DNA of 64,000 bases from Pasteurella multocida subsp. multocida OH4807 (GTDB lineage Bacteria; Pseudomonadota; Gammaproteobacteria; Enterobacterales; Pasteurellaceae), in the NCBI GenBank assembly GCA_000973525.1, contig CP004391.1, positions 1,140,001 through 1,204,000 on the forward strand. The letters run 5' to 3'. This document shows, in pieces, positions 1 to 64,000 of the stretch (positions are counted from its first letter, which is position 1; each line of letters begins with the position of its first letter). The notes below the pieces were generated by a model. That model worked only from the letters and a program-made list of their open reading frames with translations. It was not told the origin of the DNA and did no database searches. Both the position numbers and the translations under genes were made by a program.

Positions 1-1
1 T

Positions 2-532
2 CCACGTTTCTTTGCAGCCTATAATGACTGCTCTATCCGCCGTCCCAACGCTAAAAAAATCAGCGAAAAGAAAAACTGGGCAGAAAAAAGCAAAGGGCTT
101 TCAAACACTCTATTACCATTAACTTCATTTACAGAAGGCAGCGAGATTGATCCGTTTCATATTGCATGCTTTCATAAACGCCATGATACATTGACAGAGT
201 ATGGCGTGGATAGCCCTGCGCTCGGTTATAGCTATTTTCACCAAAAGCTTTTAAATTGGATTGTCAATAAAATGAATACGCAACCTGATCAGGGACCGAT
301 GAATGATATTCCTGCATTAATGGCAAAAGCGAATTATCCGAAACAAGCCATTATCAGTATTGGGGCAACACGTTATACTGAATTTGGTGAGCGTAATTTT
401 TTACAAGTGGGCGATACTAGCATTGTCGTCGTGTATAATGCTCAAAAATACAATCATGAAGAGATTGTCACAATGGCACAGAACGAAAGCTTTGCTAACG
501 ATATTTCTGCACTGATACAAAAAGTTATTTAA
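2..532 (+). CDS. Hypothetical protein, C-terminal part (possibly DUF5718)
   Basis: The reading frame is open from the first bases of the window, so this is the 3' part of a gene that starts upstream; about 176 residues are visible. An internal ATG at 191 lies well inside the conserved-looking frame and is not the start. The visible part has no signal peptide or membrane segment. It includes FFAAYNDCSIRR near its beginning and SEKKNWAEKSKG soon after. From memory this resembles the DUF5718 family of unknown function, but I cannot confirm that. It ends just before a hairpin shared with the convergent birA gene. Confidence 0.7.
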   Translation, partial: PRFFAAYNDCSIRRPNAKKISEKKNWAEKSKGLSNTLLPLTSFTEGSEIDPFHIACFHKRHDTLTEYGVDSPALGYSYFHQKLLNWIVNKMNTQPDQGPMNDIPALMAKANYPKQAIISIGATRYTEFGERNFLQVGDTSIVVVYNAQKYNHEEIVTMAQNESFANDISALIQKVI

Positions 533-542
533 CACTCCATAC

Positions 543-579
543 AAGAGCGGTCTAAATTTCTTAAATTTTCACCGCTCTT
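543..579. terminator. Bidirectional hairpin between the first gene and birA
   Basis: AAGAGCGGT at 543-551 pairs with ACCGCTCTT at 571-579, and the inner bases can extend the stem. It lies between two convergent genes and so can serve both. The stem is a one-base variant of the uptake-signal 9-mer. Confidence 0.75.
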
Positions 580-589
580 TATCGATAAA

Positions 590-1525
590 CTACGCTTTTC
601 TAAGTGAGACTTCCCCACCATTAAAACACATCATGCCAGCTGACGTCGCAATTTTGATATACCCGCGCTCATCAATACCTTGCTCAATGCCAGTGGTAAT
701 GTGATTTTCACTGATAATATTGACTTCCTCACCCAAATACGCATCCAATTCTAACCAATGCTGTTTAAATGCCTCATCAATCCCACTTTCTTGGAAACGC
801 GTTAAATAATCCGTCAATTTTTTGATAAGCATAACAATTAATTGATTACGATTTAAATTTGGTAAGACTTCTACTAACTCTGCCCATGGCTGATCAATGG
901 CATTTTTCTGGTGAGGCAACGCCAAGTTAATCCCTAAACCAATCACAAGATGATGTAATCCATCTGAACGATTCGCAATTTCAATCAAAATGCCTGCTAA
1001 CTTTCGGTAATTCAGTAATACGTCGTTTGGCCATTTCAATGATACCCCCACTGCCCCTAGTTGTCTTAGTGTATCCGCAATCGCCATGCCAACCGCTAGG
1101 CTTAATCCTTCTAAATTGACATGGCGCGGTACTGTCCAATACAGACTCATTATCACTTGACCTGCGAAAGGCGATAACCATTGACGCCCGCGTCTACCCC
1201 GTCCTGCTGTTTGATATTCTGCAAGACAAACCGTTCCTCTTTCTAATTTCTCAATCTGTTCTAATAAATATTGATTAGTCGAATCAATAACTGGTTTTAC
1301 AATAATAGGCTGCGGGAAAAGTGCGTTTTCAAGATAAGTCGTCTCTAAACGTTCTAATTGAGGAATTAATTTGAAACCAACCGCACTTTTTTCTATGACG
1401 ATACCTTGCTTTTCGACGTTTGCGATTGCACTCAATACCTCAGACGGTGAGCAATTTAGCTTCTTGACTAATTCAGATAGCGATGTTTCAGGGGATTGCG
1501 CTAAAATTTCGATTATTTTTTGCAT
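590..1525 (-). CDS. birA: Bifunctional biotin-protein ligase / biotin operon repressor BirA
   Basis: BirA makes biotinyl-AMP and transfers biotin to the carrier protein of acetyl-CoA carboxylase. In enterobacteria it also represses biotin genes. At 311 residues it is close to the E. coli length (321). Residues 1-60 form a winged-helix-like domain, so this is the bifunctional class. The biotinyl-AMP loop GRGRRGRQW sits at about 108-116, and KWPNDV at about 166-171 belongs to the catalytic core. The C-terminal 50 residues fit the small SH3-like domain. It is transcribed divergently from guaB. accA, another gene for acetyl-CoA carboxylase, lies about 5 kb away. An uptake signal (ACCGCACTT) lies inside the gene near 1380. 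Confidence 0.95.
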   Translation of the reverse strand: MQKIIEILAQSPETSLSELVKKLNCSPSEVLSAIANVEKQGIVIEKSAVGFKLIPQLERLETTYLENALFPQPIIVKPVIDSTNQYLLEQIEKLERGTVCLAEYQTAGRGRRGRQWLSPFAGQVIMSLYWTVPRHVNLEGLSLAVGMAIADTLRQLGAVGVSLKWPNDVLLNYRKLAGILIEIANRSDGLHHLVIGLGINLALPHQKNAIDQPWAELVEVLPNLNRNQLIVMLIKKLTDYLTRFQESGIDEAFKQHWLELDAYLGEEVNIISENHITTGIEQGIDERGYIKIATSAGMMCFNGGEVSLRKA

Positions 1526-1595
1526 AAAAAACCTAGTTGATATAACTGAGCATTCTCATTGTGTTTGAACATGGCATTTTGTACTAAATCGATAA

Positions 1596-3158
<1,563 letters not shown>

Positions 3159-3166
3159 AAGTAGGT

Positions 3167-3187
3167 GTCCCCGATTCATTCGGGGAC
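3167..3187 (+). terminator. guaB terminator
   Basis: GTCCCCGA at 3167-3174 pairs with TCGGGGAC at 3180-3187 around a 5-base loop, followed by TTTGTTT. It lies directly after the guaB stop and suggests that guaB is mainly monocistronic. Confidence 0.85.
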
Positions 3188-3232
3188 TTTGTTTAATGCA
3201 GTTAAGTCATTTCTTAATAATTGATATACACA

Positions 3233-3856
3233 ATGTTACTGAGAAAACGCATTTGTAATAAACTTAACGCCTACATCCGCTATTTTCTTAATCAGGAAAA
3301 AAGAAAGCGGTTAATAAAGCGAGATATCACTGTTATTTCGAGTAATTGTCTCGGTGGTTTTATGTTACACGACTTAAATTTGCGTTTTAACTCCCCTTTT
3401 ATAAATTTATATTTAACGGCAAAAGACTTTCTTCGTTATCTCCAAAACATTGAGTTTTACCAAAGCCAACCTTTGGAATTTATTCAAACTGAAAAAACTT
3501 ATCCAGTAGGGAAACTGGCTGATCTTCATATTCATTTTATGCATTATCACAACGAGCAAGAAGCCCGTGAAAAATGGCAACAACGTAGCCAACGAATGAA
3601 TTTGGAGAATCTATTTATCATTATGACGGATCGTGATGGGTGTACTTATCAAGATCTTGTGGAATTTGATGCACTTCCTTTTAAAAATAAAGTGGTATTC
3701 ACAAACAAAGATTACCCTGAACTAAAAAGTGCGGTCAAAATTTCAGGATTTGAACAAGAAGAGATGGTCGGGGATTTATCCGAATACACAGGATTTAACG
3801 GCAAACGTTATTACGATCAATTTGATTATGTTGCTTGGTTTAACAAGGCAAATTAA
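3233..3856 (+). CDS. DUF1919 family protein
   Basis: This 207-residue protein carries ITVISSNCLGGFMLHDLNL near residue 35, followed by a central NSPFINLYLTAKDFLRYL block. This is the hallmark of DUF1919, a family of unknown function often found with exopolysaccharide or surface-glycan genes. The ATG at 3233 gives the usual basic N-terminus (MLLRKRICNK), although its ribosome-binding site is weak. There is no signal peptide or membrane segment. It sits between guaB and guaA, each of which has its own regulatory context. An uptake signal AAGTGCGGT lies inside the gene at 3727. A glycan-related role is only inferred from the family. Confidence 0.85.
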   Translation: MLLRKRICNKLNAYIRYFLNQEKRKRLIKRDITVISSNCLGGFMLHDLNLRFNSPFINLYLTAKDFLRYLQNIEFYQSQPLEFIQTEKTYPVGKLADLHIHFMHYHNEQEAREKWQQRSQRMNLENLFIIMTDRDGCTYQDLVEFDALPFKNKVVFTNKDYPELKSAVKISGFEQEEMVGDLSEYTGFNGKRYYDQFDYVAWFNKAN

Positions 3857-3922
3857 ACATAAATCAAATACATCTACGCAAGCAAAATCTAATTTGGCTT
3901 TCAACACTTAAAGAGAACTTAA

Positions 3923-5494
3923 ATGAACAACATTCACAATCATAAAATTTTAATTTTGGACTTCGGTTCACAATATACTCAGCTAATTGCACGTCGTGTG
4001 CGTGAAATTGGTGTTTACTGCGAACTTTGGGCGTGGGACGTGAGCGAAGCTGATATTCGTGAATTCAATCCAACGGGGATCATTCTTTCTGGTGGTCCTG
4101 AAAGTACCACTGAAGAAAACAGCCCACGCGCACCAGAATATGTGTTCAAGGCAGGCGTGCCCGTGTTAGGGATCTGCTATGGTATGCAAACCATGGCAAT
4201 GCAATTAGGCGGTTTGACTGAAACTTCAGATCATCGTGAATTCGGTTATGCATCAGTAGATTTAAAAGCAACAGATGCACTCTTTGCAAAATTAAATGAT
4301 GACTTAACAAGTGCGGCGCCAAAATTAGACGTTTGGATGAGCCATGGTGATAAAGTCACTCGCTTACCAGAAAACTTCCAAGTTACAGGCGTGACACCAA
4401 CGTGCCCAATTGCAGCCATGTCTGATGAAAGCCGTCGTTTTTATGGCGTACAATTCCACCCAGAAGTAACACACACTAAAAGCGGCTTGGCATTATTAAC
4501 CAACTTCGTAGTGAATATCTGTGGTTGTGAACGTAACTGGACACCAGAAAATATTATTGAAGATGCCGTTGCTCGCATCAAAGCACAAGTTGGCGATAAC
4601 GAAGTGATCCTAGGTTTATCAGGTGGTGTTGACTCTTCTGTAACCGCACTTTTATTACACCGCGCAATTGGTAAAAACTTACACTGCGTGTTTGTTGATA
4701 ATGGTTTACTTCGCTTAAACGAAGCTGAGCAAGTGATGGAGATGTTTGGCGATAAATTCGGCTTAAACATTATTCACGTTAACGCTGAAAATCGTTTCTT
4801 AGATGCTTTAAAAGGCATTGATGAACCAGAAGCAAAACGTAAAACTATTGGTAAAGTCTTCGTTGATGTATTCGATGATGAGTCGAAAAAATTATCAAGC
4901 GTAAAATGGTTAGCGCAAGGGACAATCTACCCTGATGTGATCGAATCTGCGGCAAGTAAAACAGGTAAAGCGCATGTGATTAAATCACACCACAATGTTG
5001 GCGGCTTACCTGACTATATGAAACTCGGTTTAGTTGAACCACTACGTGAATTATTTAAAGATGAAGTGCGTAAAATTGGCTTAGCATTAGGTTTACCAGC
5101 AGAAATGTTAAACCGCCACCCATTCCCGGGTCCAGGCTTAGGCGTGCGTGTGCTAGGTGAAATCAAGAAAGAATATTGTGATTTAGTCCGTCGTGCTGAT
5201 GCAATCTTTATGGAGGAATTACACGCTTCAGGCTGGTACTACAAAGTCAGCCAAGCATTTACTGTATTCTTACCAGTAAAATCCGTAGGTGTAATGGGTG
5301 ATGGTCGTAAATACGACTGGGTTGTTAGCTTAAGAGCGGTAGAAACGATCGATTTTATGACCGCACATTGGGCACATTTACCTTACGAACTCTTAGGTAA
5401 AATCTCTAACCGCATCATCAACGAAGTAAATGGCATTTCACGTGTTGTTTACGACGTAAGCGGTAAGCCACCTGCAACAATTGAGTGGGAATAA
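3923..5494 (+). CDS. guaA: GMP synthase (glutamine-hydrolysing)
   Basis: GuaA aminates XMP to GMP with glutamine and ATP, in the cytoplasm. At 523 residues it matches E. coli GuaA (525). The N-terminal class I amidotransferase carries the triad Cys85 (in GICYGMQ), His179 and Glu181 (in FHPEV). The ATP-pyrophosphatase P-loop SGGVDS lies at 233-238, and the C-terminal dimerisation domain is complete. The start has a GAGAAC-type ribosome-binding site. With guaB, adk, prs and the purine permease in this window, it forms much of the route for purine nucleotide supply. Confidence 0.97.
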
Positions 5495-5510
5495 CACTCA
5501 TAAACTAATT

Positions 5511-5532
5511 ATGCCCTGATTTATCAGGGCAT
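5511..5532. terminator. guaA terminator
   Basis: ATGCCCTGAT at 5511-5520 and ATCAGGGCAT at 5523-5532 form a near-perfect palindrome followed by ATTTTATTT. It lies between guaA and the convergent MliC-like gene. Confidence 0.85.
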
Positions 5533-5556
5533 ATTTTATTTATCAAAACAAATCAA

Positions 5557-5910
5557 TTATTCTGCGACACATTCCCTTATCACCACTTTTCCATCGCCAA
5601 ATAATGTTGCTTGATTACCTTTAGTTTGTAATTCATATGTATAGTCTTTCTTAATCGCCTTATACACTGCACCTGAAGCAGATTTCACGATTTCCATAGG
5701 AACCATTTCATCCACTTGGTTAATAATGGCGAAAGAATCTTTAGCGGTATTGATAAAAATCACCTCTAATGTTTTTTTGCCTTCACAACTGTAAAGCATT
5801 TTCGTTAGCTCACCTTTTGAGCTTGACGCTAAAAATGTGGCATGTATTGAGGAGGCTATAAACGAAAGAACACCAAGCGTTGCCATTAAAGTGGCTTTAT
5901 TTAATTTCAT
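5557..5910 (-). CDS. MliC-like C-type lysozyme inhibitor, exported
   Basis: This is a 117-residue secreted protein with signal peptide MKLNKATLMATLGVLSFIAS and likely cleavage after IHA (residue 24). The mature part shows the MliC/PliC pattern: YSCEGKKTLEV, then SASGAVYK, then ELQTKGNQATL and a late cysteine (REC). The two cysteines could form the family's disulfide. No lipobox Cys follows the signal peptide, so the protein looks periplasmic rather than lipid-anchored. MliC proteins block host C-type lysozyme, which fits an animal-associated bacterium. The family call rests on motif memory. Confidence 0.75.
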   Translation of the reverse strand: MKLNKATLMATLGVLSFIASSIHATFLASSSKGELTKMLYSCEGKKTLEVIFINTAKDSFAIINQVDEMVPMEIVKSASGAVYKAIKKDYTYELQTKGNQATLFGDGKVVIRECVAE

Positions 5911-6167
5911 AAAACGCCTAAATCAATTGGGTTATACCTATCAAGGCTGTCCCTTTGACATAGTTTTGAAGCATAACGTTCATTTAATGCTTCCCAATAA
6001 TCAGCAATGTAATTGCCTTCCTAAGCCCGTAGTAAATGGTAGAACAAGTAAAACATAGCATGATTTTTAACAAAAAAAGGCATACAATACAGCCTATGTT
6101 TGCACCATCATAAAAATCTTGATAAAGTGCCGTACAACGTTGTGCTAATTTGAGAACAGGAAGAAAA

Positions 6168-7121
6168 ATGAGCCCAGAATATTTAGATTTTGAATTACCG
6201 ATTGCAGAACTTGAAGCAAAAATTGAGTCTCTACGTTCTGTTGCAAGTGAAGATAACGAAATCAATCTTGATGATGAAATTGCACGTTTACAGAAGAAAA
6301 GCGCGGAGCTGACGCAAAAAACGTTTGCTAATTTAGATGCATGGCAAGTGTCAAAAATGGCTCGTCATCCAAACCGTCCTTATACTCTTGATTATATTGA
6401 ACGTATCTTTACTGAATTTGAAGAATTAGCGGGCGATCGTGCATTCGCAGATGATAAAGCGATTGTCGGTGGTTTAGCACGTTTAAACGGAAAACCTGTG
6501 ATGGTTATTGGTCATCAAAAAGGGCGTACTGTAAAAGATAAAGTAAAACGTAATTTTGGTATGCCTGCACCAGAAGGTTATCGCAAAGCATTGCGTTTAA
6601 TGCAAATGGCGGAACGTTTTAAACTTCCTATCATTACATTTATCGACACCCCTGGAGCATATCCTGGTGTGGGCGCTGAAGAGCGTGGTCAGTCAGAAGC
6701 CATCGCACGCAACTTACGTGAAATGGCAACACTAAAAGTCCCAGTCATTTGTACCGTTATCGGTGAAGGGGGATCAGGTGGTGCGTTAGCTATTGGTGTC
6801 GGCGACAAAGTCAATATGTTGCAATACAGTACCTACTCTGTTATTTCACCTGAAGGCTGTGCCTCTATTTTATGGAAAAGCGCAGACAAAGCCTCAACGG
6901 CAGCAGAAGTAATGGGCTTAACTGCAAACCGCTTAAAAGAATTAAATTTAATCGACAATATCGTTGAAGAGCCACTCGGTGGTGCACATCGTGATTTTGA
7001 TGCGATGGCACAAAATCTAAAACAACGTTTATTGGACGATTTAAAAGATCTTGAAATGCTTGACCAAGATAATTTATTACATCGCCGCTATCATCGTCTG
7101 ATGGACTACGGTTATTGCTAA
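6168..7121 (+). CDS. accA: Acetyl-CoA carboxylase carboxyltransferase, alpha subunit
   Basis: AccA pairs with AccD to transfer the carboxyl group from carboxybiotin to acetyl-CoA, giving malonyl-CoA for fatty acid synthesis. It has 317 residues against 319 in E. coli. The carboxyltransferase core carries [20 protein letters not shown] and the oxyanion-forming glycines of [17 protein letters not shown]. The ATG at 6168 follows AGGAAG at good spacing and gives the usual MSPEYLDFE start; an upstream in-frame codon at 6150 lacks such a site. The gene is followed by its own hairpin. Confidence 0.96.
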
Positions 7122-7135
7122 ATCTTTAACTAAAC

Positions 7136-7158
7136 AGTGCGGTAAACCATACCGCACT
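7136..7158 (+). terminator. accA terminator made of paired uptake signals
   Basis: AGTGCGGT at 7136-7143 pairs with ACCGCACT at 7151-7158, followed by a run of T. The T-run abuts the ribosome-binding site of the next gene, so read-through may feed the gene downstream. Confidence 0.85.
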
Positions 7159-7174
7159 TTTTTTGGAGATCATC

Positions 7175-7891
7175 ATGATGCGTATTCTATTCTTCTTATT
7201 GCCAGCAATTTGCTTTTCTGGTTATGCCACTCTCACTTTCGCCGACGAATATCAGTTTTCATTTGAGCCTCGTGAATTGACCGACCCCGTGATGATGAAA
7301 GCAAAATTTATGAAAGAAATGACGCTGAATCAGCAAAAAATCAACGTTTATCAAACAGAATATGAAGATAATATTAAGGGCGGATGGTTAAAAAGTGATA
7401 TTGTTCCTTTTTCAACAAAATTAAAGGCGGAAACCCTAGCACATTTTGACCTCTATGCCATGCCCTATGAACAAATGTTGCTCGTGCCCAAAGGTTGGCA
7501 ATTACTCAATGGTAGCGTAGGCGCAAACGGCTCAACCTCCTACGTATTTGCTCCAAAGGACAGAGTAGGTTATTTTTCTTATTATCATGCGGCAAGTTGT
7601 GTCGGTTGTGCCATGATGGCAGCGTCAGCATTTTTTCCAGACGCGAAAAAACATGCAAAAGAGAATGATTTTTTATTTTACACTTCAACGAATTTCCCTG
7701 TTTCGCAAGTTTCTCTCAATCCACATTTAATTGCTTATCAAGCGAATCAAGGGAAAAAACGTCTTGATGGTGTCGCTTATTACAATATCGAAAGTGACGC
7801 GCCATTTTGGCAAGCTGAAATATATTTACCCGAACATCAACAAAAATTAGCGACTCCATTACTTAATCAATTTATTCGAAAAGGAAACTAG
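7175..7891 (+). CDS. Exported protein of unknown function (possibly DUF4850)
   Basis: I do not recognise this 238-residue protein with certainty; it may belong to DUF4850. It begins with a signal peptide ([20 protein letters not shown], cleavage near TFA/DEY). Two ATG codons at 7175 and 7178 both lie close to a GGAG site at 7165-7168; I chose the first. A CxxC pair (CVGC) lies near residue 143, followed by a small-residue-rich stretch, and could form a disulfide or bind metal. The stop is separated by one base from the pdxY start, so the two are probably cotranslated. The lack of a lipobox suggests a periplasmic location. Confidence 0.75.
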
Positions 7892-7892
7892 A

Positions 7893-8753
7893 ATGAAACA
7901 CGTTCTTTCAATACAATCCCACGTCGTTTATGGCTACGCAGGTAATAAATCAGCCACTTTTCCTATGCAGCTTTTAGGCGTTGATGTCTGGGCATTGAAT
8001 ACGGTTCAATTTTCCAACCATACGCAATATGGCAAATGGACAGGAATGGTCATTCCTAAAGAACAAATTGGTGAAATTGTACGTGGCATTGATGCCATTG
8101 ACTCACTACACTTATGTGATGCTGTTGTATCTGGCTACATTGGTTCTGCAGAACAAGTAGAAGAAATTATCAACGCTGTTCGTTTTGTAAAATCGAAAAA
8201 TCCCAATGCACTCTATTTATGCGATCCAGTAATGGGTCACCCTGACAAAGGCTGTATTGTGGCTGACGGCGTGAAAGAGGGCTTAGTGAATTTAGCGATG
8301 GCTGAAGCTGATTTAATCACCCCAAATTTAGTGGAATTACGTGAATTAAGTGGCTTACCTGTTGAAAACTTTGAACAAGCATTGGATGCAGTAAAAGTGA
8401 TCTTATCTAAAGGGCCGAAAAAAGTGTTAGTGAAACACTTAAGTAAAGTGGGCAAAGATGCGACACAATTTGAAATGCTTTTAGCAAATCAAGACGGTAT
8501 GTGGCACATCAGCCGCCCATTACACCAATTCCGAAAAGAACCTGTGGGTGTGGGCGACTTAACTGCAGGCTTGTTTATCGCAAATCTACTTAATGGAAAA
8601 TCTGACATCGAGGCTTTTGAACATACCGCCAATGCGGTGAATGATGTGATGACTGTGACACAACAAAAAGATAATTACGAACTGCAAATTATCGCCGCAC
8701 GTGATTACATTATGAATCCAATTAGCCAATATAAAGCGGTAAAAATCGCTTAA
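7893..8753 (+). CDS. pdxY: Pyridoxal kinase PdxY
   Basis: PdxY phosphorylates pyridoxal to pyridoxal 5'-phosphate, a salvage route for vitamin B6. The 286-residue length equals that of E. coli PdxY (287). The ribokinase-type fold shows the substrate-side [13 protein letters not shown] near the N-terminus and [10 protein letters not shown] near residue 215, which contains the catalytic aspartate. The [10 protein letters not shown] start favours PdxY over PdxK. It follows the exported protein with a one-base gap. Confidence 0.95.
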
Positions 8754-8762
8754 TCCCAACCT

Positions 8763-8790
8763 TAAAGGGCGTTGCAATGAACGCCCTTTA
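8763..8790 (+). terminator. pdxY terminator
   Basis: TAAAGGGCGTT at 8763-8773 pairs perfectly with AACGCCCTTTA at 8780-8790 across a six-base loop, then TTTT. tilS starts 18 bases later. Confidence 0.85.
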
Positions 8791-8808
8791 TTTTCAGAAC
8801 GCTCGTTT

Positions 8809-10116
8809 ATGTTATTAAAAAGATTCCAAGCCCAAATTGATAAATACGCCTCTACACAAACGCAATTTCTGATTGGTTTTAGTGGTGGTTTGGATTCCAC
8901 TGCTTTGCTTCTACTATTCACAAAACTTCGAGAAAATCGACCACACTTACAACTGCGTGCCATTCACATTCATCATGGATTGAGTGCAAACGCAGATAGT
9001 TGGGCACAACACTGCAAACAAATTTGTGAACAGTTAAACGTGCCATTCATTATTGAAAAAGTGCAAGTGGATGCCCGTAATGGTATTGAGGCGGGAGCAC
9101 GTGAAGCGCGTTATCAAGCGATCGCTCAACATATTTTACCGTATGAAGTTTTGGCGACGGCACATCATCTACAAGATCAAACCGAAACTTTTTTCCTCGC
9201 CTTAAAACGTGGCAGTGGCTTACAAGGTTTGGGCGCAATGCAAGTGCAAAGTGCGGTCTATAATTTACCTGTTTTTCGCCCTCTACTCCATTTTACTCGC
9301 CCTGAATTAGAGCAGTTTGTGCAAGCGGAAAAATTGGATTGGGTGGAGGATGAAAGCAATAGCGATAGTCGCTATGAACGCAATTTTCTACGTAATGAAA
9401 TTTTACCTGAACTACGTCAACGCTGGCCGCATTTTGATTCTGCCGTGCAACGTTCTGCACAGCATTGTTTTGAACAACAACAATTCATCAATGAATTATT
9501 AGCCGATGAATTTTCGCAACACGTTGATAAAACTGACCGCACTTTCAACATTCAGCCATTCACACACTACTCTGCAACCAAACAAAAAGCTTTATTGCGA
9601 TTGTGGATCAATGAGTGGCAATTGCCAATGCCGTCGTTAGTGCAACTTGAGCAAATTATTCAAGATGTCATTTTTGCCAAAGCTGACAGCAATCCATTAT
9701 TCCAATTGGGTGAAAAAGTGGTTCGTCGTCATCAACAAAAATTGTATTTAACGCCACAATTTAGCGATATATCAACGCATAAAATCAACATTAAAATAGG
9801 TGAAACAGTTTGCTTGCCTGATCATTTAGGCACATTAACGCTTACGCAACAAACCGATAAATTACTGGTGCAATGGCAGAATCAACAACTTGTGACACAA
9901 GCACTACCTTTGACAAATACACCTATTCAAGTGCGTTTTAGCTACACAGGGAAAGTGCGTTTAACGGAAAAATCTGCCAATAAAGAAATGAAAAAGATTT
10001 GGCAACACTTTAATGTGCCGGTGTGGCAACGCCAACGTATTCCACTGATTTTCTATGGTGATAAGCTCAAAAGTGCGGTCGGTTTATTTGAAGTTTTTGA
10101 TGACAATAACCAATAA
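8809..10116 (+). CDS. tilS: tRNA(Ile)-lysidine synthase
   Basis: TilS attaches lysine to cytidine 34 of the tRNA that reads AUA, changing its charging and decoding from Met to Ile. The PP-loop SGGLDS at residues 25-30 binds [16 protein letters not shown] and [12 protein letters not shown] are typical of the N-terminal catalytic domain, and residues from about 240 form the TilS substrate-binding and C-terminal domains. At 435 residues it matches the long gammaproteobacterial form. Three uptake-signal 9-mers lie in the gene (near 9248, 9537 and 10073), which is dense for one gene. Confidence 0.95.
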
Positions 10117-10128
10117 TGAAGAAAAAAT

Positions 10129-10150
10129 AAGGGCAGAATATTCTGCCCTT
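10129..10150. terminator. Bidirectional terminator between tilS and the purine permease
   Basis: AAGGGCAGAAT at 10129-10139 and ATTCTGCCCTT at 10140-10150 form a perfect 22-base palindrome with T-rich sequence on the tilS side and A-rich sequence on the other. It sits between convergent genes. Confidence 0.85.
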
Positions 10151-10177
10151 TGTTTTAGCCAGTTCGGGGGAAAAGAA

Positions 10178-11491
10178 TTAAATCGCCCAACCACCTACAT
10201 AGAAAGCCACTAATGCCACAGCGATCACGATAGTGCCGATATTTAATTTTTTATATTCACCAGACACTAAACGACCAATCACTAATGTTGCGAAACCTAA
10301 CATAATACCTGTGACGATATTTGCCGTTAATACGATAAATACTGCACAAACTAAACCGCTCATCGCCCCAATGAAATCATTGAAGTCTAATTTGCTCACG
10401 TTGCTTAACATCAATAAACCGACATACATTAACGCGGGTGCAGTTGCATAACCTGGCACTAAGAATGCTAATGGTTGGAAGAATAACATTAATAAGAATA
10501 ACACGCCCACAACAATTGCTGTGATACCTGTTTTACCGCCAGCCGCTGTACCTGCTGCTGATTCAATATACACTGCTGCTGGCGCGGTACCGAACACACC
10601 AGAGAAAATGCTACTTACCGAGTCAGAGGTTAACGCTTTACCGCCGTTGATGATTTGACCATCTTTATCTAGTAAGTTTGCTTGACCCGCTACCGCACGG
10701 ATTGTACCTGTCGCATCGAATACAGCAGTCATCACAAGGGCAAATACCACAGGTAAAATTGCAGGCTGTAATGCGCCCATAATGTCTAATTGTAAGAATA
10801 ATGAATTTTCACCGAAGGTTGGCATTTTGAACACTTCACCACCAAATTTTACATTTGGATCGAAGATTAAGCCCACGATAGTGATCGCAATAATCACCCA
10901 TAAGATGCCACCTTTTACTTGCATTTTTTCTAAGCCGATAATGAATGCTAAGCCAATTAATGACATTAATACAGGGAATGAAGTGAACTCACCTAATTTC
11001 ACTGGTAAACCCGCTTGGTTGCTTACTACTAAGCCCACACCGTTTGCTGCGATTAATAATAAGAATAAACCGATACCGATACCCGCACCGTGTGCAATGC
11101 TGATCGGTAAATTACGTAAAATCCACGCGCGGATACCTGTTGCAGAAATGAGCGTAAACACCACCCCCATTAAGAAAACTGCGCCTAATGCCACAGGGAT
11201 ACTCACTTGTTGACCTAATACTAAGCTGAATGCAGTAAAAGCGGTTAATGAAATAGCACAACCAATCGCCATTGGCACGTTTGCCCATAAGCCGATTAGG
11301 ATAGAACCTAAACCTGCCACTAAACAGGTTGCGATAAATACCGATTCAGGTGGGAAGCCTGCTGCACCGAGCATATTTGGTACAACGATCACTGAGTACA
11401 CCATCGCTAAGAACGTTGTGAGTCCAGCAATCACCTCTTGGCGAACACTTGAACCACGTTTAGTGACTTCAAAATGTTTTTCTAAAGACAT
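10178..11491 (-). CDS. NCS2 (AzgA-like) purine base permease
   Basis: This 437-residue integral membrane protein has about 12-14 hydrophobic segments. The N-terminus ([23 protein letters not shown]) is typical of the AzgA-type branch of NCS2, which includes the E. coli adenine and hypoxanthine/guanine importers. The conserved [18 protein letters not shown] near residue 250 and the [13 protein letters not shown] segment near 310 belong to the substrate-binding helices. Substrate choice (adenine or guanine/hypoxanthine) cannot be read from motifs here, so no symbol is given. A PurR-like operator overlaps its promoter, consistent with purine control. Confidence 0.9.
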
Positions 11492-11536
11492 ATTGTTTCC
11501 TTAAATCAAAGTAGTAAAGTAAAAAAATAAGCGCAT

Positions 11537-11564
11537 ATTCTACGCTAAATTTTTCAATAGTAAA
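11537..11564 (-). promoter_or_regulatory. Promoter of the purine permease
   Basis: Read on the minus strand, TTTACT (complement of 11559-11564) and TAGAAT (complement of 11537-11542) are 16 bp apart and lie about 50 bases before the permease ATG. The -35 overlaps the PurR-like box. Confidence 0.6.
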
Positions 11565-11573
11565 CGTTTGCGT
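11558..11573 (-). promoter_or_regulatory. PurR operator candidate
   Basis: On the minus strand the 16-mer begins ACGCAAACGTTT, which matches the first 12 positions of the E. coli PurR consensus ACGCAAACGTTTGCGT; the right end is degenerate. It overlaps the -35 element of the purine permease, as expected for repression by PurR with guanine or hypoxanthine. Confidence 0.7.
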
Positions 11574-11601
11574 GACTAATTTTGGTTAAAAAAGCAAAAA
11601 A

Positions 11602-11624
11602 ATTGGCACCCTCTAGGTGCCAAT
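11602..11624 (-). terminator. Terminator of the DUF805 gene
   Basis: ATTGGCACC at 11602-11610 pairs with GGTGCCAAT at 11616-11624. On the minus strand the hairpin is followed by a T-rich run (complement of AAAAAAGCAAAAAA). It lies 20 bases after the stop. Confidence 0.85.
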
Positions 11625-11643
11625 GGATACATGAAAATCAACC

Positions 11644-12048
11644 TTAACTGACCAACGTTGTTTTATTGTGAGATTCATTTTCAAAATCGCGTGCTTTAGG
11701 ATTTTGACCAAAACGATTCATACTGGGTGTGCCTGACAAGCAACATAAAATTAAAAGGACTAATGAACCGAGTGGAATCAGGTTAAGCAAGATCCACCAA
11801 CCACGATAATTAATGTCATGTAAGCGACGAACTGAAACGGCTAATGTTGGCAAAAAGGTAGCGAGAATATAAATACTAGAGAGCACGCCATTTTTCCGTT
11901 CTATATCGAAAGTACCAAGCTTGACATCAATAAAAACCAGTACTGATATGATCAGGAAATGAATCAAACTGTACATCCAAAATTCTTTTCGTCTTGCTCT
12001 TCCACTAAACGTTGCATAATTTTTTAAGACTTTTAAATACCAATTCAT
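11644..12048 (-). CDS. DUF805 family inner-membrane protein
   Basis: This 134-residue protein starts MNWYLKVLKNYATFSGRARRKEFW, the classic DUF805 (YhaH/YhaI-like) N-terminus. Three hydrophobic segments follow, with VSVRRLHDINYRGWW between the second and third, the family's signature. Function is unknown. It is a single gene with its own terminator, transcribed away from galE. The roughly 210 bases between them hold both promoters. Confidence 0.9.
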   Translation of the reverse strand: MNWYLKVLKNYATFSGRARRKEFWMYSLIHFLIISVLVFIDVKLGTFDIERKNGVLSSIYILATFLPTLAVSVRRLHDINYRGWWILLNLIPLGSLVLLILCCLSGTPSMNRFGQNPKARDFENESHNKTTLVS

Positions 12049-12258
12049 TGTATTTCACCCTCAATCAAATAATCATTGTTAAACGAGATTAGTTCATTAA
12101 ATATACTTTTCAATTTACTGAAAAACCCTGTGATAGTAAATGGTGACTTTACTAATTTTTATCCTATTTCTTTCCCTTCAGAGCAGAAAGTTTTATACTG
12201 TGAACAGTTTTTTATTCATAAATAACATTAACAAATTAAAGCAACTAAGGATAGAACT

Positions 12259-13275
12259 ATGGCAATTCTCGTAACTGGTGGGGCAGGTTATATCGGCTCA
12301 CATACTGTTGTTGAACTACTTAATGCAAATAAGGAAGTCGTTGTTTTAGATAATCTTTGCAATTCCTCCCCAAAATCCCTCGAACGTGTTTCTCAAATCA
12401 TAGGTAAAACGGTCAAATTCTATCAAGGCGATATTTTAGATACCGCACTTTTACAAAAAATCTTCGCAGAAAACAAAATTCAATCGGTCATTCACTTCGC
12501 TGGGTTAAAAGCCGTTGGTGAGAGTGTGCAAAAACCAGCAGAATACTATATGAACAACGTGACTGGTTCGTTAGTGTTAATCCAAGAAATGAAAAAAGCA
12601 GGCGTGTGGAATTTTGTATTTAGTTCTTCTGCTACTGTTTATGGCGACCCTGAAATTATTCCAATTACTGAAAGTTGCAAAGTGGGGGGCACAACCAACC
12701 CTTACGGCACATCAAAATTTATGGTGGAACAAATTTTAACAGACGTTGCTAAAGCAAACCCTGAATTTAGTATCACCATCTTACGTTACTTCAACCCAGT
12801 GGGCGCACACGAAAGTGGCTTAATTGGTGAAGATCCAAACGGTATTCCAAACAACTTATTACCTTATATTAGCCAAGTGGCTATCGGCAAATTACCACAA
12901 CTCTCTATTTTTGGTAGCGATTACGATACTCACGATGGCACAGGCGTGCGTGATTATATCCACGTTGTGGATCTTGCCATTGGTCATATTAAAGCCCTTG
13001 ATCGCCACGAAGGTGATTCAGGCTTACATATTTATAATTTAGGAACAGGAACAGGTTATTCCGTATTAGATATGGTCAATGCCTTTGAACAAGCTAACGA
13101 CATCAAAATTCCTTACAAACTGGTGGACCGCCGCCCTGGTGATATCGCTACTTGTTATTCAGATCCAAGTCTAGCGAAAAAAGAACTCGGTTGGACAGCA
13201 GATCGTGGTCTTGACCAAATGATGAAAGACACGTGGAATTGGCAAAAAAATAACCCGAAAGGCTATCGAGAGTAA
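12259..13275 (+). CDS. galE: UDP-glucose 4-epimerase
   Basis: GalE interconverts UDP-glucose and UDP-galactose with bound NAD, feeding LPS and capsule sugars. It has 338 residues, the E. coli length. The Rossmann motif GGAGYIGSH lies at residues 7-15; the catalytic Ser/Tyr/Lys are in SSSATVYG and in YGTSK near residue 150. The start follows a CTAAGGATAG ribosome-binding site. It is separated from ampG by two bases, so it forms an operon with ampG. As in H. influenzae, it is away from galTKM, which suggests a housekeeping role in surface glycan synthesis. Confidence 0.96.
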
Positions 13276-13277
13276 TT

Positions 13278-14561
13278 ATGGAAAATAAACCAAGCTTATT
13301 GTCGCAAATATTTAGCCGTAATATGCTGCTCTGTATTTTTACAGGGTTTAGCTCTGGTTTGCCGTTATATTTGCTCTTCCAAATGGTGCCAGCGTGGTTA
13401 TCCTCCAGTAATGTGGACGTCAAAACCATTGGTTTCTTTACCTTGATTGGTTTCCCTTACACGTGGAAATTTATCATTTCACCCCTCCTCGACCGCTATT
13501 ATCCAAACTTTCTCGGTCGTCGGCGTAGTTGGATGTTTATCACTCAAGTAGGCTTACTCGCGTTGATTGCACTACTCGGTCAATATAACCCAGTAGAAAA
13601 TATTCAAACGGTCGCCATTATTTCGACTGCAATTGCCGTATTTTCTGCGGTGCAAGATATTGTCATTGATGCTTACCGCCGTGAAATTTTAAGCGATGAA
13701 GAACTTGGTTTAGGGAACTCAATCCACGTGAATGCTTACCGTATTTCTGGCTTAATCCCTGGCGGTTTATCCTTAATCCTTGCAGATAGCTTGCCTTGGG
13801 ATATGGTGTTCATTTTCACTGCGTTATTTATGATCCCAGGTTTGATCCTTTCGCTATTCCTCAGCAAAGAACCAAACGTGCCACAAATTGACCGCTCTTT
13901 ACCGTTCTATCATACTTTTGCACTTCCATTTAAAGAGTTCTTTGGTCGTAAAGGTGTTGCTTCCGCATTGGGGTTAATCCTCTTTATCTTCCTGTATAAA
14001 TTTGGTGATTCCCTTGCAACCTCATTACAAACCAAATTTATTTTAGATATGGGCTTCAGCAAAACGGATATCGGCACCGTTGTGAAACTCAACTCACTGT
14101 GGGCATCGATTATTTCAGGAATGCTAGGCGGCATTTTAATGCTACGTATCGGCATTAACCGCTCATTATGGTTATTTGGTTTTGTACAATTAATCACGAT
14201 TCTCGGTTTTGTGTGGATGGCAAGCTACGGCAAGTTCGACACCATTGGTTCATTTGAATTTTTCGTTTTAACCACAGTGATCATCGGTGAATATATTGGT
14301 GTCGGCTTAGGTACTGCAGCATTTGTGGCATTTATGGCGAGAGAAACAAACCCGCTTTATACCGCAACACAACTTGCGATTTTCACCAGTTTAGCGGCAA
14401 TTCCAAGTAAAGTATTCAGCGCATTTTCAGGTGTGATTGTGGCAGATTATGGCTATTACACATTCTTCTGGATTTGTTTCTTTGCCGCAATTCCTGGAAT
14501 GTTAATGCTCTTTAAAGTCGCACCTTGGGGTGCAGAACCTGAAGTCAAAACGGAAAAATAA
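13278..14561 (+). CDS. ampG: AmpG-type muropeptide MFS permease
   Basis: AmpG imports GlcNAc-anhydroMurNAc peptides released during wall turnover, for recycling. The 427-residue protein is an MFS permease with about 12 hydrophobic segments. FSSGLPLYLLFQMVPAWL at the N-terminus and DAYRREILSDEELGLGN near residue 137 are AmpG signatures. It is shorter than E. coli AmpG (491) at the C-terminus, like the H. influenzae form. It sits two bases after galE and upstream of adk, a conserved order in the family. Confidence 0.9.
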   Translation: MENKPSLLSQIFSRNMLLCIFTGFSSGLPLYLLFQMVPAWLSSSNVDVKTIGFFTLIGFPYTWKFIISPLLDRYYPNFLGRRRSWMFITQVGLLALIALLGQYNPVENIQTVAIISTAIAVFSAVQDIVIDAYRREILSDEELGLGNSIHVNAYRISGLIPGGLSLILADSLPWDMVFIFTALFMIPGLILSLFLSKEPNVPQIDRSLPFYHTFALPFKEFFGRKGVASALGLILFIFLYKFGDSLATSLQTKFILDMGFSKTDIGTVVKLNSLWASIISGMLGGILMLRIGINRSLWLFGFVQLITILGFVWMASYGKFDTIGSFEFFVLTTVIIGEYIGVGLGTAAFVAFMARETNPLYTATQLAIFTSLAAIPSKVFSAFSGVIVADYGYYTFFWICFFAAIPGMLMLFKVAPWGAEPEVKTEK

Positions 14562-14583
14562 GCTTCACTGGCTTAGTGGTTGA

Positions 14584-15360
<777 letters not shown>

Positions 15361-15376
15361 TTTGCTTTCATCAAAT

Positions 15377-15405
15377 AAAAAAGGCTGTGTTAAACAGCCT
15401 TTTTT
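15377..15405 (+). terminator. adk terminator
   Basis: AAGGCTGT at 15381-15388 pairs with ACAGCCTT at 15394-15401; an A-run precedes and a T-run follows. It marks the left edge of the ATPase/HNH cassette. Confidence 0.9.
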
Positions 15406-15446
15406 TGTTATCAAGTTAAAAGAGATAATCACTATTAACTTGCTAT

Positions 15447-16355
15447 CTAGATATTTGTCCAAATATGAGTAAAGTTATTTTTTACTGCTTGATATAAAAC
15501 TACTCTCCAATGATTCTTATTATATTCTGGTTTATTAATTATTGAATCTAGAATAATTTCAATACAATCTGTTTCACTAAGTTTAGTGTTGTTTTTCGCC
15601 TGAGTAATCTGAGCAATTAACTCACTTAAATAGGAGGCTGCTCTAGTTGAAAATCGCCTATCTAGATCAAACATGTCAAAATGAAAATTAACTTTTCCTT
15701 TTTTATCTTCACTCCAATTTTCAGGTGGAAAAACATAGTACTTTACAGTACTTGACTCTATATCATTATTATCAATAATGCAATCAGCAAATAACCATTG
15801 TTCCTCGAAAAAACAATCATCATCTAAATAAGGATGTATTAATTGATCATTTCTGTCTGTTGGATAGAAATTTTTTTTATAGCTTTGATTACAAGATTTA
15901 CATATAGGTATTAAGTTATAAGGGGATATTGAATAATATGCAAAATTTGCTTTAGGTAAAAAATGATCTAACTCATTAGGCTCGCCAATTCCACCACAAA
16001 AAGGACATTGTATATTTGGGGTTTTCGCATGATTAATGATTTTGTCATAATAACCGCCACATCGTGCACTAACAAAATAATTTTTGTATAAAGAATGCAT
16101 ATCATGACCTGTCAATGAATTTATTCCTGACGCTCCTAGCTTAATTGGAGTACTAGCATTGCATATATACTTCTTATACTTAAATAAAAGATTCTTCTTT
16201 GCTAATTTAATATAACAATCATAAATCCTTAATAATCCATGCTTATTTTGCATTATTTTTGAGTACATAGCATTATTTTGTGTCATTTTTGTACAGCAAG
16301 ATGCTATAATATCTGAATAATTTTGACAATCAGTGGGTAATTTAATCTTTATCAT
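15447..16355 (-). CDS. HNH endonuclease, PtuB-like partner of an AAA ATPase
   Basis: This 302-residue protein has a zinc-supported HNH domain: CPFC at 117-120, DH at 130-131 (the His is the likely metal-activating base) and CKSC at 152-155, plus NLIPICKSCN between them. The start at 16355 (MIKIKL) follows AAGGGG; an in-frame ATG nine codons upstream at 16382 is possible. Either start overlaps the end of the ATPase gene, so the pair should be translationally coupled. An ATPase followed by an HNH nuclease is the layout of Septu (PtuA-PtuB) anti-phage systems. The DNA is visibly richer in A and T than its neighbours, a sign of horizontal transfer. The Septu assignment is inference. Confidence 0.8.
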   Translation of the reverse strand: MIKIKLPTDCQNYSDIIASCCTKMTQNNAMYSKIMQNKHGLLRIYDCYIKLAKKNLLFKYKKYICNASTPIKLGASGINSLTGHDMHSLYKNYFVSARCGGYYDKIINHAKTPNIQCPFCGGIGEPNELDHFLPKANFAYYSISPYNLIPICKSCNQSYKKNFYPTDRNDQLIHPYLDDDCFFEEQWLFADCIIDNNDIESSTVKYYVFPPENWSEDKKGKVNFHFDMFDLDRRFSTRAASYLSELIAQITQAKNNTKLSETDCIEIILDSIINKPEYNKNHWRVVLYQAVKNNFTHIWTNI

Positions 16356-17895
16356 GACCAAAAGCCCCTTGATTTTTTTCATCTCTTAATCTGATTAGAG
16401 TCTTTAATATTAATTTACCTTCCTTACCTAATTGGTAATTATAACTTTCTAAAATATTTTCATATGTTCCTCCCTTATTTACGGATTCATTGAGTAATTT
16501 ATGAAAACCTGATTTTTCTACTTCTAATCCAAAGACTTCTCTCGTCAAAATTCCGATATTTTCGCCAAAAGTCTCAGTTACAAGCCTACATGCTTTAGTT
16601 TCTATTCCTGTTCGAACAATTTTCCAGATACAAGATTTAGGTATTTCCTGTAACACTACCGGTGAATGAGTTGCAACAATTGCAATAGCATTTCGATTAT
16701 CTAATAATTCAGATAAAGTTCGTATAAAAGCAGATAATAGCGGAGGATGCAAATGGCTTTCTGGCTCATCAAGTAAAACAAGTGTTTTTTCTTCAACCTT
16801 CGCAACTAATTGTGTAATAGTCAATAAAACAAAAGCATGACCTGAACTCATCCGGTTGATAGACTGCAGCACTCTATCTTTACTAGAACATCCATTCATT
16901 AAATTGCTTAAATTCATTTCAGCAAAATTATTGTCAGACTCAAGATTCTGAATTGCTTTAACCCAAAGATCTCTTTTAAAGGAAAAAGATCTACACTCTA
17001 GAAATGACAGCCAAAAATCTTCTTCAAAATATTCTGTTGGCTCTTTTAATTGAGTTTCAGATTTTTTTAGACCAATATAAGAATAATTTTTTTCATCGTT
17101 ATTTGGAATAAATGGATCGAAGACACTAAACGACACGGCGACTAAACGGCTGAAATATTCGTCACTAATCTTTATTGGAGTATTAGTAAAAAACGGTATT
17201 TTTTCCTTCTTATAAAATGCTCCATCTTTATAATCATTTTTATTTATAAATGACTTAATCATTCCGTTAAGTAGTGTTGTTTTTCCAGCACCATTTCTTC
17301 CTATAATTGCATGGATATTAGTACTAGGAGCTGAATTTGCCTTTACATCAAACTCTAGATCTATTTCCCCCATACACTCTTGCCTATTACGAATAAAAGA
17401 AAAAGTAAAATCCGTTAATGGAGATTTGCCTTCTAAAACTCTTCTAAACTGCTCTTTAATCGTCAGCTCACTTACATGTCTCATTAACGAGGTATAAAAA
17501 ACTGGTTCATTTTGAAATTCATCTAAAAGATCAGGATTATAAACAATATCATTCAAGTTTTTTAAGATTATATCTTTTACTTCATTAGAAAATTCAAAAA
17601 TTCTCGAATAGAAATCAACATCTTGACCAAGAGAAATAAATTGATCTGGTAATTTATCAAACACGCTCCCATCAAATCTTTTTTGAATTTCCACATAAGT
17701 TGGAATAGCTTCAACTTGTCCTTTAAAGCCAATCTTAATATTCCCTATATCATGCGGCTCTCCATCACTATCAAAGAAACTCATAAAAAACATAGTAACA
17801 TAGGAATAATCATTCCAATTATCAATTGATAAACAAACTAGGTTTTTAGCATTTTGGGGAGTTAGCTCACCTCTAGTTAATAATTTAAATTGCAT
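16342..17895 (-). CDS. AAA/ABC-type ATPase, PtuA-like, with long N-terminal extension
   Basis: This 517-residue protein is an overcoming-lysogenization-defect/SMC-like ATPase. The Walker A motif GRNGAGKT lies at 199-206, a signature-like MSSGHAF at 349-355, Walker B LVLLDEPES at 372-380 and an H-loop ATH at 408-410. About 190 residues precede Walker A, far more than in canonical PtuA, where it lies near the N-terminus; this part contains NWNDYSYVTMFFMSFFD and may sense a trigger or bind a partner. It has no membrane segment. AAGGAA lies just before the ATG. The HNH gene overlaps its 3' end. No reverse transcriptase is nearby, so it is not an obvious retron. Confidence 0.8.
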   Translation of the reverse strand: MQFKLLTRGELTPQNAKNLVCLSIDNWNDYSYVTMFFMSFFDSDGEPHDIGNIKIGFKGQVEAIPTYVEIQKRFDGSVFDKLPDQFISLGQDVDFYSRIFEFSNEVKDIILKNLNDIVYNPDLLDEFQNEPVFYTSLMRHVSELTIKEQFRRVLEGKSPLTDFTFSFIRNRQECMGEIDLEFDVKANSAPSTNIHAIIGRNGAGKTTLLNGMIKSFINKNDYKDGAFYKKEKIPFFTNTPIKISDEYFSRLVAVSFSVFDPFIPNNDEKNYSYIGLKKSETQLKEPTEYFEEDFWLSFLECRSFSFKRDLWVKAIQNLESDNNFAEMNLSNLMNGCSSKDRVLQSINRMSSGHAFVLLTITQLVAKVEEKTLVLLDEPESHLHPPLLSAFIRTLSELLDNRNAIAIVATHSPVVLQEIPKSCIWKIVRTGIETKACRLVTETFGENIGILTREVFGLEVEKSGFHKLLNESVNKGGTYENILESYNYQLGKEGKLILKTLIRLRDEKNQGAFGHDKD

Positions 17896-17970
17896 GTATT
17901 TCCTTACTAAATGTATATATAAATCCTTATGTTAAGCTTTTATGCATATTTAACGTGTTATTCAATTATA

Positions 17971-18018
17971 AAAAAATCTGCATCTTTAGCTGTTTCTATG
18001 CAACTATTAGATGCAGAT
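17971..18018 (-). terminator. sucCD terminator
   Basis: On the minus strand, ATCTGCATCT (complement of 18009-18018) pairs with AGATGCAGAT (complement of 17976-17985), followed by a T-run. It lies after the sucD stop and forms the right edge of the ATPase/HNH cassette. Confidence 0.75.
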
Positions 18019-18031
18019 CTTAGTATGCGGT

Positions 18032-18901
18032 CTATTTTAAAAGCGATTTTAACGCAGTGCCGATTTCCGCTAGACTACGTACCGTTTTCACGCCAGCTGC
18101 TTCAAGTGCAGCGAATTTTTCATCTGCAGTGCCTTTACCACCACTGATAATAGCACCTGCGTGGCCCATACGTTTGCCTTTTGGTGCAGTCACACCAGCA
18201 ATGTAACTCACAACTGGTTTAGTTACGTATTCTTTAATAAAGGCTGCTGCTTCTTCTTCCGCTGAACCACCAATTTCACCGATCATTACGATGGCTTCAG
18301 TTTGCGGGTCATCTTGGAAGAGTTTTAGAATATCAATAAAGCTTGAACCTGGGATTGGGTCGCCGCCGATACCCACACAAGTCGATTGACCAAAACCCTC
18401 GTCAGTGGTTTGTTTTACTGCCTCATAAGTTAATGTACCTGAACGTGAAACAATACCGATTTTACCTTTTTTGTGAATATTGCCTGGCATAATCCCGATT
18501 TTACATTCTTCAGGGGTAATCACGCCTGGGCAGTTAGGTCCGATCATACGTACACCAGCTTGAGTTAAGCGTTGTTTCACTTGTAGCATATCCAATGTAG
18601 GAATACCTTCAGTGATACAAATCACCAATTTAATGCCCGCATCAATGGCTTCTAAAATCGCATCTTTACAACCCGGTGCCGGTACATAAATGACGGTTGC
18701 GGTTGCACCTGTCGCTTCCACTGCATCACGCACCGTATCAAACACAGGTAAACCTAAATGGGTTGTGCCGCCTTTACCCGGTGAAACACCACCCACTAAT
18801 TGTGTACCATAAGCCAGTGCTTGCTCAGAGTGGAATGTACCTTGACCGCCAGTAAAGCCTTGGCAAATCACTTTTGTATCTTTATTAATTAAAATAGACA
18901 T
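18032..18901 (-). CDS. sucD: Succinyl-CoA synthetase, alpha subunit
   Basis: SucCD converts succinyl-CoA to succinate with substrate-level phosphorylation. The 289-residue alpha subunit has the CoA-binding Rossmann start [16 protein letters not shown] and the phospho-histidine in [14 protein letters not shown] near residue 246. [25 protein letters not shown] is also typical. It begins one base after the sucC stop, so the two are translationally coupled and transcribed in the order sucC-sucD. Confidence 0.96.
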
Positions 18902-18902
18902 A

Positions 18903-20069
18903 TTATTTTCCCTCCGCTGCTTTCACTGCTTGAATCGCAGCATCAGTCAATGTGTTTGCCGCAATAATATTCACGCCACTGTTTGCTAAAATTTCACGAC
19001 CTAAAGGTGCATTGTTACCCTCTAAACGTACAACAACAGGCACGTTCACACCTACTTCATTTACTGCAGCAATAATCCCTTCTGCAATTAAATCACAACG
19101 CACGATGCCACCGAAAATATTCACTAACACCGCTTTTACTGCACTGTCAGATAAAATAATTTTGAAAGCTTCTGCCACACGCTCTTTCGTTGCACCACCG
19201 CCTACATCAAGGAAGTTGGCGGGTTGACCGCCGTGTAATTTAATAATGTCCATTGTGCCCATTGCTAAGCCAGCACCGTTCACCATACAACCGATGTTAC
19301 CTTCAAGAGCCACATAGTTTAATTGATGAGATTCAGCCAATGCTTCACGAGGATCTTCTTGGCTTGGATCTTGCATGGCTTTTAATGCAGGCTGACGGTA
19401 TAAAGCGTTGCTATCAACGACAATTTTCGCATCTAAACAAAGCAAATTGCCTTCTTTGGTTACTACTAACGGGTTCACTTCTAATAACGCTAAATCTTTT
19501 TCTACAAACATTTTCGCCATTTGCACAAAAATATGCGCGAATTGTTTAATTTGATCGCCTTTCAAACCTAATTTAAACGCAAGCTCACGACCTTGATATG
19601 GCATTCCGCCTGTTAATGGATCAATTGCCATTTTATGCAATAAGTGCGGTGTTTTTTCTGCCACTTCTTCGATATTCACCCCACCTTCTGTGGAAACCAT
19701 AAATACAACACGTTGTGAAGCACGATCAAGCACAGCACCTAAATATAATTCACGCTCAATGTTTGAACCTTCTTCTACATAAATGGTGTTTACTGGCTGA
19801 CCATTCGCATCTGTTTGGAAAGTCACGAGGCGTTTGCCTAACCATTGGTCTGCAAAAGCACGCACTTCTGCTTCATTGCGTACTAATTTCACGCCACCTG
19901 CTTTACCACGTCCACCGGCGTGAACTTGGCATTTTGCTACCCAAACATCACCATTGAGTTTTTTAATCGCATCCGCTGCTTCATCTGCGTTTTTACACGC
20001 ATAACCTTTGCCAACTGGCAATTGATATTCAGCAAAAATTTGCTTCGCTTGATACTCGTGTAGATTCAT
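18903..20069 (-). CDS. sucC: Succinyl-CoA synthetase, beta subunit
   Basis: The 388-residue beta subunit, the same length as in E. coli, carries the ATP-grasp domain ([18 protein letters not shown] at the start, [17 protein letters not shown] near 45-61) and the C-terminal ligase domain with [15 protein letters not shown] and [16 protein letters not shown]. It forms an operon with sucD. Unlike the E. coli order sucABCD, a VOC-family gene and a terminator-like hairpin lie between sucB and sucC. Confidence 0.96.
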
Positions 20070-20177
20070 AGCGTTGTATTCCTCATTGTTATATTATCAG
20101 CTCGTATTTACAGCTCGCTTTGTTTATCGCAAGAAATGGCTAAAGTGTCGTTATTTTACGTTATCAAATTGATTGAA

Positions 20178-20558
20178 TTACTGCATTGAATGCAAGCCAA
20201 TTCGATTCCCTTCAGAATCTTCAATAACAGCATAAAACCCTTCGTCACCAATACTTGTTTTTCCTTGTAATAACTTACCACCGAATTTCACAGCTCGTTC
20301 AGCTTCTACCGTACAGTCTTCACAAGAAAAGAAAATAGTGAAATTATTTCCTCTAACAACAGGAAAATCTTTATCTTCGTATAACATTCCACCAATACCA
20401 TATTGTTCATAGTCTATTGAAAAGAAACAAACGCTGACAGGCTCACCTGACGGGCAATCCCCCATTGTAAGTGGGGCTTGAAACACATCTTCATAAAACT
20501 TTTTGGCGCGTTGCAAATTATCAACGTGAATTTCAAACCAAGAAACCGGATTGCTCAT
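20178..20558 (-). CDS. VOC family (glyoxalase-like) protein
   Basis: This 126-residue cytoplasmic protein has the vicinal-oxygen-chelate fold pattern: PVSWFEIHVDNLQRAKKFYEDVF at the start and a second half ending SEGNRIGLHSM. The first-half His (IHV) and late Glu/His could bind metal. The substrate is unknown; relatives include lactoylglutathione lyase-like and antibiotic-binding proteins. It is inserted in the same orientation between sucB and sucC, after a strong hairpin, so it may be transcribed separately from sucAB and read into sucCD. Confidence 0.85.
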   Translation of the reverse strand: MSNPVSWFEIHVDNLQRAKKFYEDVFQAPLTMGDCPSGEPVSVCFFSIDYEQYGIGGMLYEDKDFPVVRGNNFTIFFSCEDCTVEAERAVKFGGKLLQGKTSIGDEGFYAVIEDSEGNRIGLHSMQ

Positions 20559-20593
20559 ATTCGCCTCTTAACAGATATTGCAAAGAATGATAA

Positions 20594-20637
20594 AAGTGCG
20601 GTCAAATTTTAAAACTTTTTTAAAATCGACCGCACTT
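20594..20637 (-). terminator. sucB terminator with paired uptake signals
   Basis: AAGTGCGGTC at 20594-20603 pairs with GACCGCACTT at 20628-20637, and the inner ATTTTAAAA/TTTTAAAAT extends the stem. It lies ten bases after the sucB stop. Confidence 0.75.
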
Positions 20638-20646
20638 GATAGGTGG

Positions 20647-21867
20647 TTAAATTTCTAAGAGTAAGCGTGTTGGATCTTCAAGTAACTCTTTAATTGCCAC
20701 TAAGAAACCAACTGACTCACGTCCATCAATTAAGCGGTGATCGTATGACAATGCAAGGTACATCATCGGACGAATGACCACTTCACCATTCACCGCCACT
20801 GGGCGATCTTTGATGGCGTGCATACCTAAAATCGCACTTTGTGGTGGGTTGATAATTGGTGTTGACATTAATGAACCAAACACACCGCCGTTAGTAATAG
20901 TGAAGTTACCACCAGTGAGATCTTCAACGGTTAATTTACCGTCACGACCTTTATCCGCCAGTGCTTTAATTTCTTTTTCAATGTCTGCCATACTTAATTT
21001 ATCGCAGTTGCGTAACACTGGGGTGACCAAGCCACGTGGAGTTGAAACAGCAATACTGATATCGAAATAGTTGTGGTAAACGATATCATCGCCATCAATA
21101 GAGGCATTCACTTCTGGATAACGCTTTAAGGCTTCCACCACGGCTTTAATGTAGAACGACATAAAACCTAAACGGGTACCGTGTTGTTTTTCGAATTTCT
21201 CACCGTAGGTTTTACGCAATTTCATAATTGGCGCCATATCAACTTCATTGAATGTAGTCAACATCGCCGTGCTGTTTTTCGCTTCTAATAAACGCTCTGC
21301 AATACGTTTACGTAAACGGGTCATTGGTACACGTTTTTCTTCGCGATTACCTACATTGAAGTTTGCTGGTGCTGGTTTATTATCTGCTTTTGCTTGTTGT
21401 GCTTTCGCAGCTAACACTTTTTCAACATCTTCACGCGTGATTCGACCGCCTACCCCAGTGCCTTTAATCTCTTCAGCATTTAAGCCATGCTCTGCAATTA
21501 AACGACGTACGCCTGGGCTAACCGAATCTGAACCAACGGATTCACTGCTTAATGTTGCATTATGACGATCTGCTGGCGTTGACTCTTGTGTTGCCACGCT
21601 TTCTTTTGTCACACCTCCCACAACAGCCGCAGCAGACAGTTTACCTAACAGTTGTTTGCTCACCACGGTTGCACCTTCAGCTTCAATAATAGTTTCTAAT
21701 ACGCCGTCTGATACTGCTGGTACTTCTAACACGACTTTATCTGTTTCAATTTCAACTAAGATTTCATCACGTTTTACACTATCACCCACTTTTTTATGCC
21801 AAGTGACCACGGTTGCATCGGCAACGGATTCTGGTAAATCTGGTGTAATAATCTCAAAATTGCTCAT
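20647..21867 (-). CDS. sucB: 2-Oxoglutarate dehydrogenase E2 (dihydrolipoyl succinyltransferase)
   Basis: SucB is the E2 core of the 2-oxoglutarate dehydrogenase complex and moves the succinyl group from lipoyl to CoA. The 406-residue protein has one lipoyl domain with the modified lysine at 44 (ETDKVVLE), an E1/E3-binding domain near 118-150 ([12 protein letters not shown]), and a C-terminal acyltransferase domain with the active site [11 protein letters not shown] linker rich in Ala and Ser joins them. It follows sucA with a 68-base gap containing an uptake-signal hairpin. Confidence 0.96.
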
Positions 21868-21899
21868 TGTTCTTTCCTTTTTTCAGGTTTATTTTTCTG

Positions 21900-21927
21900 A
21901 AAAGTGCGGTCTTTTTACCGCACTTTT
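21900..21927 (-). terminator. Uptake-signal hairpin between sucA and sucB
   Basis: AAAAGTGCGGT at 21900-21910 pairs with ACCGCACTTTT at 21917-21927 around six bases. It lies inside the sucA-sucB operon, so it probably reduces rather than blocks transcription of sucB. Confidence 0.6.
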
Positions 21928-21935
21928 AGTCTAAA

Positions 21936-24731
21936 TTAAGCTAAAGCCTCTGTGACAAGGGCAGTTTGTTGCTCATTGTGTAATGACATATAACCTACCG
22001 CTGGCGATGCTGAAGCAGGGCGTCCTACATAGCGTAACTTGCCGTGATCTGGAATTGACGTCACAAAGTTATGTTGGCTACAATACCAAGCACCTTGGTT
22101 TAATGGCTCTTCTTGACACCATACATAGTCTGTGACGTGGCTATAAGGTACTAAGATTTCTTTCATTTCCTCGTGCGGATATGGATAAAGCTGTTCAATA
22201 CGAATAATCGCGACATCCGTTTGATTGTTCTTACGGCGTTGTTCTAATAAATCGTAGTACACTTTGCCAGAACACATCACTACACGTCTTACTTGTTTCG
22301 GATCTAACGCATCGACTTCTGGAATCACATTTTGGAATTTACCATTAATTAACTCATCCATTGAAGACACAGCTAATGGATGGCGCAACAAGGATTTTGG
22401 CGAAATCACCACTAATGGACGGCGTACTTTACGTAACATTTGACGACGTAATAAATGATAAATTTGCGCAGGCGTTGAAGGCACACACACTTGCATATTT
22501 TGTTGTGCGCAAAGCTGTAAATAACGCTCTAAACGTGCCGATGAGTGTTCTGGGCCTTGACCTTCGTAACCGTGCGGTAACAACATCACTAAACCACACA
22601 TTCTGCCCCATTTTTGTTCGCCAGAACTAATGAATTGGTCTATTACCACTTGTGCACAGTTTGCGAAGTCGCCAAATTGGGCTTCCCAAATCGTCAATGT
22701 TTTCGGATCGGTTGTTGCATAACCATATTCAAAAGCTAACACGGCGTTTTCGGTTAATACAGAATCCCAAACTTCAAAGCGACCTTGTGAGCTGTGTAAG
22801 TTAGCTAACGGAATATAAAGTGTCGCATCTTTTTGGTTGTGTAATACAGAATGACGATGGAAGAATGTGCCACGTCCCGCATCTTCACCAGATAAACGCA
22901 CGTGATATCCTTCATCTAACAAGGTGGCGTAAGCCATTGTTTCTGCCATACCCCAGTCAAACAGTTTTTCACCGTTTGCCATTAAAGTGCGGTCAGAATA
23001 AATTTTATTTACACGTGAATGTAATTCATGATTGGCTGGGTATTCACATACTTTATTGGCTAAGCCTTTAAAGCGCTCTGCATCAAATTTGCTTTCATAT
23101 TCACACCATTCACGGCTGAGATATTTTGTCCAATCTTTTGTGGTCAGATCCATTTCTCGCCATTCTGATACCACACAATCACCACGATCTAAGGCATCAC
23201 GATAATTATTGAGCAATTCAGTGGCATCTTCATCTTTAATCACACCTTGTGCCACTAAGCGATCCGCATACACTTTACGTGGTGTTGGGTGTTTTTTGAT
23301 GCGATCATACATTAATGGCTGTGTTGCTGATGGCTCATCTGCCTCATTGTGACCGTGGCGACGATAAGACACTAAATCAATGAAAATATCACGTTTAAAT
23401 AATGTACGATATTCCACTGCCATACGAGCTGCATAAGCCACTGCTTCAGGATCATCACCGTTTACGTGAATGACTGGCGCTTCGATCATTTTTGCAATGT
23501 CGGTACAGTATTCTGTTGAACGGGTATCATTTGGATTTGAGGTCGTAAAACCGATTTGGTTGTTAATCACAACGCGGATAGTACCGCCCACGCTGTAACC
23601 ACGGGTGCCTGACATATTTAAGGTTTCTTGTACCACACCTTGCCCAATCACAGCAGAGTCACCGTGGACAGTCACTGGCAATACTTTAGCTTTCTCGTGA
23701 TCGTTAATCCGTTTTTGTCTTGCACGAACAGAGCCAATAACCACAGGGCTAACGATTTCTAAGTGAGATGGGTTGAACGCAAGCACTAAATGCACGATAC
23801 CATCATCGGTCATAAAGTCAGAAGAAAAACCTTGGTGGTATTTCACATCGCCCGTACCATTGCCGTGGTGTTTGCCTGCAAACTCATCAAATAATTCAGA
23901 AGGTTTTTTACCTAATACGTTGACTAACATATTTAAGCGACCACGGTGTGCCATTCCCATTGCAATTTCGTCAATACCATTGCGTTTGCCGTGCCGAACA
24001 ATTTCTTTCATTAAAAGAATAAAGGCATCACTACCTTCTAATGAGAAACGTTTCGCACCTGGGAATTTAGCCCCTAAATAACGCTCTAAGCCGTCTGCTG
24101 CGGTCAATTCTTCCAAGAATTTTAATTGCTCTTCTTTTTTGAAAGATTGAGTTAGGCGAGATTCTAATTTATTTTGTAGCCACGTTCTTGCTTCCACATC
24201 ATTGACGTGCATAAATTCAAGACCAATGGTGCCACAATAGGTTTTCTTTAAAAAATCAGTTAAATCACGCAATGAAATTTTGTCTTTATTGCCGACTTCA
24301 CCGCCAAGATCAAAAACCTCATCAAGATCACTGTCCGTAAAACCATGATACTTATAGTTCAATGTTGGCGCTTCCATTCGTTGCCATAAATTCAATGGAT
24401 CTAAATTCGCATGCAAGTGACCACGATTACGATGAGCATTAACAAATTGAAGTAATTTGACTAAACGCGCACTCACATTTGGGTCTATAACCCCAACACC
24501 ATTAGGAGAATTATCGCGGGCTAAACGTTTGAAATAATCACGGACTTGAGAATGAGGTTGCTCAACAGCAACATGGGATTTCGGAAGGGAGTTAAAAATA
24601 GCTTGCCAACTGGCATCGACAGAGTCGGGATCGCGAAGGTAATCTTCATAAAGTTCTTCAATATAAGACTGGTTGATACCACCAAGAGCAGTTGAAGTTA
24701 ACCATTCGCTAATGGGTTTATTTTGTTGCAT
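21936..24731 (-). CDS. sucA: 2-Oxoglutarate dehydrogenase E1
   Basis: SucA is the thiamine diphosphate-dependent E1 that decarboxylates 2-oxoglutarate. The 931-residue length fits the family (E. coli 933). GMAHRGRLNMLVNVLGKKP, HGDSAVIGQGVVQETLNMS and the TPP-binding region NNQIGFTTS follow in order. The ATG at 24731 has AGGTGG five bases upstream; a GTG three codons earlier overlaps that site and is unlikely to be used. It is divergent from gltA. With sucBCD it gives a complete 2-oxoglutarate-to-succinate branch. Confidence 0.96.
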   Translation of the reverse strand: MQQNKPISEWLTSTALGGINQSYIEELYEDYLRDPDSVDASWQAIFNSLPKSHVAVEQPHSQVRDYFKRLARDNSPNGVGVIDPNVSARLVKLLQFVNAHRNRGHLHANLDPLNLWQRMEAPTLNYKYHGFTDSDLDEVFDLGGEVGNKDKISLRDLTDFLKKTYCGTIGLEFMHVNDVEARTWLQNKLESRLTQSFKKEEQLKFLEELTAADGLERYLGAKFPGAKRFSLEGSDAFILLMKEIVRHGKRNGIDEIAMGMAHRGRLNMLVNVLGKKPSELFDEFAGKHHGNGTGDVKYHQGFSSDFMTDDGIVHLVLAFNPSHLEIVSPVVIGSVRARQKRINDHEKAKVLPVTVHGDSAVIGQGVVQETLNMSGTRGYSVGGTIRVVINNQIGFTTSNPNDTRSTEYCTDIAKMIEAPVIHVNGDDPEAVAYAARMAVEYRTLFKRDIFIDLVSYRRHGHNEADEPSATQPLMYDRIKKHPTPRKVYADRLVAQGVIKDEDATELLNNYRDALDRGDCVVSEWREMDLTTKDWTKYLSREWCEYESKFDAERFKGLANKVCEYPANHELHSRVNKIYSDRTLMANGEKLFDWGMAETMAYATLLDEGYHVRLSGEDAGRGTFFHRHSVLHNQKDATLYIPLANLHSSQGRFEVWDSVLTENAVLAFEYGYATTDPKTLTIWEAQFGDFANCAQVVIDQFISSGEQKWGRMCGLVMLLPHGYEGQGPEHSSARLERYLQLCAQQNMQVCVPSTPAQIYHLLRRQMLRKVRRPLVVISPKSLLRHPLAVSSMDELINGKFQNVIPEVDALDPKQVRRVVMCSGKVYYDLLEQRRKNNQTDVAIIRIEQLYPYPHEEMKEILVPYSHVTDYVWCQEEPLNQGAWYCSQHNFVTSIPDHGKLRYVGRPASASPAVGYMSLHNEQQTALVTEALA

Positions 24732-25049
24732 TATAACCACCTGACATAATGATTGGGTAACAATAATAGCGAAGACTATTCTTTCTATTATACAGCGAAT
24801 TTAGCCAGAATATTCTTTTCTTTCTTTACTCAGAGTTAACTATGATTAAAAAGCAAAATGCCTTAATAAGCAACACAATTATGTAACACGACATTAACAT
24901 TTTTGCTATTTTTTGATCTCTGTCGCACTTTTAGAAAATAACAATTTATTTACAATTTTTTTTTCACAATAATAAAGACACTTGACTTTTTACACGTTAT
25001 AGTGAATTGACATGCAATAAAACACAACTCAATAAAGGAAGGATGACTT
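24732..25049. promoter_or_regulatory. Divergent sucA/gltA promoter region
   Basis: This 318-base AT-rich gap has no convincing ORF. On the minus strand a TATAAT (complement of 24789-24794) could be the sucA -10, though no good -35 precedes it. On the plus strand TATAGT at 24998-25003 is a weaker gltA candidate. GTTAAC near 24837 followed by GATTAAA about ten bases on loosely resembles ArcA direct repeats, which would suit TCA genes, but this is speculative. Confidence 0.45.
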
Positions 25050-26342
25050 ATGTCTGAATTAACTGCAAAATTAACCCTCAGCGATGGACGTGAATATGAC
25101 CTACCTGTACACCAAGGCTCACTTGGTTATGATGCCGTTGATGTGCAATCTTTAGTAAAAAACAAATTATTCACTTACGATCCTGGTTTTATGTCAACGG
25201 CGTCTTGTCGCTCAGAAATTACGTATATTGATGGTGACAATGGGATTTTATTACACCGAGGCTACCCTATCGCCGAGCTTGCTAAAAATGCAGATTACCT
25301 TGAAGTTGCCCACCTCCTCTTATTTGGCGAACGCCCTAGTCCAGAAGAATACAAAAACTTTACCCAACTTGTCCGTCGCCACACTCTTGTTCACGAGCAA
25401 ATTTCTCGCTTCTTCCACGGTTTCCGTCGTGACTCCCACCCAATGGCCATTATGTGTGGGGTAAGTGGCGCACTAGCAGCATTCTATCACGACTCTCTGG
25501 ATATTAATGACATCAGACACCGAGAAATCACTGCAATTCGTTTATTAGCCAAAATGCCAACATTAGCAGCAATGTGTTACAAATATTCCATCGGACAACC
25601 ATTTATGTTCCCACAAAATCATCTTTCTTATTCAGGGAACTTCTTATATATGATGTTCGCAACACCTTGTGAGCCTTATGTGGTAAACCCTGTGTTAGAA
25701 CGTGCGATGGATCGCATTTTCATCCTCCACGCAGACCACGAGCAAAATGCGTCAACATCAACAGTACGTACCGCTGCCTCTTCTGGCGCTAACCCATTTG
25801 CTTGTATTGCGGCAGGTATTGCTTCACTTTGGGGACCAGCACACGGCGGTGCAAACGAAGCTTGTATCAATATGTTAGAAGAAATTGGCACAGTTGATCG
25901 TATTCCTGAATTTATTGCTCGTGCAAAAGATAAAAACGATCCATTCCGTTTAATGGGCTTTGGTCACCGTGTGTATAAAAACTATGACCCACGTGCGAAA
26001 GTAATGCGTCAAACTTGTCATGAAGTATTAAAAGAGTTGAATATTCAAAATCCACTATTTGACGTGGCAATGGAATTAGAGCGTATTGCTTTAAGTGACC
26101 CATACTTCATTGAGCATAAATTATATCCAAACGTAGATTTCTACTCAGGTATCATCTTGAAAGCGATTGGTATTCCAACTTCAATGTTTACCGTAATGTT
26201 TGCGTTAGCGAGAACAGTCGGTTGGATTGCACACTGGAAAGAAATGTTTAAACCAGGCAATATGAAAATTGTCCGTCCTCGTCAACTTTACATTGGGGAA
26301 ACTGAGCGTCCATTTGACGCGATGGATAAAAGCAATTTGTAA
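25050..26342 (+). CDS. gltA: Citrate synthase
   Basis: GltA condenses oxaloacetate and acetyl-CoA to citrate, the entry step of the TCA cycle. The 430-residue protein is of the Gram-negative hexameric type II class. It carries the active-site histidines in WGPAHGGAN and [15 protein letters not shown], and the catalytic aspartate in [18 protein letters not shown] precedes the ATG. Citrate synthase is absent from H. influenzae Rd, so its presence next to sucA separates this organism from Haemophilus sensu stricto. Confidence 0.96.
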
Positions 26343-26377
26343 CGGAACACACATAAGTTATTAAATTGATGGCATTG

Positions 26378-26396
26378 GGCAACCGTATCGGTTGCC
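26378..26396 (+). terminator. gltA terminator
   Basis: GGCAACCG at 26378-26385 pairs with CGGTTGCC at 26389-26396 around TAT, followed by TTATTTTTT. Confidence 0.9.
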
Positions 26397-26504
26397 TTAT
26401 TTTTTCTATCATAACCTATAAAATTACCTAAAACTCACCGTACTTTTGCTTGAAAACAGACAAATCCTCTTCTGACCTGTTAAAAAGATGATAAAAAATA
26501 GAGA

Positions 26505-26529
26505 TCTTGTTCACAAATTTGCAACAAGA
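26505..26529. repeat. Inverted repeat upstream of dctP, candidate operator
   Basis: TCTTGTT at 26505-26511 and AACAAGA at 26523-26529 form a 7-bp inverted repeat with an 11-base spacer. A TTTACT...TATGTT pair downstream could be the promoter. No regulator can be named. Confidence 0.35.
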
Positions 26530-26564
26530 GAGTTTACTTTGTATCACGATTTCCGCTATGTTGA

Positions 26565-27608
<1,044 letters not shown>

Positions 27609-27677
27609 TTACGCATTTTGAATTTAAGGTGCTGTGGCTGAAAAGTCATTGCACCTTTTTATATTGTTGGAGGAACA

Positions 27678-28304
27678 ATGACATCACTAAAATGGTTTTG
27701 GGAACGTTTTGAGGAATGCTTGATTTCAATTTTATTAGCTGTCATGACGCTTGTGACATTCTTCTATGTCGTTTTCAATAACTTATATAATGTTTTCTTT
27801 GAGTTAGCTGATAATTACCCAAGTTTAGCAGGCTTTGCGGAACCAACGGGGGAATTTATTATGAATATGGCGCAAGAAATGACCTGGAGTATTGCTATCA
27901 CAAAAGCTTGTTTTGGTTGGTTAATTTTCTTCGGTGCGTCTTATGGCGTTCGCACCGCTGGACATATTGGCGTTGACGCCGTCGTGAAATTATTTGGGCG
28001 CCATACTCAACGTACGATTGGTTTAATCGCTTGTATTGTCTGTATTATTTATGGGGTATTAATTGCGACAGCGAGCTATGAGTGGATCCACGCGATGTAT
28101 GTTGCCAACATTGGTGCGGACGATTTACACCATTTTGATATTAAATTATGGCAAATTGGTATGATTATGCCGATTGGTTTTACACTGATTGCCATCCGTT
28201 TTATTGAAATTCTAGTTCGTATTTTGCGTGGCAAACAAACAGGCTTAGGTTTAGCAGACGAAAGTGTCGATGCCATGAAATTAGCACAAGGAGAAGAAAA
28301 ATGA
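27678..28304 (+). CDS. dctQ: TRAP transporter small membrane subunit DctQ
   Basis: This 208-residue protein has four hydrophobic segments with the DctQ pattern, including WSIAITKACFGWLIFFGASYG and the GHIGVD motif after the second. DctQ links the binding protein to DctM. It is longer than minimal DctQ proteins (about 160 residues), with an extra segment near 45-70. It starts after a GGAGGAAC ribosome-binding site and overlaps dctM by four bases (ATGA). Confidence 0.9.
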   Translation: MTSLKWFWERFEECLISILLAVMTLVTFFYVVFNNLYNVFFELADNYPSLAGFAEPTGEFIMNMAQEMTWSIAITKACFGWLIFFGASYGVRTAGHIGVDAVVKLFGRHTQRTIGLIACIVCIIYGVLIATASYEWIHAMYVANIGADDLHHFDIKLWQIGMIMPIGFTLIAIRFIEILVRILRGKQTGLGLADESVDAMKLAQGEEK

Positions 28305-29584
28305 CCGTAGTTGTGCTCTTTATTTTATTATTCCTTTTAATGTTTTTAGGTGTACCTATTGCCATTTCATTAGGTTTATCTGGCGCGATTGTTATTATGT
28401 TATTTAGCCAAGACTCGCTCAGCTCATTGGCAATTAAACTATTTGAAACATCAGAGCATTACACATTATTGGCAATCCCGTTCTTCTTACTTGCTGGTGC
28501 CTTCATGACAACAGGTGGAGTAGCAAAACGTTTAATTGATTTCGCTAATGCCACTGTTGGACATATTCGCGGTGGTTTGGCGATCGCCTCAGTCATGTCT
28601 TGTATGCTATTTGCAGCCTTATCAGGCTCAAGCCCTGCGACCGTTGCAGCGGTAGGTTCTATTGCAATTGCGGGTATGGTTCGTTCTGGCTATCCTGTAG
28701 GGTTTGGTACAGGAATTATTTGTAATGCAGGTACCTTAGGGATTCTGATTCCGCCATCTGTTGTTATGGTGGTCTATGCCGCCGCCACAGAAACCTCAGT
28801 AGGTAAATTATTTATGGCTGGCGTAGTACCAGGTCTATTACTTGGTGGAGCATTGATGGTAGCAATCTATGTCGTTGCTCGGATTAAAAATCTCCCTGCT
28901 CAACCTCGTGCTTCGGTCAAAGAGTGGTTCCGTGCAGCACGTAAAGCCATTTGGGGACTCCTTTTAATGGTCATCATCCTCGGTGGTATTTATAGTGGCA
29001 TTTTCACCCCAACTGAAGCAGCTGCCGTCGCCGCTGTTTATTCTTTTGTTGTTGCAGTCTTTATCTATAAAGACATCAAACTCAGTGAATGTCCGCGAGT
29101 CTTATTAGAATCAGCAAAACTCAGTGTGATGCTAATGTTTATTATTGCTAATGCGATGTTATTTGCGCATGTATTAACGACAGAACAGATTCCACAATTA
29201 ATCACGGAAACAGTAACACGCATGGAGCTTTCGCCATGGGCATTCTTAATTGCAGTCAACATTGTCCTCTTAATCGCAGGCGCGTTTATGGAACCTTCTG
29301 CAATTATTTTGATTCTGGCACCAATTTTATTCCCAATTGCAGTACAGCTCGGTATCGATCCAATTCATTTAGGGGTGATCATGGTTGTGAACATGGAAAT
29401 TGGTATGATTACTCCCCCAATTGGTTTAAACCTATTCGTTGCCTCAGCAGTATCAAAAATGCCGTTAACCGCTGTTATCCGTGCCTCTATGCCGTGGTTA
29501 ATGTTATTACTATCCTTCCTTATTGCGATTACTTATATCCCAGCTATTTCAATGGCGTTACCAAATTGGATGGGAATTAATTAA
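28301..29584 (+). CDS. dctM: TRAP transporter large membrane subunit DctM
   Basis: DctM is the sodium-coupled permease of the TRAP system. The 427-residue protein has about 12 hydrophobic segments. ALSGSSPATVAAVGSIAI near 105-122, GTLGILIPPSVVMVVYA near 145-160 and MEIGMITPPIGLNLFVAS near 366-384 are signature helical loops. It overlaps dctQ by four bases and ends before a strong hairpin. Lying beside gltA and sucABCD, it suits uptake of TCA intermediates. Confidence 0.93.
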   Translation: MTVVVLFILLFLLMFLGVPIAISLGLSGAIVIMLFSQDSLSSLAIKLFETSEHYTLLAIPFFLLAGAFMTTGGVAKRLIDFANATVGHIRGGLAIASVMSCMLFAALSGSSPATVAAVGSIAIAGMVRSGYPVGFGTGIICNAGTLGILIPPSVVMVVYAAATETSVGKLFMAGVVPGLLLGGALMVAIYVVARIKNLPAQPRASVKEWFRAARKAIWGLLLMVIILGGIYSGIFTPTEAAAVAAVYSFVVAVFIYKDIKLSECPRVLLESAKLSVMLMFIIANAMLFAHVLTTEQIPQLITETVTRMELSPWAFLIAVNIVLLIAGAFMEPSAIILILAPILFPIAVQLGIDPIHLGVIMVVNMEIGMITPPIGLNLFVASAVSKMPLTAVIRASMPWLMLLLSFLIAITYIPAISMALPNWMGIN

Positions 29585-29605
29585 CCTAATCACAACGATT
29601 AAAAT

Positions 29606-29639
29606 AAAAATGCCCCATTTTATATTTTGGGGCATTTTT
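29606..29639. terminator. Bidirectional terminator between dctM and the MBL-fold gene
   Basis: AAAAATGCCCCA at 29606-29617 pairs with TGGGGCATTTTT at 29628-29639. Both sides are A/T runs, so it can stop transcription from both directions. Confidence 0.9.
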
Positions 29640-29653
29640 CTCTGATGACTAAA

Positions 29654-30283
29654 TTAACGAACGAATGGATTATGCTGTTTTTCTTGGCCAATAGTCGTAT
29701 AAGGACCATGTCCTGCTACAATAATCATATCATCGCCCAAAGGGTAAAGTTTCTCGCGAATTACATTTAATAACGTTTGATGATCACCACCTGGGAAGTC
29801 TGTCCTTCCTATACTCTGCTTAAATAATACATCCCCTGTAAAACTGATACGCTTGTTGTGCTCGATAAATCCAATATGTCCTGGTGTATGACCAGGTAGA
29901 TGTAGCACCTCAAACTTCATATCCCCCACCTCAATCTTCTCGCCTTCTTGCTCAAGCCAACGATCTGGTGTGAACGCAGCCATCTCTGCAAATCCAAATT
30001 TTTGTGATTGTTCTGGTAGTTGCTGAAACCAATATTCATCTAGGTGATGTGGACCAATGATCTCTACTTGAAAATGTTGCTTTAATTTAGGTGCCGCACC
30101 GACATGATCAAGATGCCCATGAGTTAATAAAATCACACTTAAATTTAACTCAAGCTCTTCAATACGTTTAATTAACTTTTCCGCCTCTCCCCCCGGATCA
30201 ATAATTGCTGCATTTTTATTTTCATCCCAAATTAAAGAACAATTTTGTTGAAAAGGGGTAACAGGAATGATTTCAATGTTCAT
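29654..30283 (-). CDS. MBL-fold metallo-hydrolase (YcbL/glyoxalase II-like)
   Basis: This 209-residue cytoplasmic protein has the metallo-beta-lactamase zinc motif THGHLDH near residue 55, the second histidine in LPGHTPGHIG, the bridging aspartate in FTGDVLF and the last histidine in VAGHGPYT. It matches the small YcbL branch, whose E. coli member lies beside mepK (ycbK) and ldtD (ycbB), the same neighbours as here. Relatives hydrolyse thioesters such as S-lactoylglutathione; the natural substrate here is not known. Confidence 0.88.
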   Translation of the reverse strand: MNIEIIPVTPFQQNCSLIWDENKNAAIIDPGGEAEKLIKRIEELELNLSVILLTHGHLDHVGAAPKLKQHFQVEIIGPHHLDEYWFQQLPEQSQKFGFAEMAAFTPDRWLEQEGEKIEVGDMKFEVLHLPGHTPGHIGFIEHNKRISFTGDVLFKQSIGRTDFPGGDHQTLLNVIREKLYPLGDDMIIVAGHGPYTTIGQEKQHNPFVR

Positions 30284-30305
30284 GATTTCTCTCTAAATAA
30301 CAACA

Positions 30306-30328
30306 AAACCGCACTTAATGTGCGGTTT
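30306..30328 (-). terminator. mepK terminator
   Basis: AAACCGCAC at 30306-30314 pairs with GTGCGGTTT at 30320-30328 around TTAAT, followed on the minus strand by TTGTTG. It lies just after the mepK-like stop. Confidence 0.75.
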
Positions 30329-30351
30329 ACTCTTTATACGTTTATATTTTA

Positions 30352-30912
30352 TCAGCTACCACGCCAAGTTCGAACAGGTCCAGTATCAATATGGATAAAA
30401 TTGCTACGTGGGTAATAACCTACGCCACCGTTTTCTAATTTTTCAGCAGCTTGGCGAAGCTTAACTAACGGGACGCCATCAATACGGAAATCAATCGCTT
30501 GACCACGAGTATGGTAACTATTACTTGCTACACCACGACTTTTACGACGCATGGCGGCATTACTTACAGGAGAACGGTAACCACAGATAATTTGAATTTC
30601 TGTATTACGTAAACCTAAATGTGTTTGTAAACGATAAAACTTAGCAAAGAGTTTCGGATCCATGCGATGAATTTGATTATTACGTTTATCACGCATTAAA
30701 TAATCCAATTGCTTTAGTGCAGCGGATGAAAACCCTTTACTCGGTAAAAACTCACCACTGAATTTATCGCCCGTATTAATATTTCTAAAACGTAAAATAC
30801 GCGGTTTTGGGGTTGAAACAGCAGCCAACAAGCTATTAGGCAATAAAGATACACCTAATACAATTCCACCTAGGGATAACCACTTACGACGACTATGGTT
30901 AATACTATTCAT
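30352..30912 (-). CDS. mepK: Murein LD-endopeptidase MepK-like (DUF882), Tat-exported
   Basis: MepK (YcbK) cuts the 3-3 (mDAP-mDAP) crosslinks made by L,D-transpeptidases. The 186-residue protein begins with a twin-arginine signal (SRRKWLSLGG at 7-16, then a hydrophobic stretch), as expected for this family. The M15/LAS-type zinc ligands are in SYHTRGQAID near 133-142 and FIHIDTG near 174-180. It is downstream of the L,D-transpeptidase gene on the same strand, so the making and breaking enzymes are neighbours. Confidence 0.9.
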   Translation of the reverse strand: MNSINHSRRKWLSLGGIVLGVSLLPNSLLAAVSTPKPRILRFRNINTGDKFSGEFLPSKGFSSAALKQLDYLMRDKRNNQIHRMDPKLFAKFYRLQTHLGLRNTEIQIICGYRSPVSNAAMRRKSRGVASNSYHTRGQAIDFRIDGVPLVKLRQAAEKLENGGVGYYPRSNFIHIDTGPVRTWRGS

Positions 30913-31055
30913 TATCTTTCTGTCTCTGTGTTATTCAATGTTTAATTCGACCAACGTAATAACTATTCGTTCTCATAATAAGAAAATTGTCATAATTCTA
31001 CTGATTTCCTCGCTAAAAGAAAGGAAAAATTGTTCAAATTATGACAAAAATCACA

Positions 31056-32567
31056 TTAATTGAGGTATTTTTTAATGATTTCCCAATTAATATAACTTAA
31101 ATTTGGTGTTACATCATACCCATAGATATCGGGTAATGTATAGGTTTTATTACCGTTTACCCAAGTGGTCACATAGTATAAAAAGACAGGGTTATGTGAA
31201 CTGATAGTTTCTGATGTCGTTTTGCGACTCTGCAACGTACTACGTTTTCTTTCTTCCGTCCAACCTGCTTCTTTCAATAAAATAGTCGCTAATTCATCTG
31301 ATTTTTCAATACGAACACAGCCTGAACTCAAGGCACGATCTTTTTTCGCGAATAAGCCTCTACTTGGTGTGTCATGTAAGAAAATTGCATCTGAACTTGG
31401 CATATTAAATTTAAAATTCCCTAACGCACTATCTCCTGGTGCCTGACGTAAACGATATGGGAATTTTTTTGCTGTCATATTTTCCCAATCAATTGTATAA
31501 GGATCAATAGTCTTTCCTTTGCTATCAATAATAGTGTACCCATTACGATAAATGTAACTCGGATCTTTACGCACTTTTGGGATAATATCTTCATTAATTA
31601 AACGTGTTGGTGTATTCCAAGGTGGGTTCACAACGACATTACTGAGCTTACTATAAAGGACTGGTGTCTTACGCGCTTTTTTACCAACAATGACTTTTGA
31701 ACTCAGCACCAACTTACCATCACGGTAATAATCTAATTCATAGCTAGGAATATTCACAAATAATCCGTCTTCAAATGCTGGGATCACACGTAAGCGTTGT
31801 GCGTTAATCGCCATTTTATACAATTTAGCTAATGCCTCTTTATCTAAATTTGGAACATTCACTAAAGCTGGCAATGCCTCTGTGGTCTCTTTATACCAGC
31901 TATTTGACGTAGAAAGAGCGGTCAGGAACTCAAAGGTTTTGCCTTCTTTCACAGCATTTAGCCAATCGATAATTTGTAATTCAGTTGGTAAACTAGATTT
32001 ATAATTATTCGCGGAATAGAGCCATTTCTGCGCTGATTTTAAAATATTGCTACTATAATACATATAGTCTAAAAAGGTATCCGTTAATAGTGCATCACGT
32101 TCAAAGCTACCCTTTTCCAGACTATCGATTTGTTCCAATGTCATCGCTGCATTTTTTGAAATGCCACTCATTACCACCATTGCATATTCGCGCAAAAATT
32201 GTTTTTCTGTTGCGCTATCTGTCCAAATCAGCTGAAAATTATTATCAGCGTAAATTTTTGCAACCATTGATTTAAACTGTAATGGTACCTCACCTAACTT
32301 AAGATTAAGCTCAACTTCTGCAAGTGCTTGCTTCTCAGCAACCAAACGAGCTTCTTCGGCTTTTTTCTCTTCAGCAAGCTGTTCTTCAATGGCTTTTGTC
32401 TCAAGTTCAAGTTGCTTACTCGCTAATAAATCGATTTCTTGTGTAGATTCAGGCGTGGAGATAACGGTCTTTTGGGCTGATACTTCTGCATAGGTTGTTT
32501 CAATATATAAAGAAACAAACACCAACATCGCAAAATATGCAAGCTTAAGTGGTTTTGTTGTTAACAT
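31056..32567 (-). CDS. L,D-transpeptidase (YcbB/LdtD-like)
   Basis: This enzyme forms 3-3 peptidoglycan crosslinks in the periplasm. The 503-residue precursor has a signal or anchor (MLTTKPLKLAYFAMLVFVSL). A Glu/Ala/Lys-rich coiled coil spans about 45-90. The YkuD catalytic domain covers about 285-440, with His in FLHDTPSRGLF and nucleophile Cys in SSGCVRIEKS near residue 417. E. coli LdtD has 615 residues including a peptidoglycan-binding domain; I see no clear copy of that domain, and the coiled coil is an addition. It lies between prc and mepK. Confidence 0.88.
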   Translation of the reverse strand: MLTTKPLKLAYFAMLVFVSLYIETTYAEVSAQKTVISTPESTQEIDLLASKQLELETKAIEEQLAEEKKAEEARLVAEKQALAEVELNLKLGEVPLQFKSMVAKIYADNNFQLIWTDSATEKQFLREYAMVVMSGISKNAAMTLEQIDSLEKGSFERDALLTDTFLDYMYYSSNILKSAQKWLYSANNYKSSLPTELQIIDWLNAVKEGKTFEFLTALSTSNSWYKETTEALPALVNVPNLDKEALAKLYKMAINAQRLRVIPAFEDGLFVNIPSYELDYYRDGKLVLSSKVIVGKKARKTPVLYSKLSNVVVNPPWNTPTRLINEDIIPKVRKDPSYIYRNGYTIIDSKGKTIDPYTIDWENMTAKKFPYRLRQAPGDSALGNFKFNMPSSDAIFLHDTPSRGLFAKKDRALSSGCVRIEKSDELATILLKEAGWTEERKRSTLQSRKTTSETISSHNPVFLYYVTTWVNGNKTYTLPDIYGYDVTPNLSYINWEIIKKYLN

Positions 32568-32593
32568 AATATCGTTCCTTAAAAATCATGAGA

Positions 32594-32630
32594 AATTGAC
32601 CGCACTTTTAACAAAAAGGTGCGGTCAATT
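32594..32630 (-). terminator. prc terminator of paired uptake signals
   Basis: AATTGACCGCAC at 32594-32605 pairs with GTGCGGTCAATT at 32619-32630. It lies between the prc stop and the L,D-transpeptidase start. Confidence 0.75.
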
Positions 32631-32642
32631 ATGAATCTCATT

Positions 32643-34688
32643 TTATTTTTCTTGTTTTGTACGGTTATTTTCCGCTTCAAATTTAACTAAATCGGCTGCC
32701 ATTTTTTCTGCTTCTTTCAAATAGAAATCTGGCGCCTCATAATCTTTTGGTAAATCATCCAATTCTTTTAGTGGCTTTTTACCTTCTCGCTTGAATCGCG
32801 CATTTAATTCTTTCAAACGTCTTGTATCATCTTTATCATTTTCCGCCTTGCGATGCTGATAATTCAAGGATAAATATTTACGCTCTCTACGCGCATCACG
32901 AATTTTTAGCTCTTCATTTAAGGCGACAAATTCAGGATCTTTCGCCATACGTGCCAAATGTTTTTCATTTAAGACATGTACAGCATCACGAGCCTGTGCT
33001 ACTTCCAGATAATTAGCCGCTGGAATTTTATCCCATGGTAACGCATTATCTTCCTTTTCTTCACCATATTCTTTCATATCAATCGCGGCAGGAAAGTCAA
33101 TGTCTGTAGCTACGCCTTTTAACTGGGTGCTCCCGCCATCAATACGATAAAACTTTTGAATAGTGTATTGAATCACACCTAATGGCTCTTGATTCGCATC
33201 AAAAGCAAAATTTAATGAGCGGCTTTGTTGTACAGTCCCCTTACCAAACGTATTCTGTCCGATCACAATACCACGATTATAATCTTGCATTGCCGCAGCA
33301 AAAATTTCTGATGCTGAAGCACTAAAACGATTAATCATCACTAATAATGGTCCAGAATAAACTTGTGCGTTATCGGGATCTTCATGAATACGAATGCGCT
33401 GGAACGCATCACGGACTTGCACAATCGGACCATCACTGATAAATAAGCCACTTAATGCAACAGCTTCAGTTAATGCACCGCCCCCATTATCACGTAAGTC
33501 AATAATTAGCGCTTTTGCTTTCTTAGCCTGCATATCCACCAGTAACTTACGTACATCTTGCGTCAAACCAATATAAAAACTTGGAATCTTAATCGATGCA
33601 ACTGTCTGCCCATCTACTTTACTAATCGTCAGTTTAGCCGCTTGATCCTCGATTCTGACTTTATCGCGGGTCAATGTAATGACTTTCGACTTGCCCCCTT
33701 TAGCAGGTTCTACTTCTAAACGAACTTTTGTTCCCTTTTTACCTTTAATCTTGTCAACAATGTCTTCTAATCGCCAACCGACGACATCTTCAATTTCACC
33801 TGTTGCCTGTCCCACACCAATAATGCGGTCACCAGCTTTCAACTTCTTACTTTTCTCAGCAGGTGCCCCAGGCACAAGTGATTTAATTGTTGTCCCATCA
33901 TCTTCGGTTTGTTGTAACGTTGCACCAATCCCTTCTAAAGAAAGATTCATACTTTCATTAAAGCTTTTTGCAGTACGGGGCGCCAAATAACTGGTATGTG
34001 GATCGATCTCACGCGCAAACGCATTTAAATACACTTGTAAAATATCATCCGCTTTGGTCTGCGTTAAACGTCGAATCGCCAGATCATAACGTTTAGTCAA
34101 TGTTTTCTTGATATCGGACCATTTTTTGCCTTTTAATTTTTGATTGATCACGTCATTTTTGACTCGTTGTTCCCATAAAGCATCTAATTCCAGATTATCT
34201 TTTGGCCAAGCCGCATGTTCACGATCAATTTCGATTTGATCATCACCTGATAAATTTGGTTCTTTATCCAATAATGAAAGTGCATATTTATAACGCTCAT
34301 AGCGTTTTTTCATCATTAAGTCATACATTTCAAACGCGATAGAAAGATCACCTTCGTTTAACGACTCATCAAATTTAGTCGCAAACTTTGATTTCATCTC
34401 ATCAATATCCGCTTGCAAAAACGTATTTCGACTGAAATCCAGTACTTTCAAATAACGATCAAAAATTTTCTGTGAAAACGCATCATCTAATTGGAATTTA
34501 CGGTAATGACTCTGAGTCAAACGCGTTGCAACGCGTTTAGTGGCTAATTGATTTTCTTCTGTAGGTTGTGGAATGAGAATATCACTTTGCTGAATTTTAG
34601 GCTGTACTGCCTCGGCAATATTCACATTCATTAAAAAAGTGCTTAACAAAAACACGGTTAAGTAACTTTTAGTTCTACTTAATTTCAT
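32643..34688 (-). CDS. prc: Tail-specific (C-terminal processing) periplasmic protease Prc
   Basis: Prc degrades periplasmic proteins with exposed hydrophobic C-termini and in E. coli trims penicillin-binding protein 3 and the endopeptidase MepS. The 681-residue precursor has a signal peptide ending near NIAEA. A PDZ domain lies at about 240-330. The S41 catalytic serine is in NRFSASASEIFAAA near 455 and the lysine in GQNTFGKGTVQ near 480. The charged C-terminal domain is complete. It follows proQ, as in E. coli and H. influenzae. Confidence 0.95.
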   Translation of the reverse strand: MKLSRTKSYLTVFLLSTFLMNVNIAEAVQPKIQQSDILIPQPTEENQLATKRVATRLTQSHYRKFQLDDAFSQKIFDRYLKVLDFSRNTFLQADIDEMKSKFATKFDESLNEGDLSIAFEMYDLMMKKRYERYKYALSLLDKEPNLSGDDQIEIDREHAAWPKDNLELDALWEQRVKNDVINQKLKGKKWSDIKKTLTKRYDLAIRRLTQTKADDILQVYLNAFAREIDPHTSYLAPRTAKSFNESMNLSLEGIGATLQQTEDDGTTIKSLVPGAPAEKSKKLKAGDRIIGVGQATGEIEDVVGWRLEDIVDKIKGKKGTKVRLEVEPAKGGKSKVITLTRDKVRIEDQAAKLTISKVDGQTVASIKIPSFYIGLTQDVRKLLVDMQAKKAKALIIDLRDNGGGALTEAVALSGLFISDGPIVQVRDAFQRIRIHEDPDNAQVYSGPLLVMINRFSASASEIFAAAMQDYNRGIVIGQNTFGKGTVQQSRSLNFAFDANQEPLGVIQYTIQKFYRIDGGSTQLKGVATDIDFPAAIDMKEYGEEKEDNALPWDKIPAANYLEVAQARDAVHVLNEKHLARMAKDPEFVALNEELKIRDARRERKYLSLNYQHRKAENDKDDTRRLKELNARFKREGKKPLKELDDLPKDYEAPDFYLKEAEKMAADLVKFEAENNRTKQEK

Positions 34689-34783
34689 TTCATCTTCCTA
34701 AAAAAGAAAATATGGCTAATAACTTATGATTCAAAATGCACAAATGCCGTCGAATAGGATGGCATTTTATTTTACTTGTTAGA

Positions 34784-35416
34784 TTATGCGAACACATGTT
34801 CAGCATTCACATTCACTACCACCCCATTATCAAGCTGTACACGTGCAGAATCTTTTACAATATCGAGCACAATGGCATGCTTTGGACTACCACCAACTTT
34901 CACTTTCACCGCATCCCCTTTTTGTAAACGGGTAAAATCAATGGCATTTAATTTCACTTTTGGCTTACGTACAACATTTTTTTTACCATTCACGTTCTCT
35001 TTTGTTGCCGCTACTTTATTATTTGGGCGACGAGCAGGACGTCTTTTCTCTGGATTTGCTGCTTTTTCTGCCGCTCTTTTTTCAGCGACTTTGGCTTTTG
35101 CTTCCGCTAATTGCGCTGCTGCATGTTCTGCATGTTCTTGCTCTAATACGCCACAAGGGTTACCTTGTAAATCGACACGCTCAGCCCCGACTTTACAGCC
35201 ATGTAAATAACGCCAATTTGACGTGTACACGCGTAAAGCCTGACGTAATTGAGTTTTACTGACTCGCTCATCACCTTTTAAGGTTTCTGCTAATTCTTGG
35301 AACAAACCGATTTTTAAGGGTTTTGCTTCGCCTTCCAATGAAAAACAAAGTGGAAATTTTTCCACTAAATACGCAATAATTTCTTTATTATTTGTTAATT
35401 TCTGGAGTTCACTCAT
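34784..35416 (-). CDS. proQ: RNA chaperone ProQ
   Basis: ProQ binds structured small RNAs and mRNA 3' ends and acts as a global post-transcriptional regulator. The 210-residue protein has the FinO/ProQ domain at about 5-120 (EIIAYLVEKFPLCFSLEGEA, then LRQALRVYTSNWRYLHGCK), a basic linker rich in Lys/Arg/Ala, and a C-terminal Tudor-like domain from about 158 (LQKGDAVKVKVGG). It is the first gene of the proQ-prc unit and is divergent from letA. Confidence 0.95.
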   Translation of the reverse strand: MSELQKLTNNKEIIAYLVEKFPLCFSLEGEAKPLKIGLFQELAETLKGDERVSKTQLRQALRVYTSNWRYLHGCKVGAERVDLQGNPCGVLEQEHAEHAAAQLAEAKAKVAEKRAAEKAANPEKRRPARRPNNKVAATKENVNGKKNVVRKPKVKLNAIDFTRLQKGDAVKVKVGGSPKHAIVLDIVKDSARVQLDNGVVVNVNAEHVFA

Positions 35417-35636
35417 TCTCTCATCCTGGGTATTTATTTTTAATAAAAAAACTCGGCATAGTTTAGCTCACTTTGAGAAAAAATGACAATTATATAATCA
35501 CATAAATACGTTAATTTACTTTTCTAGACCAAATCTTCACGCTTTATTAAGACGCAACAATAGCTATTTCCAAAATATTCTGGACAGTATAAAATATCTG
35601 CTCTTTACCAATTAAACAGGGTCTATTGTACTTGAG

Positions 35637-36890
35637 ATGATAAAAACGACGCCGCACACACCCCAAAATGAGCTAGCCTGTTGCGCTGATTGTAATGCGG
35701 TGGTATCGTTTCCTCAATTACAGCCACAACAATATGCAGAATGTCCGCGTTGTCATAATGCGATTCGTTCGACAGATCGTTGGAGTCTACATCGCTGTGC
35801 TATGCTTGCTCTCTCAATCTTAATTCTAATGCCTTTTGCCCTCAATTATCCTTTACTCAGCATTGACCTTTTAGGTTCTAAAATTGACGCTTCTGTTTGG
35901 GGAGGCATCTGGAAAATGGCCACGAATGGTTACCCATACACCGCGTTTCTCGTGTTTATTTGTGCTGTGTTTATGCCCATTTCCTTTGCATTATTAGTGA
36001 TATTACTGCGCATTTGTCAGCTAATCGGTATCAAACCGCGTAATTTGTTAATATCATTAAATCATATCAAGCCATGGGTTATGTTTGATGTGTATTTGGT
36101 TGCTCTTGCTGTGACTATGTTTAAAGTCAGAGAATATGCAGAACTTGAGATAGATATTTATTTGATTGCATTCATCTTCACATCCTTGCTCACGACGTTA
36201 CTTTTTATCAAGCTGAATCCAAAGGCATTGTGGAATGATTTTTATCCTAATCACGAACCGCTCTTTGAGCGCTCAAATGTCCGTCCACATTTTTGCACCG
36301 AGTGCCAATACAGCTTTAGGCAGACCAATCTGGACAATCAACATCGTGTAATTTGTCCACGTTGTGCTTCTCGATTCTATTCATCTGACGATATTCAATT
36401 ACAGCGAACTTGGGCAACACTTCTTGCTGGGATCATTATGATTTTCCCAGCTAATCTCTTACCTATGTCAATTGTCTATCTGAATGGCGCCCCGACCGAA
36501 GATACCTTGATGTCGGGTGTATTAAGCTTTATCGATATGGGAAGCTATTTCATTGCTTTCATCGTTTTTGTCGCCAGTATTTTTGTTCCTATCAGTAAAA
36601 TCCTGATTATGCTTTACTTACTCAGTTGCGTGCATTTTAGATTAAAACACTCAATAAAATGGCAAATGCGCTTATTACATTTTGTTCACTTTGTCGGACG
36701 CTGGTCTATGCTCGATCTCTTTGTCTTAGCGCTCATGATGTCTTTAGTTGCCCGGGGTCAATTAATTGATTTTTCTGTTGGACCTGCCGCCTTTTACTTT
36801 GGCTTAGCTGTATTCTTAACCATGATTTCTACTTCACAATTTGACAGTCGCTTAATTTGGAAAATTTATGACACAACACAATCAAAATGA
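35637..36890 (+). CDS. letA: LetA/PqiA-family membrane protein
   Basis: LetA (YebS) is the inner-membrane partner of the LetB tunnel in lipid transport between the two membranes. The 417-residue protein has two PqiA modules, each with a four-cysteine zinc ribbon (CADC...CPRC near 16-41 and CTEC...CPRC near 221-246) followed by four membrane segments. It overlaps the MCE gene by 23 bases. Because that partner has seven MCE domains, I name the pair Let rather than Pqi. Position next to proQ also agrees with E. coli yebS. Confidence 0.9.
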   Translation: MIKTTPHTPQNELACCADCNAVVSFPQLQPQQYAECPRCHNAIRSTDRWSLHRCAMLALSILILMPFALNYPLLSIDLLGSKIDASVWGGIWKMATNGYPYTAFLVFICAVFMPISFALLVILLRICQLIGIKPRNLLISLNHIKPWVMFDVYLVALAVTMFKVREYAELEIDIYLIAFIFTSLLTTLLFIKLNPKALWNDFYPNHEPLFERSNVRPHFCTECQYSFRQTNLDNQHRVICPRCASRFYSSDDIQLQRTWATLLAGIIMIFPANLLPMSIVYLNGAPTEDTLMSGVLSFIDMGSYFIAFIVFVASIFVPISKILIMLYLLSCVHFRLKHSIKWQMRLLHFVHFVGRWSMLDLFVLALMMSLVARGQLIDFSVGPAAFYFGLAVFLTMISTSQFDSRLIWKIYDTTQSK

Positions 36891-39522
36891 CAATGTTGAA
36901 CAACGTTATACCGAAACAAATGCAAATTTAAAGCAAGTTAGACGTATCTCGCCTTTCTGGCTACTTCCCTTTATTGCCTTTTGCATCGGTGCATTATTGT
37001 TTTTTCAAATCATCCAAGAGCAAGGTCACACCATTCGGATTACTTTCGCGAGCGGTGAAGGGTTGATTGCGGGTAAAACACAAGTCCGTTATCAAGGTCT
37101 ACAGATTGGTGTAGTAAAAAAAGTCAACTTTACTGATGACTTAAAACAAGTTGAAGTAATCGCTAATATTTACCCTGAAGCAAAAACCGTTTTACGTAAA
37201 AATACGAAATTTTGGTTAGTCAAACCAAGTGCGTCATTAGCGGGTATTTCAGGTATTGATGCATTGGTGTCAGGAAACTACATCACTTTACAACCTGGTG
37301 ATGGCGAAACAGAAGATGAATTTATCGCTGAAACAGAGGGACCTATTGCACAAGTCGATGATGGCGATTTATTAGTCCATTTATTAGCAGATGATCTCGG
37401 CTCAATTTCTATTGGTGCGTCAGTGTATTTTAAAAAGCTTCCTGTGGGTAAAATTTACGATTATCGCTTCGTGGAAGAAGGCAAAAAAGTCTCAATTAGC
37501 ATTGTAATTGATAAAAAATATGCACATTTTGTTAAAAAAGACAGCCATTTCTGGAATATTAGCGGAATTGATGCACAAATAGGTTTATCTGGGATCAATA
37601 TTAACGTAGATAGTTTAAATGCCATCGTACAAGGGGCGGTAGCTTTTGACTCCCCCGCTAAGAGTGAACCCGCTCAACATCATGATAAATTCACACTTTA
37701 TGCTAATTTCAATGCTGCAAAACGTGGAATCACCATCGATATTACGGTGCCTAATAGCTCTGGGCTACAAACAGGGCAAACTCACGTATATCACCAAAAT
37801 AAACAAATTGGTTTACTCTCTGAACTAAGTAGCGTTGAAAATAATCCTAAATTATTAACTGGTAAGCTTCTAGTAGATCCCCTTCACCAAGATTTATTTA
37901 CCCGCAATACACAAATCGTATTACGTAATAAAACGCTTAATTTGGGTGATTTAACTAATATTCAACACCTATTACGTGGTGAATATTTTGATATTCTTGC
38001 AGGCATAGGCGAACCACAAACGCAGTTTACGGTCATTAAAGAAAACGAGTTATTATTACAACAGCCAAATACGCTGGTTTTAACTCTAACTGCACCTGAA
38101 ACTTATGGTGTTAACGAAGGACAACCTATCTATTATAACAATATTACGATTGGTGAAATCATTGAGCAATCGCTTGATATTGAGCACGTCACCTTGAAAA
38201 TTGCCATTGCAGAAAAATATCGCCATTTGATCCATCAAGACACTCGTTTTATCGCCGCATCGAACTTCGATATCAATATTGACACCAATGGATTACGTCT
38301 TGAAGCCGCCTCCCCCCAAAAATGGTTACAAGGTGGGATTCGCGTGATAGCAGGTCCACAAAATCAAGGAAAACCTTTAACAACCTATCCATTATATAAA
38401 GACACGACTCATGCTGAATCGGGTATTACTGATGGAAAATTAACCCCAACAATCACCTTAACTACGACGTCACTACCTAGCATTAGTCAAGGTTCATTAG
38501 TACTCTATCGTCAATATGAAGTGGGCAAGATTCTTGATGTTCGTCCGAAAAAAAATGCCTTTGAAGTCGAAGTCTTTATTTATCCGAAACACCAAGCACT
38601 TCTCACGGATAAAAGCGTATTTTGGGTAGAAAGTGCGGCACAAATTGATATAAGTACGAAAGGGATTAGTATCCAAGCCGCCCCATTAGCGCGAACACTA
38701 AAAGGTGCGGTCAGTTTTGACAATATAAGCACAGGCTCACCACGTATTCTTTACAGTAATGAATTACGTGCAAAATCTGCAGGACAGCAAATTACGTTTA
38801 TGACCGATGATGCCACCAACTTAACCAAAGGGATGAGCTTACGTTACCTCGGATTAACCATTGGTGAAATTGAACAAGTCAATTTAGAGAGTAAAACGAA
38901 AAAAATCAGCGCAAAAGCGTTGATCAATCCGCAATATATGTCATTAATCGCCAAAGAAGGAAGCCGATTTACAGTCATCTCACCTCAGTTGTCTGCGGCA
39001 GCGATTGAGAATTTGGACAGCTTATTACAACCTTATATTGATGTAGAGATCGGTAATGGGAAAACTAAAACACACTTCCCACTGTTCCAATCTTCGCCAC
39101 GGAAAAACAATCAATACACGCAAGGTTTCCCACTGGTATTAGAAACCCATGATGCGCTAAATATCACAACGGGCTCGCCTATTTTATACCGTGGTGTTGA
39201 AGTTGGTACGATCAATCAAATTACGTTGAATGAACTGGGCGATCGTGTTTTTGTACATATTCTCATTGCACAAAAATATAAACACTTAGTACGCCAAAAC
39301 TCAGCGTTTTGGATTGCCGCAGGTTATGACCTTAACTTGAGTTTCAGTGGTGCAGAGGTGAATACTGGCTCAATTCAGCAATTGCTCAAAGGTGGTATTG
39401 CTTTCTCTACCCCCCCTAGTAATATTATTCAACCAGCTGCCAAAGCCAACCAACACTTTTTACTGCAAGTGAAAAAGCCTGTTAATGCACAGCAATGGAA
39501 CTCTGGTGCCTTACCACAATAA
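36868..39522 (+). CDS. letB: LetB-like MCE protein with seven MCE domains
   Basis: LetB (YebT) forms a stacked-ring tunnel across the periplasm for lipids. The 884-residue protein has one N-terminal membrane anchor (about 30-48) and seven MCE repeats, starting near 50, 163, 275, 395, 520, 640 and 755. Each carries a G...V.Y....IG motif, such as AGKTQVRYQGLQIG and TGSPILYRGVEVG. PqiB has three domains, E. coli LetB seven (877 residues), which settles the name. The start lies inside letA, suggesting coupling. Confidence 0.93.
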   Translation: MTQHNQNDNVEQRYTETNANLKQVRRISPFWLLPFIAFCIGALLFFQIIQEQGHTIRITFASGEGLIAGKTQVRYQGLQIGVVKKVNFTDDLKQVEVIANIYPEAKTVLRKNTKFWLVKPSASLAGISGIDALVSGNYITLQPGDGETEDEFIAETEGPIAQVDDGDLLVHLLADDLGSISIGASVYFKKLPVGKIYDYRFVEEGKKVSISIVIDKKYAHFVKKDSHFWNISGIDAQIGLSGININVDSLNAIVQGAVAFDSPAKSEPAQHHDKFTLYANFNAAKRGITIDITVPNSSGLQTGQTHVYHQNKQIGLLSELSSVENNPKLLTGKLLVDPLHQDLFTRNTQIVLRNKTLNLGDLTNIQHLLRGEYFDILAGIGEPQTQFTVIKENELLLQQPNTLVLTLTAPETYGVNEGQPIYYNNITIGEIIEQSLDIEHVTLKIAIAEKYRHLIHQDTRFIAASNFDINIDTNGLRLEAASPQKWLQGGIRVIAGPQNQGKPLTTYPLYKDTTHAESGITDGKLTPTITLTTTSLPSISQGSLVLYRQYEVGKILDVRPKKNAFEVEVFIYPKHQALLTDKSVFWVESAAQIDISTKGISIQAAPLARTLKGAVSFDNISTGSPRILYSNELRAKSAGQQITFMTDDATNLTKGMSLRYLGLTIGEIEQVNLESKTKKISAKALINPQYMSLIAKEGSRFTVISPQLSAAAIENLDSLLQPYIDVEIGNGKTKTHFPLFQSSPRKNNQYTQGFPLVLETHDALNITTGSPILYRGVEVGTINQITLNELGDRVFVHILIAQKYKHLVRQNSAFWIAAGYDLNLSFSGAEVNTGSIQQLLKGGIAFSTPPSNIIQPAAKANQHFLLQVKKPVNAQQWNSGALPQ

Positions 39523-39537
39523 TCAGAGGCAGATAAA

Positions 39538-39575
39538 AAATAAACCGCACACGACAAACTCGGTGCGGTTTATTT
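39538..39575. terminator. Bidirectional terminator between letB and pepT
   Basis: AAATAAACCGCAC at 39538-39550 pairs with GTGCGGTTTATTT at 39563-39575 across 12 bases; the core is an uptake-signal-like pair. Confidence 0.85.
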
Positions 39576-39596
39576 TTCTGTCCCTGATGACACAAA

Positions 39597-40835
39597 CTAC
39601 TCTAACGCCAGTGCCGCAATTGTAACAATGACATTCACGGCACTTTTCATGCCTTCTAATGTAATGAGTTCGTGTTTACTATGGAAATTATATCCCCCTG
39701 TAAAAATATTTGGGCAAGCTAACCCTTTTTCTGCAAGCCATGCGCCATCAGTTCCTCCACGAATCGCTTTATGAATAGGTTTAATCCCACATTGTTGCAT
39801 GGCTTTATCCGCAAGTTCTACGGCTTGAGGCACTTTCTTAACCATTTCATTCATATTTTTATAGCTATCTGTAATTTCAACAATGACAGGCTTTCTCAAG
39901 TGTTTTTTCATATTAAATTCAGTCACCAAATGCTGAATAAAATCTTTACGTCGAGTAAACCCTGCTTGTTCAAAATCACGGATCAAATAATGTAATTCCA
40001 CTTTTTCGACATCACCATGAAAACTGTTCAAGTGATAAAAGCCTTGTCTTCCTTCTGTTGTCTCTGGTGTTTCATCCGCAGGAAAACCTTGCTGAAACTC
40101 ACAAGCCAAAGTCAATGCATTCACCATTTTGTCTTTTGCTGACCCAGCATGCATATTCACACCTTCTATTGTCACTTTGGCACTTGCTGCATTGAAATTT
40201 TCATATTCCAGTTCCCCTACTTCACCACCATCAATGGTATAAGCCCAATGACACGCAAAAGAATCAAATGGGAAAAATTGCATCCCCAACCCAATTTCTT
40301 CATCTGGTGTAAATGCCACTCGGATATTGCAATGTGGTAAGTTATTTTCTTTTAATAACGCCAGTGCGGTCATAATTTCTGCAATTCCCGCTTTATTATC
40401 GGCACCTAATAAAGTATTACCGTCCGCAACAATTAATGTTTTACCAACAAGTTGATGCAAAAAATGATAATGTGCTGGGCTAATAAACGCCTCTCCTACC
40501 CCTAATGAAATATCACCACCACGATAATTTTCAATGACTTCGGCCTGCACATTTTTACCACTGCATTGCGTCGCAGTATCTAGATGAGCAATCAAGCCTA
40601 TTGTTGGTGCATTAAGGTTCACATTCGAGGGCAAAAATGCAGTGACGACTGCGTGCTTAGATATTTCAACATTCTCTAAGCCTAATGCGATTAACTCTTG
40701 TTGCAAATGCTTCGCTAATTTAAGTTGTCCTGGCGTGCTTGGTGAAAGCTTAGCCCCCATTTTGGATTGGGTATCGTACGTCGTATAGTGAAGAAAACGT
40801 TCTAATAAGCGATATTCTTGATCTGGATTCAACAT
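39597..40835 (-). CDS. pepT: Peptidase T (tripeptide aminopeptidase)
   Basis: PepT removes the N-terminal residue from tripeptides in the cytoplasm. The 412-residue M20 metallopeptidase has zinc ligands in LIAHLDT, LLGADNKAG and TPDEEIGLG, and RGGTDGAWLAEKGL and FHSKHE near the C-terminus. The ATG at 40835 (MLNPDQEYRLL) follows GAGAG; a start eight codons upstream at 40859 would put that site inside the gene. It is divergent from the pot operon. Confidence 0.95.
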   Translation of the reverse strand: MLNPDQEYRLLERFLHYTTYDTQSKMGAKLSPSTPGQLKLAKHLQQELIALGLENVEISKHAVVTAFLPSNVNLNAPTIGLIAHLDTATQCSGKNVQAEVIENYRGGDISLGVGEAFISPAHYHFLHQLVGKTLIVADGNTLLGADNKAGIAEIMTALALLKENNLPHCNIRVAFTPDEEIGLGMQFFPFDSFACHWAYTIDGGEVGELEYENFNAASAKVTIEGVNMHAGSAKDKMVNALTLACEFQQGFPADETPETTEGRQGFYHLNSFHGDVEKVELHYLIRDFEQAGFTRRKDFIQHLVTEFNMKKHLRKPVIVEITDSYKNMNEMVKKVPQAVELADKAMQQCGIKPIHKAIRGGTDGAWLAEKGLACPNIFTGGYNFHSKHELITLEGMKSAVNVIVTIAALALE

Positions 40836-41163
40836 AATATTTACTCTCTCGAAAAGCATTGTTTAAGTCTAACGGCAAATAACGCGCTCTTCCTTGATAT
40901 ATCACAATTTTTTTCGTTTATTTTTCCCAAAATCTTCCTTTCCTTCATTAATAGGCATCAACTCAGCATATTCCTATTGTTTGAGGAATGAAGTGATTAT
41001 CCTGAGATCGTTTAATTTTTTTATAAAAGCACTTTTAATTATTAAACAATCGCTATATCATTAGCATTTATTTTTTAATCGTAAGCGCCAACAGGTTTTC
41101 TGTTGGCATTTGTTTCTACTCAATACCGAAGTCCTCGGTACATTAGGGAGAAAACCAAAGCTA
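40836..41163 (+). promoter_or_regulatory. pepT/potA intergenic region with a structured potA leader
   Basis: These 328 bases hold no gene. Three hairpins precede potA: ATTCCT/AGGAAT (40970-40989), GCCAACAG/CTGTTGGC (41087-41107) followed by T-rich ATTTGTTT, and TACCGA/TCGGTA (41124-41140) close to AGGGAG at 41145-41150. The middle one is terminator-like, so transcription attenuation of the polyamine operon is possible. I could not pick a convincing promoter. Confidence 0.5.
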
Positions 41164-42276
41164 GTGGAAAGTTCAGTTCAAAACAAGCCTATTATTGAGC
41201 TTCGTTCTATTACGAAATCTTATGGTAATAAAACCATCATTGAAAATTTTAATTTAACTATCAATAATGGTGAGTTTTTAACCATTCTAGGTCCTTCAGG
41301 CTGTGGTAAAACAACTGTTTTACGCTTACTTGCTGGCTTAGAAGAATTAGACTCTGGTCATATTATTCTTGACGGCGAAGATATTACTGACGTGCCTGCA
41401 GAACAGCGTCACGTTAATACTGTTTTCCAAAGTTACGCCTTGTTCCCACATATGACGATTTTTGAAAATGTGGCATTTGGCTTACGTATGCAAAAAGTAC
41501 CTAATGAAGAAATTAAGCCTCGCGTACTTGAAGCATTACGTATGGTGCAGTTAGAAGAATATGCGGACAGCAAACCGGCTCAACTTTCTGGTGGACAACA
41601 ACAACGTATTGCTATTGCCCGTGCTGTAGTCAATAAGCCAAAAGTGTTATTACTTGATGAATCACTTTCGGCGTTAGACTATAAACTACGTAAGCAAATG
41701 CAAAACGAATTAAAAGCATTGCAACGTAAACTTGGAATTACCTTTATTTTCGTTACTCACGATCAAGAAGAAGCGTTAACAATGTCTGATCGTATCATTG
41801 TGTTACGTAAAGGTCATATTCAACAAGATGGTTCACCGCGTGAAATTTATGAAGAGCCGAAAAACTTATTCGTTGCCAAATTCATCGGTGAAATCAACAT
41901 TTTCAATGCAACCGTATTAGAACGCATTGATGAAAAACGTGTACTTGCGAATGTAGAAGGTCGAATTTGCGAAATTTATACCGCACTTGATGTCACACCT
42001 GAGCAAAAACTAAAAGTATTACTACGCCCAGAAGATATTCTTATCGAAGAACTGGATGAAAACCAAAGCTCTAAAGCGATTATTGGCCACGTAGCAGATC
42101 GTAACTATAAAGGAATGACATTAGAATCAAACATTACATTAGATCATAACGGCATATCTGTTTTAGTTAGCGAATTTTTTAATGAAGACGATCCCAACAT
42201 CGATCACTCTTTAGGTCAAAAAGTGGCATTAACATGGCACGAAGGCTGGGAGGTTGTACTGAGCGATGAAGAATAA
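41164..42276 (+). CDS. potA: Spermidine/putrescine ABC transporter ATPase
   Basis: PotA powers polyamine import by PotBC. Walker A GPSGCGKT lies near residue 47, the signature LSGGQQQR near 140, Walker B VLLLDES near 162 and the H-loop THD near 197; a TOBE-type regulatory domain forms the C-terminus. I chose the GTG at 41164 (370 residues) because no ATG fits and because PotA homologues begin just before [14 protein letters not shown] lies upstream. A TTG at 41110 would add 18 residues that overlap leader hairpins. It overlaps potB by 11 bases. Confidence 0.92.
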
Positions 42277-43120
42277 CGCTTTTCAAAAATCAACCATTGC
42301 CGTCATTTTCGGCTGGTTGATCTTCTTTGTACTTGCGCCAAACTTATTAGTGCTTATCGTGAGTTTCTTAACTCGCGATAGCAGTAATTTTTATGCGTTG
42401 CCATTTACATTTGAAAACTATACGCGCTTATTTGAGCCACTTTATGCTCAAGTCGTATGGAATTCATTGTATATGTCAGGTTTAGCAACACTTGTTTGCT
42501 TAATTATTGGCTATCCTTTTGCCTTTTTACTCACAAAAATTAATCCTAAATATCGCCCATTTTTGCTTTTTCTTGTGGTGTTACCTTTCTGGACTAACTC
42601 ACTGATTCGTATTTATGGTATGAAAATCTTTTTGGGTGTAAAAGGTATCTTGAATAATACGTTAATGACGCTTGGTATTATTGATACGCCTATCCGTATT
42701 TTAAATACCGAAGTCGCCGTTGTCATTGGCTTGGTATATTTGTTATTACCATTCATGATTTTGCCACTTTATGCTGCTATCGAAAAATTAGACTACCGTC
42801 TACTCGAAGCGGCAAAAGACCTTGGCGCAAATGCGTTTCAACGTTTCATTAAAGTGATTATCCCACTCACAATGCCGGGGATTATCGCAGGCTGTTTATT
42901 AGTCTTGCTACCTGCAATGGGAATGTTCTATGTTGCAGACTTATTAGGTGGAGCAAAAGTGTTACTTGTGGGTAACGTGATTAAGAGTGAATTTTTAATT
43001 TCACGTAACTGGCCATTTGGTTCTGCTATCAGTATCGGTCTGACAATCTTAATGGCATTACTCATCTTTGTTTACTACAAAGCGAGTAAGTTAATGAATA
43101 AGAAAATGGAGTTGGAATAA
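42266..43120 (+). CDS. potB: Spermidine/putrescine ABC permease PotB
   Basis: PotB is one of two inner-membrane permease subunits. The 284-residue protein has six hydrophobic segments and the EAA loop [22 protein letters not shown] near 185-205 that contacts PotA. The start lies inside the end of potA, and its stop overlaps the potC start by one base (TAATG). Confidence 0.94.
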
Positions 43121-43887
43121 TGAGCCGTTTACTACGTAATATTTTTATGCTGGTGGTATACGCTTATTTGTATATCCCAATTATCATCCTCGTGACCAAC
43201 TCGTTTAATGATGATCGCTATGGCTTAACTTGGAAAGGATTTAGCTGGAAATGGTATGAGCGCTTATTTAATAACGATACGTTAATCCAAGCGGCAATCC
43301 ACTCTGTCACGATCGCATTTTTCGCTGCAACGATAGCAACGATCATTGGAGGGCTTACCGCAATCGCACTTTATCGCTACCGTTTCCGTGGAAAACAAGC
43401 GGTAAGTGGCATGTTATTCATCGTCATGATGTCACCTGATATTGTGATGGCAGTATCTTTACTAGCTCTATTTATGATTGTAGGTATTAACTTAGGGTTC
43501 TGGTCATTGCTTTTAGCACACATTACTTTCTGTTTGCCGTATGTAGTTGTGACAATTTTTTCACGCCTCAAAGGGTTTGATGCCAAAATGTTAGAAGCTG
43601 CGAAAGATCTTGGAGCAGGAGAAGTAACAATTTTACGTAAAATTATTTTCCCATTGGCATTACCTGCGGTAATTTCGGGTTGGTTACTTAGCTTTACGAT
43701 CTCATTAGACGATGTTGTCGTATCATCATTTGTAAGTGGTGTAAGTTATGAGATTCTACCGCTGAAAATTTTCTCATTAGTGAAAACCGGTGTGACACCT
43801 GAAGTGAATGCATTAGCGACAATTATGATTATTCTTTCATTAGTGTTGGTGATTTTGAGCCAAGTTGTCGCAAGAAAAGGAAAATAA
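43120..43887 (+). CDS. potC: Spermidine/putrescine ABC permease PotC
   Basis: PotC is the second permease subunit. The 255-residue protein has six hydrophobic segments and the EAA loop [19 protein letters not shown] near 162-180. It begins at the last base of the potB stop region, so potABC are translationally coupled. A hairpin and 120 bases separate it from the binding-protein genes. Confidence 0.94.
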   Translation: MSRLLRNIFMLVVYAYLYIPIIILVTNSFNDDRYGLTWKGFSWKWYERLFNNDTLIQAAIHSVTIAFFAATIATIIGGLTAIALYRYRFRGKQAVSGMLFIVMMSPDIVMAVSLLALFMIVGINLGFWSLLLAHITFCLPYVVVTIFSRLKGFDAKMLEAAKDLGAGEVTILRKIIFPLALPAVISGWLLSFTISLDDVVVSSFVSGVSYEILPLKIFSLVKTGVTPEVNALATIMIILSLVLVILSQVVARKGK

Positions 43888-43936
43888 TTGTTGTAAGAAA
43901 ATAATACTTCACAAACAATCCAATACCAAATAGAAT

Positions 43937-43966
43937 ACGCCTTGCCTTAAAACAAGGCGTTTTTTA
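43937..43966 (+). terminator. potC terminator
   Basis: ACGCCTTG at 43937-43944 pairs with CAAGGCGT at 43953-43960, followed by TTTTTT. It lies within the pot cluster and could lower expression of the first potD or be partly read through. Confidence 0.85.
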
Positions 43967-44016
43967 TGCCTCTAATATAAAAGAGAACGTTTACCCCTAA
44001 CAGGAGAATGATAGAA

Positions 44017-45063
44017 ATGAAAAAATTTGCAGGTCTTGTGACTGCAGGAATCATGACACTTGGCTTAACCGCTAATGCACATGCAACCAATGACACGGTT
44101 TACCTTTATACTTGGACCGAATATGTCCCAGATGGTTTATTAGATGAATTTACAAAAGAAACGGGCATCAAAGTTATTGTTTCTAGTTTAGAATCCAACG
44201 AAACTATGTATGCGAAATTGAAAACACAAGGTGAAACGGGTGGTTATGATGTTATTGCACCATCAAACTATTTTGTGTCAAAAATGTCGCGTGAAGGTAT
44301 GCTAAAAGAGCTAGACCACAGCAAATTACCTGTTATCAAAGAGTTGAATCCTGACTGGTTAGATAAACCTTACGATAAAGGAAATAAATATTCGTTACCA
44401 CAATTATTAGGTGCGCCGGGTATCGCATATAACACTGACAGCTACAAAGGTGAAAACTTCACCGCTTGGGGTGACTTATGGAAGCCTGAATTTAAAGGTA
44501 AAGTCCAATTACTTGATGATGCTCGTGAAGTGTTTAACATTGCTTTATTAAAATTAGGTCAAGATCCAAATACCAAGGATCCTGCCATCATCAAACAAGC
44601 TTACGAAGAGCTATTAAAGTTACGTCCAAACGTGTTGTCATTCAACTCTGACAACCCAGCTAACTCATTCATCTCTGGTGAAGTTGAAGTCGGTCAATTA
44701 TGGAACGGTTCTGTACGCATTGCGAAAAAAGAACAAGCGCCTTTAGATATGGTCTTCCCAAAAGAAGGTCCAGTACTGTGGGTAGATACATTAGCTATTC
44801 CAGTAACATCAAAAAATCCTGATGGTGCACATAAACTAATTAACTACTTATTAAGTGCAAAAGTGTCTGCACAATTAACAGAAGAAATTGGTTACCCAAC
44901 ATCTAATATTGAAGCATTAAAATTATTACCAGCAGAAATTACACAAGATCCAGCTATCTATCCAAGTGCTGAAATCTTACAAAAAAGCTATTGGCAAGAT
45001 GATGTTGGTGATGCCGTTGAATACTACGAGAATTATTACCAACAATTAAAAGCAGCAAAATAA
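44017..45063 (+). CDS. potD: Spermidine/putrescine-binding protein PotD, copy 1
   Basis: PotD binds polyamines in the periplasm for PotABC. The 348-residue precursor has a signal peptide ending in TANAHA (about residue 23). YLYTWTEYVPDGLLDEFTKETG at the mature start and LWNGSVRIAKK in the second lobe are typical; acidic and aromatic residues such as those in WTEY line the site. The ATG at 44017 has AGGAG ten bases upstream; the ATG at 44008 touches that site and is unlikely. A second, closely similar copy follows. Confidence 0.93.
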   Translation: MKKFAGLVTAGIMTLGLTANAHATNDTVYLYTWTEYVPDGLLDEFTKETGIKVIVSSLESNETMYAKLKTQGETGGYDVIAPSNYFVSKMSREGMLKELDHSKLPVIKELNPDWLDKPYDKGNKYSLPQLLGAPGIAYNTDSYKGENFTAWGDLWKPEFKGKVQLLDDAREVFNIALLKLGQDPNTKDPAIIKQAYEELLKLRPNVLSFNSDNPANSFISGEVEVGQLWNGSVRIAKKEQAPLDMVFPKEGPVLWVDTLAIPVTSKNPDGAHKLINYLLSAKVSAQLTEEIGYPTSNIEALKLLPAEITQDPAIYPSAEILQKSYWQDDVGDAVEYYENYYQQLKAAK

Positions 45064-45089
45064 TTTGTTTTAAGCTCATAACACACCGC

Positions 45090-45126
45090 AAGTGCGGTTG
45101 AAATTTCGTAAATTTTAACCGCACTT
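45090..45126 (+). terminator. Terminator after potD copy 1
   Basis: AAGTGCGGTT at 45090-45099 pairs with AACCGCACTT at 45117-45126; the inner AAATTT parts extend the stem. The arms are complete uptake signals. Confidence 0.8.
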
Positions 45127-45198
45127 TTCTTGTTCCCACTTATATTTTTATCTTCTCACTAAATGAATTTTTAATCATAAATTTTATATAACAATTCA

Positions 45199-45227
45199 TT
45201 TACATTCTGAACATTCTAGCCTACAAT
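45199..45227 (+). promoter_or_regulatory. Promoter of potD copy 2
   Basis: TTTACA at 45199-45204 and TACAAT at 45222-45227 are separated by exactly 17 bp, giving a good sigma-70 promoter about 90 bases before the second potD start. It would let copy 2 be expressed apart from the operon. Confidence 0.7.
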
Positions 45228-45319
45228 CCGCCTTGTCCGTATCCATTCGGCATCTTCAGGTTAGGTAAACTGAGGGTTTAACTGACATATTTTTCACCCA
45301 TTTTCTGGGAGCAACATAA

Positions 45320-46366
45320 ATGAAAAAATTAACTGGCATTTTAACTGCTGGCGTGATGATGCTGGGCGTAAGCAATCTTGCAAGCGCAGCTAATAATGAA
45401 GTTTATCTTTACACCTGGACAGAATATGTTCCTGAAGGCTTATTAGATGAATTTACTAAACAAACCGGGATTAAAGTCATCGTTTCAAGCCTTGAGTCAA
45501 ACGAAACGATGTATGCCAAATTAAAAACAATGGGTAAAGACGGAGGTTATGATGTTATCGCACCAACAAGCTACTTTGTTTCAAAAATGGCTCGAGAAGG
45601 AATGTTAAAAGAACTCGATCATAGTCAATTACCCGTTATCAAAGAACTCGATCCGAATATGCTTGATCGTCCATATGACAAAGGCAATAAATACTCTTTA
45701 CCTCAGCTCTTTGGCGCAACTGGCATTGCCTATAATACTGCGAATCAAACACCTGCACAGTTTCAGTCTTGGGGAGATTTATGGCATACCGACTTTAAAG
45801 GTAAAATTCAAATGCTCGATGATCCTCGAGAATTATTTAATATAGCGTTATTAAAAATGGGTAAAGATCCGAATACGCAGGACCCTGTAATTCTAAAAGA
45901 AGCTTATGAAGAATTACTAAAATTACGTCCAAATATTCTTTCTTTTAACTCTGATAATCCTGCCAGCACTTTTATCTCGGGCGAAACAGACATTGGCTTA
46001 CTTTGGAATGGCTCTGTGCGTATTGCAAAAAATGAAGGTGCACAAGTGGATATGGTTTATCCAAAAGAAGGCACAATGCTATGGATTGATAACTTAGCGA
46101 TTCCTTCTACTTCCCAAAATACTGAAAATGCCTATAAATTAATTAACTATTTATTAAGTGCGGATGTATCCGAAAAGCTGACCTTAAACATCGGTTATCC
46201 AACTTCTAATTTAGAAGCATTAAAACGCTTACCAAAAGAGTTGACGGAAGATCAAGCAACCTTCTTAACACAAGACGTAATTCACCGCAGCCAATGGCAA
46301 ATCGATGTTGATCATGCTATTGATTTATATGACAGCTACTATCAAAAACTTAAAGCAGCAAAATAA
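45320..46366 (+). CDS. potD: Spermidine/putrescine-binding protein PotD, copy 2
   Basis: This 348-residue protein is a tandem paralogue of the preceding gene, with near-identical stretches (NEVYLYTWTEYVPEGLLDEF, VIVSSLESNETMYAKLKT) and a signal peptide ending in NLASA. Most substitutions are conservative; the second half differs more (for example NIGYPTSNLEALKRLPKEL). GGGAGC precedes the ATG. H. influenzae also has two potD genes, but unlinked as I recall. The two copies may differ in preference for spermidine or putrescine, which cannot be read from sequence alone. Confidence 0.92.
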   Translation: MKKLTGILTAGVMMLGVSNLASAANNEVYLYTWTEYVPEGLLDEFTKQTGIKVIVSSLESNETMYAKLKTMGKDGGYDVIAPTSYFVSKMAREGMLKELDHSQLPVIKELDPNMLDRPYDKGNKYSLPQLFGATGIAYNTANQTPAQFQSWGDLWHTDFKGKIQMLDDPRELFNIALLKMGKDPNTQDPVILKEAYEELLKLRPNILSFNSDNPASTFISGETDIGLLWNGSVRIAKNEGAQVDMVYPKEGTMLWIDNLAIPSTSQNTENAYKLINYLLSADVSEKLTLNIGYPTSNLEALKRLPKELTEDQATFLTQDVIHRSQWQIDVDHAIDLYDSYYQKLKAAK

Positions 46367-46391
46367 TTCAGTATAGCTTGATTTCAATCAC

Positions 46392-46420
46392 AAAAAGATC
46401 TTCTGAATGAAGATCTTTTT
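46392..46420 (+). terminator. Terminator after potD copy 2
   Basis: AAAAAGATCTTC at 46392-46403 pairs perfectly with GAAGATCTTTTT at 46409-46420 around TGAAT. Confidence 0.9.
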
Positions 46421-46435
46421 TGTTTTGTACATTAA

Positions 46436-46441
46436 TATAAT
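46436..46441 (+). promoter_or_regulatory. Candidate -10 box of cdd
   Basis: A perfect TATAAT lies 29 bases before the cdd ATG. No good -35 is visible because the potD terminator occupies that position. Confidence 0.4.
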
Positions 46442-46470
46442 GTGAAAATATTCAGACAAGGAGAGCCAAT

Positions 46471-47367
46471 ATGAAGATACATATTTCAGAAAAAATCACC
46501 CAAGCACTGCACCAAATCGAGCCAGAAGCGCTCAGACAAGACCTGCTTCATATTCTCGAAGAACAACATTTTATCGGTCTACTACCGCATTTTGTTGTTC
46601 GCCATATTTGTGAAAAACATCACCTTGATAACAAACAACTTGCTTTAAAATTATTACCGATTGCCGCCTGTTACTCACATACTCCCATTTCACATTTCCA
46701 TGTCGGTGCGATTGCTATTGGACTAAGTGGTAATTTTTATTTTGGCGCTAACCAAGAATTTTCTCATAGCAGTATTCAACAAACAATTCATGCAGAGCAA
46801 AGCGCTATCTCACATGCGTGGATGAGACAAGAGAAAGGCATTACAGATATTGTTGTCAACTACACGCCATGCGGTCATTGTCGCCAATTTATGAATGAAT
46901 TAAACTCAGCATCAGAGCTCTATATCCACCTTCCACATAGCCAAAATAACCCTTTACAAAACTATTTACCCGACTCATTTGGGCCAAAAGATTTAAATAT
47001 TGATTTATTGCTTTTAGATGAACACACTAATCACCTGAGTTATCACACTAAAAATCCCGTTGTATTAGCCGCATTAGAAGCAGCAAACATGGCACATGCC
47101 CCATATTCCAATTCCTATCATGGTGTAGCGATTCAATTGCAAGATCAGCGTATTTTCATTGGTAGCTACGCAGAAAATGCGGCCTTTAATCCGAGCTTAC
47201 CCGCATTACAAGTTGCCCTAAACCACGTTTTCTTACAGGGCGGTGAAATTGAACATATCCAAAAAATTGTCATGCTAGAACGAGCTAATAGGTTAAACTA
47301 TCGTAAAATGAGCGAAGACTTAGTTGAAAGTATTTGTGATGTGAAATTAGAATATATTGAGATCTAA
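46471..47367 (+). CDS. cdd: Cytidine deaminase
   Basis: Cdd deaminates cytidine and deoxycytidine to uridine forms for pyrimidine salvage. The 298-residue length matches the E. coli-type dimer (294), which carries a catalytic and a degenerate second domain. Zinc ligands are in TIHAEQSAI near 103-111 (His, with catalytic Glu) and PCGHCRQF near 135-142. AAGGAGAG precedes the ATG. It lies after the pot genes, as I recall for H. influenzae, where pepT, potABCD and cdd are also close together. Confidence 0.94.
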
Positions 47368-47468
47368 TGCTTCGATAAGCCCCATAAAAAGACTGTCCGC
47401 TTTTGCTTTTATCAACTGCACTTTTTAATCAACACGTAAAAGCAAGCCGTTTCTCTTAATACAATATA

Positions 47469-47496
47469 AAAAAGATAGCCAATTGGCTATCTTTTT
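47469..47496. terminator. Bidirectional terminator between cdd and serS
   Basis: The 28 bases form a perfect palindrome, AAAAAGATAGCCAA with TTGGCTATCTTTTT, between convergent genes. Confidence 0.9.
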
Positions 47497-47510
47497 AGTA
47501 GAAAGTGCAT

Positions 47511-48803
<1,293 letters not shown>

Positions 48804-49028
48804 TTACCTACTTTTATTAAAATTTAGGCGGAATTAACCGCACTTTTGTCTCGAAATAATTTTTGTATTTTAGATCGAAATAACATAAGAAACCAGTTTA
48901 AAATCTGGCTTACCTATTCAAAAATAGTGATTTTTATTAATCAAGAGACTTGCCTATTCGTAGAAAAAATAAGCAAAAATGACTTACTACCTACTCTTAA
49001 CGCTGAGCAAAATAAGAGATAAATTAAT

Positions 49029-50366
49029 TTAATAACGCTTTTGAGGACTTTTTTGATCCTGCTCTCTCAACCAATCCAGCTTTTCTCTCACTTTCATTTC
49101 TAGCCCACGATTGCTTGGGAAATAATATTGTGTCGTTTTAAGTGGTTCAGGAAAATAATTTTCACCCGCTGCATACGCATTCGGCTCATCATGCGCATAG
49201 CGATATTCTGCCCCATATCCTAATGTTTTCATTAAATGCGTAGGTGCATTACGTAAATGCTCTGGGACATCATAATCAGGTAATTCTTTGGCATGTTTTT
49301 TAGCTTGCTTAAAGGCAAGATAAACAGCATTACTTTTGGGTGCAATTGCGAGATAAACAACTGCTTGTGCAATAGCTCTTTCTCCTTCTGCTGCCCCAAC
49401 ACGTGTAAAACAGTCCCAAGCAGCAAGCGCAACTTGCATTGCTCTTGGATCCGCATTGCCAATATCTTCCGACGCAATCGCCAATAAACGTCTTGCGACA
49501 TAAAGCGGATCACCACCAGCCGTAATAATACGTGCATACCAATATAACGCGGCATCAGGAGCTGAGCCCCGAACGGATTTATGCAAAGCTGAAATGAAAT
49601 CATAAAAACGATCGCCTTGTTTATCAAAACGGGCTTGACGTTCACCCAATACAGCATGTAACAAAGCGCGATCTAAACGTTTTCCTTTTTCACTTTCATC
49701 CGCCATCTCCGCCATCAATTCCAAGCTATTTAATGCCAAACGTGCGTCACCATTGACATATTCAGCCAGCATTTCAAGCAAACCATCTTCTAAAATAAAA
49801 GCTTCTTGTCCTAAACCACGTTCTTTATCTTGTAAAGCCTGCTGCAAAACAAGCCTGATATCCTGTGTTGTAAGGGGTTTGAGAATATAGACGCGTGCAC
49901 GTGATAAAAGCGCACTATTTAATTCAAAAGACGGATTTTCTGTCGTTGCACCAATAAAAATAATAGTGCCATCTTCAATATAAGGTAAAAAAGCATCTTG
50001 CTGACTTTTATTAAAACGATGCACTTCATCAACAAACAGGACAGTCCGACGATCCGCTAAACGATGTTGTTTGGCACGCTCAATCGCCTCTCTGATTTCT
50101 TTTACCCCACTGGTAACCGCCGAAATACGCTCAACCTCAGCATTAATTCGTTGTGCAATCATTTCAGCTAGTGTCGTTTTGCCTGTACCTGGCGGTCCCC
50201 AGAAAATCATAGAATGAATATGTCCCACTTCAATGGCTTTACGTAGCGGTTTACCTTCACCAACTAAATGTGCTTGACCAAAATACTGTGCCAAGGTCGT
50301 CGGTCGCATTCTGGCAGCTAAAGGACGAAAGTCACTCTGCTCAAAATCCAAACTTAAGTTAGCCAT
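49029..50366 (-). CDS. rarA: Replication-associated recombination protein RarA (MgsA)
   Basis: RarA is a clamp-loader-like AAA+ ATPase that acts at stalled replication forks. The 445-residue protein has Walker A GPPGTGKT near 58-65, Walker [16 protein letters not shown] near 110, the sensor GATTENPSF, and the C-terminal MgsA domain with [12 protein letters not shown]. The ATG at 50366 ([12 protein letters not shown]) matches family starts; a TTG two codons upstream is unlikely. It is the last gene of lrp-ftsK-lolA-rarA, 12 bases after lolA. Confidence 0.95.
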
Positions 50367-50378
50367 ATTCAATTCTCG

Positions 50379-50993
50379 TTATTTTTTACGTTGATCGTCG
50401 ACTTCTACGCCTTTAGGTACAGTAAAGTGAAATAAACTACTTGCTAAGGTCTGGTTAGTAATATTGCGTAATACATAAAGATTTGATTGACCATCTTTTT
50501 CAGTGGTACTGAAATTACGCAACACGCCTTCTTGATCAATACGAATCGTGAATTGCTTAATATGACTTTTCTTCGCTTTAGGGACGAGAGTAAATGTATC
50601 GGCTTTTTGCTCTACCGTATATTGTGCCCAATGGCTTTTATCGTCCGTAGTCAACAAAACAAAAGGGGTATTATTCACTGCATCTTTTACCCAATTTGCC
50701 GTAACTTGTTCAACAAAAGGATCATAAAACCACAATGTTTTACCATCTGAGATAATTTGGCTTTCCTGTGGTTCTTTGTTCTCCATACGGAATAAATTTG
50801 GACGTTTAATTTGAAGCTTTCCGCTCCCTTGTTGCACATTTTTACCATCCGCGGCGCTCACTGTTTGTGCATAATCCGCACTTAACACATCCACTTTAGC
50901 TAAACGTTGTTGTAGCTCTTTCGCGGCATCTGCCCAAGCAACAGAACTCATCGCTACCCATAAAAGTGCGGTCGTTTTTAATAATATTTTCAT
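50379..50993 (-). CDS. lolA: Outer-membrane lipoprotein carrier protein LolA
   Basis: LolA carries lipoproteins across the periplasm from LolCDE to LolB. The 204-residue precursor has a signal peptide ending in SSVAWA (residue 21). [18 protein letters not shown] and [18 protein letters not shown] are hallmark segments of the open beta-barrel. It lies between ftsK and rarA, a conserved order. lolB is in the same window about 11 kb away. Confidence 0.95.
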
Positions 50994-51003
50994 CTGTATT
51001 TTC

Positions 51004-53787
51004 CTAAAAATCTGAAGAACGTCTTGCTAAGACTTCACGTTTACCATTCTGCATCGCTGAAACAATCCCTTGTTCTTCTAATTGCTCCATAATTCTTGCT
51101 GCACGATTAAACCCTACTTTGAATTTACGTTGAACGTAAGATGTGGAAGCATTGCCTGTTGTGGTAACTAATTCAACAACTTCATCAAATAAGTCATCGA
51201 GCTCATCCGAATCGGTCACAGAAGGAAACGAATCCTCGTCCTCTTCGTCTGAGCCATCTAAAATTGCTTCAATATAATTTGGCTTACCACGTGCTTTCCA
51301 ATCATCCACTACTCGTGCAACCTCATCATCACTCATAAATGCGCCATGTACACGAACTAAATCCGATGAGCCTGCACCAGAATATAACATATCTCCACGT
51401 CCAAGTAGCGCTTCCGCGCCCACTTGGTCTAAAATTGTACGCGAGTCAATTTTACTTGCCACCGTAAATGCGATTCGACTTGGAATATTCGCTTTAATCA
51501 ACCCCGTAATCACATCAACAGAAGGACGCTGTGTCGCTAAAATTAAGTGAATCCCAATTGCACGCGCTTTTTGTGCTAAACGAGCAATTAATTCTTCGAC
51601 TTGTTTGCCTGCCACCATCATTAAATCAGCGAACTCATCCACTATCACCACAATATAACTCAGTTTCTCTAATGGTGGGGGTAACGCATCCATTGTGTCG
51701 CCAGGTCGCCATAAAGGATTCGGGATCGGCATATTCATGGCGTCATATTCATCAATTTTTTCATTGTAACCTTCAATATTACGCACACGTAATGCAGAAA
51801 GAAGTTGATAGCGACGTTCCATTTCATCCACACACCAACGCAATGCATTTGCGGCTTTTTTCATATCCGTCACGACCTCAGTTAACAAATGAGGAATCCC
51901 GTTATAGATAGATAATTCAACAACTTTAGGGTCAATCATAATGAATTTGACTTCTTCAGGCTTCACTCTAAAGAGCAAACTCAAAATCATGGTATTCACC
52001 CCAACGGACTTACCTGAGCCAGTGGATCCCGCCACTAATAAATGTGGCATTTTGGCTAAATCAACTACAACAGGCTTACCACTAATATCTTTACCTAACG
52101 CCATCGACAATACGGAATGAGATTGACGAAATTCATCACTGTCGAGGACTTCGCGTAAGGTCACCATTTGACGATTGACATTTGGTGTTTCAATACCGAT
52201 ATATGGCTTACCAGGAATCACCTCTGCCACACGAATTGAACGAAACATCAACGCACGTGCTAAATCCGTATCAATACTGGTGACCTTGGCAGCTTTGACA
52301 CCGGGTTGTAACTCAAGTTCATAACGCGTCACTACAGGACCGACTAACACATCTTTTACACTGGCTTTCACCCCAAAATTACGTAATTGATGTTCAATAC
52401 GTTGCGATGTATCAATAATCTCATCTTGTGTAATACGGTGTGCTTGGCTTGGACGATACTCCAATAAGTCGAGACTTGGCATCGGTGTCGTGGGTTTTAC
52501 TTTTGTCGTGACTTTTTGCTGTAACGCGGGATGAATCAGTGAATCACCATATGGTTTATAGTTTGGCGTAGCGGAGAGCAACGCATCATCTGCCGCAACG
52601 GGTTCCGCAAAAATGGTCTGTAATGCGTCTTCCGCATTCAGTTCTTTTGCACGTAATGCCATTTCATCCAAACGCTGTTGTTCCTGTGCAGCAAATTGAC
52701 GAGCTAAATCATTTCCCTCATCTAATACACTCAATTGCTCAGTAGTGTGTGCTGGTAAAGGCGATAGCGATACAGTGGGAATATTCTCCAAATCGGAAGA
52801 TAACACGTCCGTACTATTTTGCCATGCTGTCATCGTAACTGTTTCTGGTACGATCGCATTTAAACGCTCTGGGTCAATATCATTATGCTGAACACTCACT
52901 GTAGGTAAGGATATATCCTGCTCAACCGCATATCCACCTAACTGTGCAACTTCCGCACGGTCCAATGTCGATTCAATGGATTCAATAGATTCAACGGAGT
53001 CAATGTTCTGCTCTGTTAAGTTTGTTTCAGGTGTTAACCCATTAATATGAATAAAATTTTCAACATTTACGAGCGCAGGTGAAGAATCAGCGGTAAGGTG
53101 GGTCTCTTCCATACTTTGTGCAATTTCCGATAATTGACGCTCATTCTCTTCCAGTGGTAACGCCAACTCCTGTTGAACAGGTACAGATTGTGAGGGAGCA
53201 TCTTCGGCTTTATCATGATTTTTCATCGCCAGCCAAGCAAAAAATGCCATGACGAAACGAATTAGCGAGGTGCCTGAACAAAGCATAAATCCAACGACAC
53301 TTAGTCCCCCGCCTATTAGCATTAACCCGACAAAATCTAAGACGGGGAAAAATGTAGCCACTAAATATCCCCCTAACACCCCTCCCGCTAAATAATAAGG
53401 TGTATTAGATAACAACAAAGTTGCCACGATCGAAGCGCCGCACAAAAAAACAACAAAACCAAACAAGCCTAGATTAAAACGCCAGAAATGGAAGGAAGTT
53501 CTTGCTTTACTCCGCAGAAAATAAACAGATGTGATAAAAATCACAAAAGGAATCAAGTGTCCAATATGTCCCAAAAGCACAAAAAACAAATCAATAAACC
53601 AAGCGCCGAAAGCACCTGCTTTATTGATTGTTTTCTCAATATAACTTGATGATGCCCATGAACTATCTAACGGGGAATAACTTGACCACGCTACGATCAA
53701 ATAAAGACCGAAAAGTGCGGTCAAAATAAAGAAAAATCTCAATAAATACTGCTTTGGGCTAAACTTTTCAGAAATTCGTTTAATCAT
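51004..53787 (-). CDS. ftsK: DNA translocase FtsK
   Basis: FtsK anchors at the septum and pumps chromosome ends for dimer resolution at dif. The 927-residue protein has four or five N-terminal membrane segments (about 15-190), a linker rich in Glu/Ser/Thr/Pro (about 195-450), and the RecA-like motor with Walker [11 protein letters not shown] near 588 and Walker [14 protein letters not shown]. The C-terminal gamma winged helix covers about 860-925. The linker is much shorter than in E. coli (1329 residues in total) and contains a 9-bp tandem repeat. It starts four bases after lrp. Confidence 0.95.
52970..53005 (-). repeat. 9-bp tandem repeat (four units) in the ftsK linker
   Basis: On the plus strand the units read GATTCAATG, GATTCAATA, GATTCAACG and GAGTCAATG back to back. 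They encode [13 protein letters not shown] triplets in the linker. Changes in copy number would keep the reading frame. Confidence 0.85.
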
Positions 53788-53791
53788 GCTC

Positions 53792-54256
53792 TTACTTCAA
53801 CTGCAAAAAATTCGTTTGTTTAACTTCTTCCATCACAACGTAAGTGCGAGTGTCATTCACACCAGGTAAACGTAACAACGTTGTCCCAAGTAACTTACGA
53901 TAGGCTGCCATATCGGCTACACGCGTTTTCAATAAATAATCAAAATCACCTGAAACTAAATGGCATTCTTGAATTTCATCAAGCTGTTGAACAGCAGCAT
54001 TAAATTCTTCAAACACATCTGGTTTACCACGAATTAACGTAATTTCCACAATCACTAAAAGTGGCGAATCCAATAGCTCAGGATTTAATAACGCACGATA
54101 ACCCATGATAATGCCTTGCTTCTCAAGACGTTTCACACGTTCTAAGCAAGGTGTTGGAGATAACCCCACTTTTTTGGATAACTCAATATTTGAGATTTTT
54201 CCATTACGTTGTAGTTCATTCAAAATGTTTATATCAATATTATCAAGTGCTTTCAT
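53792..54256 (-). CDS. lrp: Leucine-responsive regulatory protein Lrp
   Basis: Lrp is a global AsnC-family regulator of amino acid metabolism and, in Pasteurella and Haemophilus, of surface features. The 154-residue protein has the helix-turn-helix at about 15-50 ([24 protein letters not shown]) and the RAM effector domain after 65, with [15 protein letters not shown]. The start has AGGAAAATTC upstream. It leads an operon with ftsK-lolA-rarA. The next gene is divergent. Confidence 0.93.
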
Positions 54257-54437
54257 GAATTTTCCTAAGTCCTAAGCCATCAAACGCTACCTATGCCAGT
54301 GAGATTAACTAATTTTACACCATTTTTCAAAATTTAATTTGTTTTCTTTGCCTTAAATGATGCTTTCCTACTTTCTATATCGCTTTCCATCTTTAAACGT
54401 TCTACACTATCCACATATCAAATTACAGGAGCACACA

Positions 54438-54779
54438 ATGCATGCGACGAATCCCTTTCGTGCGAATTGGACAGCCAAAGGTAATACGCTATGTTTAGGA
54501 CACTGGGAAATTCACTATTTCGATAAATTAATTGTACTGCCAACAGAGCGTACTGAAAAAGACATGGGAACACGAGGAATTTATAATTTTATTGATCCAG
54601 ACGATACGCTTTATTTAGAAGGTTTAGAGGAAGATGATTGGATTCTGGCAAATATTGATTGGCTTTCTGACGTCTTTATCAATGCCAATATTCCACTCGA
54701 AGAATCCTTATTTCGCCAGTTCTATCAAGCCGTCAATCAAGAAGATTGGCGTTGTGGAAGCTGTGGCGGCTGTATGTAA
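54438..54779 (+). CDS. Small protein of unknown function with a C-terminal Cys cluster
   Basis: I do not recognise this 113-residue protein. It is soluble, acidic and rich in aromatics (LEEDDWILANIDWL), and ends in WRCGSCGGCM, four cysteines in a compact pattern that could bind metal. The ATG at 54438 follows CAGGAGC at good spacing; the frame is open 27 codons upstream but lacks such a site. It is divergent from lrp and convergent with radA (18-base gap). Confidence 0.75.
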   Translation: MHATNPFRANWTAKGNTLCLGHWEIHYFDKLIVLPTERTEKDMGTRGIYNFIDPDDTLYLEGLEEDDWILANIDWLSDVFINANIPLEESLFRQFYQAVNQEDWRCGSCGGCM

Positions 54780-54797
54780 CCGCCACGTAAGCGATAC

Positions 54798-56177
54798 TTA
54801 AAAAGTATCTAAAAGAGATAACGCATCTGCTAATTTTTTCACGGTAAACACTTGCATATTAGGTAACACTTGTTTAGGCCGATTCGCGAATGGCACAATG
54901 GCACGTTTGAATCCATGTTTAGCCGCTTCGCTAATTCGCTCTTGCCCACTTGGTACAGGACGAATTTCGCCCGCTAACCCCACTTCTCCAAAAACAACAA
55001 GATCTTGTGGCAACGGACGATTACGGAAACTCGAAATTAATGCCAATAACAAGGCTAAATCTGCACTGGTTTCGCTCACCTTTACCCCCCCGACGACATT
55101 GACAAACACATCTTGATCCGCCATTTGTAAACCACCATGTCGATGTAACACAGCCAATAAAAGTGCCAAACGGTTTTGCTCGAGCCCAACAGCAACACGG
55201 CGGGGATTCGCTAACAGGGAGTGGTCAACTAACGCTTGAATTTCTACTAATAATGGGCGTGTACCCTCCCAAATGACCATCACCGAACTGCCTGATGTTT
55301 GTTCTTCGCCACGGCTTAAAAAAATCGCAGAGGGGTTTTTGACTTCACGCAAGCCTTGCTCCGTCATCGCGAAAACCCCTAATTCATTCACTGCACCAAA
55401 GCGATTTTTATGACTACGCAAAGTGCGATAACGTGAATCGGTTTCCCCTTCAAGTAATAAAGAACAGTCAATCACATGTTCTAATACTTTCGGTCCAGCT
55501 AATGTACCATCCTTAGTCACATGACCGACCATTACAATAGCAACTTGTCTTGTTTTGGCATAACGCGTTAAAAAAGAAGCACATTCACGAACTTGAGCTA
55601 CACTACCAGGCGAAGATTGAATATCTGCTAAGTGCATGACTTGAATCGAATCGATGACAATAATCTGGGGCTTTAATTGATCGGCTAAAGAACAAATTTG
55701 TTCTACCGCAGTTTCAGATAACATATGTAACTTATCTGCGGGTAATCCCAAGCGGTTGGCTCGCATAGCAACTTGTTGTAAGGATTCTTCCCCCGTCACA
55801 TAAAGTGCGGTCATATGTTGTGCAAGACCACACATGACTTGCAACAATAAAGTACTTTTACCCGCGCCAGGATGCCCCCCGATTAAAATCGCACTTCCTG
55901 GTACCACGCCGCCGCCTAGCACTCGGTCTAACTCATTAAACCCACTGGAAAAGCGTGGGGTTTCTTGCAAAGAAATATCAGATAATGTTTGAATTTTGGC
56001 GCGCGTTTCACCTGCATAACCACTGAAGCGATCACCTTTTGCGGTTGTTGCGGTTGAAACTAAACGCACTTCACTGATTGTGTTCCACGCTTTACATGCA
56101 GCACATTGTCCCTGCCAACGTGAAAATTCCGCGCCACAATCATGACAAACATAAGCGGTTTTTACTGCCTTTGCCAT
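54798..56177 (-). CDS. radA: DNA repair protein RadA
   Basis: RadA (Sms) is a RecA-like, DnaB-type helicase that processes recombination branches. The 459-residue protein has the C4 zinc finger CHDCGAEFSRWQGQCAAC at 10-27, Walker A GGHPGAGKST near 98-107, the RadA-specific KNRFG near 255, and a C-terminal Lon-like domain from about 290. The length matches E. coli (460). It overlaps the upstream CYTH gene by one base. In a naturally competent family RadA can also aid transformation. Confidence 0.95.
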   Translation of the reverse strand: MAKAVKTAYVCHDCGAEFSRWQGQCAACKAWNTISEVRLVSTATTAKGDRFSGYAGETRAKIQTLSDISLQETPRFSSGFNELDRVLGGGVVPGSAILIGGHPGAGKSTLLLQVMCGLAQHMTALYVTGEESLQQVAMRANRLGLPADKLHMLSETAVEQICSLADQLKPQIIVIDSIQVMHLADIQSSPGSVAQVRECASFLTRYAKTRQVAIVMVGHVTKDGTLAGPKVLEHVIDCSLLLEGETDSRYRTLRSHKNRFGAVNELGVFAMTEQGLREVKNPSAIFLSRGEEQTSGSSVMVIWEGTRPLLVEIQALVDHSLLANPRRVAVGLEQNRLALLLAVLHRHGGLQMADQDVFVNVVGGVKVSETSADLALLLALISSFRNRPLPQDLVVFGEVGLAGEIRPVPSGQERISEAAKHGFKRAIVPFANRPKQVLPNMQVFTVKKLADALSLLDTF

Positions 56178-57250
56178 TATAGTTCACTCACTGTTAATGA
56201 AATTAATTGAATCATCCGTTTTACATACTGCCCAGTTTTTAATACCTGTTTTAATCGTTGTAACGCCAGCACATTGTCTTTTGTTTCACTATGTAAACGG
56301 ATAATGTCACGAATTTGTGCAAATAGCTGCTGATTACTCTCCAGTAAATCTGCCAATACTTGCGTATTATCATATCGCACATACTGAGATGAGGCTTGAT
56401 TTACACATTCTTCCAGTAACTTTCCGTTATCTTGATAATAATGATAGAGATTAAAGAATGCCCCAATTTGTGCCACAGTACGTAAAAAGTCTGTTGCAAA
56501 ATATTCCGTCTCAACAAGAAAAGTTTCTTCGATTAACGCTTGTTCTAATTGAAATAGGGCATCTAATTTCTGTAACGCATCCGTCTCATGTTGGGCAAAC
56601 TGTAAAAAATCACGCCATTTTTCCAACCAATCACTTGGCACAAGCGGTTGTTCACTTGCTAATAGGTAACCACGCTTAGCTTTTGATGCTGATCCCAAAC
56701 GTACCCCATTTTCTAATGTAAAAGTGCTGACAAAACGTAAAAGATCATGCGTTTTACCTGATTTCAGTTCAAATTCAACTTCACAAATTGGTGCACGTTT
56801 GTCACCCGCAATAATACTGCCTAAATCAAATGCAATTTCAATCAATGTACCATTGCCACATTCAACTAACCATAATTGGCGTTCAAAATCCGTACTAAAA
56901 ATAGGTTTTAGTGGAAGTTGTGCAATCTTGTCTAAATCCAGACCACTCTGCGCTGCTAACAGCTGAACATTAGGTTGGGCATTTGGTAAACTCACATTAT
57001 ATTCAGGGCGAATATGTAATCCCCCTTTCACCTCACCATCGGTTTTTAATGTCAGAGTGTAGTCACCATTATGTTGGCGTACACGTAATCCTACTTTTTG
57101 TTTTGCCAAGGCGCAATCAGAGGTATCGTAATAACAATTCCCTAAAACTTGTTTTTCTGTATGCAAAACACGCAAATGTGTGATTTCTTGGCGTAAAAAA
57201 TCTACAAAATGAGGCTCAACAGATAACTTCAACTCGACTTCATTAGGCAT
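56177..57250 (-). CDS. CYTH domain protein (inorganic triphosphatase YgiF-like)
   Basis: This 357-residue protein begins MPNEVELKLSV, the ExExK signature of CYTH enzymes, which cleave inorganic triphosphate or act on other triphosphates. The beta-tunnel continues with GLRVRQHNGDYTLTLKT and GLHIRPEYN, and charged residues persist to about 210. E. coli YgiF (433 residues) adds a CHAD domain; here the C-terminal 150 residues are helical but short and lack an obvious histidine pattern. The end overlaps the radA start by one base. Confidence 0.85.
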   Translation of the reverse strand: MPNEVELKLSVEPHFVDFLRQEITHLRVLHTEKQVLGNCYYDTSDCALAKQKVGLRVRQHNGDYTLTLKTDGEVKGGLHIRPEYNVSLPNAQPNVQLLAAQSGLDLDKIAQLPLKPIFSTDFERQLWLVECGNGTLIEIAFDLGSIIAGDKRAPICEVEFELKSGKTHDLLRFVSTFTLENGVRLGSASKAKRGYLLASEQPLVPSDWLEKWRDFLQFAQHETDALQKLDALFQLEQALIEETFLVETEYFATDFLRTVAQIGAFFNLYHYYQDNGKLLEECVNQASSQYVRYDNTQVLADLLESNQQLFAQIRDIIRLHSETKDNVLALQRLKQVLKTGQYVKRMIQLISLTVSEL

Positions 57251-57424
57251 TATAAAATTCCTTTTGTTTCAACCAATTAGAAAAAATATCAAAAAAAGCA
57301 CAACCTATTTCTTCTCGCATTATCCAATAAATGCTGAACTTTTTCGATTAAAATCGTGAATTTTTAACTCACATAAGGTAATATTCGCCTGAAAATTACA
57401 TCAATCTCTATCAGGGAGTTTCTT

Positions 57425-58105
57425 ATGGCAATCAATAATATCTTGGGATTATTTGCACATTCGCCACTTAAACCATTGCAAAAGCATTCAGAAAAAGTGA
57501 CTGAATGTTGTAATTTGCTGATCCCATTTTTTGAACACACTTTCCGTTCAGAATGGGATAAAGCTGAAGAATTACGTGCAAAAATCTCAGAATGTGAACG
57601 TCAAGCTGATACATTAAAACGAGAAATTCGTTTGAAATTACCTCGTGGTTTATTCATGCCAATTGATCGTACGGATTTATTAGAACTCGTCACTCAACAA
57701 GATAAATTAGCTAATTTTGCGAAAGACATTTCAGGTCGTATGATTGGTCGCCATTTTGCCATTCCTGAAGAGATGCAACCTGAGTTTGAAAAATATTTAA
57801 AACGTAGCTTAGATGCGATTATCCAAGCTCATCGTGTTATTGATGAAATGGAACAGTTACTTGAAACAGGCTTCAAAGGTCGTGAGCTCGATCTGGTTAA
57901 TCGTATGATCAATGAGCTAGATGCAATTGAAGATGATACAGATCAAATGCAAATTCATCTCAGAAAAATGTTACTCAGTATTGAATCACGCTACAACCCG
58001 ATAGATGTCATGTTTTTATACAAAACACTTGAATGGGTAGGTGTTTTAGCTGATCAAGCACAGCGTGTAGGCTCACGGATAGAGTTAATGTTAGCTCGTT
58101 CATAA
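57425..58105 (+). CDS. DUF47/TIGR00153 PhoU-like protein
   Basis: This 226-residue helical cytoplasmic protein belongs to the DUF47 (TIGR00153) family, distant relatives of PhoU. It has HSEKVTECCNLLIPFFEH near the start and ADTLKREIRLKLPRGLFMPIDRTDL near 70. Such proteins are encoded next to Pit-type phosphate transporters and probably regulate them. CAGGGAGTTTCTT precedes the ATG. pit follows after 27 bases. Confidence 0.9.
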   Translation: MAINNILGLFAHSPLKPLQKHSEKVTECCNLLIPFFEHTFRSEWDKAEELRAKISECERQADTLKREIRLKLPRGLFMPIDRTDLLELVTQQDKLANFAKDISGRMIGRHFAIPEEMQPEFEKYLKRSLDAIIQAHRVIDEMEQLLETGFKGRELDLVNRMINELDAIEDDTDQMQIHLRKMLLSIESRYNPIDVMFLYKTLEWVGVLADQAQRVGSRIELMLARS

Positions 58106-58132
58106 CCCATTGGTTTTATAGGAAGAACAAAA

Positions 58133-59395
58133 ATGGAACTACTTAATCAATATGGTACCGTACTCGTTTTCATTACTGCCGTTTTCGGTTTCTTCATGGC
58201 ATTTGGTATTGGTGCCAATGATGTTTCTAATGCAATGGGGACCTCCGTTGGTTCGGGTACCATCACTGCCAAGCAAGCCATTATTATTGCAATGATTTTT
58301 GAATCTGCTGGTGCGTATTTAGCGGGTGGAGAAGTCACAGAAACAATCAAAAGCGGTATTATCGACCCAATGCAATTTGCCGCTACGCCAGATGTACTCG
58401 TATTAGGTATGATGGCAGCCTTATTTGCCTCTGGTATATGGCTTCTCATCGCCTCACGTATGGGCTGGCCTGTCTCAACCACTCACTCAATTGTCGGTGC
58501 GGTTGTTGGATTTGCTTGTGTGACAGTCGGAAAAGAAGCAGTAGAATGGGGGACCATTAAAAATATCGTTGGCAGCTGGTTTATTACGCCTGTCATTGCG
58601 GGAATTGTTGCTTACGGCATTTTTGCAAGCACGCAGAAATTGATTTTTGATACTGATGAACCCCTTAAAAATGCACAAAAATATGGTCCTTACTATATGG
58701 GGATCACGGCATTCATTCTCTGTATCGTAACGCTAACAAAGGGCTTGAAACATATTGGGTTACACTTAAATGGTTTTGAAGTTTTTTTAATCTCTTTAGT
58801 CATTGGCATTATTTCGATTGTTATCTGCCATTTCTATTTTAGAAGCCCAAATTTCATCCAAAAAGTTCAAAAAGGTACCTTTGGTGCAGTAGAAAAAGTA
58901 TTCAGTATCTTAATGTTATTAACGGCTTGTGCCATGGCATTTGCTCATGGGTCAAACGACGTTGCCAATGCTATTGGGCCTCTCTCTGCTGTCGTCTCTA
59001 TCGTTGAACACGGCGGTCAAATTCTACCAAAAACACAACTTGCTTGGTGGATTTTACCTCTAGGTGCAGCGGGAATTGTAGTGGGCCTTATTGTTATGGG
59101 TTACAAAGTGATGGCAACGATCGGTACAGGCATTACAGATTTAACCCCTAGCCGTGGATTTGCTGCACAATTCGCAACGGCTATTACTGTCGTACTTGCT
59201 TCAGGTACAGGTCTACCAATTTCTACTACACAAACCTTGGTTGGTGCTGTGTTGGGGGTGGGTTTTGCTCGAGGTATTGCCGCATTAAACTTAAATGTCA
59301 TCCGTAATATCATTGCATCGTGGATTGTCACCTTACCAGCGGGTGCATTTTTCTCGATTATCATTTATTATGTGTTAAGTCTGATTTTCCACTAA
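58133..59395 (+). CDS. pit: Low-affinity inorganic phosphate transporter Pit
   Basis: Pit imports phosphate as metal-phosphate with protons. The 420-residue protein has about ten to eleven hydrophobic segments and the two inverted PD001131-type repeats: FGIGANDVSNAMGTSVGSG near 23 and FAHGSNDVANAIGPLSA near 270. PVSTTHSIVGAVVGF and LPISTTQTLVGAVLGV are the matching second motifs. It is in an operon with the upstream DUF47 gene. Confidence 0.94.
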   Translation: MELLNQYGTVLVFITAVFGFFMAFGIGANDVSNAMGTSVGSGTITAKQAIIIAMIFESAGAYLAGGEVTETIKSGIIDPMQFAATPDVLVLGMMAALFASGIWLLIASRMGWPVSTTHSIVGAVVGFACVTVGKEAVEWGTIKNIVGSWFITPVIAGIVAYGIFASTQKLIFDTDEPLKNAQKYGPYYMGITAFILCIVTLTKGLKHIGLHLNGFEVFLISLVIGIISIVICHFYFRSPNFIQKVQKGTFGAVEKVFSILMLLTACAMAFAHGSNDVANAIGPLSAVVSIVEHGGQILPKTQLAWWILPLGAAGIVVGLIVMGYKVMATIGTGITDLTPSRGFAAQFATAITVVLASGTGLPISTTQTLVGAVLGVGFARGIAALNLNVIRNIIASWIVTLPAGAFFSIIIYYVLSLIFH

Positions 59396-59406
59396 TCTTT
59401 TTGCTT

Positions 59407-59433
59407 AAAGTGCGGTGTAATTCACCGCACTTT
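59407..59433 (+). terminator. pit terminator of paired uptake signals
   Basis: AAAGTGCGGTG at 59407-59417 pairs with CACCGCACTTT at 59423-59433 around TAATT, followed by T's. It lies 12 bases after the pit stop. Confidence 0.85.
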
Positions 59434-59466
59434 TTATATTTTTGATTTAATAGGGTATTATTTTTT

Positions 59467-60078
59467 ATGCAGAAAATCGCTAACATTTTAGTTTCTTGTC
59501 TTTTTCTGGGGATCTCTATCCAAGCGGCACAAGCTGAAACAAAATATGTAACCGAAAATTTAAGTACGTTCTTGCGTAAAGGTGCAGGCGACCAATATAA
59601 AATTGCGGGTGCCATTCGTGCTGGTGAACTCGTTACTGTGCTAGATCAAAAAGAAAAATACACTTTAATTCGTGATAACAAAAACCGTGATGCTTGGATT
59701 TTAACTAGTGAATTAACTTCAACTCCAAGCAGTCGAGAAGAAAACCCGAAACTAAAAATGCAAATCCAAGAGCTCACGATGAAGTTAAATCGTTTAGATA
59801 GCGATTGGCAACAACGCACGAGCGAAATACAACGTAGAGCGAATCAAGCAGAACAACAAAGTAGCCAATTACTAGAACAAAATTCACAATTAAAACGTGA
59901 ACTAGAAATGACAAAAAATAAAAATCGTGACCTTGAAGCGATGCTTGATGCGGGGAAACGTGAAATTGCAATTCAATGGTTTATTTATGGCGGCTCAGTA
60001 TTAGGTGTTGGTTTACTAATGGGTCTATTTATTCCTCTCATTTTACCAAAACGCCGCCGTAATACGGGTTGGGTGTAA
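59467..60078 (+). CDS. SH3-domain membrane protein (TIGR04211, YgiM-like)
   Basis: This 203-residue protein has a signal peptide (cleavage near AAQAE, about residue 21), a bacterial SH3 domain at about 22-90 ([28 protein letters not shown]), a coiled coil at about 98-165, and a C-terminal membrane helix ([22 protein letters not shown]) with a short basic tail. This is the TIGR04211 or YgiM layout; the exact role is unknown, probably in the cell envelope. It lies 11 bases before cca, the same pairing as E. coli ygiM-cca. Confidence 0.9.
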
Positions 60079-60089
60079 AACCTCTTATT

Positions 60090-61367
60090 ATGCAAACTGA
60101 TAACATCCAGATTTATTTAGTCGGAGGCGCTGTGCGTGATCAGCTCCTTCACCTGCCAGTCAAAGATCGAGATTGGGTTGTTGTCGGTGCAACGCCAGAG
60201 TCATTACGCGCACAGGGTTATCAGCAAGTTGGCAAAGACTTCCCCGTTTTTCTTCATCCTCAAACTAAAGAAGAATATGCACTCGCCAGAACTGAACGTA
60301 AATCAGGCTCAGGTTATACTGGCTTTATGTGTGATTTTTCCCCCACTATCTCTTTGGAACAAGACTTAATTCGCCGTGATTTAACGATTAACGCACTCGC
60401 TCAAGATGAAACTGGGAAAATATATGATTTCTATGGCGGAATTTCAGATTTAAACCATCGCATTCTACGTCATATTTCTCCTGCATTTGCAGAAGACCCT
60501 CTACGTGTCTTACGAGTGGCTCGCTTCGCCGCTCGCTATCATGCCCTCGGATTTCGTATAGCCCCCGAAACACTCACCCTGATGCAACAGCTTACCGAAC
60601 AAGGTGAAATAGCACAGTTAACACCAGAACGCATTTGGATAGAAACAGAAAAAGCCTTATTAGAAAAAAATCCTGAGATCTATTTTGAAACACTCCATCA
60701 CATTGGAGCTTTACAGGTTTTATTTCCTGAATTAGCAGCTTTATCTGGTGTACCGAATCCAGCGACATATCACCCCGAAATTGATTCTTTTGTTCACACT
60801 ATGTTAGTGCTACAACAAGCTGTACGTCTTACTGAACAAACAGATTACGCTAAAAGTGCGGTACGTTTTGCAGCCATTTGTCATGACCTCGGCAAAGCAT
60901 TAACCCCAAAAGAAATCTTGCCACATCATTATGGGCACGAACAAAAAGGGCTCAAACCGACTCGTGATTTATGTCGACGTCTAAAATTGCCAATCCCCAT
61001 CCAAGAATTTGCCGAACTTTGTTGTGAATATCACTCACATGTACATAAAGCCTTTGAACTACGTCCTGAAACAATCATGAAATTGTTTAATACTCTCGAT
61101 GTTTGGCGTAAGCCCCAACGCTTTGAAGCGCTTCTACTCGTTTGTGTCGCAGACAGCCGAGGAAGAACTGGATTTGAACATATTGCCTATCCACAACGCG
61201 ATTTTTTGTGGCAACTGTATCAGGCTGCATTACATGTTGATGTCAAAGAGGTGATCGCAGAAGGGTTTGAAAAACAAGGTATCCGTGACGAACTCAATCG
61301 ACGCCGTACACAAGCAATAAAACAGAAGCGTGCTGAAATACTCGCACACTTTACTAATCTCAATTAA
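60090..61367 (+). CDS. cca: CCA-adding tRNA nucleotidyltransferase
   Basis: Cca adds or repairs the 3' CCA of tRNAs. The 425-residue protein has the nucleotidyltransferase motif [12 protein letters not shown] with the catalytic aspartates in KDRDWVVVG, the neck and [12 protein letters not shown], and a C-terminal HD phosphohydrolase domain ([10 protein letters not shown] near 266), the multifunctional gammaproteobacterial form. The ATG at 60090 ([13 protein letters not shown]) was chosen; a TTG at 60069 overlaps the previous gene. Confidence 0.95.
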
Positions 61368-61406
61368 GCTCGTAAAATGAGCGCAATTTTGTTACTCTCT
61401 TCTACT

Positions 61407-62027
61407 ATGAAAAAACAATACTGCTTTCTTCCAATCGCTATCGTTAGCCTCTTGCTCACCGCTTGCACGCTCGATACCGCGCGCCCAACTGATGTGCAAT
61501 ACATCAGTAATACGGATCCTACTTGGCTTCAACACCTTGCCAAAATCAAAACAATCCAGCAATACCGTAACCAAGGTCAACTCGGCTATATCAGTACTCA
61601 AGAGCGTTTTTCAACGCGTTTTAATTGGCAATATCAAAATGAAGGAAACTACCGTCTAGTGCTTTCATCAACAGTAAGCAGTACGACATTTACCATCGAG
61701 ATGCGTAATAATGTAATGCGAATTTATGATAATAAAGGCAATCAGCGTTCAGCAGAAGAGGCTGAGTACTTATTAAAAGAGATGATTGGAGTGAACTTTC
61801 CATTGGTACAATTTGCGCACTGGATGAAAGGTCAACCTGATGAAAGCAGCAATTATAACGTCGCGACCAACCATTTACTTGCGAGTTTCGATTATTCACT
61901 CAAAAATAACACTTGGACAGCGGATTATTTAAGCTACCATCAACAAAATTTGCCTTTACCTAAAGAGATTTTGCTAAAGACAGAAGGTCAAACTTTGAAA
62001 ATCCGCATCGATAATTGGACCTATTAA
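61407..62027 (+). CDS. lolB: Outer-membrane lipoprotein receptor LolB
   Basis: LolB takes lipoproteins from LolA and inserts them in the outer membrane. The 206-residue precursor starts MKKQYCFLPIAIVSLLLTAC, a lipoprotein signal with lipobox LLTAC and Cys20 as the lipidated residue. GYISTQERFSTRFNWQYQNEGNYRL is the conserved mid-part. An ATG at 61377 would add ten residues before the signal and is less likely. The stop overlaps the ispE start by one base. LolA is also in this window. Confidence 0.93.
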   Translation: MKKQYCFLPIAIVSLLLTACTLDTARPTDVQYISNTDPTWLQHLAKIKTIQQYRNQGQLGYISTQERFSTRFNWQYQNEGNYRLVLSSTVSSTTFTIEMRNNVMRIYDNKGNQRSAEEAEYLLKEMIGVNFPLVQFAHWMKGQPDESSNYNVATNHLLASFDYSLKNNTWTADYLSYHQQNLPLPKEILLKTEGQTLKIRIDNWTY

Positions 62028-62914
62028 TGCAACATTATCAATTTTCTAATACTCGTCTAACACAGCAAGAAAATCCACTTCGTTTTCCTTGCCCTGCTAA
62101 ACTGAATTTATTTCTTTATATTAACAGCAAACGCCCTGATGGCTACCATGAACTACAAACACTCTTTCAATTTGTTGATTTTGGTGATTGGTTAAATATT
62201 GAAGTTCGTGAAGATGGAGAAATCCAACTGACTCCAGCTCTTCCTAACCTAGCAATGGAGGAAAATTTAGTTTACCGCGCAGCCAAGTTACTACAACAAA
62301 AAACAGACTGCTCGCTGGGTGCGAACTTACATCTTGATAAAATTCTGCCGATGGGAGCTGGGATCGGAGGGGGCTCATCAAATGCAGCAACCGCACTTGT
62401 TGCCCTCAATTACCTTTGGAATACGCAACTAAATACGGAACAACTGGCACAAATTGGGCTCTCATTAGGTGCGGATGTCCCGATTTTTGTCCATGGACAT
62501 GCTGCATTTGCGGAAGGTGTAGGAGAAAAAATTACATATTGTACTCCCCCAGAAAAATGGTATGTGGTATTAAAACCCAATGTTTCTATCTCTACAGCTA
62601 AGGTTTTTTCTGATCCAAACTTAACTCGCAATACTCCGAAAAAAACACTGGAACAATTATTGGTACAAAAATATGAAAACGATTGCGAAAAAGTTGTCAT
62701 AAATCATTATCCAGAGGTTGAAGAAATACTCCACAGGTTGTTACAATATGCCCCATCTAGATTAACAGGGACTGGTGCCTGTGTATTTGCTGAATTTAAT
62801 GATGAAGAAAGTGCTAAAATAGCCTTTCAAGCGATGCCAAACCAGTATTTTGGCTTTGTCGCGCAAGGATTAAATATTTCACCTTTGCATGAAATGCTTG
62901 CTCAACTAAAGTAG
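62027..62914 (+). CDS. ispE: 4-Diphosphocytidyl-2-C-methyl-D-erythritol kinase
   Basis: IspE phosphorylates CDP-methylerythritol in the non-mevalonate isoprenoid route. The 295-residue GHMP kinase has PCPAKLNLFLYINSKRPDGYHEL near 25-47 and the ATP loop PMGAGIGGGSSNAATAL near 107-123. The ATG at 62027 uses the last base of the lolB stop codon; a TTG four codons upstream lies inside lolB. lolB-ispE-prs is a conserved order. Confidence 0.95.
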   Translation: MQHYQFSNTRLTQQENPLRFPCPAKLNLFLYINSKRPDGYHELQTLFQFVDFGDWLNIEVREDGEIQLTPALPNLAMEENLVYRAAKLLQQKTDCSLGANLHLDKILPMGAGIGGGSSNAATALVALNYLWNTQLNTEQLAQIGLSLGADVPIFVHGHAAFAEGVGEKITYCTPPEKWYVVLKPNVSISTAKVFSDPNLTRNTPKKTLEQLLVQKYENDCEKVVINHYPEVEEILHRLLQYAPSRLTGTGACVFAEFNDEESAKIAFQAMPNQYFGFVAQGLNISPLHEMLAQLK

Positions 62915-62983
62915 TTCAATGTGATAACGAATTAACTCAACTATTTATTTCTTTACAATCTAAACCTTGAGGTTCAATTAACA

Positions 62984-63931
62984 ATGCCTGACATAAAACT
63001 CTTTACTGGTAATGCTACACCAGAACTAGCAAAACGAATTTCTGAACGGTTATACCTCTCACTTGGCGATGCGACAGTGGGTCGTTTTAGTGATGGAGAA
63101 ATCCAAGTTCAAATCAATGAAAACGTACGTGGTAGTGATGTGTTCATTATTCAATCTACTTGTGCACCAACAAATGATAACTTAATGGAGTTGATTGTCA
63201 TGGTTGATGCTCTACGCAGAGCATCGGCAGGTCGTATTACAGCGGTCATTCCTTATTTTGGTTATGCTCGCCAAGATCGTCGTGTTCGCTCCGCTCGTGT
63301 TCCGATCACTGCAAAAGTTGTCGCTGATTTCTTATCAAGCGTAGGGGTTGACCGAGTCCTGACTTGTGACCTACATGCCGAGCAAATTCAAGGTTTCTTT
63401 GATGTCCCTGTTGATAATGTGTTTGGTTCACCTGTGCTAGTACACGATATGTTGAAAAAAACAGATATGGAAAACCCAATTGTTGTTTCACCTGATATTG
63501 GTGGGGTAGTCCGTGCTCGTGCAATTGCAAAATTACTGAATGATACAGATATGGCAATCATCGACAAACGCCGTCCTCGTGCAAATGTAGCTCAAGTTAT
63601 GCACATCATTGGTGATGTAGCTGGTCGTGATTGTATTTTAGTTGATGATATGATTGATACAGGTGGTACACTTTGTAAAGCTGCCGAAGCATTAAAAGAA
63701 CGCGGTGCAAAACGCGTTTTTGCTTATGCAACCCACGCCGTTTTCTCCGGTTCTGCCGCCAAAAATCTTGCAAGTGACGCATTGGATGAAGTCGTGGTAA
63801 CCGATACCATCCCACTTTCTCCTGAAATTAAAGCGTTAAATAAAGTCCGTGTTTTAACTTTATCAGGTATGTTAGCCGAAGCAATTCGTCGTATCAGTAA
63901 CGAAGAATCTATTTCTGCGATGTTTACCTAA
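62984..63931 (+). CDS. prs: Ribose-phosphate pyrophosphokinase (PRPP synthetase)
   Basis: Prs makes PRPP from ribose 5-phosphate and ATP, for purine, pyrimidine, His, Trp and NAD synthesis. The 315-residue class I enzyme has the ATP-side [16 protein letters not shown] near 98-113, the catalytic flexible loop near 195 ([17 protein letters not shown]), and the PRPP-binding loop [10 protein letters not shown] near 220. The length matches E. coli (315). No PurR box is visible in its 70-base upstream gap. Confidence 0.97.
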
Positions 63932-63941
63932 GATTACATAG

Positions 63942-63971
63942 AAAAGTGAGTTTTTAACTTAGCTCACTTTT
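63942..63971 (+). terminator. prs terminator
   Basis: AAAAGTGAG at 63942-63950 pairs with CTCACTTTT at 63963-63971, followed by further T's. It lies ten bases after the prs stop. Confidence 0.8.
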
Positions 63972-64000
63972 TTATTCGTGAACGTAAAAGAAAGCGCGGT

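Follow-up and report, generated by a model that had tools for sequence, protein, structure and literature searches.

What are the two AT-rich genes, for an ATPase and a probable nuclease, that separate the housekeeping genes adk and sucD of Pasteurella multocida subsp. multocida OH4807, and do they form an anti-phage system of a known type? The question arose in a 64,000-nucleotide stretch of contig CP004391.1 (positions 1,140,001 to 1,204,000; hereafter the window), whose first-pass annotation had proposed a Septu-like cassette with the PtuA-PtuB layout. We regard the pair as a horizontally acquired two-component module that would act against phages in the manner of Septu, and we put the probability of this reading, acquisition and function taken jointly, at roughly three in four. 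It is based on two genes with intact active-site motifs, their pairing across distant bacteria and phages, predicted folds like those of PtuA and PtuB, and a site that is empty in congeners; function is deduced from fold by analogy. The resemblance of the pair to both a gene pair of phage lambda and the Septu anti-phage system makes it a probable representative of a type of immune module that is already catalogued. Judged by sequence, its precise label is the PDC-M01 or lambda Ea59-Ea31 type.

Both of the overlapping minus-strand ORFs first called are present (Table 1), but the start given for the HNH ORF, 16382, lies nine codons too far upstream. The gene was shortened to its present limits because homologues begin at the tenth codon of the first-called ORF, and with the corrected start the two genes overlap by 14 nt. 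Signs of decay are absent from both genes: the frames are open and the catalytic residues are retained.

Table 1. Features of the adk-sucD junction, in window coordinates
Feature	Position	Strand	Remarks
HNH zinc protein gene	15447..16355	-	302 aa; PDC-M01B / PtuB-like fold / lambda Ea31 homologue
ABC/SMC-type ATPase gene	16342..17895	-	517 aa; PDC-M01A / PtuA-like / lambda Ea59 homologue
Putative promoter and leader of cassette	17896..17967	-	AAGGA, six bases, then ATPase ATG
Inserted segment	15423..18025	.	2603 bp; missing from the adk-sucD junction of 5 congeners (BLASTN of flanks)
adk hairpin terminator	15377..15405	.	z -5.8; readable on both strands; kept in the congeners' short adk-sucD gap
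Hairpin followed by U-run, 3' of sucD	about 17971..18021	-	-23.1 kcal/mol, z -5.6; inside insert
AAAAG, left half of split sequence with core AAGTGCGGT	15418..15422	+	from congener comparison

The Walker A, signature, Walker B and H-loop motifs claimed for the ATPase were all found, and they are conserved in an alignment of 54 sequences composed of the protein itself and 53 picked from 120 listed homologues. Walker A (residues 199-207) is invariant in 54/54 sequences except at A203, which is mostly V; the signature S350-S-G-H353, residues L374, D376 and E377 of Walker B (residue 375 being L or I) and the H-loop T409-H-S411 occur in all 54. The best PADLOC match was PDC-M01A (PDLC04235), with 638.1 bits over residues 1-507 of 517; one PtuA1 model, PDLC00282, reached 585.6 bits, and the second-ranked PtuA1 model dropped to 89.6 bits. 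Chains of PtuAB complexes were the best structural matches of the predicted structure, and the structure search showed this fold to be common also to SMC heads and ABC transporters. Residues 163-456 of the model align with residues 2-403 of the E. coli PtuA chain 8ee4. Because the first ~155 residues lie outside the structural matches, the regulation of this ATPase may differ; a PDB sequence search with residues 1-160 returned no match.

The two CxxC zinc pairs reported for the HNH protein, C117xxC120 and C152xxC155, were also recovered and, like D130-H131, N147, N156 and K160, are invariant in all 74 sequences of an alignment that includes the protein itself and was taken from 107 homologues found. 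Its best match was PDC-M01B (PDLC04256; 262.6 bits, model positions 1-279 of 285). The predicted fold is PtuB-like in that its best structural matches were again chains of PtuAB complexes; Foldseek alone retrieved nothing below E=0.001 (best 1.4e-3). PtuB sequence models gave a local match of PDLC00316 to the HNH core (15.3 bits, E=0.009), which is marginal, no match of NF041761 to the HNH gene at 1e-3, and no match of PDLC00332, 00328, 00319 or 00343 at the locus up to E=10; PtuB was absent among the 25 of 45 PADLOC families listed for the pair.

The PADLOC run that had been suggested as a check thus linked both proteins to PDC-M01A/B and the ATPase to a single PtuA1 model; six PtuB models tried one by one yielded at most one marginal local match. 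The term "Septu-like" is therefore supported, given these matches and folds like those of PtuAB chains, but a strict PtuA-PtuB assignment is not established, since the PtuB models match marginally at best and the architecture of the ATPase differs. With the Septu systems of E. coli (ATCC 25922, EcB88) the Pasteurella pair shares an ABC ATPase head with an HNH partner, similar predicted folds and the two-gene unit; its ATPase, however, is extended at the N-terminus by ~160 residues relative to E. coli PtuA 8ee4, and its HNH protein is longer (302 aa vs. PtuB chains of 205-258). For comparison, six Septu-type pairs of other Pasteurellaceae were collected with a PtuB model whose cut-off was reached by none of 140 genomes; the three HNH proteins and two ATPases scanned from them gave many strong matches to PtuB1 and PtuA1 models. 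No difference was found between the Pasteurella pair and PDC-M01: both subunits match near full length, and the genes are adjacent or overlapping.

Both proteins also have homologues in phage lambda. The Pasteurella ATPase is 45.6% identical to Ea59 over 98%, the HNH protein is 28.9% identical to Ea31 over 93%, and the gene order is identical, with an overlap of 4 nt in lambda. In lambda, however, the genes are part of a phage and have int/attP on one side and ea47 on the other, whereas the Pasteurella pair is a bare chromosomal insert. Among phage records, homologues of the pair were chiefly lambda Ea59 and Ea31; phrog_8066 and phrog_10378 match the pair and presumably hold Ea59 and Ea31. Some chromosomal ATPase homologues are closer to the Pasteurella protein than Ea59 is, for example those of Neisseria zalophi (65%) and Vibrio (53%) among the matches listed.

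Pfam confirmed that the cassette lies between adk and sucD, the latter followed by sucC. In five other Pasteurella genomes, each representing one species, the same genes occur in the order of a gene preceding adk, which we take to be ampG-like, then adk (found in 5/5, at 96-99% identity), sucD and sucC, a short gap separating adk from sucD. All five lack the pair at this junction, which supports the proposal of a mobile insert. Compared with congener G001, the left flank matches up to window position 15422 and the right flank restarts at 18026; the alignments end and resume at exactly contiguous bases (L016:1491 and L016:1492, BLASTN), and the insert therefore has the extent given in Table 1. 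Neither duplication nor loss of target sequence is visible against G001. The insert contains the two genes and short ORFs, without terminal repeats or a recombinase (integrase or transposase), and a transposon reading was dropped on these grounds. As had been claimed, the insert is richer in AT than its surroundings, with 29.8% G+C vs. a mean of 39.4%; the lowest value elsewhere in the window is 35.8% (562 overlapping segments of insert size). The claim that it is the only accessory locus of the window was examined by composition and by a PADLOC scan of 46 other window proteins (150-900 aa), one of which matched a mad3 ATPase model (E=4.2e-31). A related match to the pair, congeners that lack it and an atypical composition run against what the first-pass annotation had named as evidence against its reading. 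A second, milder AT-rich dip, with 33.7% G+C over 1 kb, lies outside the insert at 11500-12500.

Terminators of core genes had been described on both sides of the cassette. The adk hairpin is one, and in the ancestral arrangement probably served adk and the convergent sucD alike; the sucD-side hairpin exists, but lies within the borders of the insert and therefore probably arrived with it. It probably serves as the sucCD terminator that insulates the cassette, which thus apparently came with an insulator of its own. In that exchange, sucCD probably swapped the hairpin once shared with adk for a new, insert-borne one. A promoter scan of the cassette leader region found sites no more frequently than in shuffled sequences.

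The distribution of relatives was examined at the best 80 of 498 loci, less eight (L095-L102) that were excluded as probable lambda contamination because their ATPase score of 702.5 bits equals that of lambda Ea59 in L001 and some of their contigs measure about 48.5 kb. In all of the remaining 72 loci the HNH gene follows the ATPase gene, at -71 to +14 nt, and the two overlap in 59 when the first possible start is taken. The HNH protein is less similar than the ATPase to its Pasteurella counterpart in 72/72 loci (medians of 33.5% vs. 47.3%). Relatives also occur on 47 viral contigs; the HNH gene is seen in 43 of these, once weakly (L187, 20.5 bits), and the other four contigs stop at or within the ATPase gene. 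It should be noted that lambda-like or lambda-sized sequence in assemblies of unrelated bacteria (for example Oceanobacillus, Streptomyces and Paenibacillus) is probably contamination that inflates counts of Ea59 and Ea31; several 48.5-kb "plasmids" among the plasmid matches H2-H5 are likewise lambda-sized.

Among 140 genomes of the family, an ATPase match at E 1e-40 was restricted to P. multocida OH4807 and P. canis (G002), whose related pair is placed elsewhere, behind metH. DNA-level matches occur in 175/5426 E. coli genomes, none covering >80% of the query. Two E. coli chromosomal copies were examined: in strain PSS-13 (L188:6924-12337) the pair adjoins Lamassu LmuA and LmuB, with conjugation genes, tRNA-Thr and proA nearby, and the other copy follows icd and neighbours a prophage integrase with a frameshift. 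Neighbouring proteins of 150-900 aa, 106 in all, were taken from 20 of the 72 loci and scanned with PADLOC at 1e-25; the 25 of 66 families listed include a single strong match each for GajA and GajB, together with PDC-S05, PDC-S71 and weaker ATPase matches. The PDC-S05 match is a RhuM-like gene that adjoins the pair of P. canis. Three of the 106 neighbours match integrase families (25 of 44 listed). The association of the pair with defence and mobile genes is thus real but modest, since such matches are few among these neighbours and the other window proteins scanned. As a separate observation, the position behind metH carries an NgoPII-type restriction enzyme (Pfam) in G001 (L139:651-1484) and the PDC-M01 pair with the RhuM-like gene in P. 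canis (L045:7656-11401), and is a possible defence hotspot in the genus Pasteurella.

The insertion point divides a sequence with the core AAGTGCGGT, which we take to be the signal for DNA uptake in Pasteurellaceae: AAAAG is left on one side and TGCGGT (18026-18031) on the other, and the core is unbroken at this point in four of the five congeners. This 9-mer occurs 29 times in the window vs. 0.41 expected. The split core is a mere hint that recombination of taken-up DNA delivered the cassette. That such pairs insert into uptake sequences as a rule is unsupported by P. canis, where the junctions of the pair behind metH contain no intact core, although the empty site there was not recovered and a split core is possible.

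Abundant uptake-type sequences, with the 29 in the window and 181 longer matches in the genome, and the one divided by the insert would also suit a pair that, in this naturally transformable family, defends against plasmids and transforming DNA entering the cell and not against phage. The proteins, however, show nothing specific to DNA uptake and have relatives in many other bacteria and in phages, and we consider such a role highly improbable. It is less improbable, though still unlikely, that the pair is a phage-derived "moron" that serves the life cycle of phages, through lysogeny, DNA processing or an exclusion from which the prophage benefits, the Pasteurella copy being a stranded relic with no selected defence function. 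Lambda and lambdoid phages do hold the pair beside int/attP, and the relatives on viral contigs are consistent with such an origin. Yet the Pasteurella copy is flanked by housekeeping genes and has retained open frames and catalytic residues, some relatives have Lamassu, Gabija-type or RhuM-type genes nearby, and excluding other phages is defence in itself.

The pair could also be a true type I Septu (PtuA-PtuB) or supply the effectors of a type I-A retron, in keeping with the high score of PDLC00282, with the PtuA/PtuB-like predicted folds, including structural matches of both proteins to the PtuAB effector of the Ec78 and Ec83 retrons, and with a Bacillus cereus survey in which 41 PDC-M01 calls were counted as Septu duplicates (PMC11811056). 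The PtuB models speak against it, as do the additional N-terminal sequence of the ATPase, an NCBIfam retron PtuA score of 51 bits against a cut-off of 500, and, by inspection, the lack of a reverse-transcriptase-like ORF adjoining the pair, among the 16 ORFs that overlap 13500-20500. We therefore judge this reading very unlikely, and its retron form was dropped on the last two of these points. A search of 15300-18150 for an msr-msd or other structured RNA gave three Rfam matches, all below gathering.

For the anti-phage module that we favour, we rely on analogy with Septu, whose nuclease is under ATP control, to infer that the genes are expressed, that the proteins form a complex regulated by ATP, what its trigger and target are, and that it protects the cell. 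The ABC-type, Ea59/PtuA-like ATPase would bind ATP and oligomerise, and the oligomer would restrain the Ea31/PtuB-like HNH nuclease. A change caused by infection, possibly sensed via the N-terminal region of the ATPase, would set the nuclease free to cut nucleic acid, either phage DNA or host tRNA, so that phage production would stop. In published work, Septu EcB88 cleaves tRNA-Tyr and depends on its Walker and HNH residues (PMC13096335), the PtuAB of retron Eco7 depletes tRNA-Tyr, and Septu of E. coli ATCC 25922 is reported to target nicked DNA (PMC11555353).

Pasteurella thus has a probable phage-defence module whose gain is open to study because the congeners show a clean empty site. The pair itself belongs to the known PDC-M01, and the most interesting part is the corollary for lambda. 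Ea59-Ea31 and PDC-M01 pairs may, as we tentatively propose, constitute a distinct branch of the Septu superfamily in phages and bacteria, with an N-terminal sensing region of its own; the lambda genes would then be a prophage-borne, Septu-type immune module, and the faster-changing HNH protein would set the target. The catalogued candidate PDC-M01 is hereby connected with two genes of phage lambda and with Septu structures that have been solved, which opens the role of Ea59-Ea31 to direct testing in a phage and host that are very well known. Within open-licence PMC text, the titles and beginnings of abstracts among the matches listed contained neither a link of lambda Ea59-Ea31 to Septu nor a test of either pair; the two matches listed under the name PDC-M01 are genome surveys, namely that of B. 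cereus and a genome paper that lists PDC-M01 (PMC11758030).

Two further observations concern the nuclease. The proteins named as Pasteurella multocida include P0108, a partial ATPase that is 93% identical, and P0002, an HNH protein that is 69% identical; if both come from a single locus, change there has been far more rapid in the nuclease than in the ATPase. Upstream of the intact pair in L083, a second, partial HNH ORF of the family (L083:245-604, 69.8 bits) is perhaps the remnant of a swapped nuclease.
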